DNA of 46,831 nt, from assembly GCA_013042915.1 (NCBI GenBank), contig JABDPF010000078.1, positions 1 to 46,831 on the forward strand, read 5' to 3'. The notes under the pieces were generated by a model that was given only the letters and a program-made list of their open reading frames with translations, ran no database searches and was not told where the DNA came from. Position numbers and translations under genes: made by a program. The stretch is from Lysobacterales bacterium. Its GTDB lineage: Bacteria > Pseudomonadota > Gammaproteobacteria > Xanthomonadales > SZUA-36. Every line of letters starts with the position of its first letter. Position 1 is the first letter of the stretch. Positions 1 to 46,831 of the stretch are shown piece after piece.

Positions 1-1281
1 CAGACCATGGCCTTCGAGGCCGCGGCGGCCGGCGCGAACAATGCGATCGAATTCTTCATGACCAACGTCGAGGCCGATGCTCCCGACACGCTCTGCGGTC
101 GGAAAGACCATCTCGGCTGGGATGAGCCAACGGAGTGGCGTTACGTTACCTACGACGTCGATGGCGTGCGGCTTCAGCAACGCATGTACTGCCTGAACGA
201 CGAGTACCCCTGTGGTCCGGGCGAAGTCGGTTGCGTTACCGGCGCGCGTCCGCCGCGCTCGCAATTATTCGTGGCCAGCCGCGGCACGGTTGAACCCACC
301 CTCGGCGACGTCGTTGCCTTCCGCGAAGTGGAAGTCCGCATCACGCGCCGCAACGACACCTATCTCGTCGAAGGTTGCGGCGCGATCTGCTTCCCGGCTT
401 GCGAGGCACAGATGGTGGACGGCCCCGGCAACCAGGGTCCCGAGCCTGCAATAGATTTCCCATCATCCAATGTCTTCACGGTCGATGGTGACGGCGGCCC
501 GGCCGTGACGACAGGACGTGACTGCCCCGACTCCGGTTTGTTGGATGCGATCCTGGACGATCTCAATAGCTCACGGCTTGGTAATTACGACGGCGGCATT
601 CATCAGTCAGACCCCGGCCAGCCCTGGGACGATCCGAATACTACCGACCGGTTTCGGGAGCAAATCAGGGTACAAGCGGAAGCCGGACTCGGCGGCGATC
701 TGTTGATCGGCCCGGGTTATCCCGGCTACGTGGAAGGCGGTGAGCACGGTGGCGTCTTCACGGACTTGGGAAACACGGAATACGGCACCTACCCCGGTGG
801 TGAAACAATCACTTACATCCAGGGCGACTTGGTAATGGGCGGCAATATCTCGGGCGCCGGTATCATGATGGTCGAGGGAAATATCTCCTGGAACGGCACA
901 CCCGATTACAAAGGCCTGATCGTCACCCTGGGCGGTACCTACACGATCGACGGCGGCGGCGTCGGTGGCAACCACGCCGGCTCGGTAGTGGTGCTGAACA
1001 ACAATAACGAGACGGGTTGCGGAGCTACAAACTCTTGCAGCGATTTCGGCGCGATAAGCTGGCAAAACACCGGTGGTGGCACGGCGGAGTACAACTGGGA
1101 TTGCGATGCGCTTACCGCGGCCTTTGAGCTTGTCTACCCCACAGACTTTGACGCAGACCCGCTCTGGGGTTTCGACTGCGAACGAGGCCCAGCCACCTTG
1201 TTTGAAACACCCGCCGAACTGGTGATCGCCAGTTGGCGTGAAAACATCGGTTGGAGAGAGGAATTCTTCGCTGCCGAGTAA
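1..1281 (+). CDS. PilX-like type IV pilus assembly protein, 3' part only
   Basis: The frame is open from base 1, so the start lies upstream of the window. The first visible residues (QTMAFEAAAAGANNAIEFF) resemble the helix after the N-terminal membrane segment in PilX-type minor pilins, which typically has a phrase like AFQAAEAGL. The remaining 400 or so residues form a large secreted domain. It has several cysteines in its first 150 residues and a glycine-rich beta-type C-terminal half (residues about 270-340, GDLVMGGNISGAGIMMVEG) like that seen in long PilX and pilus-tip proteins of environmental gammaproteobacteria. The role would be a minor pilin-like component in pilus assembly at the inner membrane and periplasm. 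A strong terminator follows directly, so this is the last gene of its operon; the rest of the presumed pilV-pilW-pilX-pilY1 cluster is out of view. The family call rests on pattern memory and is moderate. Confidence 0.55.
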   Translation, partial: QTMAFEAAAAGANNAIEFFMTNVEADAPDTLCGRKDHLGWDEPTEWRYVTYDVDGVRLQQRMYCLNDEYPCGPGEVGCVTGARPPRSQLFVASRGTVEPTLGDVVAFREVEVRITRRNDTYLVEGCGAICFPACEAQMVDGPGNQGPEPAIDFPSSNVFTVDGDGGPAVTTGRDCPDSGLLDAILDDLNSSRLGNYDGGIHQSDPGQPWDDPNTTDRFREQIRVQAEAGLGGDLLIGPGYPGYVEGGEHGGVFTDLGNTEYGTYPGGETITYIQGDLVMGGNISGAGIMMVEGNISWNGTPDYKGLIVTLGGTYTIDGGGVGGNHAGSVVVLNNNNETGCGATNSCSDFGAISWQNTGGGTAEYNWDCDALTAAFELVYPTDFDADPLWGFDCERGPATLFETPAELVIASWRENIGWREEFFAAE

Positions 1282-1300
1282 GGCTCTCCATACCCCTGTG

Positions 1301-1329
1301 AAAAGGCCGCCTCCGGGCGGCCTTTTTTT
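1301..1329. terminator. Bidirectional intrinsic terminator
   Basis: Perfect 11-bp stem (AAAAGGCCGCC, 1301-1311, with GGCGGCCTTTT, 1316-1326), a TCCG loop and a T run to 1329. The A tract on the other side lets it also serve the convergent psiE-like gene. It sits 20 bp after the stop of the PilX-like gene. Confidence 0.9.
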
Positions 1330-1344
1330 CTTGGCAAACTGTTT

Positions 1345-1758
1345 TCACCCCCCGGCCTCAGGCGGTTCGTCGTAGGGGTACTTGAGGTGCCCGTAACGGA
1401 TCACCAGCACGGTCAGCGCCAGGATCAGCGACGCGACCGCGATGGCCACGACTTTCCAGGCGTCCATACCTTTCATGTCCAGGATAAGGTACCTTGCCAG
1501 CGCCACGATGGCGATATAGATCGGCATCCGCACCGGCAGCTTGCCCGAATCGAGGTAGATGGACACCATCGCGAAGATTTCGAGGTAGATGAACATCAAC
1601 AGCAGGTCCGCCAGCATGACGGTGCCGTTGTCCCACATCACCTTGATCTCGATGATCAGGGCCACGACCGTGGAGAGGGCGATGATGATCAGGCCCAGGT
1701 CCTGAACCCAGGTGAGCATGGTGTGACCGGTACTGCTGATTTTGTTGCGCGGTTTCAT
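1345..1758 (-). CDS. PsiE-family phosphate-starvation-inducible membrane protein
   Basis: A 137-residue protein with four hydrophobic segments (roughly residues 18-38, 46-66, 79-95 and 100-122), matching the size and layout of PsiE/YjbA-type inner-membrane proteins. E. coli psiE is induced by phosphate starvation, but the biochemical role of the family is unknown. I chose the ATG at 1758 because GGGGGAC lies just upstream; the frame runs 14 codons further with no good ribosome site. Motifs such as YLEIFAMVSIY and PVRMPIYIAIVALAR, typical of the family, are present. It is a single-gene unit convergent with the PilX-like gene. I could not identify a Pho box upstream. Confidence 0.8.
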   Translation of the reverse strand: MKPRNKISSTGHTMLTWVQDLGLIIIALSTVVALIIEIKVMWDNGTVMLADLLLMFIYLEIFAMVSIYLDSGKLPVRMPIYIAIVALARYLILDMKGMDAWKVVAIAVASLILALTVLVIRYGHLKYPYDEPPEAGG

Positions 1759-2001
1759 TGCGTGTCCCCCGGCTCCGTTTGCGTCAACGGGAGAACGCAA
1801 ACGTCGAAACTAGGTTAACGCCTGGCGGCCGCATAATCCAGAAGCCAGGGGCGCCTCGGCGCTCCAGACGCGTTCAAAGCGCCAACACGACAGACCGCAA
1901 CCAAAGCCTACATGGGATTGTTTACGGCGATTAGCCACAGCGGTTCGAGGGCCCGAATCGCTACGTTATACTGGCCCCTGGCTTCAAAACACGGAATACA
2001 C

Positions 2002-3078
2002 ATGAAAATTTCTGTACTGGGCGCCGGCGCCGGCGGCACGGCAACGGCCTTTGACTGCGCGTCGCACGGCCACCAGGTGCGCCTCTTCGATTTTCCCGAG
2101 TTTCCCGCGAATATCGAAACGATCGCCCGCCAGGGCGGAATACATGCCGAGGGCGGCCTTTCCGGCTTCGCAGAGCTTGTCTCGGCAGGCCATGACCTCG
2201 ATGAAGCCCTTCGCGGTGCTGAGCTCATCTACGTCGTCGGCCCGGCTTACAGCACGGAGCCCTTCGGCCAGGCGCTGGCCGGACGCCTGCAGAGCGGCCA
2301 GACGGTAATCGTCACACCCGGCTCCTGCGGCGGCGCACTGGCGTTCAAGGAAGCGGCCAGGCTGCCCATTGAGGACGATGCGATCAGGGTAGCCGAGACG
2401 TCTACCCTGCACTACGCGGTTCGGCTGACCGAGCCGGGACGCATCCGCGTTTTTCTGAAACTCAAAGCCGGCAACCTGCTGGCGGCGCTGCCCCGGCAAC
2501 TGACCGACGATGTCCTGGAGATGATCTCGGATGTCTATCCCGGGATGGAGCGCGCGAAAAGCATCATCCATACCAGCCTGCAGAACGCCAACCCGGTGAT
2601 TCATCCGGCGGTTACGTTGGCCAACGCGGCGCGCATCGAGGGAACAGGCGGTGATTTTCTCTTTTACGAAGACGGCGTGACCGATTCGGTCGGTCGACTG
2701 ATCGAAGCGGTGGATCGCGAGCGGATCGCCATCGGCGCGCGCCTCGGCGTCGAAATCTTTCCCGACCCCGAGATGGGCATGCGCCAGGGCTACATGCTGG
2801 AAAACAACTACGGCTCCGCGTACCGCGAGGCGCCGGGCTTCCTGGGCATCGGCGCGCAGCCGCAGCTCGATCATCGCTACCTGAACGAAGACATCGGGTA
2901 CGGCCTGATCTTCATGAGCCGCCTGGCACGCCAGGTTGGCGTGGAGACCCCAACGATGGACGCCATCATAAAGCTGGCCTCGGTCCTGATGGCCCGCGAT
3001 TATGCCGAAGAAGCCCTGCGCACACCCGACTCGCTCGGCATCGGCTCGCTGTCGGTGGAGGAGTTGGGAGCGCTCTGA
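2002..3078 (+). CDS. NAD/NADP octopine/nopaline dehydrogenase family protein
   Basis: A 358-residue enzyme with an N-terminal Rossmann dinucleotide site (GAGAGG, residues 7-12). Its C-terminal opine dehydrogenase domain carries NPVIHP, with His201 in the place of the catalytic His of octopine dehydrogenases. Family members reductively condense an amino acid with a 2-oxoacid using NAD(P)H to give an opine, or run the reverse reaction. The substrate cannot be read from the sequence. The ATG at 2002 is chosen because it starts exactly at the Rossmann strand (MKISVLGAG); the frame runs 30 codons further upstream without family-like sequence. It stands alone, with no nicotianamine synthase-like gene or metallophore transporter nearby, so an opine-metallophore role has no support. 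Ketopantoate reductase-like activity is the main alternative. Confidence 0.85.
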   Translation: MKISVLGAGAGGTATAFDCASHGHQVRLFDFPEFPANIETIARQGGIHAEGGLSGFAELVSAGHDLDEALRGAELIYVVGPAYSTEPFGQALAGRLQSGQTVIVTPGSCGGALAFKEAARLPIEDDAIRVAETSTLHYAVRLTEPGRIRVFLKLKAGNLLAALPRQLTDDVLEMISDVYPGMERAKSIIHTSLQNANPVIHPAVTLANAARIEGTGGDFLFYEDGVTDSVGRLIEAVDRERIAIGARLGVEIFPDPEMGMRQGYMLENNYGSAYREAPGFLGIGAQPQLDHRYLNEDIGYGLIFMSRLARQVGVETPTMDAIIKLASVLMARDYAEEALRTPDSLGIGSLSVEELGAL

Positions 3079-3104
3079 GCGTCGAAGACATGGGTTTGAT
3101 AATG

Positions 3105-3141
3105 GGGCCGGATCCAATTTCGGGATAACTGGACCCGGCCC
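3105..3141. terminator. Hairpin terminator between convergent genes
   Basis: A 12-bp stem with one mismatch (GGGCCGGATCCA, 3105-3116, with TGGACCCGGCCC, 3130-3141) and a 13-base loop, followed by TTCTTCC. It lies between the stop of the opine dehydrogenase-like gene and the end of the vWA gene and can serve both. Confidence 0.7.
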
Positions 3142-3164
3142 TTCTTCCTGTCACATGAACTGGA

Positions 3165-4352
3165 TCAGTACTTCTCGACGTCCTCGTATTCGAGCCCGGC
3201 GTCGGCAGCCTGCTCCTTGACGGTCGCGTAGAGTTGCCGGTCCAGAGAATCTTCCATTCCGCCGGCTTCCTCGACTTTCTTGGCGATAAAGCCGTCGCGA
3301 TCTTCGGACAACTCCCGAATCTGCTGTTGCAGTTCATTGCGCTCCACGGCGAGCTGGCTGACGTGCTCCTTCTGCTCCTCGGGCTCCATCTCCCGGATCG
3401 CGTCGGGCAGAGCGTCTTCATCGATCTCGTCGAGCTGCAGCTTGCCGCTGGCAATCGCGTCCACCAGTTCATTGTCGCCCAGCATGTTGGTACGACCGCC
3501 CTCCCCGGCATTGAAGACACCGCGGCGCGCCCGTGAGGCGACCGATGCGCTGGAGTGCAGCTTTTCGGTGGCGGCGACTTTTTCCTTCATCCGCGCTTTC
3601 TCTTCCCGCGAGCCGTAATAGAGCCGCGTGTCGTCGAGCCTGGCTGAGAGTTCGGCGATCCTTTCATCGTATGGCGTGTCGAAAGCGATCGCGCCGCCGG
3701 CCTGCTCGACCTGGAAGAAACTGCCGTGCCCCAGGTTGGCGATCTGCGTCCACGGGGTGGCCGTCTCTGCAATCTCACCGCATTGGATGGTATTGATGAC
3801 GATGCCCCTTTCGAGTGCATTCGCCACGATCTGCGGATATTGCACCTCGTTGTAGTCCATGTGCGGCGGTGCGTCACCGACCAGGAAGATCACCTGGTAA
3901 GCCTGGTCCGCCCGGCTCCAGGACATGTGGTGAACGGCCTCGTAAAGTGCCTGGTTGACACTCTCGGGCGTGTCGCCACCGCCATCCGCCTTGAAATCCA
4001 TCAAGGCCGCATACACCGAGTCCAGGTCGCCGGAAAGATCAACCCGCCGGGTAACATACGCGTCGCCCCGGTCACGGAAACCGACCAGGCCGATGCGGAT
4101 CTCCGGGGTTGGTTGCGCCGAGGCCATGGTGGTCGCGATGGACCAGATCTTTTCCTTGGCGGTCTGGATGAGGCCGCCCATGCTACCCGTGGTATCCAGC
4201 ACGAACACCACGTCGACTATGGGTTTATTCGCAGTAATGTGCTGGTTAATGGCAGGCTGCATGGTGCCGGTGGTGGCTGAGAGTTGCGGGTAATACACAA
4301 CCGCGCCGAGTGTCAGGATGAAAAGGGCGATGCCCAGTATCTTGGTTTTCAT
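3165..4352 (-). CDS. Exported von Willebrand factor type A domain protein
   Basis: A 395-residue protein. Residues 5-23 form a signal peptide or anchor (ILGIALFILTLGAVVYY). A vWA domain spans about residues 44-220: its metal-binding MIDAS site is visible as D53-x-T55-x-S57 (DTTGS), with T128 in GGGDTPES and D160 in LVGDAPPH. The C-terminal third (about 240-395) is charged and helical, probably coiled coil. vWA domains of this type bind a partner through a metal ion, often in membrane-associated complexes. It is the last gene of the operon PspA-like, membrane protein, vWA, 30 bp after the membrane protein. With PspA next door, a part in an envelope-stress complex is likely (inference). Confidence 0.85.
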   Translation of the reverse strand: MKTKILGIALFILTLGAVVYYPQLSATTGTMQPAINQHITANKPIVDVVFVLDTTGSMGGLIQTAKEKIWSIATTMASAQPTPEIRIGLVGFRDRGDAYVTRRVDLSGDLDSVYAALMDFKADGGGDTPESVNQALYEAVHHMSWSRADQAYQVIFLVGDAPPHMDYNEVQYPQIVANALERGIVINTIQCGEIAETATPWTQIANLGHGSFFQVEQAGGAIAFDTPYDERIAELSARLDDTRLYYGSREEKARMKEKVAATEKLHSSASVASRARRGVFNAGEGGRTNMLGDNELVDAIASGKLQLDEIDEDALPDAIREMEPEEQKEHVSQLAVERNELQQQIRELSEDRDGFIAKKVEEAGGMEDSLDRQLYATVKEQAADAGLEYEDVEKY

Positions 4353-4382
4353 GTTGATGTCCTCTTTCAGAATAAGCGGGTT

Positions 4383-4961
4383 TCAGATGGTGGGTTGATG
4401 GGTGAATAACTGCCGCAAGGCGGCGTCGGCCTGGCGCCGTGCCTGTTGGAAGTTGGAATCGTCCGCCGCGTTGTTGGGAGCCGGCGCGGGCTTGCGCTGA
4501 ATGGTTGGCGGGATGCCCACGAAAAGCGCCTGCACCAGGAAAAATGTCCAGACGGCGAGGAACACACTGCCGGATTGAGTGATCGCCCAGACGGTGGCGG
4601 ATAGGCTCAGTGCGTTCAGCCCCAGGTCCAGCATGGCCGGCACGACGCCCGAATAGAAATACAGGGAACGCACCAGCCAGATGGCGGCCACGTGAATCAG
4701 CAGGTAAAGCGGAAACGGGGGCGCCACCCACCAGGTGGCTGCGGCCAGCGCGGTCCAGAGCGAAAGCGTGGTGACGCGTCCCACCCGCGCCTTGCTGCGG
4801 CTCATCAGGTACATGAGATAAGCCAGCCCCAGCGCGGGGATAAGCAGCCTGATCACGCTGTAGAAGCCGAAGAATGGCGTCAGCGTGGTGATCACGGCAC
4901 TGGCGAAGAAGGCGAAAACGACGGCGACGAGCACGCCGTGGAAGAAGCCGGGGCGTTTCAT
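4383..4961 (-). CDS. Inner-membrane protein of unknown function in the PspA operon
   Basis: A 192-residue protein with several hydrophobic stretches (about residues 6-27, 37-53, 65-101, which is long enough for two helices, and 113-151), then a soluble tail with DDSNFQQARRQADAALRQL. I recognise no family. Its ATG overlaps the stop of the PspA-like gene as ATGA (4958-4961), which indicates translational coupling. It sits between the PspA-like and vWA genes, where membrane partners of PspA (PspB, PspC or unrelated substitutes) are found in other phage-shock loci. It has no visible similarity to PspB or PspC. A role as the membrane anchor or sensor of the operon is inference from position. Confidence 0.8.
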   Translation of the reverse strand: MKRPGFFHGVLVAVVFAFFASAVITTLTPFFGFYSVIRLLIPALGLAYLMYLMSRSKARVGRVTTLSLWTALAAATWWVAPPFPLYLLIHVAAIWLVRSLYFYSGVVPAMLDLGLNALSLSATVWAITQSGSVFLAVWTFFLVQALFVGIPPTIQRKPAPAPNNAADDSNFQQARRQADAALRQLFTHQPTI

Positions 4962-5512
4962 GCTGCACCTCTCAGGCTCTTTTCGCGCAAGAAGGCGACT
5001 TCGACCTCGTCATCTCCGACCGTCATTTCGCGCGCCATCCACGAGATGTCGTCATATTCCGAGCCGTCGCCGTCAGGGCCGGGGGTGCGTTGCGAGAACA
5101 GTTCCGCTTTCTGCCTCAGGCTTTCCAGCGTGGCCCGGTTCTCATCAAGCATCGTTCCCTGGTCTGCGAGGTACGCCTTGTTTGCGGAGTGCTTTGCGTC
5201 CAGTCGTTTCAGAAGCCGCGCGGCCTCCAGTTTCCTCCGGACCAGGTTTTTTGCGAGATCGTCCTTGTCGGACTCGAAGCAAAGATCGAGCTGCCCATCG
5301 AGTTCGGCCAGGGTGTGTTCCAGTTCACCGCGGCGAACCGCCAGGGCTTCCTGGTCATGCGCGCATACCTTGATGCGTTGTTCGGTGGCGGACAGGTCGT
5401 CCTCCATGTCGCGGATGGCCTGTTTGAGGAGTTGCTCGGGCTCCTCGATCTGGTCCAGGACGGCGTGGAAATCCGCCTTGAAGAGCCGCGTGATGCGATT
5501 GATCAATGCCAT
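4958..5512 (-). CDS. PspA/IM30-family membrane-associated protein
   Basis: A 184-residue protein beginning with an amphipathic helix (MALINRITRLFKADFHAVLD), then EEPEQLLKQAIRDMEDDL and a long run of charged heptads. This is the layout of PspA/Vipp1/IM30 proteins, which form ESCRT-III-like rods on the inner membrane and protect it when the proton gradient leaks. It is shorter than E. coli PspA (222 residues) and ends in an acidic segment. The ATG at 5512 has a strong ribosome site (GGAGGACACATC). It is the first gene of a three-gene operon diverging from a two-component system. I found no sigma-54 type promoter (GG-N10-GC) in the 182-bp divergent gap, so its control probably differs from E. 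coli pspA. Confidence 0.85.
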   Translation of the reverse strand: MALINRITRLFKADFHAVLDQIEEPEQLLKQAIRDMEDDLSATEQRIKVCAHDQEALAVRRGELEHTLAELDGQLDLCFESDKDDLAKNLVRRKLEAARLLKRLDAKHSANKAYLADQGTMLDENRATLESLRQKAELFSQRTPGPDGDGSEYDDISWMAREMTVGDDEVEVAFLREKSLRGAA

Positions 5513-5694
5513 GATGTGTCCTCCGTTCGTTTGATTGACGGGGACAGCTTAGAAATACATGGCCTTATGGATAAGACATGGAATGGTAAAAACGAGGCGC
5601 GGAAATTTACAAAACCGATACATCCCACATCGCCGCGCGGGCGCGCAAGCTGGTAGCCTAGGATGGTGTCCATTCCAGGTCACAGGGCAGCGTT

Positions 5695-6396
5695 ATGACG
5701 AAACAGCTACAGATACTGGTCGTGGAAGACGAAGAGGCGATCCGCACGGGCTTGGCCGACGTGCTGGTCTATCACGGCTATGGCGTGGAAAGCGCCGCGA
5801 CCGGCCCCGAAGGGCTGCGAAAAGCGCTGACGGGCCAGTTCGACCTGATCGTGCTCGATATCATGCTGCCCGGCATCGACGGCTACGAGATCTGCGACCG
5901 GATGCGGGCGCAGGACCCGGAACAAGCCATCATCATGTTGACCGCCAAGACCTCGGACGAGGAGATTATTCACGGCCTGAAACTCGGCGCCGACGACTAC
6001 GTGAACAAGCCGTTCTCAGTTCAGCAACTACTGCTCCGGATCGAGGCCGTGCTGCGGCGCTCGCAGGCCGGCATCGAACAGGCGCGAAATATCCGCTTGC
6101 GCGATGTAGAGATCGACACTGCAAACCTTTCGGGGCGCAAGGGCAGCGAATCCCTGTCTTTCACCCGGCGCGAGATCGCGGTGCTGAGCTACCTGGCGCA
6201 ACATTCGGACCGGCCGGTGTCGAGGGAGGAACTGTTGACGAAGGTATGGGGCTACCCCGGAAACCTGGAGTTTGAAACGCGCACGGTCGATATCCATATC
6301 GCTAAACTGCGGCGCAAGATCGAGGGCCTTCCGAAAGAACCCGTTAACCTCGTTACTGTGCGAGGCGCCGGCTATCGCCTGGTGACCCTGGATTAG
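5695..6396 (+). CDS. OmpR-family response regulator
   Basis: A 233-residue regulator. The receiver domain spans residues 1-120, with the acidic pair E11/D12, phosphoacceptor D55 (VLDIMLPG), T83 and K105 all present. An OmpR-type winged helix spans about residues 135-232 (FTRREIAVLSYLAQH, SREELLTKVWGYPGN, TVDIHIAKLRRKIE, VRGAGYRL). It would be phosphorylated by the histidine kinase that begins 3 bp after its stop. It diverges from the PspA-like operon across a 182-bp gap, so that operon is its most obvious target (inference). The start has only a modest ribosome site (AGGGCAGCGTT), but the N-terminus matches the family. Confidence 0.95.
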   Translation: MTKQLQILVVEDEEAIRTGLADVLVYHGYGVESAATGPEGLRKALTGQFDLIVLDIMLPGIDGYEICDRMRAQDPEQAIIMLTAKTSDEEIIHGLKLGADDYVNKPFSVQQLLLRIEAVLRRSQAGIEQARNIRLRDVEIDTANLSGRKGSESLSFTRREIAVLSYLAQHSDRPVSREELLTKVWGYPGNLEFETRTVDIHIAKLRRKIEGLPKEPVNLVTVRGAGYRLVTLD

Positions 6397-6399
6397 CCC

Positions 6400-8520
6400 G
6401 TGCTGCCCAACGCCCTCATCAAAGGCCACGACAGGCGCCGCCTACGAAATCTCCTGGCGATCCTGTTCCTGGCGCTCACCATTCCGACCGCCGTGCTGGT
6501 CTGGCACGCGTACGGGCAGCTCAAGTGGGAGGCGTTCCACCAGTACCGCGGCCTGGCCGAGGAACTGACCGGCCGCATCGACGCGCGACTGGTGGGCATG
6601 ATCAGCGCAGCGGATACCAATTCGTTCGCGGATTACACGTTCCTGGTCGTCACCGGCGATCCCAGCGCCAATTTCCTGCAACGCTCGCCGTTATCCGCCT
6701 ACCCGGTCCCCGGGGACCCACCCGGACTGCTGGGTCATTTCCAGGTCGATACCCGGGGTGTTTTCAGTAGCCCGCTGCTACCGCCCGCCACGAGCGATCC
6801 CGAACAGTTTGGCATCGGCGGAAATGAATTCAAAGACCGCTGGCTGTTGGCGCAGGAAATCCATCAAATCCTGGCTGACAATCGCCTGGTGAGGCTCCGC
6901 GAACAGGCTTCGTACCACGCACTGACCGAAGGCGATATCGAAGCGGAGGCGGAACCTCTCGAAATCCGGCCGGGGAGCGCCGAGCGGCCTGCGATGAATG
7001 AGCAGGAGGAAGATGCCGAGCTGACGACCTACACACAGCAGGTCTTTGACCAGTTGAGTCTGCCCGGCAGGCGGGAGGAAACGGATTCAGATGTTGTCGC
7101 AGCCCCCGATGGTGAAGCGGCGCCAGTGCAACAGCGCCTCAATACAATCGGCAAGGTGTCCGATCTCAATCTCGATCCCGCGCTGGAGCGGAAAAGCGAG
7201 GCAATGGAAAGCCAATCGGACCAGCGTCAACGTGACGAGGCGGCTCGCGCCGATGGCCTCGTGCGGGGTAAGCGCAAGGAGCAGATAGCCCTGGCGGAGA
7301 CCGCTGCGAAGCCAGCCGAGGATCGGTTCGCCGATACCGCGGCCGGGCTTCGTATCAGCACCTTCGAGAGCGAGGTCGATCCGCTGGAATTCAGCATGCT
7401 CGACAGCGGGCACTTGGTGCTTTTCAGAAAAGTCTGGCGCGAGGGCGAACGTTTCATCCAGGGCCTGCTGATCGACCGGGACACCTTTATCGGGGACGCG
7501 ATCGACACGCCATTCAGAAAAACGGCGCTGTCCGGGACGTCCAACCTGATCGTCGCTTACCGGGGAGATGTCATCCACAGCGTCAGCGGGCGTGATGACT
7601 ACGAATATCCCGTGAGCACAGGTTCGCTGGAAGGCGCGCTCGTATACCGCAACCGCCTGTCCGCCCCGCTGGACAGCATGGAACTCATCTACAGCGCCTC
7701 CCACCTGCCGCCCGGTCCGGGCGCCGCGGTTCTGGGCTGGGTAACGCTGGTCCTCGCCATCGTGTTCATATCCGGTTTCGTCACGTTGTACCGCCTGGGC
7801 CTGGGCCAGATCAGGCTGGCCCGGCAGCAGCAGGACTTCGTCTCGGCGGTGAGCCACGAACTCAAGACGCCGCTGACATCCATCCGCATGTACAGTGAGA
7901 TGTTGAAAGAGGGCTGGGCGGACGAGGAGAAACGCAAGACCTACTACGAGTTCATCCATGGCGAGTCGGAACGACTGACCCGGCTCATCTCCAACGTTCT
8001 GCAACTCGCCAAAATCACTCGCAATGAACCGCAGTTCGACCTGCAGCCCCGGAAGGTTGGCGAACTCATGGCCAACATGGAGTCGAAGATCACCAGCCAG
8101 GTGGAGCGCGGCGGATTTCGGCTGGCATTCGATTGCCAAGCCGAAACGCGGGGCGCCACGGTGATGATCGACGAGGATTGTTTCTCCCAGATCGTCATCA
8201 ATCTGGTGGACAATGCGATCAAGTTTTCCAGCAGCGCGGCCAACAAGACCATCGAGATCAACAGTCGGCTGACCAGTGACAACAAGGTGCGGTTCTCGGT
8301 GCGGGATTTCGGCCCAGGCATTGCGAAAAACCAGATGAAAAAGATCTTCCGGCTTTTCTATCGCCCGGAATCGGAGCTTACCCGCGAGACCGTCGGCACC
8401 GGCATCGGCCTGGCCATCGTGCACCAGTTGACGGTGGTGATGAACGGCAAGGTGGATGTCATCAACCGGCAGCCCGGAGCGGAATTTAGCGCAACTTTCC
8501 CGAGCGTTACGCCTAGCTGA
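6400..8520 (+). CDS. Membrane sensor histidine kinase with long periplasmic domain
   Basis: A 706-residue kinase starting at GTG 6400, three bases after the regulator's stop. TM1 is about residues 17-38 and TM2 about 443-467. The dimerisation box has the phosphoacceptor H486 in SHELKTPLTSIRM. The ATPase domain shows N (NLVDNAIKFS), G1 (DFGPGIA) and G2 (GTGIGLAIVHQL) boxes. The roughly 400-residue sensor region between the membrane segments is unusual: about residues 165-315 are strongly charged and low in complexity, and appear to split a folded sensor domain. No HAMP domain is obvious after TM2. It forms a pair with the OmpR-family regulator and probably senses an envelope signal; the ligand is unknown. 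Confidence 0.95.
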   Translation: MLPNALIKGHDRRRLRNLLAILFLALTIPTAVLVWHAYGQLKWEAFHQYRGLAEELTGRIDARLVGMISAADTNSFADYTFLVVTGDPSANFLQRSPLSAYPVPGDPPGLLGHFQVDTRGVFSSPLLPPATSDPEQFGIGGNEFKDRWLLAQEIHQILADNRLVRLREQASYHALTEGDIEAEAEPLEIRPGSAERPAMNEQEEDAELTTYTQQVFDQLSLPGRREETDSDVVAAPDGEAAPVQQRLNTIGKVSDLNLDPALERKSEAMESQSDQRQRDEAARADGLVRGKRKEQIALAETAAKPAEDRFADTAAGLRISTFESEVDPLEFSMLDSGHLVLFRKVWREGERFIQGLLIDRDTFIGDAIDTPFRKTALSGTSNLIVAYRGDVIHSVSGRDDYEYPVSTGSLEGALVYRNRLSAPLDSMELIYSASHLPPGPGAAVLGWVTLVLAIVFISGFVTLYRLGLGQIRLARQQQDFVSAVSHELKTPLTSIRMYSEMLKEGWADEEKRKTYYEFIHGESERLTRLISNVLQLAKITRNEPQFDLQPRKVGELMANMESKITSQVERGGFRLAFDCQAETRGATVMIDEDCFSQIVINLVDNAIKFSSSAANKTIEINSRLTSDNKVRFSVRDFGPGIAKNQMKKIFRLFYRPESELTRETVGTGIGLAIVHQLTVVMNGKVDVINRQPGAEFSATFPSVTPS

Positions 8521-8873
8521 CGGATTTCAGGGCCGGATCGGATATTTCTGGTCAAAAATTTTAGTACGAGTGACATCAAAAGCTTCCTCCGCCATTAATG
8601 CACTCCCCTCTGATCTCAATTACTTTGTTCTAGGCAGTGACTTACGGCTTAGTCCTGGCCAGGGCGCGGCAGGTGGTGCCTTGCATGCACGAACACCCGC
8701 TCAAGGCGCTGCATCCTGCCCTCTTCCCCTTCGGGGCCGTACTGCGCTTCGCTGCGTACGTTCAAAATTGTTCCAGACAATTTTGTCGAACCTGTCGCTT
8801 TGCGACGGGCTCGATCCGCTGCCCCGCGCGTCAAATAGGAAAAGGCCGCATGAAGCGACCTTTTCCTATTTGA
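8521..8873. other. Non-coding gap with a run of stem-loops
   Basis: This 353-bp spacer between the histidine kinase and tRNA-Pro has no supported gene. Its right half holds consecutive hairpins: CCCC-TTC-GGGG near 8734-8744, a GCG-CTT-CGC hairpin flanked by GTAC repeats near 8749-8763, a perfect 9-bp stem CAAAATTGT/ACAATTTTG at 8762-8784, and CCTGTCGC/GCGACGGG near 8802-8820, ending in the tRNA terminator. Open frames running through it translate tRNA sequence and are not genes. Confidence 0.6.
8834..8871 (-). terminator. Terminator of tRNA-Pro
   Basis: A long stem directly after the tRNA 3' end. AAATAGGAAAAGG and CCTTTTCCTATTT pair, and the inner CGC/GCG pairing closes a small loop. The T-rich arm would act as the release tract when read on the minus strand. 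Confidence 0.7.
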
Positions 8874-8950
<77 letters not shown>

Positions 8951-8952
8951 AC

Positions 8953-9069
8953 CGAAAACTGATTTTAATCTTTTGCCTGGATTTAATCGACCGAAGGTCG
9001 TATTCATGCCGTCTCGAAGGGAGCGGTTTTACCGCAGGCAAAGAAGTGCCCGTAGAGACTCCCGTTGAC
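8953..9069. other. Foldable spacer between tRNA-Pro and its partial copy
   Basis: This 117-bp segment lies between two identical 28-bp blocks of tRNA-Pro sequence. TTTGCCTG (8972-8979) can pair with CAGGCAAA (9035-9042), enclosing hairpins CGACC-GAA-GGTCG (8988-9000) and GCGGT-TTT-ACCGC (9023-9035). GTCTC (9011-9015) can also pair with GAGAC (9055-9059). The tRNA-Pro promoter should lie here; TAAAAT near the tRNA is a possible -10. Confidence 0.5.
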
Positions 9070-9097
9070 GCGCTACCAGACTGCGCCACGCCCCGAC
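9070..9097 (-). repeat. Partial tRNA-Pro copy (5' half)
   Basis: These 28 bases are identical to 8925-8952, the 5' half of the functional tRNA-Pro plus two flanking bases, in the same orientation. No anticodon arm, T arm or acceptor 3' strand follows, so it cannot make a tRNA. It is either the remnant of a tandem tRNA-Pro copy or a direct repeat left by an insertion. Confidence 0.85.
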
Positions 9098-9179
9098 TCT
9101 TGAAACTGAATTATGTATCACGTGACCGCGCCCGGCGCGGACCGCGGGATTTTACAACATATGGCGATTCCGGAACAGC

Positions 9180-9536
9180 TTAGCGCTTGAGAACCTGCAG
9201 TACCTGTTCGAGTTCGGCGCGTACCTGGCGAATGATCTGCTGGCTGCGGTTGATGTCTTCGCGTGCCTCGTCACCCTCCAGCATCTGGCGGGCACCACCG
9301 ATCGTGTAGCCCTGTTCGTATAACAGGCTGCGGATCTGGCGGATCATCATGACGTCGCCGCGTTGGTAGTATCGGCGGTTTCCCCTTCGCTTGACGGGTT
9401 TCAGTTGTTCGAATTCCTGCTCCCAGTATCGGAGCACGTGCGGTTTCACCCCGCATAGTTCGCTTACTTCACCAATCGTAAAGTATCGTTTCGCCGGAAT
9501 CGGCGGTAGATCTCGGTCAATCCCCGGATCCAACAT
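9180..9536 (-). CDS. MerR-family transcriptional regulator of the ihfA-linked type
   Basis: A 118-residue protein with an N-terminal MerR winged helix ([47 protein letters not shown]) and a short helical dimerisation tail. It has no C-terminal metal-binding cysteines, so it is not a metal sensor of the classic kind. It belongs to the small MerR proteins conserved right after ihfA in many gammaproteobacteria, whose targets are unknown. I take the ATG at 9536 because those orthologues start with a similar MLxP phrase. This makes it overlap the ihfA 3' end by 20 bp, suggesting coupled translation; a GTG at 9554 in the same frame is the alternative. Confidence 0.9.
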
Positions 9537-9816
9537 AGGCTTCCACCCTTGCACGTAGTTTTTGGCCAGGCCGGAACGTTACGACGCGGCGTGCGGAAAT
9601 CGGAATTTCTTCGCCGGTTTTCGGATTCCTGCCCGGTCTTTGGTTTTTTTCACGTAGCTGAAAATTACCGAACCCAGAAAGCTTGACGTTTTCGCCACCT
9701 TCGAGTGCCGAACGAATGGCCTCGAAAAATGCATCCACAAATTCCTTGGCTTCCCTCTTGTTCAGGCCGACTTCGTCAAACAGTCGGTCGGCCATTTCTG
9801 CCTTTGTAAGCGACAT
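9517..9816 (-). CDS. ihfA: Integration host factor alpha subunit
   Basis: A 99-residue member of the HU/IHF family. IHF-alpha pairs with IHF-beta to bend DNA sharply at specific sites in replication, recombination and transcription. It shows the alpha-type start ([12 protein letters not shown]), the core [14 protein letters not shown], and the arm [26 protein letters not shown] with the Pro that intercalates into DNA. Its length matches E. coli IhfA. It begins 2 bp after the pheT stop, in the conserved pheS-pheT-ihfA operon, so it is probably co-transcribed with the synthetase genes. Confidence 0.98.
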
Positions 9817-9818
9817 TA

Positions 9819-12191
9819 TTAACCTCTCAGCTGGGCACCCAGACGGGATTCGAGCGCTCGGACAACCCCTTCGATTGCCGGATCCACATCTTCATCTCTT
9901 AGAGTGCTGGAAACGTTGTTGAAAATCAAGCCTATAGCGAGACTTTTGTAACCATCTTTTAGATTATTTCCTGCGTAAACATCGAAAACGACGATGTTTT
10001 CGAGGTATTCGCCGGCCTCTTCCGCGACACAGGATTCGACATCATTGAACGAGACATCTGCCGGCAACATCACAGCGATATCGCGCCTTATAGACGGGAA
10101 GCGAGAAAGCTCTTTCGCGTATGGAACTTCTCTTGTAAGCAACGGGTCAAGGTCGATTTCAAAGGCAAATACGCTCTTTTTTACATCAAATGCCTTCAGC
10201 ACCTCCGGATGCACGGCCCCGAGCCAGCCTATGCTTCTGCCATCCAGATGCATAGCTGCACTGGCGCCCGGGTGCATCCAGGGCAGGTCGCCGGCCTCGA
10301 ACGCCAAGGCCTGAGAGCGACCCTTGAGCGCAAACAGCGCTTCTACGTGCCCTTTGACATCATAAAAATCTATTTCTCTTGATGTTACGCCCCACTGTTC
10401 AGGTAAATTATCACCCGTGGCCACTGCGGCGACGCGCTCGATTTCATGCATTTCATCGCGCTGAAGAAAGGCCACGCCGGTTTCGAACAGGCGCACCCTT
10501 CCCTGCTGCCTGCGCACATTGCGGGCCAGCGAGGTCAACAAGCCCGGTAACAGGCTGGTGCGCATCACGTCGAGATCGGACGACAGGGGATTGGCCAACG
10601 GCAGCACGAAGCGGTCGTGGCCGATGATTTCCAGTTGCCGGTGATCGACGAAACTGTAGTTGATGGCCTCCTGGTAGCCGAAGGCGCACAGCATACTGCG
10701 CACACGGTCCAGGGAGACGCGATGGCCTCGCGTGGTTTCCGGCGCCAGTTCTCCCGACACCGGCGCCTCGGGTATGGCGTCGTAGCCGAAGATCCTCGCG
10801 ATTTCCTCGATCAGATCCTCTTCGATGGCGATATCGAAGCGTGATGACGGCGCGAGCACGCTCCACGCATCACCCTCGCGGCTGACCTCCATGCCGAGCC
10901 GCTCGAGAATCGATGCAATCGAGTCCTCTGGAATGTCACAGCCGATCACGGCGTTGACCCGGCCTGGCCTCAGAATGACCGGCTGGTTCGACGGAACGTG
11001 TTCCCGGGATTCGGCGACCAGGACGGGTCCGGCTTCACCGCCGGCGATTTCAATCAGCAACCGGGTGGCGCGTTCGACGGCCTGCTCCTGTCCCGCCGGG
11101 TCCACGCCGCGCTCGAAACGGTGCGATGCATCGGTGTGCATGCCAAAGCGGCGCGCCTTCCCCATGATGGTGGCGGGGTTGAAAAACGCGCTCTCGAACA
11201 GGATGTCCCGGGTCTGTGGCGTGACGCCGCTGTCGAGCCCACCCATGATGCCGGCGATGGCCACCGGGCCGCTGCGGTCACAAATCGCGAGTATTTCCTC
11301 GTCGAGCTCCGCCTCGGTTTCGTCCAGCAGGACCAGTTTCTCGCCGCTGCGAGCCCGCCGAACGATGACCTCGCCGTCGAGCTTGTCCAGGTCAAACGCA
11401 TGCATCGGCTGACCGAGCTCCAGCAAAACGTAGTTCGTCACGTCAACCGTCGGGCTGATGCTGCGCAAGCCGCATCGGCGCAGGGATTCCACCATCCACA
11501 GCGGAGTCTGTGCCGTGGGATCAATTCCGCGAACGACCCGACCGACATAGCGCGGGCAATCCTCGGGCGCTTCAAGCGTGATGGCAAATCGTGCGTCGTT
11601 GGCCGGTGCGACGGCGGGAATTTCCACGGGCGTGAATTCCGCCTCGCAACTGGCCGCCACGTCGCGGGCAATGCCGCGCACCGACAGGCAATCGGCCCGG
11701 TTGGGCGTGAGATCGACCTCGATGACGGCGTCGTCCAGCCCCAGGTACTCTGTCAATGGCTGCCCGATCGGCGCGTCCCCGGGTAATTCCATCAAGCCCG
11801 AGTGGTCGTCCGAAAGACCCAATTCACGCGCCGAGCAAAGCATGCCCGAAGACTCCACGCCTCGCAGCTTCGCTCGCTTGATTTTGAATTCTGGGCCGAT
11901 CATAGCGCCCAGCTGGGCCAGCGGCACGACGATGCCCGGCCGGGCGTTCGGTGCACCGCAAACGATCTGTAATTCCTCGCTGCCGTCGAATACCGTGCAC
12001 ACTTTGAGCTTGTCGGCGTTCGGATGCTTCTCGCAGCGCTCGATGCGGGAGACGACGACGTCGCTGAACTCGCCCGCCACGGGCCTGACATCGTCCACTT
12101 CGAGGCCGGCGGCCGTCAGCTTTGCCGCCAGGGCGTCGGCATCCAGGTCGATCGCGACCCACTTTTTCAGCCATTCAACGTTGAATTGCAT
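9819..12191 (-). CDS. pheT: Phenylalanyl-tRNA synthetase beta subunit
   Basis: The 790-residue large subunit of the (alpha-beta)2 synthetase that charges tRNA-Phe (E. coli PheT: 795). Visible parts in order are an N-terminal module ([12 protein letters not shown]), an EMAP-like tRNA-binding fold (about 40-150, [13 protein letters not shown]), the B3/B4 editing region (about 210-380), the B5 domain (about 400-475), the catalytic-like core and a C-terminal FDX-ACB anticodon-binding domain (about 695-790, [16 protein letters not shown]). It follows pheS by 24 bp on the minus strand. Nothing looks damaged. Confidence 0.98.
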
Positions 12192-12215
12192 GATGGTGTT
12201 CCTTGACCGCGCCGA

Positions 12216-13214
12216 TCAGTGGAATTGACGCAGGAATTCGAGATCGTTCTCGAAAAACTGCCGAAGGTCGGTCACGCCGTAGCGCAGCATCGCCATGCGC
12301 TCGACACCCATACCGAATGCATAGCCGGTGAATTCCTCGGAATCCACGCCGCAGCCGCGCAACACGTTGGGATGAACCATGCCGCAGCCCAGGATTTCGA
12401 GCCAGCCGGGCTCGGAACCATCGCCTTTCTCCCACCCGATGTCGACCTCGGCCGAAGGCTCGGTGAAGGGAAAGTAGGAGGGGCGGAATCGCATCGCCAG
12501 CGAACGCTCGAAGAACGCGTTCACGAACGTATGCAGCACCCCTTTCAGATCGGCCATGCTTACGTTACGGCCCACAAGCAACCCCTCTATCTGGTGAAAC
12601 ATGGGGGTGTGTGTCTGGTCAGAATCGCTGCGAAACACCTTGCCCGGAGCAATGATGCGAAACGGCGGTGCACCTTTCTCCATCACGCGAATCTGGACCG
12701 GCGAGGTGTGGGTGCGCAGCAAGCGCCCGTCGCCGAAATAGAAGGTGTCGTGCATGGCCCGCGCCGGGTGATGCGGCGGGAAGTTCAGCGATTCGAAATT
12801 ATAATGGTCGTCTTCGACTTCCGGGCCCGTGGCCACATCGAACCCCAGCTTGGTGAAGATACCGATCGCCCGCTCCATGGCCATCGTGACCGGATGCAGT
12901 CCAGCGGGCTGTTCTCCGCGCCCCGGCAAGGTCACATCCACCTTCTCGCTGAGCAGTTTCTGCTCCAGTGCGGCTGCTTCCAGCTGCTTGCGGCGAGCGC
13001 CGATGGACTGGTTAATGGCGTCGCGCGCCGCATTGACCGCCTGGCCAAAGGCTTTGCGTTGCTCGGGCTCCATCTGGCCCAGGGTCTTGAGCTGGGCAGT
13101 GATCTCGCCTTTTTTACCGAGGTAACGAACCCGGAGTGCGTCCAGGTCCGGCAGAGATCCGCTGGCGTCTATTTCGTTCAGTGCGCGTGAACGCAATTCG
13201 TCTATGGTATTCAC
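12216..13214 (-). CDS. pheS: Phenylalanyl-tRNA synthetase alpha subunit
   Basis: A 332-residue class II synthetase subunit carrying the active site for Phe activation. An N-terminal coiled coil (about residues 1-90) is followed by the catalytic domain with motif 2 ([19 protein letters not shown]) and motif 3 ([18 protein letters not shown]). The start is a GTG at 13214. In E. coli pheST is controlled by an attenuator with a Phe-rich leader peptide (pheM). The 132-bp gap between rplT and pheS here holds an inverted repeat pair instead, and I saw no Phe-rich leader. Confidence 0.98.
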
Positions 13215-13257
13215 ATTCGAAACCGCGTGGTCGTCTTACCGGGAGTTGATGTTCTCT

Positions 13258-13338
13258 GCAGGAGCGACGCCAGTCGCGAATTTACTCAATCGCGGCGGCC
13301 ATGCTGCTCGCCGGATCGTGACTGACGTCGCTCCTACA
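13258..13338. repeat. REPIN-like inverted repeat pair 1
   Basis: Two inverted copies of a REP-like unit: GCAGGAGCGACGCCAGTCGC... at 13258-13279, and on the opposite strand TGTAGGAGCGACGTCAGTCA... at 13316-13338, 36 bp apart. Each unit contains a small palindrome (GCGAC..GTCGC). A second pair with the same core is at 30283-30340. It fills the rplT-pheS gap and could form a long hairpin in that transcript. Confidence 0.85.
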
Positions 13339-13346
13339 GGAAGGTA

Positions 13347-13703
13347 TTAGCCCAGGCTGGCTTTTGCTTTTTCAGCCAGGGCGCCGAAAGCGTCCTTGTC
13401 GTGCACGGCCAGGTCAGCCAGTACCTTGCGGTCGACTTCGATTTCCGCCTTGTTCAGGCCGTCGATGAAGCGGCTGTAGGACAGGCCGAACTCGCGGGCC
13501 GCCGCGTTGATGCGGACGATCCAGAGCTGGCGGAACTGCCGTTTGCGCTGGCGGCGGTCACGGTAGGAATATTGCCCCGCCTTGGTAACGGCCTGCTTGG
13601 CGACGCGATAAACCTTGCGACGCGCACCGTAGTAACCTTTCGCTTGCTTCAGTACTTTCTTGTGTCGGGCCTTGGCCTGCACACCACGTTTTACTCGTGC
13701 CAT
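13347..13703 (-). CDS. rplT: 50S ribosomal protein L20
   Basis: A 118-residue basic protein starting [20 protein letters not shown], the standard L20 N-terminus, and ending with a globular domain ([26 protein letters not shown]). L20 binds 23S rRNA early in assembly of the large subunit. In E. coli it also represses its own operon by binding RNA upstream of rpmI. It follows rpmI by 15 bp. Confidence 0.99.
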
Positions 13704-13718
13704 TGTTCAGACCCTCCT

Positions 13719-13916
13719 TCAGGAATGCGGCAAAAGACGCTTGACGGCTTTCTTGTCGGCAGCACTGATCATGTCGGTGCCGCGCAGGCCGCGCTTACGC
13801 TTTTGGTCTTTCTTGGTCAGGATGTGGCTGTGGTAGGCGTGGCCACGCTTGAAGCCGCCCGAGGCGGTCTTCTTGAAACGCTTGGCCGCACCCCGGTTGG
13901 TTTTCAACTTGGGCAT
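13719..13916 (-). CDS. rpmI: 50S ribosomal protein L35
   Basis: A 65-residue basic protein ([20 protein letters not shown]...), the standard L35 size. The ATG at 13916 has a strong ribosome site (AAGGAG, seven bases away). The frame stays open for 32 more codons upstream, but that part is leader RNA. It is co-transcribed with rplT. Confidence 0.99.
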
Positions 13917-14064
13917 GGTCTTGCTCCTTTTTCCCCTTGCGGGGTTTACATTTGACGCTTCGGCAAGCGGCCCCGTTGGGCTCTTGGTAGCTTGGAAACG
14001 CTTCTTTTGCACCGCGCAAGCACGCGGGGATGCGTATTCTGGGCTTATTGCCCTGAATTTGCAA
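13917..14064 (-). promoter_or_regulatory. Promoter and leader of rpmI-rplT
   Basis: On the minus strand, TTGCAA (14059-14064) and CAGAAT (14036-14041) are 17 bp apart and form a good sigma-70-type promoter. The transcript would have a leader of about 115 bases. Within it CCGCG-TGCTT-GCGCGG and CCCC-GCAA-GGGG hairpins are visible, the second just before the ribosome site. In E. coli the matching region is the L20 autoregulatory site; that role here is by analogy. Confidence 0.6.
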
Positions 14065-14162
14065 GTATTTTTGCAATAGACCGCGTGCAGCCAACCGGGA
14101 TACCGGGTTTTGAAAATCGCGACGGCGCCGCTGCCCTCAATTGACCCCCGGGGCCTGGCCGG

Positions 14163-14681
14163 TCAGGTCTTTTTCGGGGCGATCATCATCACCATCTGGC
14201 GACCTTCCATGCGCGGATACTGCTCGACCACGATCTCGTCACCGAGTTCGGTCTCGACCCGCTTCAGCATGGCGGCGCCCAATTCCCGGTGTGCCATTTC
14301 GCGACCGCGAAAGCGCAAGGTCAGTTTGACCTTGTTGCCCTCGTCCAGGAATCGATTCACGTTTCGCATCTTCACCTGGTAGTCGGCTTCTTCGGTGCCC
14401 GGCCGGAACTTCACTTCCTTGACCTGCACATTCTTCTGTTTCTTTTTCTGGACCTGTGCTTTCTTGGCCTGCTCGAAGCGAAACTTACCGTAATCCATGA
14501 TTCGGCAAACCGGCGGTTCGCCGTTGGGCGCAATTTCCACCAGGTCCATGCCGGTACTTTCGGCCATTTCAAGGGCGTCATGGATTTCCATGATGCCAGC
14601 CTGCTCTCCGTCCGCGCTGATTACGCGAACCTGCGGTGCGGTAATGTCCCCATTGCGCCGCGTCTTTTTCGATGATGCGAT
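14163..14681 (-). CDS. infC: Translation initiation factor IF-3, AUC start
   Basis: IF-3 binds the 30S subunit, keeps subunits apart and proofreads start codons. The N-domain ([18 protein letters not shown], then [19 protein letters not shown]) and C-domain ([32 protein letters not shown]) are complete. No ATG fits the N-terminus: the first one in frame would cut off 30 conserved residues. The frame opens after the thrS stop with TGA-CAC-ATC, and the ATC at 14679-14681 has GGAGGA eight bases upstream, inside the last codons of thrS. This gives 172 residues (E. coli: 180). Rare AUU/AUC starts are known for infC and allow IF-3 to repress its own translation. The thrS-infC junction is tightly coupled. 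Confidence 0.95.
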
Positions 14682-14684
14682 GTG

Positions 14685-16616
14685 TCAGTCCTCCACTGGA
14701 TTTTCAGTTCGTCCCCGCCGCCCCACGGCCTCGGCAAGGTGCTTTTCAAATAGCTCGACGGTCATGCTGCCCAGGTCGTCACCGGCCCGTGTTCGAACAG
14801 CTACCGTGCCATTTTCAACTTCGCGGTCGCCGACCACGAGCAGGAAAGGCACCTTGGCCATCGTGTGCTGGCGAATTTTAAAGCCGATTTTCTCGTTTCT
14901 CAAGTCCGGATCAACCCGGAATCCTTGATTTGCAAGGGTTTGGACCACGTTCTTGCAGTAATCGCTCTGTTTGTCGGTGATGTTCATCACCACGGCCTGC
15001 ACCGGCGCCAGCCAGGGCGGAAAGGCCCCACCGTAATTTTCGATGAGGATTCCGATGAAGCGCTCCAGCGAGCCGAGGATGGCTCGGTGCAGCATGACGG
15101 GCACTTGACGCTGGCTGTCTTCATCGATGTAGGTCGCGTCGAGACGTCCGGGCATATTGAAGTCGAGTTGCAGGGTGCCACATTGCCAGACCCGTCCGAT
15201 CGTGTCTTTCAGCGAAAACTCGATCTTGGGCCCGTAGAACGCGCCCTCTCCCGGGTTGACGTCGTACTCGATACCGGCCTGGTCCAGCGAACGGGCCAAT
15301 GCCTCTTCGGCCCGGTCCCACAACTCGTCAGCACCGATACGCTTTTCGGGTCGGGTCGACAACTTGACCAGCACCTCGTTGAAACCGAAGTCCGCGTACA
15401 TGCGGTAAAGCAACTCGATAAACGCGGCGGATTCCGATTCCACCTGCTCGGGCGTACAGAAAATGTGCGCGTCGTCCTGGGTGAATGCCCGCACGCGCAT
15501 GAGCCCGTGCAGCGCGCCGGAGGGTTCGTCGCGGTGGCAGGAGCCAAATTCCGCCATTCGCATCGGCAGGTCGCGATAGCTGTGCAAACCCTGGTTATAG
15601 ACCTGTACGTGGCAGGGGCAATTCATCGGCTTGATCGCGTAGCTCCGGTTCTCCGATTCGGTGATGAACATCTCTTCGATGAACTTCTCGGCGTGTCCGG
15701 ACTTCTCCCACAGCTTGATGTCGACAACCTCCGGCGTGTTGACCTCCATGTAGCCGGCCTGCCGCAACTGCTCTCTCACGTAATTTTCCACTTCGATGTA
15801 GATGCGCCAACCGTGGTCATGCCAAAACACCATGCCTGGCGCTTCCTCCTGGAAGTGGAACAGGTTGAGCTGTTTGGCGAGTTTGCGATGGTCGCGCTTC
15901 TCGGCTTCTTCCAGGCGCGTGAGATATTGCTTGAGTTCTTTCCTGCTCGGCCAGGCCGTCCCGTATATGCGTTGCAGCATCTCGTTGCTGCTGTCGCCGC
16001 GCCAGTAAGCTCCGGCCAGCTTGGTGAGACAGAACTCTCCCAGCTTACCCGTATCGGGCACGTGCGGCCCCCTGCACAGGTCGACGAAGTCGCCCTGTCG
16101 GTAGACCGAGAGTTCCTCGCCCTCCGGCAGGTCTCTGATAATTTCCGCCTTGTACTTCTCACCCTCCTGCTCGAAAAACTGGATGGCCTCACCGCGCGAC
16201 CAGACTTCCCGTCTCACCGGCAGCGAGTCCTTGACGATTCGCCGCATCTCGGCGGCAATACGGTCCAGGTCTTCCATCGTAAATCCGGGCGGATAGGCGA
16301 AATCATAATAGAAACCGTTTTCGATAACCGGGCCGATGGTGACCTGGCATTCCGGGAACAGGCGCTCCACTGCCTGCGCCAGCAGGTGCGCCGTCGAGTG
16401 GCGAATGACCTCCAGGCCCTCGGGATCTCGGCTGGTGATGATGCGCAGCGCGGCATCGTCTTCAATCACATGGCTCGCGTCCCGCAATTGCCCGTCGACC
16501 TCGCCCGCCAGCGTAGCCTTGGCCAGGCCGGGCCCGATGTCCGCGGCCACGTCCATCACCGTGATGGGGTTGTCGAAATGTTTCTGGCTTCCGTCTGGCA
16601 GCGTAATGGCTGGCAT
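14685..16616 (-). CDS. thrS: Threonyl-tRNA synthetase
   Basis: A 643-residue class II synthetase (E. coli: 642). In order it has a TGS domain (about 1-62, [10 protein letters not shown]), an editing domain with [12 protein letters not shown], the catalytic core with the zinc ligands in [22 protein letters not shown] and [12 protein letters not shown], and a C-terminal anticodon-binding domain. I take the ATG at 16616 from the family N-terminus and the AAGGAGAA site upstream; ten extra in-frame residues before it are not family-like. It is the first gene of thrS-infC, and its mRNA leader carries a candidate attenuator. Confidence 0.98.
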
Positions 16617-16655
16617 GACCGCAATTCTCCTTCGATGTTCGTTCAACGCAGATAC

Positions 16656-16675
16656 AAAAAAAGGCGCAAAGCGCC
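16656..16675 (-). terminator. Intrinsic terminator inside the thrS leader
   Basis: Read on the minus strand, GGCGC-TTT-GCGCC is followed by seven T (plus-strand A tract 16656-16662, stem 16663-16667 with 16671-16675). It lies 40 bp before the thrS ATG with no other minus-strand gene upstream to terminate, so it is placed as an attenuator. AGAGCG (16695-16700) could instead pair with CGCTTT (16668-16673) and break it. Confidence 0.75.
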
Positions 16676-16703
16676 CAGTCCGGAACCGCCTTGCCGCTCT
16701 GTG

Positions 16704-16736
16704 CTAAAAGTGCGTAGTTCGCGCCCGCGTCATCAT
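16704..16736 (-). CDS. Candidate Thr-rich leader peptide of thrS
   Basis: A ten-codon frame encoding MMTRARTTHF then TAG. Three of ten codons are Thr (ACG, ACT, ACG), two adjacent near the end, and the thrS leader terminator follows 28 bases after the stop. This is the classic arrangement of an amino-acid attenuator. ATG lies only seven bases after the -10 box TACAAT, so translation may start on a nearly leaderless RNA. There is no conservation evidence in hand; a chance frame of ten codons is possible. Confidence 0.5.
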   Translation of the reverse strand: MMTRARTTHF

Positions 16737-16743
16737 GCCGCCT

Positions 16744-16771
16744 ATTGTACGGCCATTGCCCGTACGGTTAA
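16744..16771 (-). promoter_or_regulatory. Candidate thrS promoter
   Basis: On the minus strand TTAACC (16766-16771) and TACAAT (16744-16749) are separated by 16 bp. The -10 box matches the consensus in five of six positions. Transcription would start at or just before the leader peptide ATG and read through the terminator into thrS. The rest of the spacer up to 17048 is AT-rich near the transporter start and holds no other clear signal. Confidence 0.6.
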
Positions 16772-17048
16772 AGAAAACCATCCGTTTACGCCGCAAGCTC
16801 GGGTGCAAAAGGTTGCGCGCTTTCACCAAAGGCACGAGGGGGGGAACAGCAGCCTTCCAGCAAAAGTGCGACATTGCCGACGGCAAAGAAGCGCTTGTGG
16901 GGGGGCGTCGCTCTCAAAAATCCCAATTGATGCAACAAACCTGACCTTAATCATTTTTAACCCACCTAATCTTCACGATAATGCGCCCGTATCAGATACG
17001 CGCTTCGTCGCGCCAAGTCATTAATTAACTGGGTTTAAATTTATTATT

Positions 17049-18389
17049 ATGAAAACTAATACTATGCCGAATCGATGGTTTGTGGTAGCCGGCGCCATCC
17101 TGATCCAACTGGCCCTCGGCGCCCTGTACGCCTGGTCTGTCTTCACGCGCTTGCTGACCGATCCCGCCGGACTCTATCAGTTTACCGCTACTCAAACGGC
17201 GTGGATTTTTTCGGCGGGCCTCGCCACCTTTGCGGCGGTGATGATCCTGGCCGGCCGCTGGCTGGCTCGAACCGGCCCGCGCACGATGACCATCCTGGGT
17301 GGTCTGTTGCTGGGCCTGGGTTTCATACTGGGCGGCTTTTTCGGCACCAGTTTCTGGGCGCAATTCATCTGCATCGGCCTGCTGGCCGGCGCCGGTATCG
17401 GCCTTGGTTACGTGGTCCCGATCGCGGTGGGTGTGAAATGGTTCCCGGACAAAAAGGGCATGATCACCGGCCTTGCAGTTGCCGGCTTCGGTTTTGGCGC
17501 GACCATCTGGGTCAAACTGGCCGGTTCGTGGTTCGGCGGTCTGCTTAACTACGCCGAGGTCTTCGGCCTGCCGCCTGTGCAGAGCGTCTTCGTGATCTAC
17601 GGCTTCATTTTCGCCGCGCTCGTTCTGCTGGGCAGTATCGTCATGGTGAATCCGCCCGATGGCTACCAACCTCGCGGCTGGAAACCGGCTGACGCAGAAG
17701 CGGCCTCCTCGCTCGGCGGAACGGGCTTCGAGCCTGCACAAATGCTCAAAACGAGCCAGTTCTATTCGATCTGGGTGGTGTTCCTGTCCTCCGCCATTGC
17801 GGGCCTGATGGTTATTTATTGCATCAAGCTGTTCGGCATCGATGCGCTGGAATTCCACGGGGTCGAAAACGCCGGCATCACGACCGAGACCGCCGTGGCC
17901 TGGCTGGCCATCTTCAACGGCCTGGGACGAATTCTTTGGGGCATGATTTCCGACCGTATCGGCCGCAAGACCGCCATCATCATCATGTCGGCGCTGCAGG
18001 GCGTGGCGATGCTGATGACCTACCACGTGTTCATATTCACCGGCCAGACCACCGGGCTCGTGATCGCGGCCTGCCTGATCGGATTCAACTACGGCGGCAT
18101 CTTCGCCCTCTTCCCGGCCATCACGGCCGACTGGTTCGGCAACAAGGAAGTCGGCCGAAACTACGGCTGGGTCTTCAGTGCATATGGTGTTGCCGGAATC
18201 GTCGGCCCGCTACTGGCCGGAATTTTCAAGGACGCGGCGGCGGGCGGCAGCTCACCAATAGGCTGGATGACACCGTTCCTGATCGCCGGAATCAGCTGCC
18301 TGATCGGCGCGCTGATCATGATGGCCACGCGCCGTCCGGGCCGCAGCAAAATCAGCTCGCCCGGAAGGCTCGCGACGGACAACGCCTGA
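17049..18389 (+). CDS. OFA-family MFS transporter (oxalate/formate antiporter-like)
   Basis: A 446-residue protein with twelve predicted membrane helices in two halves, separated by a loop around residues 200-235. The opening [25 protein letters not shown] and [31 protein letters not shown]-like phrase (here [20 protein letters not shown]) are typical of the OFA subgroup of the major facilitator family. Members move small monocarboxylates such as oxalate, formate or lactate, but substrate cannot be predicted. It is a single gene with a strong terminator. The start at 17049 follows an AT-rich leader with no Shine-Dalgarno sequence. It diverges from thrS. Confidence 0.9.
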   Translation: [446 protein letters not shown]

Positions 18390-18411
18390 TCTGTTTTCCA
18401 ACGCTTGGAAC

Positions 18412-18444
18412 AAAGGCCGGCCCCTCGAGGCCGGCCTTTTTTTT
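18412..18444 (+). terminator. Terminator of the OFA transporter gene
   Basis: AAAGGCCGGCC (18412-18422) pairs with GGCCGGCCTTT (18429 onward) around a short loop, followed by a run of eight T. It begins 22 bp after the stop codon. Confidence 0.95.
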
Positions 18445-18565
18445 CGCGCCGATCCACTAACCCAGAACCCGTGCTCGGCCAAGATCTGTCTCAGGGGTCA
18501 TTCAATCACGTCAGAGCGAGTCGCATGCCCAACGAGGGACGCGCGGGAAATCAACGCCCCGACGT

Positions 18566-18610
18566 AAAAAGCCCGCAGGCCGGTTCACTGAAGAACTTCT
18601 GCCTGCGGGC
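18566..18610 (-). terminator. Terminator of tRNA-Val
   Basis: On the minus strand GCCCGCAGGC (18601-18610) pairs perfectly with GCCTGCGGGC (18571-18580) around a 20-base loop, followed by TTTTT (18566-18570). It lies seven bases after the tRNA 3' end. Confidence 0.9.
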
Positions 18611-18616
18611 CTGGAT

Positions 18617-18691
18617 TGGTGGGCACGACTAGGATCGAACTAGTGACCCCTGCGATGTCAACACAGTGCTCTACCGCTGAGCTACGCGCCC
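18617..18691 (-). tRNA. tRNA-Val(GAC)
   Basis: The minus strand forms a 75-base cloverleaf including an encoded CCA. The acceptor stem is GGGCGCG/CGTGCCC with one G-U pair. The D arm is GCTCAGCGGTAGAGC. The anticodon stem CTGTG/CGCAG encloses TTGACAT, giving anticodon GAC, and the T arm has AGTTCGATCCT. It is a single tRNA gene just upstream of, and opposite to, dnaE. Confidence 0.96.
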
Positions 18692-18850
18692 ATTGCTTCA
18701 CGCATTATACCGCGTTCAGCGGCGCGCACGATACCAAGAAACGACGCGCTCTTCAACCACTTCGGGCACCTGGGCAGTCTTGGGGTTAGGAGTCGCTGCA
18801 CCCGAATGCTGGGCCCTGAAATGGGCGCTGGCCGCTCGAATTTCATACGG

Positions 18851-18856
18851 TACAAT
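18851..18856 (+). promoter_or_regulatory. Candidate -10 box of dnaE
   Basis: TACAAT lies 39 bp before the dnaE start. The matching -35 position (CTGGCC, 18828-18833) agrees with the consensus at only three bases, so this is a weak candidate. Confidence 0.4.
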
Positions 18857-18895
18857 GACGCTTCCCTGAATCCCGAGTCGATACTTTTTCAGCCC

Positions 18896-21800
18896 ATGCC
18901 CAAGCCCTTCGTTCACCTCCATCTGCACACGGAATATTCGCTGGTGGACGGCACGTTGCGCATCGACCGGCTGATCAAGGAAGCCGGGGCACAGGGTGCG
19001 CCTGCCATTGCCGTCACGGACCAGGCCAACCTGTTCGCTCTGGTGAAGTTTTACACCGCGGCGGAAAAAGCGGGCATCAAGCCGGTCGTCGGCGCGGACG
19101 TGTTGCTGAAAGCACCGGACGATCCTGACCATGTCACTCGCCTGGTGTTGCTGTGCCAGGACGCAAAAGGCTATCTCAATCTTTGCGAGTTACTGAGCCA
19201 GGGCTATACAGAAGGACAATACCACGGCGTCCCCTATCTACGGCGTGACTGGGTCGAGAACCACGCAGAGGGCCTGATCGCGCTTTCCGGGGCACGCGAC
19301 GGCGATATCGGACAGGCACTGTTGGCCGGTCACCCCAACCGGGCGCGCTCGCTGGCCCGCGGCTGGGCGAATACGTTTCCCGGTCGTTTCTATATCGAGG
19401 TCCAGCGCACCGGTCGGGATCGCGAGAGCCAGTATGAAGCGGGCGCCCTTGCCCTGGCGGCAGAGTTCCAACTGCCCGTGGTGGCAACCAACGACGTTCG
19501 TTTCCTGGAGCGGGAGGATTTCCAGGCACACGAGGCGCGCGTGTGCATTCACGATGGCCTCATGCTGTCGAACAGGCGCCGCGAATCGCGCTATTCCGAG
19601 GAACAATACCTGAAAAGCCCGGAGGAAATGGCCGAGTTGTTCGACGATCTGCCCGAGGCCGTTGAAAACAGTTATCACCTGGCCATGCGCTGCAACCTGG
19701 AAATGAAATTCGGCACCTATTACCTGCCGGACTTTCCGACCCCTGTGGGCATGACCATCTCCGACCTGTTGCGCCACGACGCCGAGAAGGGGCTGGCGGA
19801 ACGTTTCGAGGTCAAACCACCGACCGGGGAGCGCCCGGAATCCGTGTACCGTGATCGGCTCGACCACGAACTGGCGGTAATCGAGCAAATGGGCTTTCCT
19901 GGATACTTCCTGATCGTTGCCGATTTCATCTCATGGGCCAAGGAAAACGACATCCCCGTGGGGCCCGGCCGCGGCTCAGGCGCCGGCTCGCTGGTGTCAT
20001 ACGCATTGGGCATCACCGATCTCGATCCGCTAGAGCACGACCTGCTCTTCGAGCGGTTCCTGAACCCCGAGCGCATCTCGATGCCCGACTTCGACGTCGA
20101 TTTCTGCATGGAGAATCGCGACCGCGTGATCGATTACGTCGCCCAGAAGTACGGACGCGACCACGTTAGCCAGATCATCACCTACGGCTCGATGAAAGCG
20201 AAGGCCGTGGTGCGCGACGTGGGGCGCGTGCTCGGGCACTCCTACGGTTTCGTCGACAGCATCGCCAAGCTGATCCCGATGACGCTCGGGATGACTCTTG
20301 AAAAAGCCCTTGCCGAGGAACCGGAGCTCCAGCGGCGCTACGACGAAGAAGAAGACACCCGGGCGGTGATCGACCTTGCGAAATCGCTCGAAGGTATCCG
20401 GCGCAACGCGGGCAAGCACGCCGGCGGCGTCGTGATCGGTCCCTCCAAGCTGACGGACTTCACACCGCTGTTCTGTGAGCCCGGCGGCGGCAGCGTGGTT
20501 ACCCAGTTCGACATGAAAGACGTGGAGAAGGTCGGACTGGTCAAGTTCGATTTCCTGGGATTACGCACGCTCACCATCATCGACTGGGCCCTGAAGGCCA
20601 TCAACCGCGAACGCGAGACGGCCGGAGAAGCGCCCATCTTGCTGGAGAAGCTGCCGTTATACGACCAGGCCACCTTCAAGCTGTTGCAGGCTTGTAAGAC
20701 CACGGCGGTGTTCCAGTTGGAGTCGCGCGGCATGAAGCAGTTGATACGCAAGCTCGTGCCCGACAGCTTTGATGAAATCGTGGCGCTGGTTGCCCTCTTC
20801 CGCCCCGGTCCCCTGGACTCCGGGATGGTCGACAGCTACGTCGAGGTCAAGCATGGCCGCAAGGAAGCGCAGTACCCCCATCCCGGCATCAAGCACATCC
20901 TGAAACCCACTTACGGGGTGATCCTTTACCAGGAACAGGTCATGCAGATCGCGCAGGAGCTGGCCGGGTACACGCTCGGCGCCGCCGACATCCTGCGCCG
21001 CGCGATGGGCAAGAAAGACCCGGCCGAAATGGCCAAACAACGCATTGTCTTCGTCGAGGGCGCCACCGCCAACGGCGTGGAAGAAGACCTCGCCAACCTG
21101 ATCTTCGACCAGATGGAGACGTTTGCCGGCTACGGCTTCAACAAGTCGCACTCGGCCGCCTACGCGCTGATCGCCTACCAGACGGCCTGGCTAAAGACCC
21201 ATTACCCGGCGCACTTCATGGCGGCTGTCCTGTCATCGGACATGGACTCGACGGACAACGTGGACGAGTTCGTTCGTGACTGCCGCGACCTGGAACTCGA
21301 AGTCCTGCCACCGGACGTGAACCATTCCGTGCACGCCTTCAAAGCCGTCGACGACAGGACCATTCGTTACGGGCTGGGTGCCGTCAAGGGTGTCGGACAC
21401 GCTGCGATTGACAGCATCGAGCAAGAGCGGTTGGAAAACGGCCCCTATCGCGACCTGTCCGATTTCTGCAACCGCGTGGACCATCGCAAGGTGAATCGGC
21501 GCGCGATGGACGTGCTTCTACGCTCGGGTGCCTACGATGGCCTCGACCCCGACGGCAACCGTGCCCGCATGCTGGCCGAGTTGCCGGAAGCCATCCAGGC
21601 AGCCGAGCAGTACCAGAGAGACCTCGAATCGGGGCAGGTCGATCTTTTCGGAAATTTCGCCGAGACCACCGCGCCGCACATCGAGGAGCATCGGAATGTG
21701 CCCGCATGGACCCGTCTGCAGGAGTTGCAGGCCGAAAAAGCCGTCCTGGGCCTGTACCTGACCGGCCACCCGGTAGAAACCCAGGCGGAGGAATTGAGAC

Positions 21801-22360
21801 GATTCACCGCCTGCACCCTCGGCGCCCTGGAACAGCAGTTACCGACGGGGAAGCGGCAACAAAGGCGCGGAACCTTGATGACCCTGGCGGGCCTCGTTCA
21901 CGACGTAAGGCGACGCGGCAACCGGGGTGGCTATGTTGCGCTGGAAGATCACACGGGCCGCATCGAGGTCTCCTTGTTTGACGACACCTGGACGCTGTTT
22001 TCCGATCTGCTGATCAAGGACGAAATCATCGTCGTGGAGGGGCTGGTGGCAGCCAACAGCTTCTCCGGAGGTTACCAGGCCAGGGCCCAGAAGATCATGA
22101 CGCTGGCCCAGGCGAAAAGCCGGTTCGCCCGCGGCGTGCGCATCGCCCTTCGCGGACCCGTGGACGATTTGCTGACCCGGCTGGAATACACCTTCGCACC
22201 TTATCGCGACGGCTCGGACCAGGTCTGGCTGGACTACCGCAACGAGTGTGCCCGGGCGCAACTGGAACTGGGCCCCGAATGGGGTGTCAACGCCTGCGAG
22301 GAGCTGGTGGCCGCGCTCGGCGAACTCGATATCGTGAGCGACGCCCGGCTGATTTATTGA
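18896..22360 (+). CDS. dnaE: DNA polymerase III alpha subunit
   Basis: The 1154-residue replicative polymerase catalytic subunit (E. coli: 1160). The PHP domain starts at once (FVHLHLHTEYSLVDG). The active-site aspartates are visible as D400 and D402 in PDFDVDFC and D552 in KFDFLGL. The helix-hairpin-helix region and an OB fold (about 985-1070, TLAGLVHDVRRRGNRGGYVALED) follow. The ATG at 18896 is chosen because the family begins directly with the PHP strand; the frame is open 30 codons further upstream but crosses the candidate promoter. There is no clear Shine-Dalgarno sequence. It stands alone here, away from lpxD-fabZ-lpxAB-rnhB. Confidence 0.97.
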   Translation: MPKPFVHLHLHTEYSLVDGTLRIDRLIKEAGAQGAPAIAVTDQANLFALVKFYTAAEKAGIKPVVGADVLLKAPDDPDHVTRLVLLCQDAKGYLNLCELLSQGYTEGQYHGVPYLRRDWVENHAEGLIALSGARDGDIGQALLAGHPNRARSLARGWANTFPGRFYIEVQRTGRDRESQYEAGALALAAEFQLPVVATNDVRFLEREDFQAHEARVCIHDGLMLSNRRRESRYSEEQYLKSPEEMAELFDDLPEAVENSYHLAMRCNLEMKFGTYYLPDFPTPVGMTISDLLRHDAEKGLAERFEVKPPTGERPESVYRDRLDHELAVIEQMGFPGYFLIVADFISWAKENDIPVGPGRGSGAGSLVSYALGITDLDPLEHDLLFERFLNPERISMPDFDVDFCMENRDRVIDYVAQKYGRDHVSQIITYGSMKAKAVVRDVGRVLGHSYGFVDSIAKLIPMTLGMTLEKALAEEPELQRRYDEEEDTRAVIDLAKSLEGIRRNAGKHAGGVVIGPSKLTDFTPLFCEPGGGSVVTQFDMKDVEKVGLVKFDFLGLRTLTIIDWALKAINRERETAGEAPILLEKLPLYDQATFKLLQACKTTAVFQLESRGMKQLIRKLVPDSFDEIVALVALFRPGPLDSGMVDSYVEVKHGRKEAQYPHPGIKHILKPTYGVILYQEQVMQIAQELAGYTLGAADILRRAMGKKDPAEMAKQRIVFVEGATANGVEEDLANLIFDQMETFAGYGFNKSHSAAYALIAYQTAWLKTHYPAHFMAAVLSSDMDSTDNVDEFVRDCRDLELEVLPPDVNHSVHAFKAVDDRTIRYGLGAVKGVGHAAIDSIEQERLENGPYRDLSDFCNRVDHRKVNRRAMDVLLRSGAYDGLDPDGNRARMLAELPEAIQAAEQYQRDLESGQVDLFGNFAETTAPHIEEHRNVPAWTRLQELQAEKAVLGLYLTGHPVETQAEELRRFTACTLGALEQQLPTGKRQQRRGTLMTLAGLVHDVRRRGNRGGYVALEDHTGRIEVSLFDDTWTLFSDLLIKDEIIVVEGLVAANSFSGGYQARAQKIMTLAQAKSRFARGVRIALRGPVDDLLTRLEYTFAPYRDGSDQVWLDYRNECARAQLELGPEWGVNACEELVAALGELDIVSDARLIY

Positions 22361-22381
22361 GCCTGAAGGCGTCTCGCGCCG

Positions 22382-23011
22382 CTACAGGGCCTGGGCGTAA
22401 CGGCGGTGCAGGATCCGGATTCGGCGCACGTATTCGCGGGTTTCTTCGAAGGGGGGCACCCCGCCGTAACGATTAACGGCCGACGGGCCTGCATTGTACG
22501 CAGCCGCCGCCAGCTCCACGTCGCCATCGAATTCGGTCAGCAATTGCGCCAGGTAGCGCGCGCCGCCGCGAATATTCTCGGCCGGGTCGAACGGATCGCC
22601 GACATCGAGCTCAGCCTGCGTGTCCGGCATCAACTGCATTAAACCCTGCGCACCCTTCGGCGATTGTGCTTCGACCTGGTACGCGGACTCGGCGTGGATG
22701 ATCGCGCGGATCAGGGATTCATCCACCGCGTTGGAAACGCTGGCCTCCCGGATGACACCGGCGAACGAGCGAGTGTTGAGGGGTACTTTCTCCCACGCCA
22801 CCGACCGGCATTTGGGGTCCGAGGCATAGCAGGGAAAGTTCAGGACCGCGAAGTCACGGTCAGTGGGCGGCGCCGTGTTGGAATAGTTGATGATGCCGTT
22901 CTCGTCGACCCACTTGTAAACCTGTGCCAGGGCGAGACCCGGCAGCAGGCCCACGACCAGAATGCTGCCGGCAATCAGTCGAACGGAGTTTTTCAAGGCG
23001 CTCCCTTGCAC
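22382..23011 (-). CDS. Lytic transglycosylase with DUF4124 and SLT domains
   Basis: A 209-residue exported enzyme that would cleave peptidoglycan glycan strands. It has a signal peptide (about residues 1-29, ending GLALA), a DUF4124-like segment (QVYKWVDENGIINYSNTAP, 30-48), and an SLT domain (about 93-205) with catalytic E108 in IIHAESAY and the motifs GAQGLMQLMP and AAAYNAGPSAV. The GTG at 23011 has GGGAGG five bases upstream; a TTG at 22996 is a possible alternative. The frame continues far upstream as a 372-codon reading frame, but that part overlaps the divergent small gene and is not protein-like. It faces dnaE tail to tail. Confidence 0.92.
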   Translation of the reverse strand: MQGSALKNSVRLIAGSILVVGLLPGLALAQVYKWVDENGIINYSNTAPPTDRDFAVLNFPCYASDPKCRSVAWEKVPLNTRSFAGVIREASVSNAVDESLIRAIIHAESAYQVEAQSPKGAQGLMQLMPDTQAELDVGDPFDPAENIRGGARYLAQLLTEFDGDVELAAAAYNAGPSAVNRYGGVPPFEETREYVRRIRILHRRYAQAL

Positions 23012-23125
23012 GAGATCCTCCCGCTGGCGTGGCCTGCGCGGCCCGGATTTGCGGGCGGCGCTTGAAAACCACTGGCAACATTCTAAACTCATATACCTAA
23101 TCCGTACATTTGAAAGGAGTGGGAC

Positions 23126-23365
23126 ATGGGCTTGATCGCAGCACTTATCGTGGGTGGAATCGCCGGCTGGCTGGCGGGCATTATCGTGAAAGGCAGTGGT
23201 CACGGCATCTTGATGAACATCGTGATCGGCATCATCGGCGGATTCATCGGTGGCTTTGTTTTCGGTCTCGCCGGGTTTGGAGAGCCCAACATCTTCGGTT
23301 CGATCGCGGTCGCCACCCTCGGAGCGGTCATCCTGTTGTGGATCGCCAATAAGATCAAGACCTGA
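23126..23365 (+). CDS. GlsB/YeaQ/YmgE-family stress membrane protein
   Basis: A 79-residue, very hydrophobic, glycine-rich protein with three membrane segments (about residues 3-21, 28-48, 54-75) and glycine zipper patterns (GGIAGWLAG, GIIGGFIGGFVFG). It belongs to the small membrane proteins once called transglycosylase-associated, linked to stress responses in several bacteria, with unknown mechanism. The ATG has a perfect ribosome site (AAGGAGTGGGAC). It is divergent from the lytic transglycosylase gene, an adjacency of interest only because of the family's old name. Confidence 0.92.
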   Translation: MGLIAALIVGGIAGWLAGIIVKGSGHGILMNIVIGIIGGFIGGFVFGLAGFGEPNIFGSIAVATLGAVILLWIANKIKT

Positions 23366-23388
23366 GGCCTCCTCGCGGGAGGCAGACA

Positions 23389-23862
23389 TCAGGCCTTGCA
23401 GTAACCACCGCCGTTTTTTTCGAAATACCGCTGGTGGTACTCCTCGGCCGGCCAGAAAGTAGCCCCCTCGTTCACCTCGGTGACAATCGGATCGCGCCAC
23501 CTGCCGGCGGCGTTCAGGGCCGCGATTTTATGCTCCGATTTTTCGCGCTGCTTCGAATCAACGGAAAAAATGGCTGATCGATACTGCGAACCGAAATCCG
23601 GCCCCTGGCGGTTCAGGGTCGTCGGGTTGTGCATCCCGAAGAACGTGTCCAGAAGCTGGTCATAAGAAACCCGGGTGGGGTCAAAAGTCACTTCGACGGT
23701 CTCGGTGTGGCCGGTCCCACCGCTGCAGACGTCGCGGTAGGTCGGATGTTCGGTGTGACCGCCCATGTAACCCGACACGGCGTCGATCACGCCTGGCGTT
23801 TTGCGGAAGCGGTCTTCCACGCCCCAGAAACATCCCGCTGCAAAATAGGCTTTTTCGTTCAT
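23389..23862 (-). CDS. msrA: Peptide methionine (S)-S-oxide reductase
   Basis: A 157-residue cytosolic repair enzyme that reduces methionine-S-sulfoxide in proteins. The catalytic C11 is in AAGCFWG near the N-terminus, and C155 in GGGYCKA at the C-terminus can act as a resolving cysteine. Other family signatures are GYMGGHTEHPTYRDVCSGGTGH and GSQYRSAIF. The ATG at 23862 fits the family N-terminus and has GGAGA upstream. No MsrB domain or gene is adjacent. It ends 23 bp from the convergent GlsB-like gene. Confidence 0.97.
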   Translation of the reverse strand: MNEKAYFAAGCFWGVEDRFRKTPGVIDAVSGYMGGHTEHPTYRDVCSGGTGHTETVEVTFDPTRVSYDQLLDTFFGMHNPTTLNRQGPDFGSQYRSAIFSVDSKQREKSEHKIAALNAAGRWRDPIVTEVNEGATFWPAEEYHQRYFEKNGGGYCKA

Positions 23863-23885
23863 CGAATAGGTCTCCAAAACGGCGT

Positions 23886-24752
23886 TCAGCGGCGAACGCG
23901 GATGACGCCCTCCTGCGCCGTGCTTGCCACCAGTCTGCCACCGCGGTCATAAATCATGCCGCGTGACAGTCCTCGTCCCCCAGTAGTATTGGGGCTGTCA
24001 CAGGAGTACAAAAGCCAGTCATGCAGGCTGAACTCCCGATGGAACCACATCGCGTGGTCCAGGCTGGCAATCATCAATTTCGTATTGATCCAGGAAATGC
24101 CGTGCGGCAGCATCGCCGTACCGACCAGGTGAAAATCAGATACGTAGGCCAACAGCGCGCGGTTCATCACCGGGTCGTCCGTGTGGTCACCGTGCAGTTT
24201 GAACCAGAGATCCTTGAATGGTGGCCGGGGCGCACGGACGTCCGGATCGGCGCCGCGCACGGCTCGGAATTCAAAAGGACCGAACCGGTCCAGCCAACGC
24301 TGCATGCTCTCGGGCAGGTTCTCAAAGTCCGCGCCCTGTATTTCCTGGATCGGCGGCACGTCTTCCGGCGGCGGCGTAGCCGGCATTTCAAACTGATGCT
24401 CGAGCCCTTCTTCGTCCACCTGGAACGATGCCGCGAAGGTGAAAATCGGTTGGCCATGTTGTATCGCCTGCACGCGCCGCGAACTGAAGCTGCGCCCGTC
24501 ACGAGTGCGGTCCACGTTGTACACAACGGGTGCGTTGTGATCGCCGGCCCGCAGAAAATAGCCGTGCAGTGAGTGCGGCAGACGGTTCTCTACGGTGGCA
24601 CAGGCCGCCAACAGGGACTGCGCCAGGATCTGGCCACCGAACACCCGGTTGGTGCCGATGTCGCGGCTCACGCCGCGGAACATGTTGACCTCCAGCGGCT
24701 CGAGTTCCATCAGGTTTATAAGTTCCTTGAAGGCGTCGCTTTGGCGGCCCAT
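23886..24752 (-). CDS. tesB: Acyl-CoA thioesterase II
   Basis: A 288-residue double-hotdog thioesterase that hydrolyses medium- and long-chain acyl-CoA. E. coli TesB uses D204, T228 and Q278. The Asp is conserved (SDFHLVG), and so is the Gln (STAQEGVIR). The Thr position is Ser (ASLDHAMWFHREF instead of ATIDHSMWFH), which keeps the hydroxyl. The N-terminal hotdog has RVFGGQILAQSL. I prefer the ATG at 24752 because GGTGA lies five bases upstream; an in-frame ATG at 24773 is the alternative. It sits 23 bp upstream of msrA, possibly in one transcript. Confidence 0.95.
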   Translation of the reverse strand: MGRQSDAFKELINLMELEPLEVNMFRGVSRDIGTNRVFGGQILAQSLLAACATVENRLPHSLHGYFLRAGDHNAPVVYNVDRTRDGRSFSSRRVQAIQHGQPIFTFAASFQVDEEGLEHQFEMPATPPPEDVPPIQEIQGADFENLPESMQRWLDRFGPFEFRAVRGADPDVRAPRPPFKDLWFKLHGDHTDDPVMNRALLAYVSDFHLVGTAMLPHGISWINTKLMIASLDHAMWFHREFSLHDWLLYSCDSPNTTGGRGLSRGMIYDRGGRLVASTAQEGVIRVRR

Positions 24753-24829
24753 GATGTTCACCGTGTGATACATTCGAACAATTAACGGGGAATTATAAGA
24801 ATCGCTTCCAGTGAAAGCGAACCCAGGCG

Positions 24830-26287
24830 ATGAAAGCGAACGAATCTTTTCTCTGGCACGACTACGAAACCTTCGGCGCAGACCCGATGGCAGACCGGCC
24901 TGCCCAATTCGCTGCGATCAGGACCGATCATCGACTGGAACCGGTCGGCGACCCGGAAGTTTGGTTTTGCGCTCCCGCCGATGATGTTTTGCCGCACCCC
25001 CAGGCCTGCCTGATCACCGGTATAACCCCCCAGGAAGCGCGTCAAAAAGGCGCGCCGGAAGCCGTCTTCGCGCAGCGCATCCATCAACTGATGATGCAAC
25101 CGGGCACCTGCAGTGCGGGCTACAACAGCATTCGCTTCGACGACGTGTTCACCCGAACTCTGTTCTATCGAAACCTGCGCGATCCATACGAGCGTGAATA
25201 CAAGAACAGGAATTCCCGGTGGGACCTCATCGACCTGGCCAGAATGTGCTACGCCCTGAGACCCGACGGCATCGAATGGCCACGACACGAAGACGGTAAA
25301 CCGAGCTTCCGCCTGGAAGACCTGACCCGGGCGAACGGCGTCGAGCACGTTGGCGCGCACGACGCGCTGGCCGACGTTCGAGCCACCATCGGCCTGGCCC
25401 GGCTGATTCGGGCAGCGCAGCCACGCCTGTTCGACTGGGGACTGCGGATGCGCGATTCGAAATCTGTGGCGAAACTGATGGACCCAACCGAGCCGCAACC
25501 GTTGCTGCATACCAGCGCACGGATACCGGCCCTTCGCGGTTGCACCACGCTGGTCCTGCCGTTAGCCGTTCCGCCTGACCGGCCAAAGGCGGTGATCGTA
25601 TTCGACCTCGCAACCGACCCCGAGCCGCTGTTCACAGAACCAGCCGATGTCATTTACGACCTGGTGTTCACGCCGGCTGCCGACATGCCGGAGGGTATCG
25701 AGCGATTGCCCCTCAAACTGATTCAATCCAACCACGTTCCGATGGTCGCACCGCTGGGCACGCTGAGGGGCGCGGATACCGAACGCATCGGCTTGAATGC
25801 CGAGCAATGCTTGGAAAACGCCCGGCGCCTGGTCGCGCATCTACCGCTGGTTCGGCAAAAAGTGTCCGATGTGTTCGCGCATGCCCACGCGGGATTCGAG
25901 CCGGCCAGCGACCCCGACCGCGCCCTGTATAGCGGTGGATTCATTCCCACCGCAGACCGTCACCTGATGAACAAGGTTCTGGCCATTGCACCCGGGGATC
26001 TCGGCAAGCACCAGTGGTCCTTCCAGGACGAACGATTGCAGACCATGCTGTTTCGATACCGTGCGCGAAACTTTCCGGAGACCCTGCAACTCGACGAGCG
26101 GGATCTCTGGGACAAGGACCGAAAGGCACGGCTGGTGGACACGGAAGACCCGGCTTACTTCACGCTGCGCGACTTCAGGCAGGCCGTCGCCGATTTGAGA
26201 GAACAAAGAAAGGACGACCCGGGCGCCCTGGAAATACTCGACGAACTCGACGCGTGGGTGGTTGAAATCGGTATCGATGCCCTGTGA
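24830..26287 (+). CDS. sbcB: Exodeoxyribonuclease I
   Basis: A 485-residue 3'-to-5' single-strand DNA exonuclease, used in mismatch repair and recombination (E. coli SbcB: 475). The DEDDh exonuclease site is visible as D11 and E13 in WHDYETFG, the Asp of GYNSIRFDD, and the His and Asp of HDALADV. The middle SH3-like region and the C-terminal exonuclease I domain (SDVFAHAHAG, LQLDERDLWDKDRKARLVD) follow. It diverges from tesB. After it comes a convergent AT-rich gap with DnaA boxes. Confidence 0.95.
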   Translation: MKANESFLWHDYETFGADPMADRPAQFAAIRTDHRLEPVGDPEVWFCAPADDVLPHPQACLITGITPQEARQKGAPEAVFAQRIHQLMMQPGTCSAGYNSIRFDDVFTRTLFYRNLRDPYEREYKNRNSRWDLIDLARMCYALRPDGIEWPRHEDGKPSFRLEDLTRANGVEHVGAHDALADVRATIGLARLIRAAQPRLFDWGLRMRDSKSVAKLMDPTEPQPLLHTSARIPALRGCTTLVLPLAVPPDRPKAVIVFDLATDPEPLFTEPADVIYDLVFTPAADMPEGIERLPLKLIQSNHVPMVAPLGTLRGADTERIGLNAEQCLENARRLVAHLPLVRQKVSDVFAHAHAGFEPASDPDRALYSGGFIPTADRHLMNKVLAIAPGDLGKHQWSFQDERLQTMLFRYRARNFPETLQLDERDLWDKDRKARLVDTEDPAYFTLRDFRQAVADLREQRKDDPGALEILDELDAWVVEIGIDAL

Positions 26288-26402
26288 TACTGCGCCGCGA
26301 GCGAAATTAAGGAACAGCCTCGAAACTGGCAACCCCCCATGGCGCCACCAGCAAAATTTTTTCAGTTACTTACGGCGGGTTTCTCGATTTATTTCGAATT
26401 GT

Positions 26403-26411
26403 TTATGCACA
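26403..26411 (+). promoter_or_regulatory. DnaA box TTATGCACA
   Basis: Matches the relaxed DnaA-binding consensus TTATNCACA exactly. It is 170 bp from the inverted pair of perfect boxes in the same gap. Confidence 0.55.
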
Positions 26412-26580
26412 AGTCACTGATTGCCCACGAGACAGCCGAATATCAATTTGCCCGCGAATCTCCAGGCAACCATGCCTTCATAAGTTGTTGTTTTTAGTCG
26501 TACAAATTTTTATGGTCAATTTTTGACCAATCTAAATATCCGCCCACGGCAGGTGCAGCCCAAGAGCTTTTTCAACAGGG

Positions 26581-26603
26581 TTATCCACAGGATTTGTGGA
26601 TAA
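26581..26603. promoter_or_regulatory. Inverted pair of perfect DnaA boxes
   Basis: TTATCCACA (26581-26589, plus strand) and TTATCCACA on the minus strand (26595-26603), five bases apart. Both match the strongest DnaA site. The flank CTTTTTCAACAGGG resembles sequence around dnaA and oriC boxes in other gammaproteobacteria. Confidence 0.75.
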
Positions 26604-26606
26604 GTT

Positions 26607-26831
26607 TCAGGCCACGTTGAGCGCCAGCTGGATGTCGTTCTCTGCGCGGCGAACCACTGGCCTGCGACGCCCGATTTGGCGCCTCAAACTGCGCTTGGCC
26701 TGGGGTGACACGAATTCGACATGGGTGCCGTCCGAAAACTGTAACATCCAAATCTCGCGCGTGCCCTCGCCGGGCGGCGTCACCGCGATGACACCGGTGA
26801 TGGTCTTTCCGATCAAGTCCTGGTTTTTCAT
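26607..26831 (-). CDS. Small protein of unknown function
   Basis: A 74-residue protein that I do not recognise. The first 45 residues look like a small beta fold (LIGKTITGVIAV, EIWMLQFSDGTHVEFV), and the rest is an arginine-rich tail (RSLRRQIGRRRPVVRR) that could bind nucleic acid. The ATG at 26831 has a perfect AGGAGG six bases upstream, which favours this strand over an overlapping plus-strand frame (26596-26862) with no ribosome site. It ends four bases from the DnaA box pair. Any link with replication control is speculation. Confidence 0.7.
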   Translation of the reverse strand: MKNQDLIGKTITGVIAVTPPGEGTREIWMLQFSDGTHVEFVSPQAKRSLRRQIGRRRPVVRRAENDIQLALNVA

Positions 26832-26927
26832 GGCAAGCCTCCTGGTCCTATCGTTCCTCTGAGCGTAGTTAACCCCATACCTTTCTCAAAACCTGAGAGC
26901 AGGGAGAAACCAAAATAGTCTGGAGCC

Positions 26928-26947
26928 CCGGGCGAGCGTTCGCCCGG
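26928..26947 (-). terminator. Probable terminator of the ComEA-like gene
   Basis: A perfect 8-bp stem CCGGGCGA/TCGCCCGG with a four-base loop lies 19 bp past the stop of the ComEA-like gene. It lacks a clean T run (ATTTT follows at a distance), so termination strength is uncertain. Confidence 0.6.
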
Positions 26948-26965
26948 AGCGAAACCAGAGGATCT

Positions 26966-27247
26966 TCAATCCGCGCCCGAAGCCTCGCCCCCTTCGAGCA
27001 GGATCATTCCCCGATTCTGATCGACCGTGCGTAACCCGATGCCTTTCACGTTGATCAACTCGTCGGCGTGGTCAAAGCTGCCGTTTTCCTCGCGGTAAGC
27101 AACGATGGCGTTCGCCTTGCTCAAACCGACACCCTTGAGATTCTCTGCAATCTCTTGTGCGCTCGCGCTGTTGACGTTTACCGGTTCGGCCGCCCAGGCG
27201 GTCAAGGCAAACAGAATGGACACGATTCCCAAGATGAATTTATTCAC
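26966..27247 (-). CDS. ComEA-family helix-hairpin-helix protein
   Basis: A 93-residue exported protein. A signal peptide (about residues 1-20, FILGIVSILFALTAWA) precedes a double helix-hairpin-helix module (VNVNSASAQEIAENLKGVGLSKANAIVAYREENGSF, then ELINVKGIGLRTVDQNRGMI). Family members bind DNA in the periplasm and, in competent species, pull incoming DNA through the outer membrane secretin. The GTG at 27247 has GGGGG seven bases upstream; the longer reading frame (27292) precedes the signal peptide and is not used. It is monocistronic. Together with a pilus gene at the window start, natural transformation is possible but not shown. Confidence 0.88.
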   Translation of the reverse strand: MNKFILGIVSILFALTAWAAEPVNVNSASAQEIAENLKGVGLSKANAIVAYREENGSFDHADELINVKGIGLRTVDQNRGMILLEGGEASGAD

Positions 27248-27417
27248 TTCAATACCCCCTCTCTGTAGCTGAGTTGCAAGATGTGAAACCATCGATTTCG
27301 ATTGGCTTCGGCTACCAGCCTAGCCGGCCTGGCGAACATCGAGTAGCGAGATCGCCCCGGCTCGATGTAGGAAAAATACCGACCCCAACCGGCACGACGG
27401 ATGGCGCCGGTCGAAGG

Positions 27418-27446
27418 TTGATCGACCTCGCCGCTTGCGGCACAAT
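27418..27446 (+). promoter_or_regulatory. Candidate ffs promoter
   Basis: TTGATC (27418-27423) and CACAAT (27441-27446) are 17 bp apart. The start point would be near 27453, about 45 bases before the mature 4.5S RNA, fitting a processed precursor. Confidence 0.55.
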
Positions 27447-27498
27447 GCTCTCCCCTGCACGCCGCGCGAGAGCATTTCGGCACCCAGGGAAAGTCAAT

Positions 27499-27613
27499 GG
27501 TGACCCCCGCCGGTCCCCCCGCGACGACAAGTTGTGAACCCCGTCAGGCCCGGAAGGGAGCAGCGGCAGCAATGGACTCGGGCGCCGGGGTGTGGCGGAC
27601 GGGGGTTGCCACC
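27499..27613 (+). ncRNA. ffs: Signal recognition particle 4.5S RNA
   Basis: A roughly 115-base RNA with the conserved SRP helix-8 apex (GTCAGGCCCGGAAGGGAGCAGC), the symmetric and asymmetric loops bound by Ffh. The ends pair: GGTGACCCCCG at the 5' side with CGGGGGTTGCCACC at the 3' side. The RNA joins Ffh to target nascent membrane proteins to FtsY. Its place directly before dnaX is conserved in gammaproteobacteria. The exact ends are estimated from the pairing. Confidence 0.93.
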
Positions 27614-27633
27614 TTCTCTGCGGATTTGTTTGC

Positions 27634-27639
27634 TATAGT
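27634..27639 (+). promoter_or_regulatory. Extended -10 promoter of dnaX
   Basis: TGC-TATAGT forms an extended -10 element ending eight bases before the dnaX ATG. There is no Shine-Dalgarno sequence between them, so the transcript would be leaderless or nearly so. The -35 region is poor, as usual for extended -10 promoters. Confidence 0.5.
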
Positions 27640-27647
27640 TCTCCCCC

Positions 27648-29303
27648 ATGAGTTACCAAGTCCTCGCCAGGAAATGGCGCCCCAAAACATTCGATCAACT
27701 GGTCGGCCAGGAACACGTCTCACAGGCCCTGGTCAACGGCCTTGACCAGGACCGCCTGCACCACGCCTTCCTGTTCACGGGCACCCGCGGCGTGGGCAAG
27801 ACCACGATCGCCCGCATCCTCGCAAAGTGCCTGAACTGCGAGGCCGGGACCAGTTCACAGCCCTGCGGCGAATGCGGCAGCTGCGTCGACCTGGACGAGG
27901 GACGTTTCGTGGACATGATCGAAATTGACGCCGCGTCCAGGACCGGTGTCGACGACATGCGCGAATTGCTGGAGTCCGTGCAGTACACGCCGACCCGTGG
28001 CCGCTTCAAGATCTACGTCATCGACGAGGTCCACATGCTGTCGGGCCACAGCTTCAACGCGCTGCTCAAAACGCTCGAAGAGCCGCCTCCGCACGTCAAA
28101 TTCGTTCTGGCGACGACCGACCCCCAGAAAATACCGGTGACGATCCTGTCCCGCTGCCTGCGGTTCAACCTGCGGCGATTGCTTCCCGAGCAGATCCGCG
28201 ACTACCTGGAATCCCTGGTAACCGCCGAGGGTATCGAGACCGAAGCCGAGGCCCTGGGCGCCCTGGCCCGAGCCGCGGACGGCAGCATGCGCGACGGACT
28301 CAGTCTGCTGGACCAGGCCATTGCCTTTGGCGGCGGCAAACTGGCCATGAGCGACCTCGAATCCATGCTGGGGCTGGTCGAGCACGAGCACCTGGCCTCG
28401 ATGATTCGCTCGCTGGCCGCGGGCGACGCCGAGGGCATGCTGGGCATCGTCGAGGAACTCGTCGCCCAGTCACGCGATCTCGACACCGTGTTGCTCAATC
28501 TCGCCGAGGTACTGCACCGCGTGACGCTCGCGCAATGCGTGCCCGGCTACCGTGACAACGAGCGCTCCGATTGGCCGGCCATCGAACGCCTCGCGGAATC
28601 GCTGAGCGTCGAGGACGCCCAGTTGTTTTACCAGATCGCGATCAAGGGGCGGAACGAGCTGGGCCTGGCGCCCGATCCGCGCACCGGCCTGGAAATGACC
28701 CTGCTGCGCATGCTGGCCTTCCGTCCCGCGGACACCCGGCCGCCGACGGAAGACGGTAGCGCGCCCGCCGCCCCGGAACGTAAAAAATCTGCCGGCGAGG
28801 GCGCGACCGGAGCCAGCGCAGCCGCGCCAACCACCGCCTCGAACCCGGCGCAATCCGCCGTGCAGAACGCCAAACCCGAAAAGGCGCCGGCCGCTCCGCA
28901 GACCGAATCCGCTCCGGCCACCGACAGCGACTGGCTGAGCATCCAGGGCCGCTTGGAGGTGAACGGTCAGGTGCGGGAGCTTGCGCGCAACATCGAGCTG
29001 AAATCACGCGATGGCAACGTCTGGACCTTCGTCATCGTCGAGGCTCTCAAGCACCTCGGCTCCAAGGCATGCCAGTCCCGCCTCGAGCGCGCGCTTGGAA
29101 ATCTGATGGACCAGGACATCACGGTGCGGCTCGTCGAGGAACGCGCCGCCCCGGAGCGCACCGCCGCTGCGACCGAGCAGGAACAGGTCAAGCAGAACCA
29201 GAGCGATGCCGAGCGCGCCATCGACGAAGACCCCAACGTTCGAGAGCTCAAAGACAAGATGGGTGCACGCGTCATCGACGACAGCATCCAGCCGATACAG
29301 TAA
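27648..29303 (+). CDS. dnaX: DNA polymerase III subunit tau (clamp loader)
   Basis: A 551-residue AAA+ clamp-loader subunit that links the polymerase cores and loads the beta clamp. It has Walker A (GTRGVGKT, 45-52), a zinc site (C64, C73, C76, C79), Walker B (VIDEVH) and the arginine-finger motif SRC (168-170). A proline- and alanine-rich linker (about 360-430) precedes the C-terminal alpha-binding domain. It is shorter than E. coli tau (643). An A6 run (28782-28787) lies in the linker, but a -1 slip there would not reach an early stop, so a separate gamma form is not predicted by the E. coli mechanism. It is followed by ybaB and recR. Confidence 0.97.
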
Positions 29304-29322
29304 TCACGAGGAACACGCTCTT

Positions 29323-29643
29323 ATGAAAGGTAACATCGCCGGCCTGATGCAACAGGCCCAGAAAATGCAGCAACAGATGCAGGAAGCGCAGGAAGAATTG
29401 GCCAACATGGTCGTCACCGGCGAAGCCGCTGCCGGCCTGGTCAAGGTCTCGATGAACGGCAAGCACGCGGTCAATCGCGTGCAGATTGACCCTTCCCTGC
29501 TGGATGATAAGGAAATGCTCGAAGACGTGGTCACCGCCGCGATCAACGACGCGGTCAACCGCATCGCGACGACCACCGCCGAGCGCATGTCGGAGATGAC
29601 TTCAGGCATGAACCTGCCGCCCGGCATGAAATTGCCGTTCTGA
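29323..29643 (+). CDS. ybaB: YbaB/EbfC nucleoid-associated protein
   Basis: A 106-residue dimeric DNA-binding protein ([28 protein letters not shown]... [21 protein letters not shown]). It starts 19 bp after dnaX in the conserved dnaX-ybaB-recR operon. The ATG at 29323 fits the family start; the open frame extends 39 codons upstream inside dnaX and is not used. It probably coats or organises DNA; its exact function in the operon is not settled. Confidence 0.97.
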
Positions 29644-29650
29644 ATCCATC

Positions 29651-30253
29651 GTGAGCCAGGAACCGCTGCTCGACCAGTTCATCGAGTCCTTGCGCTGTCT
29701 GCCGGGCGTGGGGCCCAAGTCGGCCCAACGCATGGCCCTGCACCTGCTTGAGCGTGACCGCAATGGCGGCCGCCATCTCGCCACGGTGCTCGAGGCCGCA
29801 ATGGAGCGCATCGGCCGCTGCAGCCGATGCCGCAACCTGACCGAGCAGGAAACCTGCGCGATTTGCGCCAACGACCAGCGCGACCGAAGCTTGCTGTGCA
29901 TCGTCGAATCACCGAGTGATGTCATCGCGATCGAGCACGCCACCGGATACCAGGGGCAATATTTTGTGCTGATGGGACGGCTCTCGCCGTTGGACGGCAT
30001 CGGCCCGGCCGAACTAGGCCTCGACGCGCTGGCCGACCGTCTGGCCGGGCAGCCCCCTGGCGAGATGATCATCGCCACCAACCCCACCGTGGAAGGGGAA
30101 GCCACGGCCTTCTACCTTCAGCGCATGGCCCGCAAGCACGACATCCCGATCAGCCGCATCGCCCACGGTGTGCCATTGGGCGGCGAACTCGAATTTACCG
30201 ACCAATCCACCATCGCGCACGCGTTCTCCTCGCGGCAGCGCGTCGAGTCCTAG
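29651..30253 (+). CDS. recR: Recombination protein RecR
   Basis: A 200-residue protein of the RecFOR pathway, which loads RecA at single-strand gaps. It has an N-terminal helix-hairpin-helix (LRCLPGVGPKSAQRMALHLL), a four-cysteine zinc motif (C57, C60, C69, C72), a Toprim domain (LLCIVESPSDVIAIE, ATNPTVEGEATAFYLQRM) and a C-terminal Walker B-like end (RIAHGVPLGGELEFTDQSTIAHAF). The start is a GTG seven bases after ybaB. It matches the E. coli length (201). Confidence 0.98.
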   Translation: MSQEPLLDQFIESLRCLPGVGPKSAQRMALHLLERDRNGGRHLATVLEAAMERIGRCSRCRNLTEQETCAICANDQRDRSLLCIVESPSDVIAIEHATGYQGQYFVLMGRLSPLDGIGPAELGLDALADRLAGQPPGEMIIATNPTVEGEATAFYLQRMARKHDIPISRIAHGVPLGGELEFTDQSTIAHAFSSRQRVES

Positions 30254-30282
30254 GCCACCGTTCGAAACCGGACCACGTCGCC

Positions 30283-30340
30283 TGTAGGTGTGACGCCAGT
30301 CGCGACCTTTTTGCCATTCGCAACTGACGTCGCTCCTACA
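30283..30340. repeat. REPIN-like inverted repeat pair 2
   Basis: TGTAGGTGTGACGCCAGTCG... at 30283-30305 and, on the opposite strand, TGTAGGAGCGACGTCAGTTG... at 30318-30340, only 12 bp apart. The core is the same as in the pair at 13258-13338. It sits between recR and the convergent thiamine operon, and its hairpin may end transcription from both sides. Confidence 0.85.
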
Positions 30341-31100
30341 AAAGCGAGAGCCTTGCCGTCCAGAGTTCCAGCAACGATCGGTAAAAATCCTGCTGCCGTT
30401 GCAGGCGTTGGCGATCTGCGTTAACTACCGGTCGCGCCAGGTAGGCTTGGAGGAACTCGTCCACGAGAAGCTCGGGCAATTCGTGGTGGCCGGTAACCAC
30501 CGCCAGGTCAAAATAGGCATCGCCCATACCGGCGAATTCCCAGTCGATCAGCATCAGCGTGTCGCTCTCCAGCACATTCTGTGCAAGCAGGTCGTTGTGG
30601 CACAGCACGGGTACGGACGGCTCGATCAGGGCATGCGCTTTTTGAACGACGGCGAGCATGGCCTGGGCCTTGGGCGTTGCGATCTGGTTTGCATACCGAA
30701 CGGCGTGGGCCAGGGGATCGAACGCTCTGCCCGCCGGCCTCACCGCGTGCAGCCGGCGCAGCAACCCGGCCAGGCGCTCGAGGTTCTCGGCACGAAGCAA
30801 ATCCGCCGGCGTCCATGCCCGCCCCGGCAGGAAGCGCCGCAGATAAACGCCACGGTCAGCATCGAAAAACAGGGGGCTCGGTCCGAAGCCCGCCTTCGCG
30901 ATGGCTGCACAGACCTCCTGTTCGGATCGGCGGTCGAGGCCAAGGCGGGCGGCCTCCGGCGAATCGACGCGCAGCACGAAGTGCTTTCCACCCCGTTCGA
31001 CCCGGTAACTGCGGCTGGCCACACCACCGGGCAATCTTTCGCTGATGCAGGCATCGCCGAAACCTGGAATTGCCGCCAGCAGGGCGCGTGCCTGCTTCAT
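30336..31100 (-). CDS. Thiamine kinase-like aminoglycoside/choline phosphotransferase family protein
   Basis: A 254-residue kinase of the APH/choline kinase fold. It has a lysine/arginine-type N-lobe (HFVLRVDSP), then Brenner's motif H168-N169-D170...N175 (CHNDLLAQNVL) and metal-binding D186 (LIDWEFAGMGD). The fold phosphorylates small alcohols. Its start overlaps the transporter stop as ATGA (31097-31100), and the whole operon lies under a TPP riboswitch, so thiamine or a precursor is the likely substrate, giving thiamine phosphate as E. coli ThiK (YcfN) does. Substrate is inference from context. Its 3' end overlaps the REPIN unit by a few bases. Confidence 0.85.
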   Translation of the reverse strand: MKQARALLAAIPGFGDACISERLPGGVASRSYRVERGGKHFVLRVDSPEAARLGLDRRSEQEVCAAIAKAGFGPSPLFFDADRGVYLRRFLPGRAWTPADLLRAENLERLAGLLRRLHAVRPAGRAFDPLAHAVRYANQIATPKAQAMLAVVQKAHALIEPSVPVLCHNDLLAQNVLESDTLMLIDWEFAGMGDAYFDLAVVTGHHELPELLVDEFLQAYLARPVVNADRQRLQRQQDFYRSLLELWTARLSLL

Positions 31101-31681
31101 CCTTCTTGCTCCAGCATACTGCGTTTCCATGACCGGTAACCGAACACGATCATCACGAGGTAGGCCACGAAAAGCACGGACGTGAAGTAGAGCTCTCGAC
31201 TGACGTATAGGTACACCGAGACCGCGTCGATCACGAACCAGTAAACCCAGTTCTCGAGGATTTTACGGGCCACCATCCAGGTGGCCACCACCGCCCCCCA
31301 GGTAGTGAAGGCGTCCGCGAACGGCAGCGCAGCATCACTGAAACGCTGCAGCAGTCCTCCGCTGACCAGCACCAACGTAAACACGACGAGCACGGCGACC
31401 ACGTGTTTGCGCATGGGCCAAGTGCTCACCTCGACCCCATGATGATTCGCACCACCACGCCGCCACTGGTACCAGCCGTACACCGCCATGGCCAGGTAGA
31501 AAATTTGCAGAGCGGCCTCCGCGTAAAGGCGCGCAGCGTACATGATGAACAGGTACAGGGTAGTGCTCACCGCGGCGGCGGCCCAGCACCATATGTTCTG
31601 GCGAATGGCCAGCAGCAGATACAGCACCGCCAGGGCCACGGCAGCCAGTTCGAGCCACTGCAGGAAGCTCAGCTGCGGCAC
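31097..31681 (-). CDS. pnuT: PnuC/PnuT-family vitamin transporter, probably for thiamine
   Basis: A 194-residue inner-membrane protein with seven hydrophobic segments and PnuC motifs (NIWCWAAAAVSTTLYLFIMY, QIFYLAMAVYGWYQW, ENWVYWFVIDAVSVYLYVSRELYFTSVLF). PnuC proteins carry nicotinamide riboside by facilitated diffusion followed by phosphorylation inside the cell. Relatives in TPP-controlled operons (PnuT) carry thiamine. The neighbouring kinase would provide the trapping step. It starts 7 bp after the YkoF-like gene. The assignment to thiamine rests on the riboswitch and operon context. Confidence 0.88.
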   Translation of the reverse strand: MPQLSFLQWLELAAVALAVLYLLLAIRQNIWCWAAAAVSTTLYLFIMYAARLYAEAALQIFYLAMAVYGWYQWRRGGANHHGVEVSTWPMRKHVVAVLVVFTLVLVSGGLLQRFSDAALPFADAFTTWGAVVATWMVARKILENWVYWFVIDAVSVYLYVSRELYFTSVLFVAYLVMIVFGYRSWKRSMLEQEG

Positions 31682-31688
31682 AGCATGC

Positions 31689-31973
31689 TCAGGCGTCGGG
31701 CGTCAGGGTCGGCGCGCGATCGAGTTCCTTGTCCACGTTGAGGTACTTGACCACCAGGACCACCGTGTCGTCGCTGTTCATGGCCCGACGCATACAGTGG
31801 TTGACGGCGCCGGTCACGGCCTCGAACGGTCCACAAATCTGGGAGCTAAGCTGGTTCGTGACGATCTCGATGTCCTCCTGTCGCTGCAGGTTCTCGATGA
31901 ACTCGATAATCGTGGGGATCGGTCCGCTCTTGAGCGGGTAGAGGCTCATTTCAGCGACAATGTTCATAATCAA
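31689..31973 (-). CDS. YkoF-like thiamine/HMP-binding protein
   Basis: A 94-residue ferredoxin-fold protein (MIMNIVAEMSLYPLKSGPIPTIIEFIENLQ...EIVTNQLSSQICGPFEAVTGAV...VVLVVKYLNVD). This matches single-domain relatives of YkoF/MTH1187, which bind thiamine or hydroxymethylpyrimidine in the cytosol. It lacks a signal peptide. It sits between the TonB receptor (3 bp gap) and the transporter (7 bp gap), fitting a ligand-binding or delivery role in thiamine uptake. The exact ligand and role are not established for such short members. Confidence 0.75.
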   Translation of the reverse strand: MIMNIVAEMSLYPLKSGPIPTIIEFIENLQRQEDIEIVTNQLSSQICGPFEAVTGAVNHCMRRAMNSDDTVVLVVKYLNVDKELDRAPTLTPDA

Positions 31974-31976
31974 TCC

Positions 31977-34166
31977 TCAATAGTGATAACCCAGCGTGAG
32001 TCCGTAATGACGCGGATCGCCAAGCCGGGTGTAGCGGGTCCGTTCAAACAAGGGCGGCGCCAGGCCGAAGGAAAATCCCCGGGTCGCGTAATCTTCGTCC
32101 AGCAGGTTGCGCACCCAGGCATGAAGGGACCAGCGGCCCCAGGTCTTGCCTGCCTTCAGGTTGACGATGACCCGCGAAGCGGCCTTCTCGTCATGGCTGT
32201 AGTCGAAGTAAAACCCGTCCATGGCATTGATGTCCAGGCGCGCCAGCCAGCCGGCGGGAGTCGCCCATGTGGCGCCCGCGCTCAGGTTATAGCGTGGGGC
32301 GTGGGCGAACGCGCGGCCTTCGAGCTTGCCGTCAATATCCTGTTCTCGCGGCAGTCGGTACTCGTCGATCTTCGACTCCAGCAAACCCAGGGCGCCGTGC
32401 AGGCGCCAGTTCCCTGTCAGCTGCCATCCCAGTGAGGCTTCCACACCGTAGGCGTGACCCTCGGCGTTGCTGGTGATGAAAATGAAGTCGTTCGGGTTGT
32501 CCGTGTACTGTGCCGAGCTGCGCACCTGCATGTTCTTGCGGTCCATCCAGAACGCGGCGGCCTCGGCCGCGAGCCGGTCATCCATCCACAGGCCCTTGAA
32601 TCCGATCTCGGCGTTGAGCAGCGTTTCGGGGTCGAACGAAACCAGCCCGGCGCCGGGAATCGTGGTCGACGCCAGCGCGCGCGCCGCGCTCGGATTGAAG
32701 CCGCCGGCTTTGTAACCGCGGGACAGGCGAGCATAGACATGGCTGCCGTCGTCAAGCAGAACATTCAGGCTGACATCACCGCCCCACAAGGTTTCCGAGG
32801 GATCGAAGTCGTTTCCGGGCTGCGGGGTTCCGGGCGACAGGCGGTCTGTGAACTCGTCGCGGTAGTCTGCGGACCATCGTTCGAGCCGCAGTCCGGTGTT
32901 CAAAGAGAGACGATCGCTGAGCTTGCTGTCCAGCCGGCCGAACAGCGCCAGATTCGACGAGTCGTAATCACTCATGAGGAACGTGTCACTGGCACACGGC
33001 GTGCACCAGTCGCCGTCATCGTAAACCCCGGCCGACAAAATATCGTCAGATTCATCCAGGCTGGACGCATACCCGCCGACCACCCAGCTCGTCCGGCCAT
33101 CGAGCAACTCGTGGCCCGGGGCGGAAAGCAAACGGAATTCCTGGGTCATGCTACGCCGCTCGCGGGCATCCCAGTAAACATAGTCATAGCCGAACGGCGC
33201 CCAGTAGTCGTTGTTGCCCCATTCACCGTCGAAGGAAAAATAGACCTCGGTGTCCGCAAAGCCGGTGATGCTGACAAACTCCGTGCCCGCGCCCAACGGA
33301 CCGCTCAACTTGAACGAGGCGCCTGCCGTTTGCTGCTCGTCGCGCCCCGGATTGTCGCTGAACACGATGCGACCGTTCTCCGGGGACCAGGCATCGTAAC
33401 CGTTGTCGAAATCGGTATAGAGAACGCTCAGCTTAGCCTGCCAGTCGCTGCCCAGATCCCAGAGGAGCTTGCCCCTGGCCGTGGTTTCGTTGCGCTCGTT
33501 GGTATCGTCCCGACCGAGGTAGACGTTGTCGTAGAACCCGTCGTCGCGATAGTGGTGAACGGAGAATCGCCCGTTGACCGAATCGCCCAGCGCCCCCCCG
33601 GCCGCGACGCCGGCACCGAGGGTGCCCGCGTTTCCGGCCAGGAGCTCGGCGATCACCTCGGTTTCGTTCGAAGGTTCGGCCGACTGTAAATAGACCAGGC
33701 CGGCCAGCGCGCTGGCGCCGAAGCGCGTGGCCTGGGGGCCCCGCAGGACCTCCGCCTGCGCCATGTCGAAAACGCTGCTGATGCCGCCGACGCCCGACAG
33801 ATCGATGTCGTCGACGATGAAACCGACGGACGGGTTTGGCGCGCCCTCGTACTGCTCGAGTTCGCCCACGCCCCGCAACTGGAAATATCGTGCCCGAGCG
33901 CCATCGCCGGACCAGTTCATGTTCGGCACCAACGCAATCATTTCCTCGAAATGCTGCAAGGCGGCGGCGCGAATCGTTTCCTCGCCCAGGACCGTGATGC
34001 TGGAATCGAGCTCCACGGTGGTGGCGCGGCGAAACGCGGACACGACCACCTCCTCCAGCGGTCCGGCCTCAATCTCGGTCGCATTCGAGGTATCGTCGGC
34101 GCTCGCCATCGCACATAGCGGCAACGCGGTGACGAGTGCGGTAAAACAACGTTGGGTTACATTCAT
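31977..34166 (-). CDS. TonB-dependent outer-membrane receptor, probably for thiamine
   Basis: A 729-residue receptor. The signal peptide (about 1-23, ending CAMASA) is followed by a TonB-box-like stretch (PLEEVVVSAFRR), the plug domain (about 45-160, with FQLRGVGE and VFDMAQAEVLRGPQATRFGASALAG) and a 22-strand-type barrel ending RHYGLTLGYHY with a C-terminal aromatic. A TPP riboswitch lies directly before it, and thiamine uptake genes follow, so it most likely imports thiamine or a derivative. Similar riboswitch-controlled receptors were described by comparative genomics as Omr1-type. The start at 34166 fits the signal peptide; its ribosome site is weak and lies in a hairpin. Confidence 0.93.
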   Translation of the reverse strand: MNVTQRCFTALVTALPLCAMASADDTSNATEIEAGPLEEVVVSAFRRATTVELDSSITVLGEETIRAAALQHFEEMIALVPNMNWSGDGARARYFQLRGVGELEQYEGAPNPSVGFIVDDIDLSGVGGISSVFDMAQAEVLRGPQATRFGASALAGLVYLQSAEPSNETEVIAELLAGNAGTLGAGVAAGGALGDSVNGRFSVHHYRDDGFYDNVYLGRDDTNERNETTARGKLLWDLGSDWQAKLSVLYTDFDNGYDAWSPENGRIVFSDNPGRDEQQTAGASFKLSGPLGAGTEFVSITGFADTEVYFSFDGEWGNNDYWAPFGYDYVYWDARERRSMTQEFRLLSAPGHELLDGRTSWVVGGYASSLDESDDILSAGVYDDGDWCTPCASDTFLMSDYDSSNLALFGRLDSKLSDRLSLNTGLRLERWSADYRDEFTDRLSPGTPQPGNDFDPSETLWGGDVSLNVLLDDGSHVYARLSRGYKAGGFNPSAARALASTTIPGAGLVSFDPETLLNAEIGFKGLWMDDRLAAEAAAFWMDRKNMQVRSSAQYTDNPNDFIFITSNAEGHAYGVEASLGWQLTGNWRLHGALGLLESKIDEYRLPREQDIDGKLEGRAFAHAPRYNLSAGATWATPAGWLARLDINAMDGFYFDYSHDEKAASRVIVNLKAGKTWGRWSLHAWVRNLLDEDYATRGFSFGLAPPLFERTRYTRLGDPRHYGLTLGYHY

Positions 34167-34172
34167 AAAACA

Positions 34173-34193
34173 GGATCTCAGCGTTCGAGATCC
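34173..34193 (-). promoter_or_regulatory. Hairpin between TPP aptamer and receptor start
   Basis: A perfect 7-bp stem GGATCTC/GAGATCC with a seven-base loop, ending six bases before the ATG and followed by TGTTTT. It either hides the ribosome-binding region or acts as a weak terminator, so it is the probable expression platform of the riboswitch. Confidence 0.6.
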
Positions 34194-34222
34194 AGTCAAG
34201 CTTTAGCGGGGAATCGAGGAAA

Positions 34223-34307
34223 GTCCTGTTCCTACGCCGGCATTAACCGGATCAGGTTCAAAGGGTTCCTGTCGAGCAGGTCTCAGGCGTTTAGCCACCC
34301 CCAGGGA
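34223..34307 (-). promoter_or_regulatory. TPP riboswitch (THI element)
   Basis: The minus strand carries the conserved thi-box blocks in order: GGGGGTGGC...CTGAGA, then ACCC-TTTGAACCTGATC, then GGTTAATGCCGGCGTAGGAA, closed by CCTG/CAGG ends. Thiamine pyrophosphate binding would switch the operon off. TATAAC (34312-34317) is a suitable -10 box, starting the RNA right at the aptamer. It controls the receptor, YkoF-like protein, transporter and kinase. Confidence 0.95.
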
Positions 34308-34348
34308 ATGCGTTATATTGTAGCTTAATCTCTTCCTGATTGAAGCCC

Positions 34349-35791
34349 ATGCGCGACACGATTCGAACGCTGGAACAGCGTTCACGAAAACTTGACCCCG
34401 GCGCCGAACAACGGCGGCGCCTGATGGACCAGGCTTCACAGTACGCGGATGCATTCCTGCAGCGCCTTCCACGGCTCAAAACCTACGTGGCGGACGAGGG
34501 CGGACACGGCGCCTGCTTCGGCAGCTTCGACGAGGAACCCTCGGATTTCGGCGAGCTGCTCGAAGAATACGGGCGCGAGGTCGATACGACCGGCATCCTG
34601 CCCTCCTCGGGCGGACAGATGGGGTACATCCCGGGCGGCGGACTGTTTCCTTCCGCGCTGGGTGATTTCCTGGCCGCGGTGAGCAATCGTTACTCGGGCG
34701 TTGCTTTCGCCGGGCCGGGCGCGGCCAGGATGGAGGCCTCGATACTGCGCTGGATGTGTCAACTGGTCGGCTACCCGGAAACCGCGGCCGGAGACTTGAC
34801 TTCCGGTGGCAGCCTGGCAACCCTGTCCGCCCTGGTCGCCGCCCGTGATGCGTCCGGGATAGAGCCCGCAGATATCTCCCGAACCTGCATTTACCATACG
34901 CGCCAGGTCCATCACTGCATCGACACCGCCCTGCACGTGGCCGGCCTGGGCTCGGTGCAGCACCGCTACGTTCCGATGGACGATCGCTTCCGGATGAAAC
35001 CGGATGCCCTGCGCGAAGCAGTTGAGTCCGACCGGCGGCAGGGCCTCTCGCCCTGGCTCGTGCTGGCTTCGGCCGGCACGACGGATACGGGGGCCATCGA
35101 CCCGATCGGGGCAGTGGCCGATGTCTGCCAGGCGCACGGCCTGTGGTTCCACCTCGACGCTGCCTACGGAGGCTTTTTCAGGCTCTCCGAGGAAGTGCGA
35201 GACCGATTGGAGGGAATGTCCCGGGCCGACTCCATCGTGATGGATCCGCACAAGGGGCTGGGCTTGCCATACGGCACGGGGGCGGTGCTGGTGCGCAGAG
35301 GCGGACAGCTGGCGCAGTCGTTTCGCTATTACGCCGACTACATGCAGGACGCCATCGATGCGCAGCGTGATGAGCAGGAACCGTATTCGCCCGCCGACCA
35401 CTCGCCGGAACTGACCAGGCACTTCCGGGGGCCACGGTTGTGGTTTCCACTTAAGTTGTTCGGGTTGGAACCGTTTCGGGCCTCATTGTCGGAAAAAATC
35501 TGGCTGGCGCGTTATTTCCACCACGAACTCGCTCGATCGGAAGGGTTCGAGGTCGGCCCGGAGCCGGATCTGTCAATCGTGACCTTTCGCTACTGCCCCA
35601 CCGGGGGAGACCAGGAGGAGACCAACCGCCGGTTGCTTCAGGCCGTGCACGACGACGGCCGGGTATTCATCACGTCCACGCGAATCAACGGTCGATTCAC
35701 GCTGCGACTGGCCGTCCTCAATTTCCGCACGCACCTCGAGCAGGTCGATTACCTGCTCGATTTCCTCAGGCACAGAGCCCCGACCATCTGA
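34349..35791 (+). CDS. PLP-dependent group II amino acid decarboxylase family protein
   Basis: A 480-residue enzyme of the aromatic-L-amino-acid/glutamate decarboxylase fold. The PLP-binding K302 is in VMDPHKGLGLPYGTG, and the Asp that contacts the pyridine ring is in WFHLDAAYGG. TSGGSLATLSALVAAR binds the phosphate. The substrate cannot be told: candidates are an aromatic amino acid, Glu or Asp, or a non-decarboxylase lyase activity. The gene diverges from the thiamine operon across about 40 bp before the aptamer, and the promoters must overlap. PLP and TPP are unrelated cofactors, so I infer no functional link. There is no strong ribosome site at ATG 34349. Confidence 0.88.
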   Translation: MRDTIRTLEQRSRKLDPGAEQRRRLMDQASQYADAFLQRLPRLKTYVADEGGHGACFGSFDEEPSDFGELLEEYGREVDTTGILPSSGGQMGYIPGGGLFPSALGDFLAAVSNRYSGVAFAGPGAARMEASILRWMCQLVGYPETAAGDLTSGGSLATLSALVAARDASGIEPADISRTCIYHTRQVHHCIDTALHVAGLGSVQHRYVPMDDRFRMKPDALREAVESDRRQGLSPWLVLASAGTTDTGAIDPIGAVADVCQAHGLWFHLDAAYGGFFRLSEEVRDRLEGMSRADSIVMDPHKGLGLPYGTGAVLVRRGGQLAQSFRYYADYMQDAIDAQRDEQEPYSPADHSPELTRHFRGPRLWFPLKLFGLEPFRASLSEKIWLARYFHHELARSEGFEVGPEPDLSIVTFRYCPTGGDQEETNRRLLQAVHDDGRVFITSTRINGRFTLRLAVLNFRTHLEQVDYLLDFLRHRAPTI

Positions 35792-35861
35792 ACCGACGAC
35801 CCTCCCGGAGTGCATTGACGTACGCCAGGCCCGCAGAAAAAACGCTTCCGGGACGATGGCC

Positions 35862-36302
35862 TTACTTCAACTTGAGCTGCGTGCTTTTCTTGTTGCCCAT
35901 GAATTTGGTGATGTCTTTTACCGCACCGTCGAACCGATTTTTCATGCGGCTGTATTCCGAGTAGTTATTTGCCCGCGACCGCAGATAGACCAACTCCTGG
36001 GTGTCCAGGTCAACGATCATCGATACCATGACGCCCGGATTTTCCTTGAAAAACGCTTGCAGGGCCTTCTTCTCCTTGCCTCGAAGGCTGACGACTTCTC
36101 CGTCCGCGAGACGCGCCTCTTCCCTCGGTTTGAAGGTCGACACGCTGGACACGTTGTACAGCGTGTCGCGGTAGGTCATGGTCTTGTCGATGTTGTACAC
36201 CTTGGTGCCGCCGCAACCGGCCAGCAAGGCCATGGCGAGGAAAAGAACACAGGTGACGAGCGCCTGGCTGAACTTGAAAAAATGCCGATTCGTTTCTTGC
36301 AC
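35862..36302 (-). CDS. Lipoprotein of unknown function
   Basis: A 146-residue protein with an N-terminal signal and lipobox (LLAGC, lipidated C30), so it is anchored to the outer or inner membrane facing the periplasm. The mature part (TKVYNIDKTMTYRDTLYNVSSVSTFKPREEARLADGEVVSL...) contains a short beta-rich region and then a charged helical end. I do not recognise the family. It is a lone gene between the decarboxylase (convergent) and a divergent membrane protein. The preceding 70 bp to the decarboxylase hold no clear terminator. Confidence 0.8.
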   Translation of the reverse strand: MQETNRHFFKFSQALVTCVLFLAMALLAGCGGTKVYNIDKTMTYRDTLYNVSSVSTFKPREEARLADGEVVSLRGKEKKALQAFFKENPGVMVSMIVDLDTQELVYLRSRANNYSEYSRMKNRFDGAVKDITKFMGNKKSTQLKLK

Positions 36303-36491
36303 GTTGAATGTCCTCCGGTGATTTCGCGCTCACTCTAGCAAATTCCCCCGCAGACCGTCACCCGAACCTGGCGCAGGGGCGGCGGGTCGCCCGCGGCTCC
36401 TCCGAGCTTCGCGTTGCATGCAAGGGTCACCGATACTAAAGTCGGACCTCACGACAACAAGCTTCAGGCAAAGCGGAACGGACGCGACTTC

Positions 36492-36746
36492 ATGGCATAT
36501 CAATTCCACGACCTTGTCGGCAACCTCGGCGTTGCCTGTATCCTGGCGACATACCTCCTGGTGCAACTGCGCAAACTCGATGCAACGGGAATGCCCTACC
36601 TGTTGGCGAATGGCCTGGGCGCCGTCTTCATCCTTTACTCGCTGGGGTTCGACTTCAATCTGTCGGCCTTCATCATCGAGGTCGTGTGGCTGATGATCAG
36701 CCTGTTGGGGTTGCTCAGGATTTTCCTCGAACGGCGTGTTCGTTAA
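36492..36746 (+). CDS. CBU_0592-type small membrane protein
   Basis: An 84-residue protein with three membrane segments (about residues 8-26, 34-52, 57-76). Phrases such as DLVGNLGVACILATYLLVQL, LLANGLGAVFILYSLGFDFNLSAFIIEVVWLMISLLGL are those of the CBU_0592-like domain, of unknown function. I take the ATG at 36492 as the family start; a longer frame exists. It ends 9 bp before a radical SAM gene in the same direction, so the two may share a transcript. Confidence 0.82.
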   Translation: MAYQFHDLVGNLGVACILATYLLVQLRKLDATGMPYLLANGLGAVFILYSLGFDFNLSAFIIEVVWLMISLLGLLRIFLERRVR

Positions 36747-36755
36747 GATGCACTC

Positions 36756-37850
36756 ATGTCGCGATTGAACCGCTATCTCGAGGACCCTGACCTGGGACGC
36801 ATGTACCAACTGGTGCGAGCCGCCGGCGCGGTTCGACCAATCTCGCTGGACCTGACGTCAAAGTGCAACCTGCGCTGCACCGGCTGCTATTACTATGCCG
36901 AAGGCATGGACCAGGTCGATCACCGCCGCGACGACGACGCGTTCGACTTGTTGATCGAATCCGAAAAAGCGCGCGGAACGAATTTCGTTACGGTGGTGGG
37001 TGGAGAACCGGCGCTGGAGCCGGGCCGGCTGCGCAAGCTCTATCGCCATTTCAAGATGAACGTTGCCACCAACGGCTTGATTCCGATTCCTCGCGAGGGG
37101 CTGGAAAACATGCCGATGGGCATCGCCGTGTGGGGCAGCCGCGAGACCGATGCTCGGCTTCGAGGCCAGCCGGGAAAAGACCTGTTATCCACTGCGCTGG
37201 AAAATTACCGCGGGGATCCACGGGCATTTTTCTACTACACCGTGGCGCCCGGTCATGCACACGAAATCGAAGACGTCGTCGGGCAGATCGTGGAGAACGG
37301 CAACAAGGTGCTGTTCAACTACTACAGCGACGTGTCCGAACGGGGCGGTGAACTCGGCTACGAACAGGGCTTCGGCGCCGTTCGCCGCGAAGTAGATCGC
37401 ATGATCGATCGCTACCCGGACATGATGTACACCACGCCTTACTTGAACCGGGTGACGACCCGCGGTGAATTGATGGGGCAACGCTGGGGTTACGATGTTT
37501 GCACCAACCTCACCGTCGACAATGAAATCAACACGCACCGCCGACAGACCGGCAAACCCTACAACCCGCATTTCCGCGCGATCAATGCGGATTTCAAGAC
37601 CACCCGGCGATGCTGTACCGGCTCGACCCGGGATTGCGCGTCGTGTTTCGATACCTGGGAGCATTTCTCCTGGATCATGATCAACATGCGCAAGCACTTG
37701 GGCAACCGCAGGGAGTTCACCGACTGGCTCTCGACCATGTTCGCCTTTTACGTGGTCAATCGCCTGGTCGACCCGGGCGAGGGTCACGAGCTACTGGCCC
37801 GGGTCCAGGCTCGATGGTCCGGCGGTGCGCCGCGGCAGCGAACCGCCTGA
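36756..37850 (+). CDS. Radical SAM enzyme of unknown function
   Basis: A 364-residue protein with the radical SAM cluster motif C37-x3-C41-x2-C44 (CNLRCTGCYYY) and the SAM-contacting GGEP (82-85). A second group of cysteines lies near the C-terminus: C249, C286, C287, C294 and C297 (RRCCTGSTRDCASC). This could bind an auxiliary iron-sulfur cluster, although the spacing is not the standard SPASM pattern. The product is not predictable: peptide modification, tRNA or lipid chemistry are all open. Its only operon partner is the small membrane protein 9 bp upstream. No precursor-peptide gene or carrier is visible nearby. Confidence 0.85.
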   Translation: MSRLNRYLEDPDLGRMYQLVRAAGAVRPISLDLTSKCNLRCTGCYYYAEGMDQVDHRRDDDAFDLLIESEKARGTNFVTVVGGEPALEPGRLRKLYRHFKMNVATNGLIPIPREGLENMPMGIAVWGSRETDARLRGQPGKDLLSTALENYRGDPRAFFYYTVAPGHAHEIEDVVGQIVENGNKVLFNYYSDVSERGGELGYEQGFGAVRREVDRMIDRYPDMMYTTPYLNRVTTRGELMGQRWGYDVCTNLTVDNEINTHRRQTGKPYNPHFRAINADFKTTRRCCTGSTRDCASCFDTWEHFSWIMINMRKHLGNRREFTDWLSTMFAFYVVNRLVDPGEGHELLARVQARWSGGAPRQRTA

Positions 37851-37892
37851 TTTACGCGGCCCGTTCGGACTTCGGGCGAGCGCACTTCAAAA

Positions 37893-38072
37893 TCACCCCA
37901 TCCAAAAACCCTTCCTGTGAGACACCCCCAGGACCTTGCGGCAGAAACCACAGGCGTAAATGAAACGTACGCCGAGGTTGGTCTTCGTCTTGACGGCGTG
38001 AATGGAACCCAGGGTCTTCTCGCAGTGCGGGCACACGACAGACTCGTTCTGACATTCTTTCACATTAATCAT
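37893..38072 (-). CDS. Zinc-ribbon microprotein
   Basis: A 59-residue protein with two CxxC pairs (C14/C17 in VCPHCEKT and C41/C44 in ACGFCRKVLG) spaced as in a zinc ribbon. The ends are basic. The ATG at 38072 has AGGAG six bases upstream, while the longer open frame (to 38309) has no support. It may act as a small RNA- or protein-binding factor, but I recognise no named family. It is convergent with the radical SAM gene. Confidence 0.75.
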   Translation of the reverse strand: MINVKECQNESVVCPHCEKTLGSIHAVKTKTNLGVRFIYACGFCRKVLGVSHRKGFWMG

Positions 38073-38266
38073 GGAGGTCTCCTCACGTGTAATCTGCAGA
38101 TAATACGTCCGGGCCAATCGATCTATTCCCAATTCAGTGACCGGCCCAGGCCCGGCCTGGCTGAACGCGGTGAGCCGGCCCGGGCACGCACCGTTATGCC
38201 GGAGTGAAGCCAGCCAGGCGAATGGTCTAGAATAAAATGGGACCGAATGTCGACGAAGGCATGCCA

Positions 38267-38713
38267 ATGAAACGACCCGCATTGTCCTTGGTGTTACTGC
38301 TCGCAGCACTGCTTTCCAGCTGCGTCGCTACCCGCTATGCGCCCACCCCCCAGGAAATGGACTCTGCCCTGAAGAACATCACCGGCCAGAATGGCCAGGC
38401 GTGTATTCGACAGCGCGACATTGCCGGATTCGGCACGCTCAGCGACAGCGTGGTCAGCGTGAGCGATAAATTTCGAGGCCATTTTTTGCTGGTCACCCGA
38501 CTGCGCTGCCCGGGCCTGGAGACATCACGCGCTGCGCTGTTCGAAGGCTCCTTTACCGAGTTCTGTGGGCGCAGAGATTTCGTCAATACCCGCGAGGGTC
38601 GCTGCCCGATTCAGAGTATCTTCGAATTCGAAACGCGCGCTGAGGCATCGGCGGCCCACGACAGGGCCGAGGAAAGCATTCGACTCGCGCGAGACGCTGA
38701 AAACGCACCATAG
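38267..38713 (+). CDS. Lipoprotein resembling DUF6491
   Basis: A 148-residue protein with signal peptide and lipobox (LLSSC, C19). The mature domain has the pattern ACIRQRDIAGFGTLSDSVVSVSD...FLLVTRLRCPGLETSRAALF and two further cysteines (CGRRDF, CPIQSI). This resembles small periplasmic lipoproteins of the DUF6491 type seen in related gammaproteobacteria; function is unknown. The ATG at 38267 has AAGG seven bases upstream. It is followed by the OYE-family gene on the same strand, which has its own -10 box. Confidence 0.75.
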   Translation: MKRPALSLVLLLAALLSSCVATRYAPTPQEMDSALKNITGQNGQACIRQRDIAGFGTLSDSVVSVSDKFRGHFLLVTRLRCPGLETSRAALFEGSFTEFCGRRDFVNTREGRCPIQSIFEFETRAEASAAHDRAEESIRLARDAENAP

Positions 38714-38755
38714 CTCACCGGTCCGTTCCATGGCCCCGCGTTGCCGTAATGGGCA

Positions 38756-38761
38756 TATAAT
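38756..38761 (+). promoter_or_regulatory. -10 box of the OYE-family gene
   Basis: A perfect TATAAT ends six bases before the ATG at 38768, with no ribosome site between. Transcription would begin at or next to the start codon, giving a leaderless mRNA. No good -35 box is seen. Confidence 0.5.
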
Positions 38762-38767
38762 CTTCGC

Positions 38768-40060
38768 ATGAAAAAGCAGCCTGCACTCGCCTCACCGATC
38801 ACCCTGCCCTGCGGGGCGGTCCTGCCCAACCGAATCGCAAAGGCGGCCATGACCGAAGGCCTCGCCACGATGAACGGCGTGCCAACCCCCGAGCTCGAAC
38901 GCCTGTACGGCCTGTGGAGCGACGGCGGCGCCGGCATGTTGCTGAGCGGCAACATACAGATTGACCGGGATCACCTGGAACAACCCGGCAACGTGATCAT
39001 CGACAGCGAACCCGGCGAGGATATGGCACAAGCCCTGGCCAGCTGGGCACGCACCGCGACGCGCGGCGGCAACCACTTCTGGGCGCAAATCAGCCACGCG
39101 GGGCGGCAAACACCCAAGAACGTGAACCCGCATCCCAAGGCACCCTCCGCGGTGCCGCTGGAACTGCCGGGCGGCCGCTTTGGTGAACCGGTCGAACTGT
39201 CGGAGTTCGAGATCCACGACATCATCCGGCGCTTCGGCATCGCCGCCACTGCATGCAAAAAAGCCGGTTTTACCGGTGTGCAGATCCACAGCGCGCACGG
39301 CTATCTCCTGTCGCAATTTCTCAGCCCCAGGGCCAACAAGCGCACGGACCGTTACGGCGGCAAGCTGCGCCATCGAGCTCGAGTGCTGCTGGACGTGCTT
39401 AAAACCATCCGGGAGGCCGTCGGACCCGACTATCCGGTGGCGGTCAAACTCAACAGCGCGGATTTTCTGAAGGGCGGATTCGCCTTCGAGGACAGCCTGC
39501 AGGTTGCGCAGTGGCTCGAACAAGGCGGGATCGACCTGATCGAGATTTCGGGCGGCACTTACGAGCAGCCCAAGCTGGTCGGCATCGAGGGACTGGAGGA
39601 GGAGGAAGCGCAGGAGGTCAAGGCCTCCACTCGGATGCGCGAGGCGTACTTCGTCGATTTCGCGATCGCGATGCAGGAACAGGTCTCGGTGCCGCTGATG
39701 GTCACCGGCGGCTTTCGCCAGCGCTCGGTCATCGAGGAAGCCGTCAAGAGCGGCGCAGCGGACGTTATCGGACTCGGCAGGCCGATGTGCGTGGACACCG
39801 ACGCACCACGCCAGTTGCTCTCGGGCACCTCGTCGCTGGAGCGCTACGAAGACCGGCTCAAGGGTCTTCCCGGCTGGCTCTCCTTCCTTCACCAGATCGC
39901 CCCGGTGCGCGTAATGGCCGCATTCAGCACCATGTACTGGTTTTATGCTCAGCTAGACGAACTGGCGCGCAACGGCAAGCCGCGCCCATCGATGAGCGTA
40001 CTGGGCGCGAGCCATCGCATCTTGCGACGCCATGCACGGCTGCTCAAATCACGGGGTTGA
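38768..40060 (+). CDS. Old yellow enzyme family NADH:flavin oxidoreductase
   Basis: A 430-residue FMN-dependent TIM-barrel enzyme. Family signatures include LPNRIAKAAMTEGLA, WAQISHAGRQ, TGVQIHSAHGYLLSQFLSPRANKRTDRYGG and the C-terminal phosphate-binding GGFRQRSVIEEAVKSGAADVIGLGRPM. Members reduce activated C=C bonds with NAD(P)H, often enones or unsaturated lipids. It lacks the extra iron-sulfur and second flavin domains of 2,4-dienoyl-CoA reductases. The last 60 residues (FYAQLDELARNGKPRP...) form a helical extension. The substrate is unknown. Confidence 0.92.
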   Translation: MKKQPALASPITLPCGAVLPNRIAKAAMTEGLATMNGVPTPELERLYGLWSDGGAGMLLSGNIQIDRDHLEQPGNVIIDSEPGEDMAQALASWARTATRGGNHFWAQISHAGRQTPKNVNPHPKAPSAVPLELPGGRFGEPVELSEFEIHDIIRRFGIAATACKKAGFTGVQIHSAHGYLLSQFLSPRANKRTDRYGGKLRHRARVLLDVLKTIREAVGPDYPVAVKLNSADFLKGGFAFEDSLQVAQWLEQGGIDLIEISGGTYEQPKLVGIEGLEEEEAQEVKASTRMREAYFVDFAIAMQEQVSVPLMVTGGFRQRSVIEEAVKSGAADVIGLGRPMCVDTDAPRQLLSGTSSLERYEDRLKGLPGWLSFLHQIAPVRVMAAFSTMYWFYAQLDELARNGKPRPSMSVLGASHRILRRHARLLKSRG

Positions 40061-40250
40061 GCATCGACATTGCGTGTCCTTCGCTTGACCTGGCTCCTCA
40101 TTACCCGCCGGTGCAGTTGATTCTTGGGCTATGCGGAAGGACAATCGACTTCCGAACGGGTTGTAATGAAATCCGTTCCGGCATCGCCCCGCACCGGCTT
40201 GCGAGGCCACCACGATCATCCTGATCCCCGAGCTACAGGCAGGCATCACC

Positions 40251-41330
40251 ATGGCTGAGAAGACGCTTAGCACCATTTCCTGGCAGGATTTTCAGACCCT
40301 GTCCTTACCCGACAAAGGCCCCTATTTCCAGGCCCCGCCACACCATACCCTGATCGCCCAGCAGTTCTCGCGCGAGGATATCGAGGCGCTGTGCGAACTG
40401 GCCACCCGGGTCAAGCGCATCAACAAGCGGCGCGAGGGCGCCAACTACCTGAAAACCCTGCTGTCGGACAAGCGCGCCATGCTGTATTTCGCGCAGCCCT
40501 CGTCGCGAACCTACCTGTCCCACAACGCCGCCTGCCAGATTCTCGGCCTGGACACGATGGACGTGCGGGATTCAAAAACTTCGAGCGAGGTGAAGGGAGA
40601 ATCGCCGGAAGACACCGTTCGCACCTTCAGTTCCTACGTCGACATGATCATCATGCGGCATCCGGTCGGTGGGTTCGCCGAGCGCGTTGCCTGGATGATG
40701 GCCCAGACCCCGCGCCCCATACCGATCCTCAACGCCGGCTCGGGCGCTGACCAGCATCCGACACAGGCCCTGCTGGATGTGTACACCTTGCTCCGCAGTT
40801 TCGAGAAGATTGGCGGGATCGACGGCAAGAGCGTCGTTTTTGTCGGCGACCTGGCTCGCGGGCGCACGGTGCGTTCACTGGCCTGGCTGCTGAGCCTGTT
40901 CAACGGGGTCAAACTGTACTTCGTCGCCCCGGAGCAGTTGCAAATCGGCCAGGACATCCTCGAGCTGCTGGATGCCGCCGGCACGCATTACGAATTGACC
41001 CAGGATTTTGAATCCACCATGCCCGAAGCGGACGCGATCTACATGACGCGCATCCAGGACGAGTGGGACAGCGAGGGCGCGACCACCACCGATTCCTCCG
41101 ATTTCCACATCGGCGCCGAGCACATGGACATCCTCAAACCCACCTGTGCCATCCTGCACCCGCTACCCCGCCGCCAGGAGGTCAGCACCGACATCGACAA
41201 CGACTCCCGCGCGATGTACTGGCGCCAGATGCGCAACGGCATGTGGATCCGCGCCGCGCTGATATTGAGGACCTTTCACCGCGAGGAAGAGGTTCATCGC
41301 TACTACGACGCCTACACGCCTCCGGGCTAG
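40251..41330 (+). CDS. pyrB: Aspartate carbamoyltransferase catalytic chain
   Basis: A 359-residue enzyme making carbamoyl-aspartate from carbamoyl phosphate and Asp, the first committed pyrimidine step. Carbamoyl phosphate contacts are in PSSRTYLS (in place of STRTR), SEVKGES and MRHP. Further matches to E. coli PyrB are LNAGSGADQHPTQALLDVYT, VFVGDLARGRTVRSLAWLL and HPLPRRQEVSTDID. It has about 30 extra N-terminal residues and an insert near residue 275 relative to E. coli (311). No pyrI, pyrC or pyrR is adjacent, so its regulation must differ from the E. coli pyrBI operon. The 190-bp gap before it holds no clear promoter. Confidence 0.93.
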   Translation: MAEKTLSTISWQDFQTLSLPDKGPYFQAPPHHTLIAQQFSREDIEALCELATRVKRINKRREGANYLKTLLSDKRAMLYFAQPSSRTYLSHNAACQILGLDTMDVRDSKTSSEVKGESPEDTVRTFSSYVDMIIMRHPVGGFAERVAWMMAQTPRPIPILNAGSGADQHPTQALLDVYTLLRSFEKIGGIDGKSVVFVGDLARGRTVRSLAWLLSLFNGVKLYFVAPEQLQIGQDILELLDAAGTHYELTQDFESTMPEADAIYMTRIQDEWDSEGATTTDSSDFHIGAEHMDILKPTCAILHPLPRRQEVSTDIDNDSRAMYWRQMRNGMWIRAALILRTFHREEEVHRYYDAYTPPG

Positions 41331-41337
41331 GTCGTCG

Positions 41338-41367
41338 TGGCGGGAGCGATTTGCACCGTTCCCGCCA
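41338..41367. terminator. Hairpin between convergent pyrB and transporter genes
   Basis: TGGCGGGA (41338-41345) pairs with TCCCGCCA (41360-41367) around a 14-base loop. There is no T run on either strand, so it is at best a weak or Rho-assisted end. Confidence 0.5.
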
Positions 41368-41375
41368 ACACGACC

Positions 41376-42665
41376 TTACTCGTCCCGCTCCTGGAATTCG
41401 CCGGCTACCCGTCCAAATATGTGCAGCGCCACGATACCGAGAACGGTGTGCACGCCAAGCACGTACCACACGTACTCGGGGTGACTCATGTTTTCGAAGT
41501 AACCGTATAGCGATGTATAGGTCACACCGCTGAAGGCCGCGCCGATCATCACGGACAGGAAGTTCATGCCCATGTACATGCCGGCCTTTTCCTTCGGGGC
41601 GATCCAGGTGATGTATTCCTGGATACGGGGCGACGAGGCCATCTCACCGATCGCGAACACCATGATGCCGAGGAAGATGACGGCCGGCGTCGAGATGTTC
41701 GCGAAGCCGATGATCGCAAATCCAACCGCGATCAACAGCAACCCCATCAGGAACACCGGCATCGCGCGGAAACGCTGTGACACGGTGGAAACGAACACCT
41801 GCAGCACCATGATGATCCAACCGGTATGGGATATGGTCTCACCCAGGATTCGGCGGGTTCCGTCCTCGTCCACTTGCGAGAAGAAGCCTGCAACGCCGGT
41901 GCCCAGCACCGCGGCCATGCTCTCGTAAAGCCGCGCCGTATCGATGTTTCCGTCCACGTAGACCGCGCACAGGTTGAAGAAACACCAGAACGGAAGCCAG
42001 AAAAAGAAACCGAGAATCACCAGCAGGCTGGTCAGTTTCATGTCTCGAAGGGCCGTAACGATGTCGCGGAACTTTTCTGACAACGGGGTGGCCTCCAGAT
42101 CCCGCTCGGGCTCCTCGTAGAAGAAAATCGTGATCAGCAGCATCACCACAACCGCTACCGCGGCCGCCATGAAAGCGAGGTCCCAGGAGATCGCACGCAA
42201 CTTGCCCAACACGATCGGCCCGAACGATCCGCCGATGTTGACCATCGCGTAAAAAATACCGAACCCCAGTGTTTTGTTGGTCCGATCGGTGACCGCGCGC
42301 ACCGTGGCCGCGATCAATGGCTTGAATATCCCAGCGGCCAGGCCAATCGACAGCATGGTCAGCACGATGCCCGAGAACGACTTGGTATAGATCAGCAGCA
42401 GGATCGTGGGCAGGTACGCCAGGTACGAGACGATCAGCACCTTCTTGAAACCGTATCGGTCGGCGAACGTTCCGGAAATGACGGGAATGCCGTAAGAAAG
42501 CAGCAGGAAAATGCTCTGCACGACGCCGAGCTGGGCCCGCGAATAGCCCAGGGACGCCATGTAAATGCCAAAGCCGAAGTAAATCCCGTAGTAGGCAAAA
42601 CGCTCGAGGACCTCGATGCTGTTGGCTACCCAGAAAACGCGCGGAAACGGGGATCTGTGTTCCAT
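41376..42665 (-). CDS. POT-like MFS transporter
   Basis: A 429-residue membrane protein with about twelve helices and an enlarged loop between helices 6 and 7 (EEPERDLEATPLSEKFRDIV). The N-terminal EVLERFAYYGIYFGFGIYMA recalls the ERFxYYG signature of proton-dependent oligopeptide transporters, and GTFADRYGFKKV is the MFS loop 2-3 motif. Peptide uptake is the best guess, but the rest of the POT signatures are weak, so another MFS subgroup is possible. The ATG at 42665 fits the family start. It is divergent from the acyltransferase gene. Confidence 0.82.
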   Translation of the reverse strand: MEHRSPFPRVFWVANSIEVLERFAYYGIYFGFGIYMASLGYSRAQLGVVQSIFLLLSYGIPVISGTFADRYGFKKVLIVSYLAYLPTILLLIYTKSFSGIVLTMLSIGLAAGIFKPLIAATVRAVTDRTNKTLGFGIFYAMVNIGGSFGPIVLGKLRAISWDLAFMAAAVAVVVMLLITIFFYEEPERDLEATPLSEKFRDIVTALRDMKLTSLLVILGFFFWLPFWCFFNLCAVYVDGNIDTARLYESMAAVLGTGVAGFFSQVDEDGTRRILGETISHTGWIIMVLQVFVSTVSQRFRAMPVFLMGLLLIAVGFAIIGFANISTPAVIFLGIMVFAIGEMASSPRIQEYITWIAPKEKAGMYMGMNFLSVMIGAAFSGVTYTSLYGYFENMSHPEYVWYVLGVHTVLGIVALHIFGRVAGEFQERDE

Positions 42666-42776
42666 TTTTATTCTCGCTGCGAAGGGGGACCCGCGCATTA
42701 TAAACCGGTGCCTTCACCTGCCTCTCGGTGATAGATCAAGTCCCCGTCAACAAGCCCTTGCAGACGGTAAAGCGCG

Positions 42777-42782
42777 TACAAT
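42777..42782 (+). promoter_or_regulatory. -10 box of the acyltransferase gene
   Basis: TACAAT ends six bases before the ATG at 42789, and no ribosome site lies between. This again predicts a leaderless transcript. The -35 region is poor. Confidence 0.45.
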
Positions 42783-42788
42783 CACCGG

Positions 42789-43343
42789 ATGCCCTCGCGA
42801 ATCTGCTCCTCGGTCCTCAAATCGCTCGGCTGGACGATCGAGGTGGATTGGCCGGAGAGCCGCAAGTACGTGCTTATTGTCTATCCGCACACCAGCAACT
42901 GGGATTTTCTCCTCGGCATCTGCGCGGCCCGCGCCTTGGGGCTCAACGCCCACTATATCGGCAAGCACAGCCTGTTTCGCAAGCCCTACGGCTGGTTTTT
43001 TCGCGCCCTTGGCGGCATATCGGTCGACCGGCGACGCAAGGAAAACCTGATTCAGCAGGTGGCTGCACAATTCGATGCCGCCGACGAGTTCGTGCTTGGC
43101 CTTGCGCCGGAGGGCACTCGCTCGAAAACCGACCACTGGAAGTCCGGTTTCTACCACATCGCGCGCGCCGCGAAGGTACCCGTTGCGATGGCTTACCTCG
43201 ACTACGGCGTGAAGAAAATCGGCTTGGGCGGAACCTTCTGGCCGAGCGACGATATCGACGAGTCCTATGCCCTCGCCCGCCGGTTTTTCAGCGGCATACG
43301 GGGCAAAAATAACGGCCAGGAAAGCGTGATCCAACCGCGCTGA
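42789..43343 (+). CDS. Lysophospholipid acyltransferase family protein
   Basis: A 184-residue enzyme of the PlsC-like fold. Motif I is HTSNWDFL (H-x4-D catalytic pair) and motif III is APEGTRSKTDHWKSGFYHIA. It is shorter than PlsC (245) and lacks a long N-terminal membrane helix. It resembles the small acyltransferases often annotated as 1-acyl-sn-glycerol-3-phosphate acyltransferase-like, which may act on other lipids. It is monocistronic, with a terminator 30 bp later. Confidence 0.9.
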   Translation: MPSRICSSVLKSLGWTIEVDWPESRKYVLIVYPHTSNWDFLLGICAARALGLNAHYIGKHSLFRKPYGWFFRALGGISVDRRRKENLIQQVAAQFDAADEFVLGLAPEGTRSKTDHWKSGFYHIARAAKVPVAMAYLDYGVKKIGLGGTFWPSDDIDESYALARRFFSGIRGKNNGQESVIQPR

Positions 43344-43374
43344 ATGGACACATCGAAGCGACGGGCCCGGGCCG

Positions 43375-43401
43375 GCTGCCGCAAACGCGGCAGCTTTGCT
43401 T
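43375..43401 (+). terminator. Terminator of the acyltransferase gene
   Basis: A perfect 8-bp stem GCTGCCGC/GCGGCAGC with an AAAC loop, followed by TTTGCTT. It lies 31 bp after the stop and before the convergent M3 peptidase gene. Confidence 0.75.
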
Positions 43402-43437
43402 GATTGCGGACGTTTACCGCTTACCCACCACGGCTGA

Positions 43438-45669
43438 TTACGGACCGGAGTCCTCGTCGAGACCGCGAATGGTCAACAGCGGCTCGATCGACGGGTCCTG
43501 CCCCCGGAAAGCGCGGTAGAGCTCATCGGCGTCTTTAGAGCCACCGGCCTGGTAGACGTTTTCCTTGAGGCGTGCCGCCAGTTCCGGATTGAAAATGTCA
43601 CCGCTCTCCTTGAAGGCCGTGAACCCGTCGGCATCGAGTATCTCTGACCACAGGTAAGCGTAGTAACCGGCCGAGTATCCGCCCGCGAAGATATGCGAGA
43701 AGTACGGACTGCGGTAGCGGCTCTCGACCTGGGCGGGCTTACCGTAAGCGGCCAGGGTCTCGTTCTCGAATTTCGTCGGGTCCTCGACCGCGGCGGCCTC
43801 GTTGGGAGCGAGTGTGTGCCAGCTCATGTCCAGTTTGGAGGCGGCGATGTACTCCGTGGTCATGAAGCCCTGATTGTGAGTGCTGGCCGCAATGATCTTG
43901 TCGACCAGCGCCTGCGGAATTACCTCGCCCGTATCGGCGTGCCTGGCATAAACGGCCAGCACCTCGGGTTGGGATGCATAGTGTTCCATGAATTGCGACG
44001 GGAACTCGATGAAATCGCGCGGCGTGCCGTTGGTGCCCGAGAAGCGGGTATAACGCTGCTGGGTCAGGAGGCCGTGCAGCCCGTGGCCGAACTCGTGAAA
44101 CAGGGTCTCGACCTGGTCGTAGCTCAGCAGGGTGGGTTCACCCTCGGCCGGTACCGCCACGTTGAGATTGTTGGTCACGATCGGGCGAACGGTCTCGCCA
44201 TCGACCATGGTCGCGTCGCGGTACGTGCTCATCCAGGCGCCACCGCGCTTTGAGTCTCTTGCGTAGTAATCGAGCATGAATACGCCCAGCAGCGAGCCAT
44301 CGGCGTCCTTGACAACGTATGGCTGCACGACGTCGTTCCATACCGGCACGTCCTCGAGCGGTTCGAAGGTCACGCCGAACAGGCGGTTGGCCACGTAAAA
44401 AGCGCCGTCGCGCACGTTGCCCAACTCGAAATACGGCTTCACCTCGTCTTCGTTGAGGGAATATTTCTTTTGCCGCAGCTTCTCGGCGTAGTACCACCAG
44501 TCGTGCTGCTCGATCAGGAAATCATGTCCCTCCTCCTGCACGATCTGCTGCATCTCCGCCAGCTCTTGCTCTGCCTTGTTCAGGCCCGGCTGCCAGACCT
44601 CGTCGAGGAACGATTCGACTTTGTCGGGCGTCTTGGCCATGTTGGTCTCGAGCACGTAGGACGCGTGGTTGGGATAGCCCATCAGCTGGGCACGCTCGGC
44701 GCGCAGCTTGGCGACCTCGGCGAGCACGTCGCGATTGTCCTGGCTGTTGCCCTGGGCGCCGCGGGCCCGGTAAGCATGGTTCATCTGCTTGCGCAGCTCG
44801 CGGTTGTCGGCGAAGGTCATGAAGCCTTCGTAGGTGCCGCGATCCAGTCCGAAGACCCAGCCTTCCTTGCCCTTGGCCTCGGCCTTGGCGCGGGCCGAAC
44901 CGATCATGTTATCGGGAAGCCCGGAGAGTTCAGCCTCGTCGGAGACCTGCAGTTCGAATGCCTTGGTCTCCTTGAGCAGGTTCTGCCCGAACACGGTGTT
45001 CAGTTCCGAGAGGCGCGCATTGATTTCCTTCACGCGCACCTTGGCGTCGGCTTCGAGCATCGCGCCACGCCGGACGAAGTCGCGGTGGGTCAACTCGACC
45101 AGGCGCATTTCCTGGCCGTCCAGACCGAGGTTTGCGCGATCGTCATAAACCGCTTTGACGCGCGCGAAAATGTCGGCGTCCATCAGGATGGCGTCCTGCT
45201 CCTTGGTCAGGCGGGGGTAGAACTCCACTTCGAGTTCCTGCAGGGCATCGTTGCTCTCGGTATTGGTGATGTTGCTGAAGACGTTGATCACCCGAGTCAG
45301 CAGTGGCCCCGCCGTCTCGAGCGCCTCGACCGTGTTTTCAAAGCTCGGTGCGTCTGCATTGTCACGAATGGCGGCGATGTCGGCCCGAAGCGCTTCGATG
45401 CCTTTCTCGAAAGCCGGAGCGTAATGCGTTCCCTCGATAGCGTCGAACGGCGGAATGCCGTAAGGCGTATCCCATTCCGTGAAGAACGGGTTGATCGCTT
45501 CCGGGGCCGTCGTGTCGTCGGCCATCATGGGCGCCTCTGCCACGGGTTCGTCAGCAGACGTCAACTCGGTTTCCGAGGCCTGCTCGCCCTGCTCCGAGCA
45601 GCCGATCAGCGCCACGGCCAGGCTGGCCGCCAGCAAGGTTTTGAGGGGGATTCGTCTGTTCATGATCAT
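43438..45669 (-). CDS. M3-family metallopeptidase lipoprotein (dipeptidyl carboxypeptidase-like)
   Basis: A 743-residue zinc peptidase. The signal peptide ends in a lipobox (ALIGC, C24), so the enzyme is tethered in the periplasm. The M3 zinc site is H525-E526-x2-H529 (FHEFGHGLHG), followed by GTPRDFIEFPSQFMEHYA, which holds the third ligand. The C-terminal YSAGYYAYLWSEILDADGF fits the oligopeptidase A/Dcp branch. It probably trims peptides outside the cytoplasm, unlike the cytosolic E. coli enzymes. The start is MIMN at 45669 or the second ATG at 45663; ribosome sites do not decide. An acidic linker (about 25-60) joins anchor and enzyme. Confidence 0.93.
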   Translation of the reverse strand: MIMNRRIPLKTLLAASLAVALIGCSEQGEQASETELTSADEPVAEAPMMADDTTAPEAINPFFTEWDTPYGIPPFDAIEGTHYAPAFEKGIEALRADIAAIRDNADAPSFENTVEALETAGPLLTRVINVFSNITNTESNDALQELEVEFYPRLTKEQDAILMDADIFARVKAVYDDRANLGLDGQEMRLVELTHRDFVRRGAMLEADAKVRVKEINARLSELNTVFGQNLLKETKAFELQVSDEAELSGLPDNMIGSARAKAEAKGKEGWVFGLDRGTYEGFMTFADNRELRKQMNHAYRARGAQGNSQDNRDVLAEVAKLRAERAQLMGYPNHASYVLETNMAKTPDKVESFLDEVWQPGLNKAEQELAEMQQIVQEEGHDFLIEQHDWWYYAEKLRQKKYSLNEDEVKPYFELGNVRDGAFYVANRLFGVTFEPLEDVPVWNDVVQPYVVKDADGSLLGVFMLDYYARDSKRGGAWMSTYRDATMVDGETVRPIVTNNLNVAVPAEGEPTLLSYDQVETLFHEFGHGLHGLLTQQRYTRFSGTNGTPRDFIEFPSQFMEHYASQPEVLAVYARHADTGEVIPQALVDKIIAASTHNQGFMTTEYIAASKLDMSWHTLAPNEAAAVEDPTKFENETLAAYGKPAQVESRYRSPYFSHIFAGGYSAGYYAYLWSEILDADGFTAFKESGDIFNPELAARLKENVYQAGGSKDADELYRAFRGQDPSIEPLLTIRGLDEDSGP

Positions 45670-45894
45670 CTTGGCCTGTCGGTGATGGATATCCTGTGAA
45701 ATGTACCACCTTTCGGTTCACAGATCGTATGAGGTGGATCATGGAGGCGCTATCGATCCGCGTGGCGATCCGGGAGCGCCGGAGCCGGGCAAGCGACTGT
45801 CCGAATTCGTCAAGCAGAGACTATCGAGGGCCGTTAGTCTCGGAATTGCATCGGTAAAGCGCAATACACCGCGAACTACGGCGGTCTGATGTTG

Positions 45895-45900
45895 TATAAA
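45895..45900 (+). promoter_or_regulatory. Candidate -10 box before the DUF3313-like pair
   Basis: TATAAA in TGTATAAAT lies about 36 bp before the first DUF3313-like start. No convincing -35 box is seen. The 267-bp divergent gap between the M3 peptidase and this gene holds no other clear element. Confidence 0.35.
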
Positions 45901-45936
45901 TAAACGATGTATGGAAATTGATGCCGGAGTCAGCCC

Positions 45937-46611
45937 ATGAACAGACGAATTTCGACAATGACCCTGATTTTTGCCATGGTCGCAACGCCCACCGCCGCTC
46001 ACGCCGAAGCCGAGACCTTGCCACCCGAGGTCTCGCTCGACGGCCTGGAGCAGGTCGAGAAAACCCGCCACAAGGAAATCTACCGCGCGCCTGACGTGGA
46101 CTGGAACAGCTACGACGCCGTCATCATCGATGAGGCCACCGTGGCGTTCCGCAAAAACTGGCAGCGTGACCAGAACAGGAACCAGCCTTCCAAGATTCGC
46201 AGCAAGGACATGGACCGTATTCGCACGGCCATGGCCGAGGTTTTTGATGACGTGTTTACCAAGGAACTGACGGAAAAAGGAGGTTACTCCATCACCGAGC
46301 AGGTCAGCGAGAGTACCTTGCGCATCACGCCGTACATCGTTGATCTCGACGTCTACGCCCCCGACCCCCGCTATGCGACGGGTATCCAGCAAAGCTATGT
46401 CGAGACCGCTGGCCGCATGACGCTGAAGCTTCATTTGCACGACAGCGAAACCGGCGACCTCATCGGCGTCTTCAGCGATCACCGGGAGGCACCGAGGCGC
46501 GGATACATGCAGTGGGCCAACTCGGTTTCCAACACGAAGGAATTCCGACTGATGCTCAAGGCCTGGGCTCGCGAGCTCCGGGAGGGCCTGCAGGCCGCCC
46601 AGGCGAATTGA
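45937..46611 (+). CDS. Exported DUF3313-like protein
   Basis: A 224-residue protein with a signal peptide (about 1-22, ending AHA). The mature part begins DGLEQVEKTRHKEIYRAPDVDWNSYDAVIIDEATVAFRKNW and continues with a domain resembling DUF3313 lipoproteins (TLRITPYIVDLDVYAPD, AGRMTLKLHLHDSETGDLIGVFSD). It has no lipobox cysteine, so it would be a soluble periplasmic protein. The function is unknown. It is followed 19 bp later by a paralogue, in what looks like one operon. Confidence 0.82.
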   Translation: MNRRISTMTLIFAMVATPTAAHAEAETLPPEVSLDGLEQVEKTRHKEIYRAPDVDWNSYDAVIIDEATVAFRKNWQRDQNRNQPSKIRSKDMDRIRTAMAEVFDDVFTKELTEKGGYSITEQVSESTLRITPYIVDLDVYAPDPRYATGIQQSYVETAGRMTLKLHLHDSETGDLIGVFSDHREAPRRGYMQWANSVSNTKEFRLMLKAWARELREGLQAAQAN

Positions 46612-46630
46612 TGAACAGAAAAAGGTGACG

Positions 46631-46831
46631 ATGATGAAACACTTGTTGATTGCAGGGCTGACCGGGCTATTCCTGCTCGCCCTCCCCGGCCTGACGACCG
46701 CCGACGATGACACGCCCGCGGTCACGACCGACGGCATGGAATTGGTGACCAAGGATCGCCGCGGTGCGATTTACGCCGACCCGGGCGTCGACTGGACCGT
46801 CTATACCGCCATCATTCTGGATGACGCCACC
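46631..46831 (+). CDS. Second DUF3313-like protein, cut by the window end
   Basis: Only the first 67 codons are visible. After a signal peptide (LLIAGLTGLFLLALPGLTTA) comes DGMELVTKDRRGAIYADPGVDWTVYTAIILDDAT. This aligns without gaps with DGLEQVEKTRHKEIYRAPDVDWNSYDAVIIDEAT of the gene before it, so the two are tandem paralogues that have diverged considerably. AAGG lies five bases before ATG 46631; the second ATG (46634) is also possible. The 3' part is outside the window. Confidence 0.8.
   Translation, partial: MMKHLLIAGLTGLFLLALPGLTTADDDTPAVTTDGMELVTKDRRGAIYADPGVDWTVYTAIILDDAT

Follow-up and report, generated by a model that had tools for sequence, protein, structure and literature searches.

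A likely threonine-responsive attenuator with a putatively leaderless leader in front of thrS of a Lysobacterales bacterium

The thrS locus and its parts

The stretch of DNA that was analysed (the window, 46,831 nucleotides) carries on its minus strand the threonyl-tRNA synthetase (ThrRS) gene thrS, downstream of which the genes infC, rpmI, rplT, pheS and pheT were identified by NCBIfam matches above the cut-offs. The gene infC probably starts with ATC, which lies 3 nt past the thrS stop codon and is preceded by GGAGG; from there the IF3 model is filled from position 2, residues 4-171 of the product being aligned to positions 2-169 of the TIGR00168 profile. Non-AUG starts are known for IF3 genes. 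On the upstream side, a tRNA-Val(GAC) gene (18617-18691, minus), which is found directly upstream of thrS in many relatives, is separated from it in the window by a plus-strand gene for an L-lactate MFS transporter (17049-18389, NCBIfam). Among the other features of the window are a TPP riboswitch (34212-34312, minus), the bacterial small SRP RNA (27508-27604, plus) and, in the gap between rplT and pheS, an inverted repeat TGTAGGAGCGACGTCAGTC / GACTGGCGTCGCTCCTGCA (13338-13257, minus; by eye), while no Phe leader was seen by eye before pheS of the window.

The preliminary description of this DNA, made from the letters alone, had placed in front of thrS a promoter with the hexamers TTAACC and TACAAT, a short frame with Thr codons and an intrinsic terminator, and all of these parts are present on the minus strand (Table 1). 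The two hexamers are 16 nt apart, the leader ATG follows the -10 box at 7 nt, and the frame reads ATG-ATG-ACG-CGG-GCG-CGA-ACT-ACG-CAC-TTT-TAG. By itself, however, the site of the window is near chance level and is unconvincing without the relatives: in the scan of 1 kb, one terminator-like site was met where shuffles lead one to expect 1.2, and two promoter-like sites where 0.6 would be expected, and the z-score of the leader fold was -0.45. Once the relatives are compared, the site appears well above chance, as set out below.

Table 1. Features of the thrS leader region and of the two following genes in the window
Feature	Positions	Strand	Basis
-35-like hexamer TTAACC	16766..16771	minus	promoter scan of the window
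-10 hexamer TACAAT	16744..16749	minus	window scan; TAMAAT-like hexamer in 26 family leaders
predicted transcription start, at the leader ATG or 1 base earlier	16736..16737	minus	suggested by the spacing from the -10 box
leader ORF MMTRARTTHF, putatively leaderless	16704..16736	minus	frame and Thr codons kept in the family
control codons CGA-ACT-ACG (Arg-Thr-Thr)	16713..16721	minus	family leaders: CGA before Thr 26/26, ACT 24/26
predicted antiterminator, 5' segment GCAAGGCG	16687..16694	minus	pairing of segment and terminator covaries in the family
predicted antiterminator, 3' segment CGCTTTGC, which overlaps the two arms of the terminator	16666..16673	minus	same covariation in the family
intrinsic terminator GGGCGC-TTT-GCGCC-T7	16656..16676	minus	window sequence and scan; similar terminators in relatives
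thrS Shine-Dalgarno AAGGAG	16627..16632	minus	sequence
thrS, regulated gene, ATG at 16616	14685..16616	minus	NCBIfam TIGR00418, E 6e-218, 725 bits, cut-off 384
infC (IF3), next gene, likely start ATC at 14681	14163..14681	minus	NCBIfam TIGR00168, 258 bits

Leader frames and codon usage in relatives

The thrS upstream regions of the window's order, which is probably Xanthomonadales (Lysobacterales) since it includes the Lysobacterales MAG L069, were compared in 115 cases (30 + 85 collected); one of the initial 116 (L146) was dropped because its thrS start was not found, and L176, a distant thrS copy of the genome G011, was retained. By reading of the frames, a leader ORF with Thr codons was found upstream of thrS in 86 of the 115 regions. 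With the handles f1 to f12 for the families, f1 being the window's own, the leader is present in 26/29 regions of f1, 19/20 of f12 and 3/9 of f8, in all regions of f2 (16/16), f3 (3/3), f4 (7/7), f5 (4/4), f7 (1/1), f10 (1/1) and f11 (6/6), and in none of f6 (0/1) and f9 (0/17), nor in the stray G011 copy (0/1). The MAG L069 agrees with f2 in its leader, MSTTSSQR, and in the flank CGAGCGTGCGAC. Thus, the comparison of related thrS upstream regions that had been proposed in the preliminary description returned a Thr-rich frame that is conserved and has a terminator behind it, and the logic of ribosome-mediated attenuation, which had been read there from one sequence, gained support. Two of the signs by which such attenuators are recognised, a short ORF that carries cognate codons and an intrinsic terminator, are found before thrS, and the cell can therefore probably sense threonine shortage by the position of the stalled ribosome.

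A strict automatic test, for which at least two close Thr codons and a terminator before thrS were required and which misses some true leaders, such as that of G293 (MTPRTQEITLPAF, read by eye from L314), was passed by 75 of the 115 regions of the order, as against 1/100 regions sampled in further families of the class, and 2/500 shuffles of that class sample. A pattern combining a -10 box with a start codon and the CGAAC motif, so strict that it misses the window's own leader, whose third control codon is ACG, gave eight matches in 7 of 37 genomes, all before a thrS copy, as compared with one match for the reversed control pattern. Some loci show peculiarities of their own, such as an insertion of about 200 nt between leader and terminator in L019 or a single Thr codon in the leader of L140. 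Three thrS copies occur in the genome G011 (L002, L176 and G011:C179; 84, 66 and 75% identical to that of the window), two of them with the family leader, and this bin may be contaminated. In f2 and f12 (L117-L132, L177-L196), a common stretch AGGTGGCCCGCG..CGCCGGCCGAGCGTGCGACATG with a potential hairpin (by eye) lies before the leader ATG; the five of these loci that were searched against Rfam (L117, L123, L125, L178, L193) gave no match except tRNA.

The leader has also been lost in places. Relatives that keep the hairpin without the frame, which the preliminary description had named as evidence against attenuation, do exist, but they amount to two of the 29 family loci (L008 and L022, with the promoter also retained). 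In a third family locus, L111, a long inverted repeat (GGGGTCAGAGTCAAGTGCC...) a short distance past the TACAAT box takes the place of both leader and terminator, and all three loci belong to the genus g8. The family f9 lacks the leader throughout; in six of its 17 loci (L028, L114, L116, L161, L162, L165) the ATG of thrS follows the end of a -10-like box at a distance of 8 nt, so that thrS itself may be leaderless there.

The codons at the control site are biased in the family, where CGA (Arg) directly precedes a Thr codon in 26 of 26 leaders, 24 of these Thr codons being ACT and the other two ACG, with the reservation that these counts, like the other codon counts given here, ignore shared ancestry. 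As a background, in seven genes of the window CGA makes up 9.9% of the Arg codons and ACT 6.6% of the Thr codons. Codons of the ACN type account for 71/224 in frame in the family leaders, as against 10/224 and 12/224 in the other two frames. Among the leaders with a 5' UTR, ACT is the first Thr codon in 17/17 of f2 together with L069, in 18/19 of f12 and in 6/6 of f11; all 10 leaders of f3 and f4 have ACG there instead. The likeliest reading of this usage would be that selection at the codon level has favoured codons at the control site that are read slowly; rare Leu codons are likewise known from the leu leader.

Pairing, switch geometry and alternative controls

Past the leader stop codon lies a segment that can pair with the terminator, e.g., GCAAAGCG with CGCTTTGC, GCACATGGCG with CGCCGTGTGC (L010) or CGAGCGC with GCGCTCG (L017). 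This pairing was evaluated in 27 loci (25 of the family, L025 and L029; L019, L026, L027, L030, L144, L145, L147 and L152 stood outside) by swapping the partners among loci: the native duplexes had a mean energy of -17.8 kcal/mol, as compared with -15.3 kcal/mol (sd 0.47) for swapped partners, and none of 5000 permutations was as low. With one locus per genus the z value was -3.6 (range -4.2 to -2.6 in 40 draws). The same swap test was significant in f2 (z -4.0, 0/3000) and in f3 with f4 (z -2.8, 10/3000) and not significant in f12 (z -0.7, 725/3000) and f11 (z -0.1, 1516/3000). A predicted antiterminator that excludes the terminator and covaries with it in the family, as is expected of an attenuator, is therefore indicated by the comparison. 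The weak antiterminator suggested beforehand, AGAGCG with CGCTTT, gives way to the different and stronger pairing of GCAAGGCG with CGCTTTGC. No conserved role was seen for the repeated hexamer GGGCGC, to which attention had also been drawn, and this candidate was rejected because the hexamer is missing from the leader ORFs of relatives such as L002 and L010.

For pairing of the leader with the segment in the family (the 1:2 hairpin), no signal was obtained, 1871 of 2000 permutations being as good. A conserved pause hairpin of the trp/his type was accordingly rejected for the family, as the pairing is no better than that of swapped partners, and a stem of which CGAACT would form one half is unsupported there because the pairing signal of the leader is absent. 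Without such a signal, there is nothing obvious in the family to synchronise the polymerase and the ribosome.

The geometry of the switch was modelled by folding the RNA left free by a ribosome with an assumed footprint of 8, 12 or 14 nt. At 12 nt, the mean modelled terminator probability rose from 0.40 with the A-site at ACT to 0.71 with the A-site at the stop codon, as compared with 0.76 to 0.85 for shuffled segments; the native difference of 0.31 exceeded all 60 shuffles (maximum 0.24). The outcome depends on the footprint, a rise above 0.3 being obtained in 3/27 loci at 8 nt (three fall), 10/27 at 12 nt (two fall) and 15/27 at 14 nt (none falls). For the window, the model gave 0.10 at the Thr stall, 0.56 at the stop codon (10 nt) and 0.97 three bases further. 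Since eight of the 27 loci prefer the terminator in every modelled state (L007, L014, L015, L020, L023, L024, L025, L174) and three barely form it in any (L004, L016, L021), the switch model is not valid for all loci. When all of the RNA was left free, the terminator probability averaged 0.43 over the 27 loci and was 0.01 in the window; without a ribosome the switch therefore tends in the model to read-through, unlike the attenuators of the trp type, and likewise an untranslated leader, given the RNA without a detectable 1:2 hairpin, would tend to keep the operon switched on, the reverse of what holds for that type.

Taken together, these data make it likely, to the point of good confidence, that the site controls thrS, and probably also infC, rpmI, rplT, pheS and pheT, as a ribosome-mediated transcription attenuator which responds to threonine. 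According to this proposal, RNA polymerase would start at the leader ATG or one base before it, and a ribosome would load on the bare 5' end. When Thr-tRNA is short, the ribosome is expected to stall at ACT (codon 7), which would free the RNA past the stop codon, so that GCAAGGCG could pair with CGCTTTGC and transcription would continue into thrS, with induction of the operon as the presumed result. When Thr-tRNA is plentiful, the ribosome would reach the stop codon and its leading edge would cover the start of the 5' segment of the antiterminator, whereupon the terminator would form and transcription would end near 16656.

The start of this transcript bears on how the ribosome enters. From the -10 hexamer to the start codon there are 6 nt in 10, 7 nt in 15 and 8 nt in one of the 26 family leaders; the -10 box belonged to the rule by which the family leader ORFs were chosen (26 of 29 loci satisfied it), and its presence in them is therefore partly built in. 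Equal spacing recurs in f5 (L025, L026 and L144, not L030), in f10 (L029) and in the genus g21 of f8 (L145, L147 and L152, with the leaders MKTTTKN, MKTTTTN and MKTTTIT). As an ATG at 7 nt past the box in the window means that transcription should begin at the ATG or one base earlier, the leader of the window's family is probably leaderless, a point that the preliminary description had missed. In Burkholderia cenocepacia, a TA-rich box immediately before the start codon has been described for leaderless genes (PMC4603805). The same attenuator could also be served by a start farther upstream, the ribosome reaching the ATG from a 5' UTR, as thrS leaders with a 5' UTR are known from f2, f11, f12 and betaproteobacteria, and in L009, L016 and L021 the tRNA-Val gene is the immediate upstream neighbour in the same orientation, where co-transcription is possible. 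We regard this as unlikely, because the short distance from the -10 box leaves no room for a Shine-Dalgarno sequence in any of the 26 family leaders and is repeated in the three other families, and because in the window a gene of the opposite strand stands between the tRNA-Val gene and thrS. If there is indeed no 5' UTR, translation of the leader should depend on the conditions of initiation and not on Thr-tRNA only. Hence one may think of a switch in which Thr-tRNA charging is integrated with the state of translation initiation via IF3, the product of the next gene of the operon, a doubtful extension of the proposal; raised infC expression in E. coli is stated to inhibit leaderless translation, though the reports on IF3 differ (PMC9031893).

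A leaderless attenuator has also to be weighed against controls of another nature. The E. coli thrS gene is the textbook example of an autocontrol that acts on translation through tRNA mimicry, in which ThrRS binds a tRNA-like hairpin, the operator, in its own mRNA. Such control of the window's thrS through a tRNA-Thr-like hairpin would find a precedent in the rest of the class, since operator-like hairpins were scored in 51/100 sampled families as against 21/500 shuffles, and it may thus be the usual gammaproteobacterial solution; the class hairpins near the ribosome-binding site of thrS fit the E. coli operator, and in Pseudomonas an anticodon-like hairpin, GTGACCTTTGGTAGGGGTCACCAC, lies near that site. 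It is nevertheless very improbable here, as the window region (L001) gave no operator hit, its terminator loop being TTT, and only 14 of the 115 regions of the order scored (12% vs 4% in shuffles), of which five are the attenuator terminator with GT in its loop (L011, L013, L014, L022, L030) and the other nine are scattered and mutually unlike in sequence. No T-box or other Rfam family matched the leader at E up to 1 (12000-18800) or at the gathering score, and 13 related loci gave only tRNAs against Rfam; both the operator and the T-box were accordingly rejected for the leader of the window. Scarcely credible is that the ORF with its terminator makes up an independent small RNA or small-protein gene which merely adjoins thrS: a terminated leader would indeed resemble a small RNA of about 80 nt, but all eight pattern matches in the 37 genomes stand before thrS, the conserved residues are Thr codons, and the terminator covaries with the antiterminator. 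Threonine attenuation thus remains the preferred reading.

Wider distribution and relation to known systems

Similar leaders were met beyond the order. Among seven named betaproteobacterial loci, leaders that are apparently led by a Shine-Dalgarno sequence were found in L080 (MVTRTCTRVGL), L098 (MFRTTTEAGN), L106 (MFKRTTTTRISR) and perhaps L104. Of the best 30 matches to the ThrRS of Vogesella, the first 21 (L297-L317, a cut chosen after the result had been seen), whose source genomes are presumably betaproteobacterial, include 14 with a leader (e.g., MTPRTTTTICERR), 13 of these having CGA in front of Thr; the leaders of L313 and L314 were identified by eye, being unlisted by the automatic rule. 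The other nine of the 30 comprise two f12 genomes with the leader of the order (L318, L319), a possible MWYKTTIANRI (L320), an operator-like hairpin seen by eye (L322-L324), and three loci without a clear leader (L321, L325, L326). In L312-L315, CGCGAACT within the leader pairs with a downstream [AG]GTTCGCG in a hairpin like 1:2, in which CGAACT takes part. As the Arg-Thr leaders recur in betaproteobacteria, the Arg-Thr leader looks ancestral and the leaderless start derived.

Much of the order and a number of betaproteobacteria appear to control thrS by ribosome stalling, which would be a clean case of the exchange of one control system for another at a single gene. Loss of the 5' UTR seems to have made the leader leaderless in the window's family and in certain other branches, the rare pair CGA-ACT being nearly fixed in the family, and leaderless translation would thereby be linked to an operon whose products also include IF3 and two ribosomal proteins. 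Should it be confirmed, the regulator is a compact one of about 80 nt that can be easily tested.

The preliminary description knew of no such mechanism for thrS in gammaproteobacteria, and this stands so far as no report of a gamma- or betaproteobacterial thrS leader peptide was found in searches of open-licence papers and in consulted parts of PMC8079986, PMC7298713, PMC2965389, PMC7563307, PMC9031893, PMC2330054 and PMC4603805; in the consulted part of a genome-wide attenuator survey, ThrRS appears only as the E. coli autoregulation (PMC2965389). For bacteria as a whole, a Thr leader before thrS had already been predicted, namely thrL of Streptomyces lividans TK24, which is likewise a short ORF with Thr codons and is leaderless by RNA-seq (PMC8079986). 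It differs by a single hairpin, for which the U-run was not found, and by its peptide MKRVRPFLETTPGFVPAR, with the CGA-ACT bias unmentioned in the consulted part of that report (PMC8079986). Since S. lividans is an actinobacterium, the likeness is either convergent or very ancient.

With the E. coli thrS operator, the attenuator proposed here shares the gene and the physiological aim; the operator acts on translation, and a hairpin of its kind was not found here. A survey of the attenuators of proteobacteria was reportedly made by Vitreschak and colleagues in 2004. The leader-peptide attenuators trp, his and thr of enterobacteria have in common with the thrS leader the ORF with cognate codons, the antiterminator and the intrinsic terminator; they possess, however, a leader led by a Shine-Dalgarno sequence and the 1:2 pause hairpin, while here the leader is putatively leaderless and the 1:2 hairpin undetectable. 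Leaderless entry has its own parallels: in trpL of Sinorhizobium meliloti, an alphaproteobacterial system of tryptophan biosynthesis, the attenuator RNA begins with the ATG of the leader (PMC7298713), and the cysteine-responsive short ORFs of mycobacteria are leaderless and rich in the sensed amino acid, with cysteine, another target operon and another phylum as the differences (cited in PMC9031893). Accordingly placed among these systems, the thrS leader would resemble an attenuator of the trp type in its working, but without a detectable 1:2 hairpin; threonine attenuation at thrS appears well supported by comparison, and the leaderless leader is probably its new twist.
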